Position numbers and translations under genes: made by a program. The notes below the pieces were generated by a model, which did no database searches, had not been told where the DNA came from, and saw nothing but the letters and a program-made list of their open reading frames with translations. A DNA stretch of 30,264 bases from an uncultured Flavihumibacter sp. (GTDB taxonomy: Bacteria; Bacteroidota; Bacteroidia; Chitinophagales; Chitinophagaceae): positions 1 to 30,264 of the forward strand of contig CAMLRX010000056.1 of assembly GCA_946482545.1 (NCBI GenBank), written 5' to 3'. Of this stretch, positions 1 to 30,264 are shown piece after piece; the first letter of the stretch is position 1, and the number at the start of each line of letters is the position of its first letter.

Positions 1-156
1 GCCCGCAGCGTGGTGATTCCCGGCACGTATACCAAGAAGTTCCCTGCCGGCGAATACCAGGTAGGATGCGCGCTGATTATTGGACAACGCAAGCCCAGTA
101 CCGACCTGAAAACATCGCTGAACGACGCATTGCGCGATTTCAACGTAGCCGTTTAA
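1..156 (+). CDS. dapD: 2,3,4,5-tetrahydropyridine-2,6-dicarboxylate N-succinyltransferase, C-terminal 51 residues (partial)
   Basis: Open in frame 1 from the first base to a TAA at 154-156, so the 5' part lies outside the window. The visible 51 residues begin ARSVVIPGTYTKKF and end KTSLNDALRDFNVAV. This fits the last left-handed beta-helix coils and C-terminal tail of DapD: E. coli DapD has [20 protein letters not shown] followed by a CAVIVKK segment, and here the equivalent is CALIIGQRK. DapD succinylates tetrahydrodipicolinate in the succinylase branch of lysine and meso-diaminopimelate synthesis in the cytoplasm. The tRNA promoter begins 18 bases after the stop, so the two genes are close but separate units. 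The identity is based on recalled family sequence, and the catalytic part cannot be seen. Confidence 0.82.
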   Translation, partial: ARSVVIPGTYTKKFPAGEYQVGCALIIGQRKPSTDLKTSLNDALRDFNVAV

Positions 157-174
157 AAATATACGCGGAAAAAT

Positions 175-204
175 TTTGCAGAAATAAAAATCCGCTTACC
201 TTTG
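175..204 (+). promoter_or_regulatory. Bacteroidota-type promoter for tRNA-Leu
   Basis: A -33 element TTTG (175-178) and a -7 element TACCTTTG (197-204) are separated by 18 bases. This is close to the TTTG-N19-21-TAnnTTTG consensus of the Bacteroidota primary sigma factor. Transcription would start around 210, giving a leader of about 28 bases before the tRNA at 238. It is the clearest promoter in the window. Confidence 0.75.
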
Positions 205-237
205 CACTCCCTAACTGAAAACGCGGGGTGCTAAGGA

Positions 238-319
238 GCCCAGGTGGCGAAATTGGTAGACGCACCGTCTTCAGGTGGCGGCGCCGCGAGGTGTGCTGGT
301 TCGAATCCAGTCCTGGGCA
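238..319 (+). tRNA. tRNA-Leu (anticodon CAG)
   Basis: A complete class II cloverleaf can be folded by eye. The acceptor stem GCCCAGG (238-244) pairs with CCTGGGC (312-318), with A319 as discriminator. The anticodon stem CCGTC/GGCGG encloses the loop TTCAGGT, placing anticodon CAG at 272-274. A long variable arm occupies 282-294, as expected for leucine tRNA. The T arm is GCTGG-TTCGAAT-CCAGT (295-311). The D loop contains TTGGTAGA. No 3' CCA is encoded (CTT follows), so it is added after transcription. Confidence 0.97.
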
Positions 320-323
320 CTTA

Positions 324-357
324 AAAAGGGTAATGTTTAAAAGCATTACCCTTTTTT
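324..357 (+). terminator. Intrinsic terminator after tRNA-Leu, probably bidirectional
   Basis: Arms GGGTAATG (328-335) and CATTACCC (344-351) form a perfect 8-bp stem, extended by flanking A-run/T-run pairing, with an 8-base loop and a T tract on the plus strand. On the minus strand the same hairpin is also followed by a T run (the complement of the A run at 323-327). It could therefore also stop transcription from the minus-strand gene ending at 431. Confidence 0.88.
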
Positions 358-430
358 ATTTGTATCGCATGTAATCCACGCTCATACTCGATTCAGCCGA
401 GGCGTAATGTTGCTGTATTGATCTGATCCC

Positions 431-973
431 TCAACAGTTATCTTTACCGGGGGCACGTTTATAAATTATTTTGCCGTCCTGCTCTACATAGTCACCTGAT
501 ATTATCGGAAAGGAATACTTTGGCGCGTAGGATACATTACGACTTCTTATCATAATTTTGTCGTCAACTTTAAGGTTATGCAACGGCAGGTGTTCAGCAA
601 AATTTTCCGGCCCAAAACTCAGAATATATTCCTCACCATCAATCCTGACCATCAATCCGAAACCCAATCGTGAACCTGGGGGAAGCGCAAGAGAAGTTAC
701 GACAGCCTCCATACTGCCCCCCCCGTTGATGTGCTTCTTTATTTTTGCTGCGCAGGCAAGCACTTTCTCTCCCTGGGGAGACGCTTCCCATTCTTTGAAC
801 TTGATTCCCGCCGGAGTAGCCAACCATTCTTTCATTGCGGCATTCTTTTCCGCGGCGGTGGGTGGTTTCGGTGCCGGTTGTTCGGAAGATTCGGTTTTGA
901 TCTGGCGATTGGCAAATACGATTCCGCTTACTACAACCAGTGGTAAGATCAGGGCATAAATAGCTTTTTTCAT
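431..973 (-). CDS. Small exported or membrane-anchored protein of unknown function
   Basis: A 180-residue protein I do not recognise. The frame is open upstream to 1069, but I place the start at the ATG at 973-971. From there the protein begins with a typical export signal or anchor (MKKAIYALILPLVVVSGIVF), whereas the longer form would bury it behind a basic non-conserved stretch. A Pro/Glu-rich linker follows (about residues 25-45), then a Lys/Ala/Glu-rich part with one cysteine (CAAKIKKH). The rest is a compact beta-like C-terminal part ending KRAPGKDNC. No catalytic motif is visible. The signal could be a cleaved Sec signal or an uncleaved anchor; there is no lipobox. The gene stands alone, with 268 bases to the next gene upstream, and its 3' end faces the tRNA terminator. 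Confidence 0.6.
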   Translation of the reverse strand: MKKAIYALILPLVVVSGIVFANRQIKTESSEQPAPKPPTAAEKNAAMKEWLATPAGIKFKEWEASPQGEKVLACAAKIKKHINGGGSMEAVVTSLALPPGSRLGFGLMVRIDGEEYILSFGPENFAEHLPLHNLKVDDKIMIRSRNVSYAPKYSFPIISGDYVEQDGKIIYKRAPGKDNC

Positions 974-1167
974 TTTCTTGAAGATTTGATTGGTGTAAAT
1001 CGATCTCCAGATAAATCGGATCCGTTGAAGAGAATTCTTTTGCTTTTCGAATCCTTTTTTAGCTGGCACAATAAAAGTACCCTGATTTATTGCAGCCTAA
1101 GGAGGTGGGATTGTAAATAAAAGTGTAAACATTGTAAAATCACATTGTGATATTATGCTTTTACAAG

Positions 1168-1192
1168 AAATTGCCTGTCCGTAAGGCAAAAA
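1168..1192 (-). terminator. Possible terminator of the DUF2200 gene
   Basis: On the minus strand a 6-bp perfect stem TTGCCT/AGGCAA (plus-strand 1171-1176 and 1184-1189) with a 7-base loop is followed by TTTCTTG. It lies about 50 bases after the stop of the DUF2200 gene. The stem is short and the T tract is interrupted, so this is tentative. Confidence 0.35.
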
Positions 1193-1241
1193 CTGCGGTT
1201 TTACTATACCTGTGCCGGCCAGATAAAGAGATAGGTTCTTT

Positions 1242-1604
1242 TTACCCTCTTAATATCTTTTCCATTTTTTTACCTTTTGCCAATTCATCTACTAATTTGT
1301 CAAGGTATCTTACATTTCTTGTGAGGGTGTTCTCAATTTCCTCGATTCTGTAACCACAGATTACGCCTGTTATCAGTTGTGCGTTCGGATTTAGTTTCGC
1401 TCTGTCGAAAAAAACTTCAAAAGTCACTTTTTCATCAATCAGTTCCTGCAACTTTACGTTGTCAAATCCGGTTAACCAGGCGATGACCTGATGCAGTTCT
1501 TCTATGGTTCTTCCTTTTGATTCCACTTTGGTAATGTAGTGCGGATAAACGGAAGCAAAGGTCATTTTAGCAATTCGTTCGTTGTGTTTTTCGTTTTCCT
1601 TCAT
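1242..1604 (-). CDS. DUF2200 family protein
   Basis: A 120-residue cytoplasmic protein matching, from memory, the DUF2200 family. Family hallmarks seen are [20 protein letters not shown] near the N-terminus, a WLTG motif, the central [15 protein letters not shown] segment, and the C-terminal [20 protein letters not shown]. The family's function is unknown. I prefer the ATG at 1604 ([14 protein letters not shown]...) because the family core begins soon after it. A start at 1628 would add eight residues, and no Shine-Dalgarno sequence separates the two choices. The length is usual for the family and it appears intact. It is a single gene with no functional link to its neighbours in this window. 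Confidence 0.85.
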
Positions 1605-1748
1605 TTTATTGTTGCGGTGAATTGGCATTTAAGTTAAACAATAATTTAAATGCACGTATGAATTTCAACATTTTCCGTCCTGCTCATTTCAGCCTTTTAA
1701 CTGCAAGTGAATGTATTTTATTTTCAGAATAAAAACCGAATAGCGGCA

Positions 1749-3533
1749 TTAAAAATTCTTCACCAGTTCCGCCTTGATCTGCGGAATAACTTTGTCGGTG
1801 GTAGCGATAAATCGCTTCATCGAAGTGGTTGTTGGTATTACGCCGATCTCAATACGGAGCTTCCAGGGATTAACTTTAGCCTCATTGAGGTCCAGCAAGG
1901 CAGTAAGCGCTATATCACTGAACCAGTATACACTTTCATCCTGAAGCATAAAACGTTCTTTGATTTCCTCGTTTTTGGTTCCTGCAAATACACCATTCAT
2001 ATTGGTTCTCAAGGAAAAGAAGTTCTTAAAGAAAATGAACTCCATACCTGCCTTCCATTGAAGGGCTGTAGAACGTATTGGAAGCGTATCCGTCTGATTT
2101 CTTCTCAGGCTTTTTCCCAGAAAGAAAAAACTTGTATTGAATGCGAGGTCTGTTTTTGTTTTAGCTTCTTTTTTGATCATTTCCGGGTCATTAATCCGGA
2201 AACCCAGGCCCAGGTCCAGCGCAAAACCATAAGAACTCGCTTCCGGAACAAAGTAGTTGAGTGCGCTGTTGAAATTTGCGTTTTCTGTGTTCAGTCCGGT
2301 GAACAAGCGCATTTGTCCATATCCGCCCACCCCGTTTGTACCAAAAGATTTTTTACCGAATACAGCGATATCAGGTACGAAGGCGCCATCTTCCTGAAGT
2401 ATTTTTTTAAAGCCGCCATAACCCATAAAATCTTTTTCGTTGGCGGTAACGGCTTCATACTTTTCAAGGATCGGGGCTGTTTTTTCTACCGCGTATTTGC
2501 TTTTTGCCGCATATTGATCGATTTCACTTTTCAATTCAGTTGCTGCTTCCACCACCTGATTCCTTGACAGTTCAAACCGTTTCATGAGGGGAACCAATGT
2601 AGTATCATGATAGCGGCTATTGATACCCGGCCCCATCGTTAAGATGCCCGAGAAAATCTTAATGGAATCATGTATAAGCGTGTTCTTTTTCAGCAGGTTC
2701 ACAACCTTTGTATGCGCGGCTACCACATCTTTACTGAGGTCCCTGAATTCATCACGCAAATTACGAACCGACTTTCCTTCTTCCAGATTCAGTCCTAAAT
2801 CAGAAAGTCTTTCCCAACGTGCCGAGTCTTTTCTGATTTCTTCCAACACAGTACCAGTATTTTCAAGGTTACGTTTCATTTCTTCATACTGTAACTGAAA
2901 AAACTTCCAGTTGAGCTGAAAATACGCAGAATCCTTTGCCAGCAATTTTTTGCTCATTTCACTCTCCAGGGCTTTTATAACAGTATTGGCTTCTTCCTCA
3001 TTTTTTCTTATTGAAGCCTGCAGATTTCGAATATTGTCGCTTAATCCTTTATTTTTAGTTTGAAATTCTTTGAGTTTGTTCTGTGCGGCTTCCAGCCTTT
3101 TGATGTATTGCTGTATCTGATCCCTCAACTTCGTTCTTTCAGCATTTCCTTCTTCTGTTTTTAGGCTGTCATATAATCTTTTTAACCCTTCAGAAGATTC
3201 AATAGACTCTTTCAAAGCTTCTTGAACTTTCACTTCTTTGCCACTTATGCTCGATGACAGCTTATTTGCCTCTCCAACAAGTTCCTGGGTAAATTGTTTT
3301 TTCTTATTCAACTCTTTATCTGATATACTTTCTTCCTTAACTAATGTTCCAATCGCACGGATAGAGGTATCAATTGCAATGATTTCTACTGATGAAACCA
3401 CTTTTACCGCACTGTCCCGGATTTTTGCGGAGCCTTTCATGGAGTTGATGTTTTGAAAATTCTGCCCCCAGCAGGGATCGATACTAAGCAGTCCACATAC
3501 GCAGCAACACAGCAAATAAAATAGAAGTTTCAT
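1749..3533 (-). CDS. Exported coiled-coil protein with beta-rich, possibly barrel-forming C-terminus
   Basis: A 594-residue protein with no family I can name. It starts with a cleavable-looking signal peptide rich in Leu and Cys (MKLLFYLLCCCVCGLL, then CWGQ near residue 24). Residues of roughly 60-260 are dense in Glu, Lys, Leu and Gln with heptad-like spacing and few Gly or Pro, which suggests a long coiled coil. From about residue 385 the composition changes to Gly, Phe, Tyr and Asn with alternating hydrophobic residues (VGGYGQMRLFTGLN, YGFALDLGLGFRI, KNFFSLRTNMNGVF). That resembles outer-membrane beta-barrel or porin-like strands, though the chain ends in VKNF after a charged stretch. I infer a periplasmic stalk attached to an outer-membrane-associated domain. 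Four helically spaced CCCGT repeats lie about 70-105 bases upstream, next to the response regulator gene. Confidence 0.75.
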   Translation of the reverse strand: MKLLFYLLCCCVCGLLSIDPCWGQNFQNINSMKGSAKIRDSAVKVVSSVEIIAIDTSIRAIGTLVKEESISDKELNKKKQFTQELVGEANKLSSSISGKEVKVQEALKESIESSEGLKRLYDSLKTEEGNAERTKLRDQIQQYIKRLEAAQNKLKEFQTKNKGLSDNIRNLQASIRKNEEEANTVIKALESEMSKKLLAKDSAYFQLNWKFFQLQYEEMKRNLENTGTVLEEIRKDSARWERLSDLGLNLEEGKSVRNLRDEFRDLSKDVVAAHTKVVNLLKKNTLIHDSIKIFSGILTMGPGINSRYHDTTLVPLMKRFELSRNQVVEAATELKSEIDQYAAKSKYAVEKTAPILEKYEAVTANEKDFMGYGGFKKILQEDGAFVPDIAVFGKKSFGTNGVGGYGQMRLFTGLNTENANFNSALNYFVPEASSYGFALDLGLGFRINDPEMIKKEAKTKTDLAFNTSFFFLGKSLRRNQTDTLPIRSTALQWKAGMEFIFFKNFFSLRTNMNGVFAGTKNEEIKERFMLQDESVYWFSDIALTALLDLNEAKVNPWKLRIEIGVIPTTTSMKRFIATTDKVIPQIKAELVKNF

Positions 3534-3601
3534 GTTGGAGAAATTTGAAGATTACTGATAATTGATCAGTTCCAAATTAGTCCGAAACCTCCTGTTTGCT
3601 G

Positions 3602-3643
3602 CCCGTATTTCCCCCGTTCCTCCCCGTGTTTTTTCCCGTATTT
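3602..3643. repeat. Four helically phased CCCGT direct repeats (candidate operator)
   Basis: CCCGT occurs at 3602, 3613, 3623 and 3635, so the steps are 11, 10 and 12 bases, about one DNA turn each. The first and last copies extend to CCCGTATTT. The array lies between the end of the response regulator gene (its stop is 3642-3644) and the start of the exported coiled-coil gene at 3533. A related pair lies at 6557-6577. Phased direct repeats are typical of transcription factor binding; the bound factor is inferred only. Confidence 0.5.
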
Positions 3644-4286
3644 AATCCAGCACCACGAGTTTTCTCCGGATGGCTTCCAGCGCCAGTCCTACTCTGCTTT
3701 TTACATTCAGTTTTTCAAATAGGCTTTCCCTGTAACCATCAATGGTACGGGGTGCGAGAAACATTTCCGCGGCGATCTGGTGGTAAGTAAGATCGGAGCA
3801 GGCGAAGCGGAGGAAATCCCGTTCCCGTTCTGTAATGTGCAGTTCATCTTCCTTTTTCATGTTCACCATGATGCGCCGGTAATTGAGATTGAAGATGTCG
3901 GCATTGTAAAAACCATGCGTATGCACTTCGTGGAGCGCCTTTTCCAGTTCATCGGGATGTACATCTTTGAGGAGGTAAGCGCAACTGCCGGCCCTCAACA
4001 TGCTCAGGATAGAATGATCATCTTCTTTCATAGAGAGGGCGACGCAGCGCGTAAGCGGATAACGTGCGGTTATTTCAGTTACGGTTTGCGGGCCGTTCAT
4101 AACAGGCGTATTCACGTCGATCAGTGCCAGGTCCGGTGGTTCTTTTTGCAGGGCCATTATCTTGAGCAGTTCCGCGCCATGGAGCGCTTCTCCCACTACT
4201 TCAAAGCCCGGGAAACTCTGCACCAGCATGCTCAGCGATTTGAGGAACAACCTGTGGTCATCTGAAATAACAATTTTCAGTTTCAT
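3642..4286 (-). CDS. NarL/LuxR-family response regulator
   Basis: A 214-residue two-domain regulator. Residues 1-120 are a receiver domain with the acidic pair D9-D10, the phosphoacceptor D57 in LALIDVNTP, and the conserved Lys in YLLKDV. Residues of about 148-214 are a LuxR-type helix-turn-helix (ITERERDFLRFACSDLTYHQ; recognition part APRTIDGYRESLFEKL, then NVKSRVGLALEA). The gene starts 11 bases after the kinase gene ends, so the two are surely cotranscribed and form a cognate pair. When phosphorylated it should bind DNA. The phased repeats flanking this gene group are candidate targets. Despite the family name, nothing here ties it to nitrate. Confidence 0.93.
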   Translation of the reverse strand: MKLKIVISDDHRLFLKSLSMLVQSFPGFEVVGEALHGAELLKIMALQKEPPDLALIDVNTPVMNGPQTVTEITARYPLTRCVALSMKEDDHSILSMLRAGSCAYLLKDVHPDELEKALHEVHTHGFYNADIFNLNYRRIMVNMKKEDELHITERERDFLRFACSDLTYHQIAAEMFLAPRTIDGYRESLFEKLNVKSRVGLALEAIRRKLVVLD

Positions 4287-4297
4287 ATATGTAGCGA

Positions 4298-5104
4298 TTA
4301 GGGGGTTCTTTCAAGACACGCAACATAGGGCACTTCAATTGTTATGTATGTTCCTGAACCGGGAGCGGTAGCAATGTCCATCTTACCATTCAGCAAAGCA
4401 ATACGATGGGTCATATTCCGCAAACCAAGTCCATGAGCTCCATTTGGATCGTACAAAAAACCTTTTCCGTTATCGTTAATGGTGATGACCAGTTTTCCAT
4501 TGGCATCTACCGCTTTAAACCACAAACCAGATGCTTCAGAATGCCTGATGCAATTTTGCAACGCTTCCTGAACCACACGGAAAAGCATGATCTTCGAGGA
4601 AGCATCCAGCTCATTTTCACGAATAGCCATCTCAGCTTCCAATTCCAGCCCGGAAGCCGCACGCACGCGATCCAATTCGTTGCGGAGGTTCTCACTGAAA
4701 TTGAACTGAAGCAACCATTCTGAATTCAGGGAACGGGAAAGAGAGCGGATATCTTCCAACGCTTTAGTCAAAGTTTCGGTAGCCGTGGAAAGGGAGGAAG
4801 GCACTTCCGGCAAACCGCGTTCTGTTATTACCAGTAATATTTTCGTGCTACTCAGGAGTTGCCCTACATTATCGTGCAATTCACGGGACACCTCTTCAAA
4901 TGTCGCTTCCTGGGTTTCAAGTTGGGTTTTGAGGAGTTCACGGTGTTTTTCTGCCTGCAGTTTGAGTAATTCCTGGTTGTGCAGCAGGTTCTTTTTCTGG
5001 TGGAAGAGTAATGTAAAAACGACAATACCCACCAATACCAGGAATAGGAAAATTCCTGCTATTAATACCAGCATTAACTCTTTATACTCGTCCTGTACCG
5101 GCAT
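4298..5104 (-). CDS. Sensor histidine kinase (HisKA_3 / NarX-DesK type)
   Basis: A 268-residue kinase. One transmembrane helix lies at about residues 10-34 (LMLVLIAGIFLFLVLVGIVV), with almost nothing outside the membrane. A coiled-coil linker spans 38-72, and a HisKA_3 dimerisation domain has the phosphorylated His77 in SRELHDNVGQLL. The HATPase_c domain has the N box (VVQEALQNCIRHSEA), the G1 box (NDNGKG) and the G2-like GAHGLGLRNM. No periplasmic or PAS sensor domain is present, so sensing must come from the membrane helix or a partner. The start overlaps the end of the upstream membrane-protein gene by 31 bases, so that protein is a likely partner. Confidence 0.93.
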   Translation of the reverse strand: MPVQDEYKELMLVLIAGIFLFLVLVGIVVFTLLFHQKKNLLHNQELLKLQAEKHRELLKTQLETQEATFEEVSRELHDNVGQLLSSTKILLVITERGLPEVPSSLSTATETLTKALEDIRSLSRSLNSEWLLQFNFSENLRNELDRVRAASGLELEAEMAIRENELDASSKIMLFRVVQEALQNCIRHSEASGLWFKAVDANGKLVITINDNGKGFLYDPNGAHGLGLRNMTHRIALLNGKMDIATAPGSGTYITIEVPYVACLERTP

Positions 5105-5721
5105 ACATAGGAATAGGTGAAAAATGAATACATTAATATATTCAAAATCTGCAATATTATATTAAGACTATCGCCTATTTTTTCATAATGCCTGATAATA
5201 AAGTTCAGTACTCCCAGGTAAGGCAGGTTGGCCGCATAGAAAAGCAACATCCCGGTTGCTATCCAGAATTCCGGCGAGGTGCTCAGGTGTACCAGTTTAT
5301 CGGCATTGAACAATTCGTAGTACTGAAACACTGCGGCCATTACCGTAAAAACCGCGCCTGTAGTGGCCACATAACTGTTCCAGTTGTTCCAGTTAAAAAT
5401 ATACAGTTGTGTTCCGATCCAGATGAGCGGGAAAATTACCAGGAAAAAATTGATTGTTTTTCTGATAAAAGGCCGGGTAAGAATGGTCCGATAGTACCAT
5501 GCGATCATCTGAAAAGCGATCAGCATATAAATATTATACACAGGATTATTTGTAACATGCCCCAGTTTCCGAAACAGGAATATGCTGTAAACTTCAGTGA
5601 TTACAGATATACCCAATAGTACCGATAATATTTTAAGATGCTTTTCACCTTTTCTTTTCCAGATAAAAAGAGAAGTAAGAAAGGTTATTGCAAGGATAAT
5701 GAAATAGACAATAAGTAACAT
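5074..5721 (-). CDS. Polytopic membrane protein of unknown function, linked to the histidine kinase
   Basis: A 215-residue protein with about six or seven hydrophobic segments. They begin with MLLIVYFIILAITFLTSLFI and continue through ILSVLLGISVITEVYSIFL, INFFLVIFPLIWIGTQLYIF and FWIATGMLLFYAANLPYLG, ending with ILQILNILMYSFFTYSYV and a basic tail (CRYRTSIKS). No transporter or enzyme motif is recognised. Its 3' end overlaps the kinase start by 31 bases in a different frame, which implies one mRNA and translational coupling. The kinase has no sensor domain of its own, so this protein could be its membrane sensor or modulator; that is inference from context. The 252-aa gene upstream ends only 26 bases before it. 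Confidence 0.8.
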   Translation of the reverse strand: MLLIVYFIILAITFLTSLFIWKRKGEKHLKILSVLLGISVITEVYSIFLFRKLGHVTNNPVYNIYMLIAFQMIAWYYRTILTRPFIRKTINFFLVIFPLIWIGTQLYIFNWNNWNSYVATTGAVFTVMAAVFQYYELFNADKLVHLSTSPEFWIATGMLLFYAANLPYLGVLNFIIRHYEKIGDSLNIILQILNILMYSFFTYSYVCRYRTSIKS

Positions 5722-5747
5722 AGGGCAGGATTTGGTTGAAATAAATA

Positions 5748-6506
5748 CTAGGGTTCAAGGCCATTACCTCTGCATTCGTTGGGAACTCCGCCAGAGCCGG
5801 GAGGGCAAGGGTTACCGGTATCGAAGGATAAAATGCCAAATTTGGGAGCCTTTCCTGATATAAAAATATCTGCTGGAAAATCATCCAAGCTCTCCACAAA
5901 AATATCTTCCCCGTTCTTCTGAAGCGTAAACAATATTATAAGTCCGCCCCTGCCTTCCTGATCATTCACCAGGTAAGCCTTTAGTTTAATATCCAGCAAT
6001 AGTTTAAGAAAATCAATAAACCATTGCCAAGATGTAATTTCATAAAAAACACTTCTTGTATCTTCTACACCATTACGCATCGAATCAGGTTTTCGGGCAA
6101 ACTCATTCCGGTATTTGAACGACCATGGCTTTGCCTCCACTGTTGTCATTCTTGAATTACTGAAAGGATCAGGATTCCCAATGCCTACTAAAGTCTCATA
6201 TTTATCTAATAGCACATAAGTATCAGCAACGTCTGTTTCAACAACCGGACAAACCAACAATTGAATAACTGCTTGTCCCTGCTGATTTTGAGGATCACTC
6301 ACAAAATAAATTTTTATACCTTTTAAATTGGGGACTTGCTGCTTAAAAGTTTCACTAAGCCTGATTAGGCTGGAGATTGAGTACTCTGTATAAACACGTC
6401 CAAGGCGAGAGAGATGGTGAAAATGTTTATACTTTTTTGAAATTAGAAAATCACCGAACATTTTGAGAGCGGTTGCTCGTGGTACAAACATTGATTTATC
6501 TGACAT
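5748..6506 (-). CDS. Hypothetical protein with Cys/Pro/Gly-rich tail
   Basis: A 252-residue soluble-looking protein without signal peptide or membrane helix; I do not recognise a family. The body has mixed alpha/beta character (KGIKIYFVSD, AVIQLLVCPVVETD, LKAYLVNDQEGRGGLIILFT). A short tail has NPCPPGSGGVPNECRGN with two cysteines spaced 11 residues apart. The start ATG (6506-6504) is preceded after three bases by a perfect 8-bp hairpin. The gene ends 26 bases before the kinase-linked membrane protein and is probably the first gene of that four-gene unit. Two GTATTT motifs 11 bases apart, resembling the array at 3602-3643, lie 55-70 bases upstream. Confidence 0.7.
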   Translation of the reverse strand: MSDKSMFVPRATALKMFGDFLISKKYKHFHHLSRLGRVYTEYSISSLIRLSETFKQQVPNLKGIKIYFVSDPQNQQGQAVIQLLVCPVVETDVADTYVLLDKYETLVGIGNPDPFSNSRMTTVEAKPWSFKYRNEFARKPDSMRNGVEDTRSVFYEITSWQWFIDFLKLLLDIKLKAYLVNDQEGRGGLIILFTLQKNGEDIFVESLDDFPADIFISGKAPKFGILSFDTGNPCPPGSGGVPNECRGNGLEP

Positions 6507-6509
6507 AAA

Positions 6510-6531
6510 ATTTAGGTTTTAGTACCTAAAT
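6510..6531. promoter_or_regulatory. Perfect inverted repeat abutting a start codon
   Basis: ATTTAGGT (6510-6517) and ACCTAAAT (6524-6531) form an 8-bp perfect dyad with a 6-base spacer, three bases upstream of the ATG of the 252-aa gene on the minus strand. It could be a repressor operator or an mRNA hairpin covering the initiation region. No regulator is identified. Confidence 0.45.
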
Positions 6532-6556
6532 CTCGCGCCCTTCCTTCTTTTACATC

Positions 6557-6577
6557 CGGGTATTTTTCCCGTATTTT
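6557..6577. repeat. Paired GTATTT direct repeat related to the 3602-3643 array
   Basis: GTATTT occurs at 6560-6565 and 6571-6576, 11 bases apart, the second within CCCGTATTT (6568-6576). With its flanking T run it matches the last copy of the 3602-3643 array (TTTTTCCCGTATTT in both). It lies upstream of the first gene of the two-component unit, so both the unit and the gene beyond it carry this motif. Confidence 0.4.
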
Positions 6578-6593
6578 AGATTAAAACAGGAAT

Positions 6594-7139
6594 TCACCTC
6601 ACATTATAATTTGAAAACTGCTCCTCAATAGGAATTTCTATTTTTCTTGTATCCCCATTATTCAGCATACGCTGTAAACTGCTCACCTCTTCTTTCAACC
6701 ACCTCTTCATCCCCTCACTTGTATATACCGCGCAAAAAGTCTGGAAAAAACGACCATCATAAAAAGCATAAAATTCTTTGGCGGCCTTTTTATATTCTGT
6801 CACCAGAAGTTTCAATGTATCTATTCTTACCTCAGGCATATCACAAGCCAGCAACAAAATATCTTTATCCGGAAAGGCGTCATGCACGCTTGCCAGGCCC
6901 TGCAACGGACCTTCATAACTTGTATGATCCAGGATTATTTTAGAAGGGTCAATATACTCAGCATACGCCTCCGCCTGCTCCTGCCGCATGGAATATACCG
7001 TTTCCAGGCCCAGCGCTTCTGCAAGCGCTCCAACTACTTTAGCCTGAATAGTGCTCCCAACGGGTATCAGCCCCTTATCACGCCCCATACGGGTACTGAA
7101 ACCGCCACACAATACAGCCGCCAGTAACTTAGGTTCCAT
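6594..7139 (-). CDS. mobA: Molybdenum cofactor guanylyltransferase (MobA)
   Basis: A 181-residue nucleotidyltransferase that attaches GMP to Mo-molybdopterin, giving the guanine dinucleotide form used by NasA-type nitrate reductases. The N-terminal nucleotide-binding signature is LCGGFSTRMGRDKGL (residues 10-24, Lys22). The metal-binding region is LLLACDMPEV. A Rossmann-like fold is expected, and the length is normal for the family. It is the last gene of the nitrate/Moco unit, starting one base after the stop of the SelW-like gene, which indicates cotranscription. A MobA-like transferase for another cofactor cannot be excluded, but the context of moaA, moaD, moaE and a nitrate reductase strongly favours MobA. 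Confidence 0.9.
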   Translation of the reverse strand: MEPKLLAAVLCGGFSTRMGRDKGLIPVGSTIQAKVVGALAEALGLETVYSMRQEQAEAYAEYIDPSKIILDHTSYEGPLQGLASVHDAFPDKDILLLACDMPEVRIDTLKLLVTEYKKAAKEFYAFYDGRFFQTFCAVYTSEGMKRWLKEEVSSLQRMLNNGDTRKIEIPIEEQFSNYNVR

Positions 7140-7140
7140 A

Positions 7141-7422
7141 TCAGTGTTTTTTATCGCTATGTCCCAGGTCTTTCTCCGGAGCTACCACATCACGCACCAA
7201 CTGCTTCAGCTCCTTGATTTCGAGGAATCCGCCATGTTCCTTCCGGTCGAAAACCACCATATCGTCCACGAATAGAGTATACCGTCCATTTGTGTCCGAA
7301 GGCCTCAGTGTAACTTCACTTATTGCTCCGTCAAAAGTGGTGAGGAACTCCTGCGACATGTATGCCGCACGCAGCAGCCAGTGGCACTTCGGACAGTATT
7401 CAATGGTAATCTTAGGCAACAT
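7141..7422 (-). CDS. SelT/SelW/SelH-like (Rdx family) redox protein
   Basis: A 93-residue protein of the thioredoxin-like Rdx family. The N-terminal beta strand is followed by C10-P-K-C13 (IEYCPKCHWLLRAAYM), the CxxC counterpart of the CxxU motif of selenoprotein W. The family C-terminal elements FDGAISEVTLRPS, GRYTLFVDD and GGFLEIKELKQLVRD are all present. The biochemical role in bacteria is unknown; a thiol-redox role is presumed. It sits between moaE (gap of 11 bases) and mobA (gap of 1 base) in a run of Moco genes. That suggests a part in sulfur or thiol handling during Moco synthesis or in protecting the reductase; this is inference. Confidence 0.88.
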   Translation of the reverse strand: MLPKITIEYCPKCHWLLRAAYMSQEFLTTFDGAISEVTLRPSDTNGRYTLFVDDMVVFDRKEHGGFLEIKELKQLVRDVVAPEKDLGHSDKKH

Positions 7423-7433
7423 CTATAAAGGTT

Positions 7434-7907
7434 TTAAGATGGTTCAAATTCATAAATATGTTTCCCGGGATCACCTGTTTCCGCGTAACAATTACAGTTT
7501 CCTCCCCATACACCGGTGCCATCAGAAAAATGTTCGTATTTCCAGATGGGCACTTCGTGTTTGATGCGGTCTATGATGTACCTGTTCGCCTCATAAGCCT
7601 CCCTGCGGTGTGCACATGATGTAACCACCACCACGGCGCACTCCATTACGCCCACCTTGCCGGTTCTGTGTTGCGCAAGGGCAGTATTAAGTTTCCATTT
7701 CAAGGTGGCTTGCGCCAGGATTTCACCGATCATTTTTTCCGCAAGCGCCAGATGCGCCTCAAACTCCAATGCCACCACTTCTTTTCCGTGCGCCGAGTTT
7801 CTCGTCTCTCCGCTGAACAGCACCACCGCACCGGCATGAGGATGGTGCGCAGCGTTGAAGAATGCCGCGATATCTATTGGCTCCGCTGAAATATGCTCGT
7901 ACTGCAT
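7434..7907 (-). CDS. moaE: Molybdopterin synthase catalytic subunit (MoaE)
   Basis: A 157-residue subunit that converts cyclic pyranopterin monophosphate to molybdopterin using sulfur carried on the MoaD C-terminus. Family marks are GAVVLFSGETRN, LEFEAHLALAEKMI, the strand GKVGVMECAVVVVTSCAHR, and the active-site segment IKHEVPIWKYE. Lys116 and Lys123 are spaced as the catalytic Lys119 and Lys126 of E. coli MoaE. The start ATG at 7907 follows the moaD stop by 12 bases. The C-terminal tail with cysteines (GGNCNCYAETG) is somewhat unusual but common enough in the family not to affect the call. Confidence 0.96.
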   Translation of the reverse strand: MQYEHISAEPIDIAAFFNAAHHPHAGAVVLFSGETRNSAHGKEVVALEFEAHLALAEKMIGEILAQATLKWKLNTALAQHRTGKVGVMECAVVVVTSCAHRREAYEANRYIIDRIKHEVPIWKYEHFSDGTGVWGGNCNCYAETGDPGKHIYEFEPS

Positions 7908-7919
7908 AGCCTGATTTTT

Positions 7920-8153
7920 TTATCCGCCACTGCTTGGTGGCAGCACGGCTACCACATCATTTTCACGCAAGGCATAGTCTTCTCCTACTAATGTTGTTCC
8001 TACCGCAAAACGACAACTTTCCAGGATACCCGCCGAAGCAGGATTTCTACCCATCAGGTATCGTTTCAACGTCGCTACATCCGGAATGGCATCTTCCACC
8101 TGGAATGAAGCGGGAAAATGCTCCTTCAGTACCGCAAACACTTCGATCTCCAT
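7920..8153 (-). CDS. moaD: Molybdopterin synthase sulfur carrier subunit (MoaD)
   Basis: A 77-residue ubiquitin-fold protein ending in the diagnostic di-glycine (LPPSSGG), which MoeB adenylates and which then carries the thiocarboxylate sulfur to MoaE. Internal family features are AVLKEHFPASFQVEDA, VGTTLVGEDYALREND and VVAVLPP. It starts 9 bases after moaA and ends 12 bases before moaE, so the synthase subunits are produced together. The matching activating enzyme is encoded at 24927-26009. Confidence 0.95.
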   Translation of the reverse strand: MEIEVFAVLKEHFPASFQVEDAIPDVATLKRYLMGRNPASAGILESCRFAVGTTLVGEDYALRENDVVAVLPPSSGG

Positions 8154-8162
8154 TGTTCTGTT

Positions 8163-9119
8163 TTATCCGCCGATAGACAGCATACTCAACGCGCTTCCTG
8201 TAAACCGAAGCGGTTGTTTCTGCACCAGGGCTTTTATCAATTGTGTTTCCAGTTCTTTTTCGTTCAACCCTACAATAGAAAATCCTTCATTATTGCTCAG
8301 GCAACCAAACACCTTTCCATCACTGCTTAACCGAAGCCGGTTGCAATCTGAACAGAAGGGCGCTGATTCATTGGCGATGATCCCAAACTCCTGCCCAAAC
8401 GCCGTTTTCCAGTAAGTTGCCGTGGCGCCTTCCTTCCTGGGTAAAGCCATCAGAGGACCAGTGGCGGAAACCCGTTCCAGTATTTCATAGGAACTAAAGA
8501 ACCGGTCGGCACCCTCCCTGAACAGATATCCCATTTTCATCAGTTCCAGGAACCTGAGCACGATTCCCTTCTCACGTGCATATTCCATTAAAGGAAGTAC
8601 CTCACTGTCGTTGATCCCTTTCATAATCACCGCGTTCAGCTTCAACGGAATTCCGGCATCAAGCGTCGCATCGATGCCTTCCAGTACACGACTGCACTGA
8701 TCCCGCCCACTCATTTTCCGGAACACTTCCTCATCCACCGCATCCAGCGATACATTCAATTCATCCAACCCTGCCACGGCCAGTCTCCCCGCGAGTTTAG
8801 GCAAAAGAAATCCGTTCGTGGTCATCTTCACAGCGGGCACTCCCGCGCATTTCAATTCATACACCAACTGTTCAATGCCTTCAAACAACAATGGTTCACC
8901 GCCAGTCAGCCTTACGGTGTCAAAGTTGAGCTTTTTGTGCAAGGACAAAATCAGTTCTTTCACCGGAACCGTACCGTTTTTACCCTGACCGCAACTACGT
9001 TTATTCACGGTGTCTTCTTCCTCATCCACACAATACACGCAGGCGAAGTTGCACCGGTCGAGCAAACTCACCCGGAGCGTGGAAAAACTTCTGCCATATT
9101 GGTCCGTTATCTTTATCAC
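8163..9119 (-). CDS. moaA: GTP 3',8-cyclase MoaA (radical SAM)
   Basis: A 318-residue radical SAM enzyme for the first step of Moco synthesis, turning GTP into 3',8-cyclo-GTP. The N-terminal SAM cluster motif is C23-x3-C27-x2-C30 (DRCNFACVYC). The SAM-binding glycines lie in RLTGGEPLL. The C-terminal substrate cluster is C256-x2-C259-x13-C273 (FCSDCNRLRLSSDG). The C-terminal Gly-Gly needed by this family ends the protein (SMLSIGG). The start codon is GTG, overlapping the TGA of the upstream permease gene as GTGA, so translation is coupled. All cofactor ligands are present and the length is normal. Confidence 0.97.
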   Translation of the reverse strand: MIKITDQYGRSFSTLRVSLLDRCNFACVYCVDEEEDTVNKRSCGQGKNGTVPVKELILSLHKKLNFDTVRLTGGEPLLFEGIEQLVYELKCAGVPAVKMTTNGFLLPKLAGRLAVAGLDELNVSLDAVDEEVFRKMSGRDQCSRVLEGIDATLDAGIPLKLNAVIMKGINDSEVLPLMEYAREKGIVLRFLELMKMGYLFREGADRFFSSYEILERVSATGPLMALPRKEGATATYWKTAFGQEFGIIANESAPFCSDCNRLRLSSDGKVFGCLSNNEGFSIVGLNEKELETQLIKALVQKQPLRFTGSALSMLSIGG

Positions 9120-9850
9120 GCGAGGAATATTAGTTTATAAGATGCAAGCGCCAATACAAACGCGAGCAGGCTTCTGACAAATTTCGTGGAAAATTTCCGG
9201 CTCCCCAACCAACCGCCGATCAAGCCGCCGGTTACAGCCCCCAACATCCACCACCAGCCATACATGGGTATTTCATATACGCTCCATTCTACAGCGCCCA
9301 GACCCGCCGCTGAATTACATACGATGAATGCCGCAGATACCGCAGCAGCCTCTTTCATTCCCGCCCATCCCAATAAAAGCAATACGGGCGTAAGGAATAT
9401 TCCGCCGCCAATATTCAAAAAGCCGGAGGCAAATCCGATAACAGCGCCTATCAGTAATGCAAGCGGAAAACTGAATGGACGCTCCTGCTCCTGCTTCACC
9501 CGCACAATTTCCGCCAGCCGCAGCACAGGATAGATCAGTGCAATGCCGAGCATCATCTTATACAAACGCGGCGGCACATTTACCATAGAGCCCAGGAACG
9601 CGAAGGGCACCGATGTGAGGAGAAACGGCCAAAGCATTTTCCAGGAAAAGTAACCGTTCGACCGGTATTGCAGAAACGAAGAACCCGCCACCAGGATGTT
9701 CATCAGCAAGACCAAAGGTTTGTACACCGGCATCGCAACACCACATAACGTGAACACCGCAATATACCCACTTGCACCGCCATGTCCAACGGCAGCGTAT
9801 AAAAACGCCACAGTTCCCAGGAAAAAAACAATCAGCAACTCCGTGTTCAT
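9116..9850 (-). CDS. TSUP (TauE/SafE) family membrane permease
   Basis: A 244-residue inner-membrane protein with about seven or eight hydrophobic segments. It shows the TSUP pattern of glycine-rich repeats at the start of each half: AAVGHGGASGYIAVFTLCG near residues 20-38, and IGFASGFLNIGGGIFLTPVL near 140. Family members move sulfite, sulfoacetate, thiosulfate or other small organosulfur or inorganic anions. The gene overlaps its upstream neighbour (ATGA) and downstream moaA (GTGA), so it is translated as part of the nitrate/Moco unit. Possible cargoes are nitrite, sulfite or a sulfur source for cofactor synthesis. The sequence alone does not decide this. Confidence 0.88.
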   Translation of the reverse strand: MNTELLIVFFLGTVAFLYAAVGHGGASGYIAVFTLCGVAMPVYKPLVLLMNILVAGSSFLQYRSNGYFSWKMLWPFLLTSVPFAFLGSMVNVPPRLYKMMLGIALIYPVLRLAEIVRVKQEQERPFSFPLALLIGAVIGFASGFLNIGGGIFLTPVLLLLGWAGMKEAAAVSAAFIVCNSAAGLGAVEWSVYEIPMYGWWWMLGAVTGGLIGGWLGSRKFSTKFVRSLLAFVLALASYKLIFLA

Positions 9851-11325
9851 ACGGTAAGTTCGGCCTCAAAATCCATTTCCACAAATTCAGTTTTCGCTGT
9901 TTCACAGGTTGGGCAGCAATAATTTTCAGGCAACAACGCGAACGCTGTATTGGGCGCTATGCCTTGCAGCGCATCTCCATACGCCGGATCGTATATGGTT
10001 TTGCAGTACAGACATTGGTGTACCATCTTTGAGGGCTGTTCCGCGACATGCTCATTGGTAGTGCTTTCGCGGTAAACACTATGATTGATCGCCTCTTCCC
10101 CGTGCTGCAATTCATAATAGTATTTACACAACGCCGAAAGGTAGGTTCCCATCTCCTCCTTTCCCACCCGGCTTCTGAACAATACCAATTCGCGGGTGTT
10201 CGGGTTAAAATCTTTGGTGTAAAGAATATCAAATTTATCGGACGCAGTTTTCGCCTTACCAGTCACTTCCTGGCGACGGATCACCACGGAACCTGTAAGT
10301 CCCGATTTAGGTTTTGTTTTAATAGCGAAACACAATCCATACGTCCGTAAGTCTTCCTTATCGAAATGGTGGACCATCATTCTTTTGAGTATCAACCCCT
10401 CGTCGCTGCCGTCTTCCACCATCCAGTTCAGTTCGTTGGAGGCATGGCGCACATTGATGCGGTGCTTACCCAGCACATAGTCCCAGCGGCGCCTGTCGGC
10501 CGGATTGATATTTTTGATGATGAGCGATTTCCAGGGTGTGATGCAGCACTGTGCCGAAAGTCCGGCCACATCTTCGAGGAACCCGAGCGGAAACGTTTCG
10601 TTTCTCCTGTAAATACCCAGCCAGGTTTGCTGCCCATACATATTAAACCCTTCGTAATAAGGCAACCTGAAATCAGGCAACTGCAATTCTTCCGTTGTCG
10701 GCTGGGTGATGAATTTTTTACGCGCTGACAACAAAGTTCCAAGCATTTCCCCTTTCTGCTGCGCATCCTCCAGCGAAGCGACTTCCTTAGTAGTAATCAG
10801 CTCCTCCAATTCCGCGCAAAGTGCAGGAATATCATAAGAATAAATCAGCACGGGCCATTGGTACAACTGATTCGATTTGGGGAAACGCACCCGCAGGTGC
10901 CAGTAATTGGGCAATGAAGCCGTGATAAAATTGAGATGCCCCGTAAAAAAAGGAACAAAACACTGGTCCTTATCCACCAGGTTTACTTTTAATTTCGGGC
11001 GGAAAGAGAAAGCATCCATAATATCCCGGTAGTCCCCTTCGCGCAGCCAGGCCGATTGATGAAATACATTTTCTGCCCCAAAAGAACTCACGATATTGGG
11101 ATAGGTTTCTTCATTTACTTCAGCAAACAATTCGTGGTTCTGCAACTGCTGGCAACATGCTTCTGTTTTACCCACCGGCACTTTAAAAAATATTTGCTGA
11201 CGGGTGCCGAAACGAAGGGCATCAGCGCCAGCCTCACGGGCAATGCGCACAATATTCAGCAGGTCCCCCGCAGGTATTACACCGCCGCGCTTGTTTATTT
11301 TAATGGTATTGAATTTACGGGCCAT
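9847..11325 (-). CDS. Degenerate nitrite/sulfite reductase-like protein fused to C-terminal rubredoxin
   Basis: A 492-residue, two-part protein. Residues of about 1-420 resemble a nitrite/sulfite reductase half: the ferredoxin-like N-terminal domain is IKINKRGGVIPAGDLLNI and EAGADALRFGTRQQIFFKVP, followed by a NIR/SIR-type core. However, no C-x5-C or C-x3-C siroheme/[4Fe-4S] motif is present, in contrast to NirB in this window. Residues 434-492 are a full rubredoxin with C438-x2-C441 and C471-P-x-C474, plus the typical IYDPAYGD and GIAPNTAF segments. The start overlaps the nitrate reductase stop (TAATG) and the end overlaps the permease start (ATGA). I infer an electron-transfer subunit of the nitrate reductase rather than a sulfite or nitrite reductase. 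Rubredoxin-containing genes in Bacteroidota nitrate clusters are, to my memory, known but little studied. Confidence 0.85.
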   Translation of the reverse strand: MARKFNTIKINKRGGVIPAGDLLNIVRIAREAGADALRFGTRQQIFFKVPVGKTEACCQQLQNHELFAEVNEETYPNIVSSFGAENVFHQSAWLREGDYRDIMDAFSFRPKLKVNLVDKDQCFVPFFTGHLNFITASLPNYWHLRVRFPKSNQLYQWPVLIYSYDIPALCAELEELITTKEVASLEDAQQKGEMLGTLLSARKKFITQPTTEELQLPDFRLPYYEGFNMYGQQTWLGIYRRNETFPLGFLEDVAGLSAQCCITPWKSLIIKNINPADRRRWDYVLGKHRINVRHASNELNWMVEDGSDEGLILKRMMVHHFDKEDLRTYGLCFAIKTKPKSGLTGSVVIRRQEVTGKAKTASDKFDILYTKDFNPNTRELVLFRSRVGKEEMGTYLSALCKYYYELQHGEEAINHSVYRESTTNEHVAEQPSKMVHQCLYCKTIYDPAYGDALQGIAPNTAFALLPENYCCPTCETAKTEFVEMDFEAELTV

Positions 11326-14300
11326 TACACGAGTTTTAAAGTTTCCGGTAAGGGAATTTGGTCCAGCATCTTATCCAGTATCCGTTGCACCTGTGGCCTG
11401 CAAGAGCCACATCCTGTAGCCGCGCCCGTGGTTTTACAAAGCGTGGGCATATCGGTACAGCCTTCGTTTATTTTCTGCTGAAGGTTTCCTTCGCCCACCT
11501 GGTGACAACTGCACACCAACTTACCGAGCACCGGTTCCGCTTTCTTACCACTGCGCAACAACTGCATTCTTTTTTCACTGAGTTCTATCTTTCCGGCGAT
11601 GAGTTCTTTGAATTCAAGCATTTCCGTTTTATCGCCGATGAGTATAGCCCCTACGAGTTTATCCTGGTGGACGATACACTTTTTATAATAGCGCCTTGTC
11701 CTGTCGATGAAAACGATCTCTTCATAAGATGGATCGTCAGGCGTTTCTGTGATGCCCATGCTACACAGGTCGAAGCCCTGAATTTTGATGATGTTCATCG
11801 GCAAACTCCCTTCATACCGTGCTGAAACATCCCCATACATCCAGTTGGCAACAATGGCGGCCTGCTCTTCCGCCGCGGCGGTAATGCCATACATACTGCC
11901 TTTGAATTCAGCCACTTCGCCGATGGCGAAGATGTTGGGATCACTGGTTTGTAATCTTTCGTTGACCACCACGCCTCTTCTGCAGTCCAGTCCGGCTTCG
12001 CGGGCCAATTCAATATTCGGTGTGGTGCCGATGGCGAAAACCAGTGCATCGCAATCGAGTTGTTTACCACTTTTCAATCTTATGCCCGTGAGTTTTTCCT
12101 GTCCGAAGCAGGATTGCAATTCATCGTTGAAATACACTTCACATCCGTGTTCCACAATCACTTCTCCCAACAAAGCGCTGCCCAGTTCATCGAGCTGCCG
12201 GTTCAGGAAACGGGATATTCGTTGTATCACGGATACACGCACGTTTATTTCACGGAGGGAAATCGCAAGTTCTAACCCAAGCAGCCCACCGCCTGCAATC
12301 ACAACATGGGCATCGGGTGGAAGGTGTTTTTTGAAATTATCCGCGTCGGTCCTGCTGCGCATGGTGAATATACCGGGCAAACGTGGAATCCTGGGCGGAA
12401 CAGTGGCCCTGCTTCCTGTGGCGAAAATCACTTGATCCCAGTATGTTTTTTCTCCCCTGCTGTCCAGTACATATTTTTCAGTCCTGTTGATTTCGGTTAC
12501 TGAAACACCTTTCAACAAACGAATATCAGCCGCGGCCTCTTCGGCGTCATTCATTTTAATGAGTTCTTCCCATTGCTGCACCCCACTGATGTAGTCGGGC
12601 AACATTACACGATTATAAAAAGAAAACTCTTCCTTGCTGAAAACGATGATTTCATCTTCCTTATTCAGTTCCCGGTAAGCACGTACAAATCCACAGGCAC
12701 CTGCACCGGCGCCCACTACAACGATGGTTTGCCGGGGCTTTTTGTAGCGTGCTATATGCACCGCACAAAATTTAAAATCCGGTTCTTTGGAAATCGGGTC
12801 CAGTTTCGGACTGGTAATATTATTGGTGCGGTGCAGGTCGCTGCCCAGTATTTTCCCCCAATGCATGGGCAGAAAAACAACACCGGGTTTGATGGCGTCA
12901 CTCAACTGTAGTTTCACGCGCACTTCACCTCTTGCGGAGCGCACGGTCACCAGTTCATTTTCGGAAAGTTTCAGCTTATGCGCATCGACCGGGTGCATCT
13001 CCAGGAATGCATGGCGAATATGCTGCTTTAATTTGTTCACCTTTCCCGTTTTGGACATCGTATGCCAATGGTCGCGTACACGTCCCGTTGTGAGGATGAA
13101 AGGAAAATCAGGGGATACGCCTTCGCTCGTGCAATCGTCTGAAACCGGATGAAGTACAGCTTTTGCTGAAGGTGTGTAGAATTGATGGTCGGTGAAAAGA
13201 CGGTTCCCTTCCCGGGGTTTTTCTCCTGCTTTCAACGGCCATGTTACAGAGCGGTGTTCCTGTAATAAACGGTAATCGATCCCCGTCATATTCACATTGG
13301 TTCCTTCGGTGAGCAAAGTATGCTCTTTGAATATAGCGGCGTTGTCTTGGAAATCAAATCCCGGGTAGCCCATTTTTTGAGCGAATCGGCAAATGATTTC
13401 AGTATCCGGAATGGCTTCGCCGGGGGCATCCACAATTTTTGGAAGATAAGTGATCCTTCTTTCGCTGTTGGTCATGGTGCCTTCTTTCTCGGCCCATCCT
13501 GCCGCAGGCAGAATCACATCAGCAAAAGCAAGCGTTTCAGGTTTGTTGCTGATCTCCTGCACCACTACGAACTTCGCTTTCTTCAACGCTGCTTCTGCTT
13601 TCCGCACATCCGGCAAACTCACGAGGGGATTGGTACAGATGATCCAGATCGCTTTCAATTTTCCTGCTTCCAGAGCATCGAACATTTCAGTGGCCGTTAA
13701 GCCGGGTTTAGGCTGAATTTCCTTTCCACCCCAGAAAGCCTGTACTTCGGCGCGGTGCTTCGGATCGGCCAGGTTACGGTGAGCGGGCAACATATTGGCC
13801 AGACCACCTACTTCGCGACCGCCCATCGCATTGGGCTGTCCGGTAAGCGAAAAGGGACCGGCACCAGGTTTACCAATCTGCCCGGTAACCAGGTGCAGGT
13901 TAATCAGACTAAGGTTTTTATTCACCCCCACGGCACTTTGGTTCAGCCCCATCGTCCACATGGAAATAAAGGCCTTCGATCTGCCGATGTATTCGGCCGC
14001 AAGCCGGAGTTCATCCACTTCCAATCCGCATATTGCCGCGGACTCTTCCGTTGTTTTCTCAAAAACTTTTGTGTGGTAAGCGTCAAATCCTTCCGCATGT
14101 TCCGCCAGGAAGGACGGATCAATATCTCCATTCTCTATCAGCAATCTTCCGATTGCATGGTTCAAAACGATATCCGTTCCGGGATTCAGTTGCAGGTGAA
14201 TATCCGCCAAAGCTGCGGTATCGGTTTTTCGCGGATCGGCCACGATCATTTTCACGTGCGGATTCGCCATTTTATGCGCTTCCACTCTTCTCCATAAAAT

Positions 14301-14852
14301 CGGGTGGCACCAGGCCGGGTTGGCACCTGTAACATAAAAGCAATCGGCCAGTTCAATATCATCGTAACAAACAGGAACAGCATCTTCTCCCAACGATAAT
14401 TTATATGCAGCCACTGCAGAACTCATACACAAACGGGAGTTCGTATCTATATTATTCGTACCAATAAACCCTTTCACCAGCTTGTTGATCACATAATACT
14501 CTTCCGTGAGGCATTGCCCTGAAACATAGAATCCTACTGAATCGGGACCATACTTCTCTATAAAAGTGCGGAACACAGCGGCGGTTCTTTCCAAAGCCGC
14601 GTCCCAGCTCACCTTTTGCAAAGGCATACTTTTATTGTAGCGCATCTGTGGGAAAAGCAAGCGATCGCTGCGGTCATTAACCGTATAATGCAGGTTCATG
14701 CCCTTACTGCAAAGCTTACCACTGTTTACGGGATGGGACTCGTCGCCCTCTAACAACAGTTGACCCTGTTTGTCTAACTGAAGTTTGACGCCACATCCCA
14801 CCCCGCAGTAACAGCAGGTTGATTTGAACTCGTTATATGCTTGTTGCTTCAT
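11325..14852 (-). CDS. Assimilatory nitrate reductase: NasA catalytic part fused to FAD/NAD(P)H reductase and [2Fe-2S] (BFD) modules
   Basis: A 1175-residue cytoplasmic fusion. The N-terminal [4Fe-4S] domain has C13-x2-C16-x3-C20 and C48 (STCCYCGVGCGVKL, GKLCSKG), as in NasA/NapA. The molybdopterin oxidoreductase domain follows (DTNSRLCMSSAV, YVTGANPAWCHP), and a molydopterin-binding C-terminal domain ends near residue 695. From about 706 a pyridine-nucleotide disulfide oxidoreductase of NirB type begins (VVVGAGAGACGF; second Rossmann VVIAGGGLLGLELA; FAD motif SDPNIFAIGEVAEF). Residues 1115-1170 are a BFD-like [2Fe-2S] domain (CSCH near the start, CGSC at the end). Nitrate is reduced to nitrite with electrons entering through the FAD or a partner. 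No signal peptide is present. It overlaps both neighbours by one base (TAATG). In many bacteria the catalytic and reductase parts are separate genes. Confidence 0.95.
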   Translation of the reverse strand: MKQQAYNEFKSTCCYCGVGCGVKLQLDKQGQLLLEGDESHPVNSGKLCSKGMNLHYTVNDRSDRLLFPQMRYNKSMPLQKVSWDAALERTAAVFRTFIEKYGPDSVGFYVSGQCLTEEYYVINKLVKGFIGTNNIDTNSRLCMSSAVAAYKLSLGEDAVPVCYDDIELADCFYVTGANPAWCHPILWRRVEAHKMANPHVKMIVADPRKTDTAALADIHLQLNPGTDIVLNHAIGRLLIENGDIDPSFLAEHAEGFDAYHTKVFEKTTEESAAICGLEVDELRLAAEYIGRSKAFISMWTMGLNQSAVGVNKNLSLINLHLVTGQIGKPGAGPFSLTGQPNAMGGREVGGLANMLPAHRNLADPKHRAEVQAFWGGKEIQPKPGLTATEMFDALEAGKLKAIWIICTNPLVSLPDVRKAEAALKKAKFVVVQEISNKPETLAFADVILPAAGWAEKEGTMTNSERRITYLPKIVDAPGEAIPDTEIICRFAQKMGYPGFDFQDNAAIFKEHTLLTEGTNVNMTGIDYRLLQEHRSVTWPLKAGEKPREGNRLFTDHQFYTPSAKAVLHPVSDDCTSEGVSPDFPFILTTGRVRDHWHTMSKTGKVNKLKQHIRHAFLEMHPVDAHKLKLSENELVTVRSARGEVRVKLQLSDAIKPGVVFLPMHWGKILGSDLHRTNNITSPKLDPISKEPDFKFCAVHIARYKKPRQTIVVVGAGAGACGFVRAYRELNKEDEIIVFSKEEFSFYNRVMLPDYISGVQQWEELIKMNDAEEAAADIRLLKGVSVTEINRTEKYVLDSRGEKTYWDQVIFATGSRATVPPRIPRLPGIFTMRSRTDADNFKKHLPPDAHVVIAGGGLLGLELAISLREINVRVSVIQRISRFLNRQLDELGSALLGEVIVEHGCEVYFNDELQSCFGQEKLTGIRLKSGKQLDCDALVFAIGTTPNIELAREAGLDCRRGVVVNERLQTSDPNIFAIGEVAEFKGSMYGITAAAEEQAAIVANWMYGDVSARYEGSLPMNIIKIQGFDLCSMGITETPDDPSYEEIVFIDRTRRYYKKCIVHQDKLVGAILIGDKTEMLEFKELIAGKIELSEKRMQLLRSGKKAEPVLGKLVCSCHQVGEGNLQQKINEGCTDMPTLCKTTGAATGCGSCRPQVQRILDKMLDQIPLPETLKLV

Positions 14853-16156
14853 TAATTAAATACAGGTTCCAGTTCCTTTTTTGTTTCAACGGCCTTTGCT
14901 GAAGTTTTCGTAAACCGTGTAAACAATACTACTACGGCCACAACAATCACGATCAATCCGATGTATCCGAATGCTTCCACGTAAGTAATGCTTTCACTTT
15001 TGAAGAGAAAACCGAACAACATACCGCCCACATTTCCACCAGCACCTACCACGCCCGCTACCAGTCCGGCGTTTTTCTCATTAATGAACGGCGTAATCGC
15101 ATAAGTAGCGCCGTTGGCCATTTTGAGGAAGAGTGCGAAGAAGATCATGGAGAAGATGGCCATGCCGAAGGAGCCGGATTGCGCGAACAATACAAGCCCA
15201 AGTCCTTCCATCAACAACACCCCGGCGAGCAGCAATCCCTTTCCCTTCATGCCGTAATTCCTTCCGATCCTGTCCGCGAAAACACCACCCAGTGCACGGG
15301 CAAAAAGATTCATAAAACCGAACACGCCCGCCCAGAATCCCGCGGAAGATTGCTCTAGTTTAAATTCCTGCACGAAATGCAAAGCGGCCACATTATCAAA
15401 AGTGATCTCCATCCCGAAGCATACGGCATAAGCCAGCGCCAGGCTCCAGATGCGCCAGTCTTTGAGGATGGAATAATCTGTTTTCTTCTTTTCAGCCTTT
15501 ACTCTTTCGATGTCCTCGTAGTTGCCCGCCGGCGTATCTTTTGTGAAACGGTAATAGAGAAAGGCCATCACCAGCATCAGTGATCCCGGGAGGATCATCG
15601 CATAGCGCCATGCTTCTTTGTTCGTATAACCGAAGCCTACAATCAGTGCGAACACCAATGGCATCACCATATTCGTTATGCCTCCGCCCAGGTTACCCCA
15701 TCCTCCGGCAACTGCGTTCGCTGTTCCTTTGATCTGGGGTGCGAACATCATAGAAGTATGGAATTGCGTGACCACGAATGAAGCGCCGATTACGCCGATG
15801 GCGAGGCGGAACAAAAGGAAGGAAGTATAATCCTGTGCGAGTCCCACACAAAAAACAGGGATGGATCCGATCAGGAGCAAGGTGGTATATGTTTTACGCG
15901 GCCCCCAGGTATCACACAACCTGCCGATGAGCAAACGGGCAATGATGGTTGCAGAAACAGAGGCGATCACCACGTTTCCGATCTGGGATTTGGTAAGCTG
16001 AAGGTCTTCTTTGATGGTGGGCATCAGCGGTGCCAGTCCAAACCAGCCGAAGAAACACACGAAGAAGGTCATCCACGTAATGTGGAACGTGCGCATCTGC
16101 ACGCCCTTGAAGGAGAATACGTTGAGCGAAGAAAGTGGTTGTTGGTTGTTGGTCAT
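14852..16156 (-). CDS. MFS nitrate/nitrite transporter (NarK/NasA, NNP family)
   Basis: A 434-residue inner-membrane transporter with about twelve hydrophobic segments. NNP-family signatures are visible: a Gly-rich nitrate signature in helix 5 (NAVAGGWGNLGGGITNMVMP) and a second in helix 11 (GLVAGVVGAGGNVGGML). The MFS loop motif RLLIGRLCDTWGPRKTY lies between helices 2 and 3. It imports nitrate for the reductase encoded next, whose start overlaps its stop by one base. The outer-membrane channel gene upstream ends 33 bases before it. Nitrite exchange or export is also possible for this family, but the assimilatory context favours uptake. Confidence 0.94.
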   Translation of the reverse strand: MTNNQQPLSSLNVFSFKGVQMRTFHITWMTFFVCFFGWFGLAPLMPTIKEDLQLTKSQIGNVVIASVSATIIARLLIGRLCDTWGPRKTYTTLLLIGSIPVFCVGLAQDYTSFLLFRLAIGVIGASFVVTQFHTSMMFAPQIKGTANAVAGGWGNLGGGITNMVMPLVFALIVGFGYTNKEAWRYAMILPGSLMLVMAFLYYRFTKDTPAGNYEDIERVKAEKKKTDYSILKDWRIWSLALAYAVCFGMEITFDNVAALHFVQEFKLEQSSAGFWAGVFGFMNLFARALGGVFADRIGRNYGMKGKGLLLAGVLLMEGLGLVLFAQSGSFGMAIFSMIFFALFLKMANGATYAITPFINEKNAGLVAGVVGAGGNVGGMLFGFLFKSESITYVEAFGYIGLIVIVVAVVVLFTRFTKTSAKAVETKKELEPVFN

Positions 16157-16189
16157 GTCTGAATGATTTGGAGATGGTTGGAAGATGAA

Positions 16190-17716
16190 TTATTTGCGGA
16201 GGAAATCGGGACGGATGTTTACCATGAGCCAGGCCCAGGAACCAGCGAGGCGCGCGGTACCAGGGCTGATATTTTTCGCGTATTCCATGCTGCGGGTGGC
16301 GCCCATAAAAGAAACACCACCTTCCAGCGTTACGATATTATTGAGTTGATAGGAGGAACTGAGATCAACCTCACTGCCGAGGTAGCGTTCCACTTTGGAA
16401 GCATTTTTATCTTTCTGATCATTGGCCAGGAAGAAAGCATGGTAATCGGCGGAAGCGGAAAACCTTTTACCGGGGGCCGTATAACGAACACTGGCCTGCG
16501 GGTTGGAAAGTCCGCCGTTGGGAGAACCCGTTCCTACATAGAAATAATCCATGTAGCCCCAGAATTTATGTGGTGTTCCATACAGCGGATCGAAGCGATG
16601 GTTCTTTCCGTCGGAAGAAAAAGCATCATTACCAGAGAGCAGATCATACCCGATGGAATAAGTGAAAGGTGCGCGTTGGAACGTAAGTGAAGCATAAGCC
16701 ATGTAAGCAGAAAGCTTCGTTCCTTCCCTGTCTTTTCCTGTTTGATAATACAAGCCGGCTTTGTAAAGCAATGTGTTCTTTTTATCGAACGATCCGGAGA
16801 GTTGGGTTCCGAAGCTGAGTCGGGAATGAACGCCTTTGGAACGGAATTTCCTGCCGAAAACATAACCTGTATCTGTACCCGAAACGTTCTGGACCGAATC
16901 CAGTTGGTGGATCCCGAAATGATCAGCCAGCACCAACCCGGAGATGGTGGTAGAAGATTTTTTCCAGGACGCATAAAGAAACTGCATTGCTTTGTTTTGC
17001 TGCGACTGCCCGTTGGTACCCGGCGGATTCGAGAATGCCGGAGCTCCTGTTTTTGAACTGATCCCACCTGCATTCACCAATGGAATAAAACCTGCGGGGG
17101 TAGCTACAAGATTGCCTTTGCTATCGCGAATGGTAGGCAACACATTGGCGGGTGTGTAGTAAGTACCGTTGTATCCGAAAGCATCTGTCTGTTGTGAGAA
17201 AGCGAACCCCGCATCAGCGTTGAATTTCTTTTCCTGCATTCTGAACACCAGCGCATCGTGCCTTCTCCCCTGTTGCAGCCAATCCAGGTTACCCAGCAGG
17301 CGCGCATCATCGTACATCAGTTCCTGCCTGCCGATTTTCAATCCGAGGTAATCCACGAAAGCACTTTTAAAACCAGTATCGGCGCGGTTTTGCAGCACGA
17401 TCTCCGCCCAGGCTTCGTGTACGCCCAGTTTAGCGCCATCGGCATTTGAGATGGAAGAGGCATCCTGGCCCCAAACCCGTACATCCTGCACGGTGGTTTT
17501 GAATTGCACGCGGGCAGCATTGTATCCGAAGCTGAGGCGGGTGCGTTGTGAGGTAAAAAATGAAGGATCGGCATTGTAGGCGCGCAGGGTCCCCACGCCA
17601 TTCCGCCACTCGGTGCGGGTACGGAGTTGCCCGGTAAACTGGAACTGAGCCTTTACAGAGAGAACACCTGAACAGAATGCCATGATGAGAAAAATTTTGG
17701 TTGGTTTGGTACGCAT
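16190..17716 (-). CDS. Alginate-export-type outer-membrane beta-barrel channel
   Basis: A 508-residue outer-membrane protein. I start it at the ATG at 17716-17714, which gives a good signal peptide (MRTKPTKIFLIMAFCSGVLS, then VKAQ). The frame is open upstream to 17821 but that stretch is repeat sequence. The mature part begins FQFTGQLRTRTEWRNG and continues with aromatic-flanked alternating strands (RTRLSFGYNAARVQFKTTVQ, GLKIGRQELMYDDARLLGN), matching the Alginate_exp domain of AlgE-like barrels. Similar genes beside nitrate assimilation genes in Bacteroidota led me to infer a nitrate-permeable channel rather than alginate export; no polymer genes are present. It precedes the inner-membrane nitrate transporter by 33 bases. 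Its upstream region contains nested inverted repeats that separate it from nirD. Confidence 0.85.
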   Translation of the reverse strand: MRTKPTKIFLIMAFCSGVLSVKAQFQFTGQLRTRTEWRNGVGTLRAYNADPSFFTSQRTRLSFGYNAARVQFKTTVQDVRVWGQDASSISNADGAKLGVHEAWAEIVLQNRADTGFKSAFVDYLGLKIGRQELMYDDARLLGNLDWLQQGRRHDALVFRMQEKKFNADAGFAFSQQTDAFGYNGTYYTPANVLPTIRDSKGNLVATPAGFIPLVNAGGISSKTGAPAFSNPPGTNGQSQQNKAMQFLYASWKKSSTTISGLVLADHFGIHQLDSVQNVSGTDTGYVFGRKFRSKGVHSRLSFGTQLSGSFDKKNTLLYKAGLYYQTGKDREGTKLSAYMAYASLTFQRAPFTYSIGYDLLSGNDAFSSDGKNHRFDPLYGTPHKFWGYMDYFYVGTGSPNGGLSNPQASVRYTAPGKRFSASADYHAFFLANDQKDKNASKVERYLGSEVDLSSSYQLNNIVTLEGGVSFMGATRSMEYAKNISPGTARLAGSWAWLMVNIRPDFLRK

Positions 17717-17803
17717 AAGCTGAAGTTTTGGTGTGATTTCTGTGGATGGGGCAATCGTGGGGGTGTTTTCGGGGGATGGGATTTTTTTCACGTGACTGCT
17801 TCG

Positions 17804-18110
17804 TTTCTCGCAAAGACGCAAAGGAGCAAGGACGCAAGGAGCGGTTGGTGGGCTAGCGGGGAATTTCTCGCAACGGCGCTACGACGCTACGGACTGTTTA
17901 ATTGGTAGTGGCTAAATTTTTGCTGAAGCTTATGCGCTGTTTATTTGATTTATTTCTATTAATTCTGTTTGAAAGAAATGAATCAACAGAAACCTAAATA
18001 AGCCTCTAACATTGCGTCGTAGCGCCGTTGCGAGAAACAAAAAATCTCTGTTGAAAAAGAAACAGTTCAAAAACAAACTAACGCCTTGCGCCCTTGCTCC
18101 TTTGCGCTGC
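17804..18110. repeat. Nested inverted repeats in the nirD/channel intergenic region
   Basis: This 427-base gene-free stretch (17717-18143) contains two nested inverted repeat pairs. The inner pair is a perfect 24-bp match: 17864-17887 (starting TTTCTCGCAACGGCG) against 18014-18037. The outer pair matches 22 of 23 bases: 17817-17839 (starting CGCAAAGGAGCAAGG) against 18084-18106. Both left arms follow the same word, TTTCTCGCAA (17804 and 17864), so the arms are also related to each other. The 126-base centre is AT-rich and carries no gene I can support. Dispersed repeats of the TTTGCGAGAAA kind are, to my memory, common between genes in Bacteroidota. No transposase is present. The structure may form a large hairpin within the nir-nas transcript. 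Confidence 0.85.
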
Positions 18111-18143
18111 GAAGTGCGCAGCACAAAGCAGTTGCGTGAACAC

Positions 18144-18500
18144 TCAATTCGCCTCTCCAAGCACTCCTATAAATATCTTGTCCTCCTCTATCTTCACCGG
18201 AAACACTTTGATGTGTTCGCAATCCCCCTCGAAACATTCGCCTGTTTTCAGCGAGAAAGTCCTTTTGTGAAAAGGGCAGGCTACTTTAGGCTCCGCCCCC
18301 GTGGAGCCGATCATGCCGCGACTCAACGCCATTTCCTGGCGGTGCGGACAAAGATTCTGCGTAGCGAACCATTCGCCCCGGCGGGTAAAATTGAACAGCG
18401 CCACCTGCTGGCCATGCAACTTCACACATACGCCGCCGTTAGCGGGCACATCGAGTGTGGAACAGGCATACAACCATGTGATAACTTCTTCCTGGATCAT
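18144..18500 (-). CDS. nirD: Nitrite reductase small subunit NirD (Rieske-like)
   Basis: A 118-residue Rieske-fold protein with C-P-H (QNLCPHRQEMALSRG) and C-P-F-H (ACPFHKRTFSLKTGECFEG), so both Cys-His ligand pairs of a [2Fe-2S] cluster are present. NirD assists NirB in reducing nitrite to ammonium with NADH in the cytoplasm. Some NirD proteins lack the cluster; this one keeps all four ligands. It starts 89 bases after nirB ends, in the same direction. A GC-rich hairpin lies in that gap. The length is typical of the family. Confidence 0.95.
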   Translation of the reverse strand: MIQEEVITWLYACSTLDVPANGGVCVKLHGQQVALFNFTRRGEWFATQNLCPHRQEMALSRGMIGSTGAEPKVACPFHKRTFSLKTGECFEGDCEHIKVFPVKIEEDKIFIGVLGEAN

Positions 18501-18527
18501 AATAAAGCATTTGGGTTGAAAGAAAAT

Positions 18528-18565
18528 GGGCGGTGGTTCCGGAGCGGAGCAAGCCCCGGCCGCCC
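18528..18565. other. GC-rich hairpin between nirB and nirD
   Basis: GGGCGG (18528-18533) and CCGCCC (18560-18565) form a strong stem with further internal CCGG pairing. No T run follows on the minus strand, so it is not a normal intrinsic terminator. It might adjust mRNA stability or the NirB:NirD ratio; this is speculative. Confidence 0.4.
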
Positions 18566-18589
18566 GTATGCGAAAGCTTCAATCGTAGT

Positions 18590-21094
18590 TTATTTTTTCC
18601 CCTGCGCCCCCACCCTCTTCATTTCCCGCATTGGCTCAAACTGCACCGTGGGATCTTTCTCTTCCGGCGCATTCACGAAATGCACAAACCGCTTCCTGAT
18701 CTCTGGATTTTCAACCGCCTCTTTCCACTCGCATTTGTAATTGTTGACAAGCTGCTGCATTTCCGCTTCCAGTTGGTCGTTGATGCCCAGGCTATCGTTC
18801 AGCACCACGTTCTTCAGGTAATCAATTCCGCCCTCCATTTTGTTGAGCCAGGTAGCGGTACGTGTAAGCGGATCAGCAGTTTTTATATAGAACATGAGAA
18901 ACCGGTCGATATAGCGGATACAGGTATCCGAATCAATATCTGAAGCCAGTAAAAGGGCGTGTTGTGGTTTAGAACCGCCATTGCCGCAAACGTAGAGGTT
19001 CCAGCCTTTTTCGGTGGCGATGATACCAAAGTCTTTACTCTGTGCTTCAGCGCATTCCCGGATGCAACCGGACACCGCCGATTTTATTTTATGCGGCGCA
19101 CGCAAACCACGGTACCGCTCTTCAACACGAATGGCGAAGCTTACGCTGTCGTGGAGTCCGAAGCGGCACCAGGTCGAGCCCACGCAACTTTTTACGGTAC
19201 GCAACGCTTTTCCGTAGGCATGTCCGCTTTCGAAGCCGGCGGCTATCAGGGCTTCCCAGATGTAGGGAAGGTCAACGAGGTGCGCACCAAACAGGTCGAT
19301 GCGCTGGCCACCAGTGATTTTGGTATAGAGGTTGTATTTTTTCGCGACTTCACCAATCACAATAAGTTTATCCGGCGTAATCTCTCCTCCGGGAATACGT
19401 GGCACCACGGAATAAGTGCCGCCCTTCTGAATATTGGCGAGAAAGCGGTCGTTGCTGTCCTGGGCGGTATCGTTTCCTTTCGCAAGGATCATTTCGTTCC
19501 ACAAACTGGCCAGGATACTTGATACCAGAGGTTTGCAGGTTTCGCAACCATCACCCTGACCAATTTCAGAAAGCACTTCATCGTAGGACGTATATTTTCT
19601 GATCTTAATCAGGTCGTAAAGTTCTTGTCTGCTATGGGGGAAATGCTCACAGATAACGGTACGTATGTATTTGCCCTGCGCCTTCAGTGTTGCATTGATA
19701 ATATCCTTCACCATGGGCACGCAACCACCGCAACCGGTTCCAGCCTTACAACATTTTTTTATGGAATCAAGGGTTTCATTGCCATTCTCCACAGCGGAAA
19801 CCAATGTGGCTTTTGTGATGCCTTCACAACTGCAGATCAGCGCGTCATCGGGGAGCGCCATTACACCGGCCCCAACATCTGTTTTACCGCCACGGGCGCC
19901 GAGGAGTAGGTCTTCCGGATTTTCCGGCAGTAGCATTTTATTTTTACAGGTCTGAAGCAGTTGGTTGTACGCTTCCGCATCTCCGACCAGTACACCGCCC
20001 AACAGCAATTTGCCATCGGAAGATATATTGATTCGTTTGTAAACGCCTTTGGCGGAATCTTCATATACGATGGAGCGGGCCGATTCGCCTGCGGCGAAAG
20101 GATCGCCGAAACTGGCCACATCCACGCCGATGAGTTTCAGTTTGGTACTCATATCAAACCCCGTGAAATACTTCTCACCGCCTGTAAGCTTCGTAGCCAC
20201 CACATCTGCCATTTCGTAGCCCGGCGCCACAAGTCCATAAATCATTCCCTGGTAGAGGGCGCATTCGCCGATGGCGAACACGTTGGGATCGCTGGTTTCC
20301 ATGCTTTCATTTACAACGATACCACCACGCTGACCAACTTCAATCCCTGATAATTTGGCGAGTTCATCACGCGGACGGATACCCGCTGATATCACCAGCA
20401 TATCCGCTTCAAGAATGGTGTCGTCTGAAAACTGAAGGCCGGAAACGGTTTCCTCCCCGATGATGGAGGAAGTAGCCATACTGGTGTGGATGGTAAGACC
20501 GAGCGATTCGAGCTTCGACTGCAACAGGCGGGAGCCGGCATCATCGATCTGGCGGGGCATGAGGCGGGGCGCGAACTCAATTACATGGGTATCGGAAATA
20601 CCCAGGTCGAGCATGGCCTTAGCGGCTTCCAGCCCGAGGAGTCCGCCCCCCATCACTACTCCTTTGCGTGCATGTTTCGCATGAGCCTGCATCAGCTCAA
20701 GGTCTTCTATTGTGCGGTAAATGAATACGCCTTGCTTCTCCACCCCGGGGATGGGTGGAACGAAGGCGGCAGAACCGGTTGCGAGAACGAGATAATCGTA
20801 GGAAATTTCTACTCCGTGGTAGGAATGAACGGTCTTTGCCGTGCGGTCGATCCGTTGAACAGGATCACCCAGGTAAAGCCTGATGCCATGCTCCTCGTAC
20901 CAACTCAAAGGAGCCATGGTTAATTCTTCCGCCGATGTTCCGGAGAACCAGGCGCTGAGATGGACCCTGTCGTATGCAGGACGGGCTTCTTCCCCGAAAA
21001 CTACCAGTTCAATGGAGGCATCGCCTTTTTTGGCGAGCAACTTCTCACAAAACTTGTACCCCACCATCCCATTTCCAATAACTACTACTCTCAT
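18590..21094 (-). CDS. nirB: Assimilatory nitrite reductase large subunit NirB (NADH, FAD, siroheme)
   Basis: An 834-residue enzyme reducing nitrite to ammonium by six electrons. The N-terminal FAD/NADH part has VVVIGNGMVGYKF at the start, GVVMGGGLLGLEAAKAM near residue 150 and the FAD motif TSDPNVFAIGECALYQG. Two BFD-like regions follow: LICSCEGITKA with CGGC, and a second ending GDGCETCKP. The nitrite/sulfite reductase domains contain the siroheme and [4Fe-4S] ligands as C-x5-C (CVGSTWC, about residue 635) and C-x3-C (CIREC, about residue 677). The length is normal for NirB. It is divergent from the siroheme methyltransferase gene with a 198-base shared AT-rich promoter region, and is likely the first gene of the nir-nas-moa unit. 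Confidence 0.97.
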   Translation of the reverse strand: MRVVVIGNGMVGYKFCEKLLAKKGDASIELVVFGEEARPAYDRVHLSAWFSGTSAEELTMAPLSWYEEHGIRLYLGDPVQRIDRTAKTVHSYHGVEISYDYLVLATGSAAFVPPIPGVEKQGVFIYRTIEDLELMQAHAKHARKGVVMGGGLLGLEAAKAMLDLGISDTHVIEFAPRLMPRQIDDAGSRLLQSKLESLGLTIHTSMATSSIIGEETVSGLQFSDDTILEADMLVISAGIRPRDELAKLSGIEVGQRGGIVVNESMETSDPNVFAIGECALYQGMIYGLVAPGYEMADVVATKLTGGEKYFTGFDMSTKLKLIGVDVASFGDPFAAGESARSIVYEDSAKGVYKRINISSDGKLLLGGVLVGDAEAYNQLLQTCKNKMLLPENPEDLLLGARGGKTDVGAGVMALPDDALICSCEGITKATLVSAVENGNETLDSIKKCCKAGTGCGGCVPMVKDIINATLKAQGKYIRTVICEHFPHSRQELYDLIKIRKYTSYDEVLSEIGQGDGCETCKPLVSSILASLWNEMILAKGNDTAQDSNDRFLANIQKGGTYSVVPRIPGGEITPDKLIVIGEVAKKYNLYTKITGGQRIDLFGAHLVDLPYIWEALIAAGFESGHAYGKALRTVKSCVGSTWCRFGLHDSVSFAIRVEERYRGLRAPHKIKSAVSGCIRECAEAQSKDFGIIATEKGWNLYVCGNGGSKPQHALLLASDIDSDTCIRYIDRFLMFYIKTADPLTRTATWLNKMEGGIDYLKNVVLNDSLGINDQLEAEMQQLVNNYKCEWKEAVENPEIRKRFVHFVNAPEEKDPTVQFEPMREMKRVGAQGKK

Positions 21095-21292
21095 AACCGC
21101 GTTTTTTATTTGTTAGAGAATAATAGCAAGCAATCGTATAGAGAAAAAATCAATATCATCAGAATCAGTAAATAAAGTGCTAGTTTATTTATATTTTTCT
21201 GATTTATATCATAAATTTAAAAAAGTTAATTTGATATTTGAGTCAATTTCCATGATTTTAAACATATATTTTTTATTATAATACTAATTCAA
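21095..21292. promoter_or_regulatory. Divergent AT-rich promoter region between nirB and the SUMT gene
   Basis: This 198-base region must carry the start signals for both the nitrate block (minus) and the SUMT-Crp unit (plus). It is very AT-rich. A perfect dyad ATTTAT-ATC-ATAAAT lies at 21202-21216. A looser palindrome, TTGATATTTGAGTCAA, lies at 21231-21246; its half-sites resemble Fnr half-sites but the spacing is two bases too long. No clear TTTG/TAnnTTTG pair was found on either strand. A Crp/Fnr-type regulator is encoded 0.8 kb downstream. Confidence 0.55.
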
Positions 21293-22063
21293 ATGAAAAC
21301 ACCGTTTCTGAGTTTGGTGGGTGCAGGTCCTGGTGATCCCGAGTTAATCACCTTAAAAGCAATACGTTGTATAGAACGTGCAGATGTAATTTTATACGAT
21401 GCACTGGCAAGCACCCAATTGCTCAACTATGCGAAGCCTGAAGCAAGAATAATATATGTAGGAAAACGTTATGGATGCCACGCCCTTTCTCAACAGGAGA
21501 TAAACCAGTTGATTATTGAGGAAGCGTTTAACCATGGCCATGTGGTAAGGCTGAAAGGCGGAGATCCCTTTGTATTTGGAAGGGCACAGGAGGAAATAGA
21601 TGCGGCCACCGAAGCAGGAATTCCTACTGAAGTGATTCCCGGTATCACCAGCGCCATTGCTGTACCTGCCGCTCAAATGATTCCACTCACCTGCCGGGGC
21701 ATCAGTGAAAGTTTCTGGGTAACAACAGGTACTACACGGTCAGGTGATGTTTCAGGCGATATCAGGCTCGCCGCGCAATCCACCGCCACCATTGTAATCC
21801 TGATGGCCATGAGTAAACTGGAAGCCATTATGGAGATTTTTACCGCGGCCGGGAAAGCAGAAACACCCGTCGCCATTATACAGGACGGCACCACTGAAAG
21901 GGAAAGGATGGTAATCGGCAAAGTAAAAGACATCAGTTTCAGGGCGCAACACGCCGGACTGGGCAATCCCGCCATCATCGTGGTTGGGGAAGTCGTTAAC
22001 CTGCACAACCGGCAACTCCCTGGATCACTTGCAGCAGCAGGACTTTTTTATGAAAGCAAGTAA
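21293..22063 (+). CDS. cobA: Uroporphyrinogen-III C-methyltransferase (SUMT, siroheme synthesis)
   Basis: A 256-residue S-adenosylmethionine-dependent enzyme that methylates uroporphyrinogen III at C2 and C7 to give precorrin-2, the first committed step to siroheme. Signatures are SLVGAGPGDPELITLKAIRC at the N-terminus, VVRLKGGDPFVFGRAQEE in the middle, and PTEVIPGITSAIAVPAAQ; the length fits single-domain SUMT. It lacks the dehydrogenase/ferrochelatase part of CysG, so those steps are encoded elsewhere. It supplies the NirB cofactor, which explains its divergent placement beside nirB. No cobalamin genes are nearby, so a siroheme role is preferred. The gene symbol follows the general name for SUMT. 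Confidence 0.94.
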   Translation: MKTPFLSLVGAGPGDPELITLKAIRCIERADVILYDALASTQLLNYAKPEARIIYVGKRYGCHALSQQEINQLIIEEAFNHGHVVRLKGGDPFVFGRAQEEIDAATEAGIPTEVIPGITSAIAVPAAQMIPLTCRGISESFWVTTGTTRSGDVSGDIRLAAQSTATIVILMAMSKLEAIMEIFTAAGKAETPVAIIQDGTTERERMVIGKVKDISFRAQHAGLGNPAIIVVGEVVNLHNRQLPGSLAAAGLFYESK

Positions 22064-22092
22064 GGTTAATATTGTGGAAACTTCCCAAAGGA

Positions 22093-22764
22093 ATGAAGGA
22101 ACTGAAGAAGAAATGTGACCACCAAACCTGTCTGCTCTGTAAATCCGTTCAACCCGAATGGTTGCCCGCCATAGATGCCCACCGGAAAGTTTTCCAGTTG
22201 AAAAAAGGTGAAACCCTTTTCCACGAAGGAGAAGAAATGAAAGGCATGTATTTTATTCACCATGGACTCGTCAAAGTGCATAAACACTGGGACGATGACA
22301 AAGAACTCATCCTCCGTATCGCGTACGATGGTGATATTGTGGGTCACCGGGGGTTAGGCATGGACACAATTTATCCCGTTACAGGAACTGCATTAGAAAC
22401 CACGGAAGTGTGTTATGTGGACAATAATTTCTTCAACGCCACACTCAAGATGAACCCGGATTTTCTCTACAAGCTGATGCTTTTTTTCGCCGCGGAACTG
22501 AAAGAATCCGAAAAAAGAATGCGTAACCTCGCGCACATGCCGGTGAAAGGTAGGATCGGACAGGCGCTGGTACGGATGGAAGAAAAATTCGGTAAAGATG
22601 AAGATGGTTTTATTACCGTGACGCTGAGTCGGCAGGATTTTGCTTCCTATATCGGCGCCACTTATGAAACCACTTTCCGTTTGATGAATGAAATGGAGGC
22701 AGAAGGATTGATTAAGATAGATGGCAAAAGACTGGGCATCCTGCAACCTTCCAGCCTAGCGTAA
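22093..22764 (+). CDS. Crp/Fnr-family regulator with putative Fe-S cysteines
   Basis: A 223-residue regulator. The start is the ATG at 22093, preceded by AAAGGA. A TTG seven codons upstream is open but less likely. An N-terminal cysteine cluster, C8-x4-C13-x2-C16, precedes the cyclic-nucleotide-binding-type beta-roll (FQLKKGETLFHEGE, MYFIHHGLVKVHKH). A fourth cysteine, C107, sits in EVCYVDNNFF at the place of FNR Cys122 by my alignment. The C-terminal winged helix contains SRQDFASYIGATYETTFRLM. Cys placement like this suggests an O2- or NO-labile Fe-S cluster; that is inference. It follows the SUMT gene by 29 bases and so is cotranscribed. It is a candidate regulator of the divergent nitrate genes. 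Its 3' end overlaps the convergent moeA gene by 9 bases. Confidence 0.9.
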   Translation: MKELKKKCDHQTCLLCKSVQPEWLPAIDAHRKVFQLKKGETLFHEGEEMKGMYFIHHGLVKVHKHWDDDKELILRIAYDGDIVGHRGLGMDTIYPVTGTALETTEVCYVDNNFFNATLKMNPDFLYKLMLFFAAELKESEKRMRNLAHMPVKGRIGQALVRMEEKFGKDEDGFITVTLSRQDFASYIGATYETTFRLMNEMEAEGLIKIDGKRLGILQPSSLA

Positions 22765-23940
22765 AGGCAATACTTTAATGCGTTCCTGCACTATGGTATG
22801 CCGGGATGCGGGTTGCCAGGCCAGCACATCAGCGTCCTTAGCAGCCAACACATCGCCTGAGCCGCGGTAAGGCAACGGTTCCACATCAAAGCCCCCATCA
22901 ATAAAACGCGCCGGGAAAAATTCATCCAGCGCTGAACGTTTTTGCCTTGCACCGCTGAACATGGTTTCACGAAAAGCTTTCAATTCCCCGCCATGGCAGA
23001 GGTCCAGATAGACTTCCACGAACAATTTAAACGTAACAAGACAGGAAAAGGGGTTTCCGGGCAGCGAAAATACCATCGTTCCTTCCGCTGTTCTTCCGCA
23101 CCATATCGGCTTACCCGGCTTTATGGCCACTTTATGGAACAATTCGCGCACCCCCAGCCTCTTCCATAATCCGGGAACAAAATCCGCATCTCCGGCAGAT
23201 ACGCCGCCACAGGTAATAACGATATCACGGGAAAGACTTTCGCGCAGCACAGGCTCCATCACCACCGGATCGTCGGGCAGGTGAAACACCAGTTCTGGTG
23301 CCAACCCTTTTTCTTTCAACAATCCCTTCAACAGAGCGGCATTACTGTTCCTGATCTGGACCGGAGCCGGAACCTGGTCAGGTGCCACCACTTCGTTACC
23401 AGTGGTGATCAACGCTATTGAAGGAAGCGTATATACTTCAACGGTACTCTTTCCGACTGTTGCCAACACAGTCAATACCGAAGCGGAACACCTCAACGGA
23501 CTCCTCAACACCCGTTCACCCAACCGTGCGTCTTCGCCCTGCCGGGCTATATTCAGAAAGGGTTTGAAGGAAATATTTGCAGTGGTCATCGTCCCATCCT
23601 CTTCCACTGTATCTTCCACTCGTATCACCACATCCATTCCTTCCGGAACGGCCGCTCCAGTCATGATCCTGTAACAAGCACCTGGGCCAGCCGGCTCTTT
23701 TGGTACCGTTCCCGCATAAATTGTATCAACAATGATGAATGCACGAATACCATCTGCCAGTTCTCCGGAACGCAATGCAAATCCATCCATGGCGGCCCGG
23801 TTAAATGGTGGATAATCCCGGTCTGCATAAACATCTACTGCGAGCATACGACCAATGGCCTTATCCAGCGGAACAAGTTCCGTGCGCGGAGATACGGCTT
23901 CCGCAGCAATGATTTGTTGGGCTTCCTGAAATGAGTGCAT
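22756..23940 (-). CDS. moeA: Molybdopterin molybdenumtransferase (MoeA)
   Basis: A 394-residue enzyme that inserts molybdate into adenylylated molybdopterin. Family elements in order are VPLDKAIGRMLAVDVYAD, YPPFNRAAMDGFAL, RIMTGAAVPEGMDVVIRVED, TGNEVV, ITCGGVSAGDADFVPG, KVAIKPGKPIWCG and VFSLPGNPFSCLVTF. The length matches MoeA, with all four domains present. It is last in a minus-strand run moeB, moaCB, moeA, with 23 bases between moaCB and moeA. Its last codons overlap the convergent Crp/Fnr gene by 9 bases, and no room exists for a separate terminator. Confidence 0.96.
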   Translation of the reverse strand: MHSFQEAQQIIAAEAVSPRTELVPLDKAIGRMLAVDVYADRDYPPFNRAAMDGFALRSGELADGIRAFIIVDTIYAGTVPKEPAGPGACYRIMTGAAVPEGMDVVIRVEDTVEEDGTMTTANISFKPFLNIARQGEDARLGERVLRSPLRCSASVLTVLATVGKSTVEVYTLPSIALITTGNEVVAPDQVPAPVQIRNSNAALLKGLLKEKGLAPELVFHLPDDPVVMEPVLRESLSRDIVITCGGVSAGDADFVPGLWKRLGVRELFHKVAIKPGKPIWCGRTAEGTMVFSLPGNPFSCLVTFKLFVEVYLDLCHGGELKAFRETMFSGARQKRSALDEFFPARFIDGGFDVEPLPYRGSGDVLAAKDADVLAWQPASRHTIVQERIKVLPLR

Positions 23941-23963
23941 GGAATTATTTTCTATGAGATGGA

Positions 23964-24914
23964 TTAATGACCACCGCCCTTCATCATTTTCCGGGCATGA
24001 AAAACCGCAGGTAATATAGCCTCCAGGCTTTCCCGTGCACCATCAGTACTTCCGGGAAGCGTTACAATCAGGGTTTCCGCGATGGAACCGGCCACCCCCC
24101 TGCTCATCATGGCAAGTGGCGTACGCTGCTGACCGAAAGCACGCATGGCTTCCGTAATGCCATCTGCATCGCGCTCCAGTATTTCCTTTACAGCGGAAAC
24201 GGTATTGTCGCGCGGCCCTAATCCTGTACCGCCAGTTGTAAAAACAAAATGCACATCTTCGTTCACCCATTCCCGTATTTTTTCCTGGATGATTTGTTTT
24301 TCATCAGGAACAATACTGTAGTGTTTTACGTTCGCGTTTACAGCAGTAAGCATTTCCATTATGAGTTTACCACTTTTGTCCTCCCGCTTTCCCTCTGCCG
24401 TGGAATCGGAGCAAACCAACACGGCGCATGTGGGCGGGGTGTTGAAATATTTTTTTCTATCCGATTTACCACCTTTCTTCTCTAAGAGCTTGATTCCCCC
24501 TATTTCCAAAGCGGTATCTACGGGCTTCAGCATATCATATATTTCCAATGCGGCCACGGAAACACCAGTAAGCATTTCCATTTCAATGCCGGTTCTACCG
24601 ATGGAACGCGCTTCTCCCATGATCACAATGCCCGTTCTTCCATGGATGGCTGCTCCAAAAAAAGCTTCGTGTTTCTCTTTCTCCAGGAACTCGAACCAGA
24701 TGTCCATCCCATCAATTGCTACCGGATGACAATGTGGAAGCAGCGTGGGCGTACTTTTTGCGCCCACGAAGCCGGCGGCACGCGCCACATCGAACAGGTT
24801 TCCTTTGGGAAGATGCCCGGCCTTAATGGTTTCCAGCGTATTTTCAGAGCAGAAGACGATACCGGTGGCCAAAGCGGTACGCAGCGTAGTTGTTTTGTGG
24901 GTAATATCGCGCAT
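23964..24914 (-). CDS. moaCB: Bifunctional MoaC-MoaB fusion
   Basis: A 316-residue fusion. Residues 1-150 are MoaC, cyclic pyranopterin monophosphate synthase: AGHLPKGNLFDVARAAG, TLLPHCHPVAIDGM, GIEMEMLTGVSVAAL with E111 and E113, and EIYDMLK with D127 and K130. Residues of about 160-316 are MoaB/MogA-like, which adenylates molybdopterin: CAVLVCSDS, FVFTTGGTGLGPRDNTV and TLPGSTDGARESLEAILP. The joint lies in a short basic linker (KKGGKSDRKKYFNTPP). Compared with E. coli MoaC there is an insertion of about 13 residues between the CHP motif and the GIEME motif. MoaCB fusions are known in Bacteroidota. It starts 12 bases after moeB ends. No separate moaB is seen in the window. Confidence 0.95.
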   Translation of the reverse strand: MRDITHKTTTLRTALATGIVFCSENTLETIKAGHLPKGNLFDVARAAGFVGAKSTPTLLPHCHPVAIDGMDIWFEFLEKEKHEAFFGAAIHGRTGIVIMGEARSIGRTGIEMEMLTGVSVAALEIYDMLKPVDTALEIGGIKLLEKKGGKSDRKKYFNTPPTCAVLVCSDSTAEGKREDKSGKLIMEMLTAVNANVKHYSIVPDEKQIIQEKIREWVNEDVHFVFTTGGTGLGPRDNTVSAVKEILERDADGITEAMRAFGQQRTPLAMMSRGVAGSIAETLIVTLPGSTDGARESLEAILPAVFHARKMMKGGGH

Positions 24915-24926
24915 GATAGCGCTAAT

Positions 24927-26009
24927 TTACGGCAAATCGGCTTGCACCTTGCGGATACCGCCTGTTAAACTAAATACTGAAGGATAGTTTTTTTCGCTGA
25001 ATGCTTTCGCAGCCACAGCACTTCTTACGCCGGAGGCACAATAAAAAACGATCACCTGGTCCGGCTGCAGGTCGTGGTTCCCGGCCAGGCATGCTTCCAG
25101 CGGTATGTGTTCGCCTCCGATGGAGCAAACTTCCCGCTCGGTTTCCGTGCGCACATCAATCAAACGCACTGCTTTTTCTGCCATCATTTGTTGTAATTCC
25201 GACCACCCAATTTCCTGTACCGGCACTTGCGTATTAAATCTTTGTAAGGCCCAAACCCTGTTCTCAGGATCGGCTGTAAATGCCATAGTTCTGAACTTTA
25301 ACCCCAATGCATCTAACAGTAAAAGTTGGTTCACAAGGGCGCCGTCAAGCTCCAGCAAGACTTTCAACACTTCACTCGCCATTAGCCCGCCCACGAGCGC
25401 CGTGGTAATATTATAGGCACCAATCACCGCGCAGGAAGGAATTGCATCAGAGGCAGGTTCAGGGAAAAGATCACGCAAAGTGGCGCTCCCATTCAGGTTG
25501 AATACGGCGCACTGCCCTTCTTCCCGGTGAATGGCGCCATATACCCAGGGCTTATTCAGCGCAACACATGCATCATTCAACAGGTAGCGCACCAGGAAGT
25601 TATCCGTAGCATCCACCACAATATCATATCCTGACAACAGTTGTTGCACATTGTGCTTTTCTACAAACACATCGTGAACATTTATTTGAACCGCAGCATT
25701 TCTTTGTAAGAGCTGCTCCTTCGCCACCCATGCTTTTTTGCGCCCGAGGTCTTTTTCTGAATAAAGCAACTGCCTTTGCAGATTAGACAATTCCACCACA
25801 TCAAAATCCGCTATCCCAATCGTACCAATGCCTGCACTGGTAAGCAATTGAAGGCAGGGACAGCCTAAACCGCCCGCGCCCACTACCAGTACACGGCCCG
25901 CTGAAAGCTTGCGTTGCCCTGCATCTCCGATAAAAGGCAACCTGGTATGAGCAGAATAATAGTTCAAGGAATTTGTTTGCGCTAAAGTTAAGTGATTATT
26001 CCGCCACAA
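24927..26009 (-). CDS. moeB: MoaD-activating adenylyltransferase MoeB with C-terminal rhodanese domain
   Basis: A protein of up to 360 residues. Residues of about 38-250 are a ThiF/MoeB E1-like fold: VLVVGAGGLGCPCLQLL nucleotide loop, DFDVVELSNLQRQLLYSE, VDATDNFLVRYLLND, and the conserved Cys in AIPSCAVIGAYN. Residues of about 262-360 are a rhodanese with DVRTETERE and the active-site loop YCASGVRSAVA, which can supply sulfur to MoaD. The two CxxC pairs that bind zinc in E. coli MoeB are missing (LFPEP and DPENR stand in their place). The start is uncertain: no ATG is available in frame, so TTG at 26009 or TTG at 25967 (MNYYSAHTRLPF) is used. It could also serve ThiS, but the Moco neighbours favour MoaD. 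Confidence 0.9.
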   Translation of the reverse strand: MWRNNHLTLAQTNSLNYYSAHTRLPFIGDAGQRKLSAGRVLVVGAGGLGCPCLQLLTSAGIGTIGIADFDVVELSNLQRQLLYSEKDLGRKKAWVAKEQLLQRNAAVQINVHDVFVEKHNVQQLLSGYDIVVDATDNFLVRYLLNDACVALNKPWVYGAIHREEGQCAVFNLNGSATLRDLFPEPASDAIPSCAVIGAYNITTALVGGLMASEVLKVLLELDGALVNQLLLLDALGLKFRTMAFTADPENRVWALQRFNTQVPVQEIGWSELQQMMAEKAVRLIDVRTETEREVCSIGGEHIPLEACLAGNHDLQPDQVIVFYCASGVRSAVAAKAFSEKNYPSVFSLTGGIRKVQADLP

Positions 26010-26440
26010 ACGACCATCGACATTGGATGATTGGTGATTAAGTCATTGCAGGAATAACATTTCTTTTGGTGAAAACACCGAGATGTCGCTGGTAAAAAAA
26101 CGGGAAATTAAGGTAGAAAAAAACGCAGCGGGTTTTAGTATCTGAAGTACCTGTAAATTTGATTGAAAGCCGGAATAAAATTAAAAATGAAGGATGCGTT
26201 ATAGGATTAAAATATTAATTAAATAAACAGAAAGTATGGGATTGAAAACAAAAGAACGCGATTGTTTATAAAAAAAGGAAGTGAATAAGGAATCTGGTTT
26301 GAAAAGAAGTAGAACGGGTTCTGTTGAAGTTAATATTTAAAACAAGAGGTGATCAGAATTTAAAACGAATAGCCAACAGCGTACTGAATTGAATTAACGC
26401 ATATGCATATACTACCGAATATGACTGAGGTTATCTGAAC
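26010..26440. other. Gene-free AT-rich region upstream of moeB
   Basis: This 431-base stretch between the exonuclease gene and moeB (both minus strand) holds no open frame I can support. It must contain the promoter of the moeB-moaCB-moeA unit and any terminator of the nuclease gene. I found no TAnnTTTG match on the minus strand. Small dyads exist (GGTG-AAAA-CACC at 26068-26079 and ATATGCATAT at 26401-26410), but none is convincing as a terminator or operator. Confidence 0.5.
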
Positions 26441-27916
26441 CTAAATTTTAACTTCAACTACTTTTTCAGGAAATAGCGCGGCATGGCGGTTCACCAATCC
26501 CCGGAGGTAATCGTTATCAGGGTATGGAACCAGGTACTGTTTGAGGGTTTCCGGCTTCACCGTTATGGAGGAAGGCACATAGCCCATGCCGTAAAACGCG
26601 CCGTCTTCGATCAGGATGCAACTGCTCACCATTGCCTGTTCAGGTATTTTCCGGGCGGGCTTCAGGGAGAACCAAGCTGGAGCCTCTTCATCAAAAAGTC
26701 CTTCGCTTTTCCTCCTTACAATGGGCGGACTCCACTTTTTTACGAAGGGATAACCACCGGGAACAGGCTCCAGCAGTGCATAACTGGGCAAAGCTTTTCT
26801 GAGTGCGGCGATCGCGTCCAGCACCCTGGCATTGTACATTTCAGTATTGAGTGTACACGCGCAATCAGCATTTCCCGAACAAAGTGTTGCCGTGGATGCG
26901 ATATGCGTAAGCCTGGGGCACAATAAATGCGTCCGAACCATTTGGTGCAGCAGGTTACGGCCTTCGGTGATCAGCCCGAAGCTGTAAAGCGGTTTGCTGC
27001 CCCGACTCATTTTCTCTACCGCGAGCCTGAGATAACCCCGCCCGTCCTCGTAAGAGAAAAGACCATATTTCTGTGCGGGACGCTTCTGGCTGCGGTTGTA
27101 GCGGGGCCAGAGCCTTTTGATCTCGGCTTCTTCCAACAGGAAAGCCATCAGTTCATTGGGGACAGGTACATATTTGACTTTGTGGACATTGCGGAGAAAC
27201 TCCTGTTTCTGCCGACCGGATTTGTTATTTGAAAAATGACTGAGCACCCGTTGCCGGAGATCAAGGGCTTTGCCTACATACACCACATCACCTTTATTAT
27301 CCAGGAAGTAGTAAACACCCGGGATGCGGGGCAGGGAATACACTTCATTCGTATCCAGGTAAAGCGGAACGGATTGCTCGCCGGAACCTCGTTTCAGGAA
27401 CTCCCGGATCACTGGTTCTCCGCCCTCGGCAAGTAATTTCTCCCACAATTTAGTAGTGGCGAGCGCATCCCCCATTGCCCGGTGCCGGTTGTCCACGGAA
27501 ATATCAAGCGTCCTGCAAATTTTACCCAGGCTGTAAGAAGGGTGTCCGGGAAAAACTTTACGGCTCAGCCGAACCGTACACAACTTAGGGGCCTGCCATA
27601 CAACGCCATGCCGGTCGAGGTGATATTTAATAAAAGAGTAATCAAAATTCACATTGTGCGCAATGAATACCCTATTATTCAATAAGTTATAAACTTTGTC
27701 AGCAATTTCGCTAAAAGAAGGAGCCATGGCCACCATCGCATTGGTAATGCCGGTAAGGGATTCTACATAACGGGGAATCAGTTGATGTGGGTTCACCAGC
27801 GTTTCGAACTTTCCGGTTACCTGAGTCCCATCGTGCAGGATGATTGCAATCTCGGTAATGCCGTTCGCTGAAGCATGCCCGCCGGTAGTTTCAATATCCA
27901 CAATAGCGTATTCCAA
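26441..27916 (-). CDS. DnaQ-like 3'-5' exonuclease fused to a GIY-YIG (UvrC/Cho-type) nuclease
   Basis: A 491-residue putative DNA repair nuclease. Residues 1-165 are a DEDDh exonuclease like the DNA polymerase III epsilon subunit: D7 and E9 in AIVDIETTGG, FIAHNVNFDYSFIK, and HRAMGDALAT. Residues of about 200-285 are a GIY-YIG domain resembling the UvrC N-terminus (IPGVYYFLDNKGDVVYVGKA, DLRQRVLSHF, then NELMAFLLEEAEIKRLWPRY). The remainder has a cysteine group (LLCPRLTH, then CSGNADCACTL) recalling the Cys-rich Fe-S region of UvrC. Such DnaQ/GIY-YIG fusions are also known in Actinobacteria as UvrC-like proteins. It is probably a single-gene unit, unrelated to nitrate use. Confidence 0.92.
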   Translation of the reverse strand: MEYAIVDIETTGGHASANGITEIAIILHDGTQVTGKFETLVNPHQLIPRYVESLTGITNAMVAMAPSFSEIADKVYNLLNNRVFIAHNVNFDYSFIKYHLDRHGVVWQAPKLCTVRLSRKVFPGHPSYSLGKICRTLDISVDNRHRAMGDALATTKLWEKLLAEGGEPVIREFLKRGSGEQSVPLYLDTNEVYSLPRIPGVYYFLDNKGDVVYVGKALDLRQRVLSHFSNNKSGRQKQEFLRNVHKVKYVPVPNELMAFLLEEAEIKRLWPRYNRSQKRPAQKYGLFSYEDGRGYLRLAVEKMSRGSKPLYSFGLITEGRNLLHQMVRTHLLCPRLTHIASTATLCSGNADCACTLNTEMYNARVLDAIAALRKALPSYALLEPVPGGYPFVKKWSPPIVRRKSEGLFDEEAPAWFSLKPARKIPEQAMVSSCILIEDGAFYGMGYVPSSITVKPETLKQYLVPYPDNDYLRGLVNRHAALFPEKVVEVKI

Positions 27917-28116
27917 GACCGAATTTGTTTACCGGCAAATTACATTTTTAACGGCAGTTTTCAGGGCCAAAAACTTGGTATTTCCGGGAAAAGCTATTAC
28001 TTTCGTAATCATACAAGCATAGGATCACAACGATTGCAGATAAACTTCTTCACGAGCCAGGGACCAATTTTATCCACTACCCCCCGAAAAGCCTAATCGC
28101 TCAACCCTTTTTAAAG

Positions 28117-28125
28117 TAGCTTTTG
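28117..28125 (+). promoter_or_regulatory. Possible -7 element for the 37-aa peptide gene
   Basis: TAGCTTTTG at 28117-28125 resembles TAnnTTTG with one extra T, 23 bases before the ATG at 28149. No good -33 TTTG is seen at the right distance, so this is weak. Confidence 0.25.
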
Positions 28126-28148
28126 TTCATCTTTAAAATGTTTGGACC

Positions 28149-28262
28149 ATGAAAAAGTCTGATTCAATCACCCATTCCAACGAGGCTGGGAAAGCTGTTC
28201 TTTTTGCAGTGATTTTTTTCGCAATCATTGCGATCGTTACTTATTTCGCCTGGAACGCTTAG
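28149..28262 (+). CDS. 37-residue single-pass membrane peptide
   Basis: A short frame from ATG 28149 to TAG 28260-28262. The product has a polar N-terminus (MKKSDSITHSNEAGK) and one strongly hydrophobic helix (AVLFAVIFFAIIAIVTYFAW), ending in NA. The helix is of membrane-spanning length. A strong intrinsic terminator begins 47 bases after the stop, and a possible promoter lies just upstream, which supports a real small transcription unit. I do not recognise a family. Its size and topology are like small subunits or regulators of membrane complexes, but no partner is nearby. It sits in an otherwise gene-free 535-base gap between the nuclease and valS, and the rest of that gap shows only the signals listed here. 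Confidence 0.55.
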   Translation: MKKSDSITHSNEAGKAVLFAVIFFAIIAIVTYFAWNA

Positions 28263-28308
28263 TTTCTAAGTATTCCTCGTAATACATATTTACGGACGGT
28301 TCTTAGTA

Positions 28309-28343
28309 TGTCCGGGGCAATGGTTTGCGCCGGACATTTTTTT
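28309..28343 (+). terminator. Intrinsic terminator before valS
   Basis: TGTCCGG (28309-28315) pairs with CCGGACA (28330-28336); an inner GCAA/TTGC stem extends it across a G-G mismatch. Seven Ts follow (28337-28343). It would end the transcript of the 37-residue peptide gene and insulate valS. Confidence 0.85.
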
Positions 28344-28409
28344 ATCCATAGGTGAAAATACCGTTACAAACACCGTCTTTTTCCGTAGCGGAGCCTTCCG
28401 CTTATTTTG

Positions 28410-28417
28410 TACCTTTG
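28410..28417 (+). promoter_or_regulatory. valS: Putative -7 promoter element of valS
   Basis: TACCTTTG, identical to the -7 element of the tRNA-Leu promoter at 197-204, lies 34 bases before the valS ATG. A TTTG -33 element at the usual 18-21 base distance is not present, only a T-rich stretch further upstream. Confidence 0.5.
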
Positions 28418-28451
28418 CTGCCCTGATATAATAAACTGAACAGCAGCATTT

Positions 28452-30264
28452 ATGGCAACGGAACTGACCAAGAATTTTACGCCTTCCGATGTGGAAGCCA
28501 GGTGGTACCAACATTGGATGGATCAGCAATATTTTAACAGCACCCCCGATGAACGGGAGGCCTATACGATTGTGATTCCCCCGCCCAATGTGACCGGGGT
28601 ACTACACATGGGGCACCTGCTGAACAATTCCATCCAGGACATCCTCGCAAGAAGGGCCCGGATGATGGGAAAAAATGTATGCTGGGTTCCCGGCACCGAC
28701 CATGCCTCCATTGCCACCGAAGCCAAAGTAGTGGGCATGCTGCGCGAAAAAGGCATCGCGAAAAGCAGCATGAGCAGGGCCCAGTTCCTCGAACATGCCT
28801 GGGCATGGAAAGAAGAATACGGCGGCATCATCCTCCAGCAGCTCCGGAAAATGGGTTGCAGCCTGGATTGGAACCGCGTGAACTTCACCATGGATGAAGA
28901 TTACTACAAAAGCGTGATCAATGTTTTTGTGGACCTCTACGAAAAAGGGCTGATCTACCGCGGCAAAAGAATGATCAACTGGGATCCGAAAGCCAAAACA
29001 GCCCTCAGTGATGAAGAAGTGATCTTTAAAGAAACGCAGAGCAAATTCTACCACCTGCGTTATGCGATAGAAGGAACTGATGATGCAGTAGTGATAGCCA
29101 CGGTTCGCCCCGAGACTATTCTCGGCGATACCGCCATCTGTGTTCACCCTGAAGATGAACGCTACGCACACCTGAAAGGAAAGTTCGCCATCGTCCCGCT
29201 GATCGACAGGAAAATACCCATCATTTTCGATGAATATGTAGACAAGGAATTCGGAACCGGCGCATTGAAAGTAACGCCCGCGCACGACATGAACGATTAC
29301 CAACTGGGGCAAAAGCACAACCTGGAAGTGATCGACATCATGAATGACGATGGCACATTCAGCGAGGCCGCGCAGTTGTACATAGGGATGGACCGCTTCG
29401 ATGTACGCAAACAAATTGTGAAAGACTTACAGGAAAAAGGCTTCCTCCTCGAGATAAAAGACTATACCAACCAGGTAGGCTACAGCGAGAGAAGCGACGC
29501 AGTGGTAGAACCACGACTCAGTTTACAATGGTGGGTAAAGATGGCGCCGCTGGCTGAAAAAGCCTTGCAGGTGGTAATGAATGACCAGATCGCCTTCATC
29601 CCGGCCAAGTTCAAGAACCTGTACCGGCATTGGATGGAAAACATTAAAGACTGGTGCATCAGCCGACAGTTATGGTGGGGACACCGCATCCCGGCCTGGT
29701 ACGACGAGAATGGCAACTACGTGGTGGCCGCAACCGAGCAGGAAGCACGCGATAAGTTCAGCATTAAATTCCCCGAATCCGCATCCTCCCCTATTTCCCA
29801 GGATGAAGATTGTCTGGATACCTGGTTCTCTTCCTGGCTGTGGCCGTTTGAAGTATTCGATGGACTGAGTAATCCCGGCAACCCCGAAGTAAAATATTAT
29901 TACCCTACCAATACACTGGTGACGGCGCCCGAGATCATTTTCTTCTGGGTGGCGAGAATGATTATGGCCGGACTGGAATACCAAAAAGAGATTCCTTTCA
30001 AACAAGTGTACTTTACCGGTATTGTTCGCGACAAGCAGGGGCGTAAAATGAGTAAGAGTCTCGGCAATAGCCCTGATCTTCTTAAAATGATCGATGATTT
30101 CGGAGCCGATGCGGTACGGTTTGGTATACTCATTTCTTCTCCCGCCGGGAACGATCTCCTGTTCGATGAAAGCACCGTAGAGCAGGGGCGTAATTTCAAC
30201 AATAAAGTCTGGAACGCGCTGAAACTGGTGAAGATGTGGGAAGACCGCCAGGAAGATGCTCCGA
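28452..30264 (+). CDS. valS: Valine--tRNA ligase, N-terminal 604 residues (partial)
   Basis: An open frame from ATG 28452 that runs off the end of the window. It is a class I aminoacyl-tRNA synthetase charging tRNA-Val. The N-terminus has [13 protein letters not shown], with the HIGH-type motif HMGH at residues 52-55, followed by [15 protein letters not shown]. Other marks are the editing domain ([28 protein letters not shown]), [15 protein letters not shown], and the KMSKS loop at residues 532-536 ([10 protein letters not shown]). The anticodon-binding and C-terminal coiled-coil parts lie beyond the window. The reading frame is intact throughout. The leader is short and has a Bacteroidota -7 element. 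Confidence 0.98.

Follow-up and report, generated by a model that had tools for sequence, protein, structure and literature searches.

The window, that is, the whole 30,264-nucleotide stretch of Flavihumibacter DNA analyzed here, is a nitrate-assimilation island whose features are collected in Table 1. One of its genes encodes a 492-aa protein, called here the pseudo-SiR/rubredoxin protein, with a sulfite reductase (SiR)-like core and a C-terminal rubredoxin. As the first-pass annotation had described, the ATG of this gene and the stop codon of the nitrate reductase (NasA-FAD) gene have one base in common (TAATG) on the minus strand. Its own stop codon overlaps the start of the TauE/SafE gene by 4 bp (ATGA). 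On sequence grounds, overlaps at both gene ends give the pattern seen in translationally coupled operons. The minus strand also carries MoaE and a MobA-like gene, after MoaA; genes for MoeA, a MoaC-MoCF_biosynth fusion, a ThiF-rhodanese protein, and a tetrapyrrole methylase lie elsewhere in the window. The fusion of MoaC to a MoCF_biosynth domain spans 23964-24914.

Table 1. Features of the nitrate-assimilation island and parts of the pseudo-SiR/rubredoxin protein, in window coordinates
Feature	Position	Strand	Basis
MoaA (molybdenum cofactor)	8163..9119	minus	
TauE/SafE family exporter	9116..9850	minus	Pfam
Pseudo-SiR/rubredoxin protein, 492 aa, ATG start	9847..11325	minus	Sequence, Pfam, model
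Rubredoxin domain, residues 436-482; C438, C441, C471, C474	9880..10020	minus	
Predicted flexible linker, ~residues 421-430	10036..10065	minus	pLDDT <50 at 422-429
Sulfite-reductase-like two-repeat core, residues 1-427	10045..11325	minus	Model residues 6-426 align to SiRHP 80-568
NasA (Mo/4Fe-4S)-FAD/NADH reductase-BFD 2Fe-2S nitrate reductase fusion, 1175 aa	11325..14852	minus	
NarK-family nitrate/nitrite transporter	14852..16156	minus	
Alginate-export-type outer membrane channel, within operon	16190..17821	minus	Pfam
NirD-like Rieske protein, 118 aa	18144..18500	minus	
NirB, siroheme nitrite reductase large subunit	18590..21094	minus	CVGSTWC and CIREC intact
Tetrapyrrole methylase (PF00590); probably SUMT/CobA, siroheme precursor	21293..22063	plus	

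Two further members of the operon were noted. The alginate-export-type protein is a candidate nitrate-specific outer membrane channel; its relatives were found at 22 of the 33 loci searched, two of which had no pseudo-SiR/rubredoxin relative. The TauE/SafE exporter might export nitrite or sulfite, and a 52% identical TauE/SafE gene lies 3' of the pseudo-SiR/rubredoxin relative at locus L067.

The 492-aa protein had been described as carrying an NIR/SIR-like N-terminal ferredoxin-type domain. The Pfam half domain NIR_SIR_ferr (PF03460) was found at residues 5 to 52 (E = 7.8e-6, 26 bits against a cutoff of 24), but the likeness extends beyond this domain, since the whole two-repeat core, with two ferredoxin-like and two NIR_SIR repeats, has the SiR fold. 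The 4Fe-4S half, PF01077, gave no match in the protein at E <= 1, whereas it matched the NirB of the window at 1e-21. An HMM of the core did not pick up this NirB (E = 1.5). The C-terminal rubredoxin proved intact, with the Fe(Cys)4 motif and the rubredoxin fold (Pfam residues 436 to 481, E = 2.5e-15), and each of the 100 aligned relatives had all four of its cysteines. It resembles other rubredoxins (PF00301) in these cysteines and in fold and differs in being the C-terminal domain of a 490-aa protein, with a shortened loop in Runella-type relatives. The loops between the cysteine pairs were much shorter at loci L036 and L064, and Runella-type proteins had no precomputed PF00301 assignment. 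The best PDB match of the rubredoxin was NorV, and the FAD module of the NasA fusion matched NorW.

A homologue search in which 7,996 candidates were scored returned 2,384 proteins at E <= 1e-3. The best 120 of these each covered 95 to 100% of the 492-aa protein, which indicates that its architecture is not a product of chance; matches beyond the best 120 may include proteins with only the rubredoxin in common. Over 100 diverse relatives, mean column identity was 45% and 20 columns were invariant. Names of relatives in the databases were mostly "rubredoxin" or variants of it and "hypothetical protein," with a few half-domain or sulfite-reductase-like names.

Residues of the siroheme site were numbered on SiRHP and compared in two alignments (A1 and A2) that together held 174 distinct proteins, the 492-aa protein included. 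The motif scan covered the core, up to the last 60 residues. A C-x5-C followed by a C-x3-C was present in 0 of the 174 proteins and in 0 of 32 genome-derived sequences, in agreement with the first-pass annotation, which had also pointed out that NirB of the same window has both motifs. C-x5-C alone occurred in 12 of the 32 genome-derived rows, always at a C-x2-C helix near residue 254 and off the cluster position. Most relatives carry this C-x2-C on the helix before "TPWKS," and the clade of the window (5 of 120 close relatives) is without the C-x2-C and a 5-residue stretch (~10545-10575). The 492-aa protein has no cysteine equivalent to any of the cluster cysteines C434, C440, C479, and C483, the last of which is the siroheme ligand. 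Equivalents of Q121, H123, R214, and N481, which we regard as siroheme contacts, were not kept either. Residue pairs near the second cysteine pair are uncertain because the alignment is gappy there; that the motif is missing holds regardless of how this region is aligned.

The distal side of the site was kept in part. What we assume to be the SiR substrate tetrad (R83, R153, K215, and K217; letters checked in SiRHP) was not found as a whole: R153 was replaced in the 100 relatives (P in 63, Q in 27, E in 4, H in 3, A in 2, and S in 1), and the K215 position was basic (R or K) in only 60 of 100. A basic residue, K or R, stood at the R83 position in all 97 nongap rows of A2 and in 30 of 32 sequences of the genome set, and K was found at the K217 position in 97 of 100. 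R117, Q118, and N154 were kept in 99, 99, and 100 of 100 relatives. Alignments and the structural model show that the core, best read as an ancient siroheme sulfite/nitrite reductase, has lost its [4Fe-4S]-siroheme cysteines and retains the fold as a whole and some of the distal residues. This supports the retired siroheme enzyme suggested earlier, here as a whole SiR fold. Compared with siroheme sulfite and nitrite reductases (Escherichia coli CysI/SiRHP, Mtb NirA, and plant NiR), the protein is without the cluster and proximal cysteines and R153, has no match to the N-terminal 79 residues of SiRHP, and has gained a rubredoxin. CobG precorrin-3B synthase is another NIR/SIR relative that gave up siroheme; unlike the pseudo-SiR/rubredoxin protein, it keeps its 4Fe-4S cluster and is an enzyme. 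To our knowledge, pseudoenzymes are well known in signaling and few in redox metabolism.

The gene neighborhood was compared in two sets of loci. In the first (31 loci, from 29 genomes of a phylum sample, one of them with two copies, and from G001), NasA-FAD lay upstream on the same strand at 29 loci, within 300 bp at 27 of them; the remaining two were cut by a contig end. The same neighborhood was found in 4 of 4 Bacteroidota plasmid records that covered most of the protein. Among the 66 loci of the order set, NasA-FAD was upstream on the same strand at 61 and within 300 bp at 50, and NirB was also a near neighbor at L145 and L146. Five loci departed from this arrangement. At L144, in genome G519, NasA is divergent, 6.6 kb away, and the stop codon that the gene overlaps, by 4 or 10 bp, is that of NirB; L155 is a second copy in G555 with no NasA or NirB nearby; L172 lies at a contig end, with no NasA-FAD upstream in view; L176 has only 1.8 kb in view, with an upstream ORF that is MoeA-like by its start; and the copy at L180, in G413, is linked to neither NasA nor NirB. 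All five genomes have NasA-FAD elsewhere, so homologues are not regularly found away from this nitrate reductase. The gene is co-encoded with nitrate and nitrite reductases, which we used as the mark of an electron-transfer partner in a nas operon. Two copies were present in G002, G488, G525, G537, and G555.

Distribution was scored in 395 genomes from across the phylum Bacteroidota and in 187 from the order to which G192 belongs, samples that overlap and are not independent draws; four genomes common to both lists of carriers were removed from the totals. Matches to the pseudo-SiR/rubredoxin protein were found in 91 distinct genomes. Every one of the 89 genomes with NirB had a match, although the copy in G468 is broken, in two pieces with stops. 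The tight link to the NasA-FAD fusion anticipated by the first-pass annotation was also borne out, with both modules present in 90 of the 91 carriers (28 of 29 in the phylum sample and 66 of 66 in the order sample). They shared one open frame in 85 of the 91, so far as checked (28 in the phylum sample and 61 of 66 in the order sample); in G523, G473, G494, G503, and G516, the fusion frame was interrupted, ran off a contig end, or escaped the search pattern. In the phylum sample, a core relative occurred in 29 genomes (30 places), the fusion in 33, NirB in 28, and all three in 28, and the other 94 genomes tallied matched by the rubredoxin part only, among the matches listed. In one carrier, G128, the copy lies near a contig end and stops at 429 aa, and neither NasA-FAD nor NirB was found. 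In the order sample, 66 genomes had a match and 65 had NirB, the sets being identical except for G490, an assembly of small contigs in which NasA adjoins the gene and NirB was not found.

Five genomes (G221, G052, G010, G157, and G181) had the fusion and neither NirB nor the pseudo-SiR/rubredoxin protein (best match, E = 0.68). Each carried a NirA-type ORF of 595 to 678 aa with the cluster motif, no more than ~4 kb from NasA. Four of the five form one clade in the NasA tree, and the fifth had no full frame and so fell outside the tree. Since the samples are not independent and four of these genomes form a single clade, the contrast between NirB and NirA may reflect one event and probably comes down to a single branch. 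At L128 to L131, which have the fusion and no pseudo-SiR/rubredoxin gene, two ORFs of ~205 and 435 aa lie between NirA and NasA, and their starts resemble the NirA start ("FTPEQRAWLN..."). A motif-bearing SiR/NirA-type ORF was present in 30 of 30 carriers tested, which indicates that the pseudo-SiR/rubredoxin protein does not cover that job.

The first-pass annotation had placed the protein on an electron route into the nitrate reductase, and as stated this did not hold up. By its motifs, the fusion is equipped with every step of an NAD(P)H-FAD-2Fe2S-4Fe4S-Mo chain, and it occurs without the protein where NirA replaces NirB, which argues against delivery of electrons into nitrate reductase and for coupling to NirB. 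Together with the matches in 89 of 89 NirB genomes and the gene placed directly on NirB in G519, this finding indicates that the partner of the protein is the NasA-FAD plus NirB module and not nitrate reductase alone. We give about an even chance to a mechanism in which a catalytically dead, SiR-derived subunit tethers a rubredoxin that moves electrons within an assembly of NasA-FAD and NirBD. The protein would then be a noncatalytic subunit of a Bacteroidota NADH-dependent nitrate-to-ammonium module. Its core may dock on the flavin module of NasA-FAD, on NirB, or on both, and the rubredoxin, carried on a tether that the structural model predicts to be flexible, would most likely relay single electrons between the NasA FAD module and the NirB(D) side. 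Such a relay could keep nitrate and nitrite reduction in step, in a role comparable to that of the NasG ferredoxin of Paracoccus denitrificans.

Known nas systems offer partial parallels. In the available text of PMC4724949 and PMC6618116, the ferredoxin of Paracoccus NasB-NasG-NasC supplies both reductases, and the components are suggested to form a complex; by analogy, this is the nearest functional precedent. NasG and the Flp of Bradyrhizobium are likewise electron proteins encoded in a nas operon with nitrate reductase, but they belong to other kinds (ferredoxin for NasG, flavoprotein for Flp), and the available part of PMC4724949 describes an SiR-like core for neither. An Aquirufa operon with nitrate reductase, nitrite reductase, an MFS transporter, and a rubredoxin is reported in the accessible text of PMC12528234; matched by annotation name and operon content, that "rubredoxin" is probably the pseudo-SiR/rubredoxin gene. 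No functional study of the protein was found in a search of mainly open-access literature.

Several observations count against the proposed tethered relay: an NADH/FAD site is present in NasA-FAD and in NirB alike, which leaves no obvious need for a further carrier; the contrast between NirB and NirA may go back to one event; the gene is unlinked in G413; the G468 copy is broken; and the NirB of the window is missed by the core HMM. The rubredoxin could also be a structural iron site. It is rather unlikely that the protein is a maturation factor whose core binds NasA or NirB while Moco, an Fe-S cluster, or siroheme is inserted, with the rubredoxin as a redox- or iron-sensing part. NarJ-type chaperones, which have an unrelated fold, count against this idea, as do the five genomes with the same fusion and no such protein and the SiR-type siroheme ORFs in genomes both with and without it. 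The gene does lie among Moco genes and goes with NirB, and a NasC chaperone is missing from the Paracoccus nas cluster in the available text of PMC6618116. An obligate organizer that holds NasA-FAD and NirB together, hands over toxic nitrite through a relic oxyanion pocket so that it is never released, and links the two flavin systems by a swinging rubredoxin seems unlikely. Another reading is an oxyanion relay or sensor, whose distal site would still bind nitrite or nitrate and pass it from NasA to NirB or gate electron flow. The retention of R83, R117, Q118, N154, and K217 equivalents despite cluster loss fits such a role, but R153 is lost, K215 is often nonbasic, and the residues that remain may serve the fold alone; we think the role quite improbable.

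The same retained fold and distal residues, and the tetrapyrrole methylase gene in the window, are what would speak for an active enzyme that, though it has no cluster, continues to bind siroheme or a different tetrapyrrole; with the cluster cysteines gone, including the proximal C483, and the Q121, H123, R214, and N481 equivalents as well, such an enzyme is very unlikely. Nitric oxide defense through the NorW-like FAD module and the rubredoxin would accord with the NorV and NorW matches and with the Flp/Bjgb precedent in Bradyrhizobium described in the available part of PMC4724949. It is nevertheless highly unlikely, as domain and structure matches revealed no diiron or heme NO site in the protein, which goes with NirB. 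A decaying remnant of a former NirA carried in the operon might account for the missing cluster site, for the presence of NirA in the nas cluster where the gene is absent (five genomes), and for the broken-looking copies in G128 and G468. That explanation is already disfavored and scarcely credible, given the match in all 89 NirB genomes, the invariant rubredoxin cysteines, and the 20 invariant columns.

All 89 NirB-bearing Bacteroidota genomes found thus have a match to a siroheme enzyme fold that has lost the cysteines for its cofactor, despite the plain names it bears in databases. Its gene offers a simple deletion test of the role of the rubredoxin in nitrogen assimilation. If the protein does link both reductases, it would explain the coupling of nitrate reduction to nitrite reduction in these bacteria.
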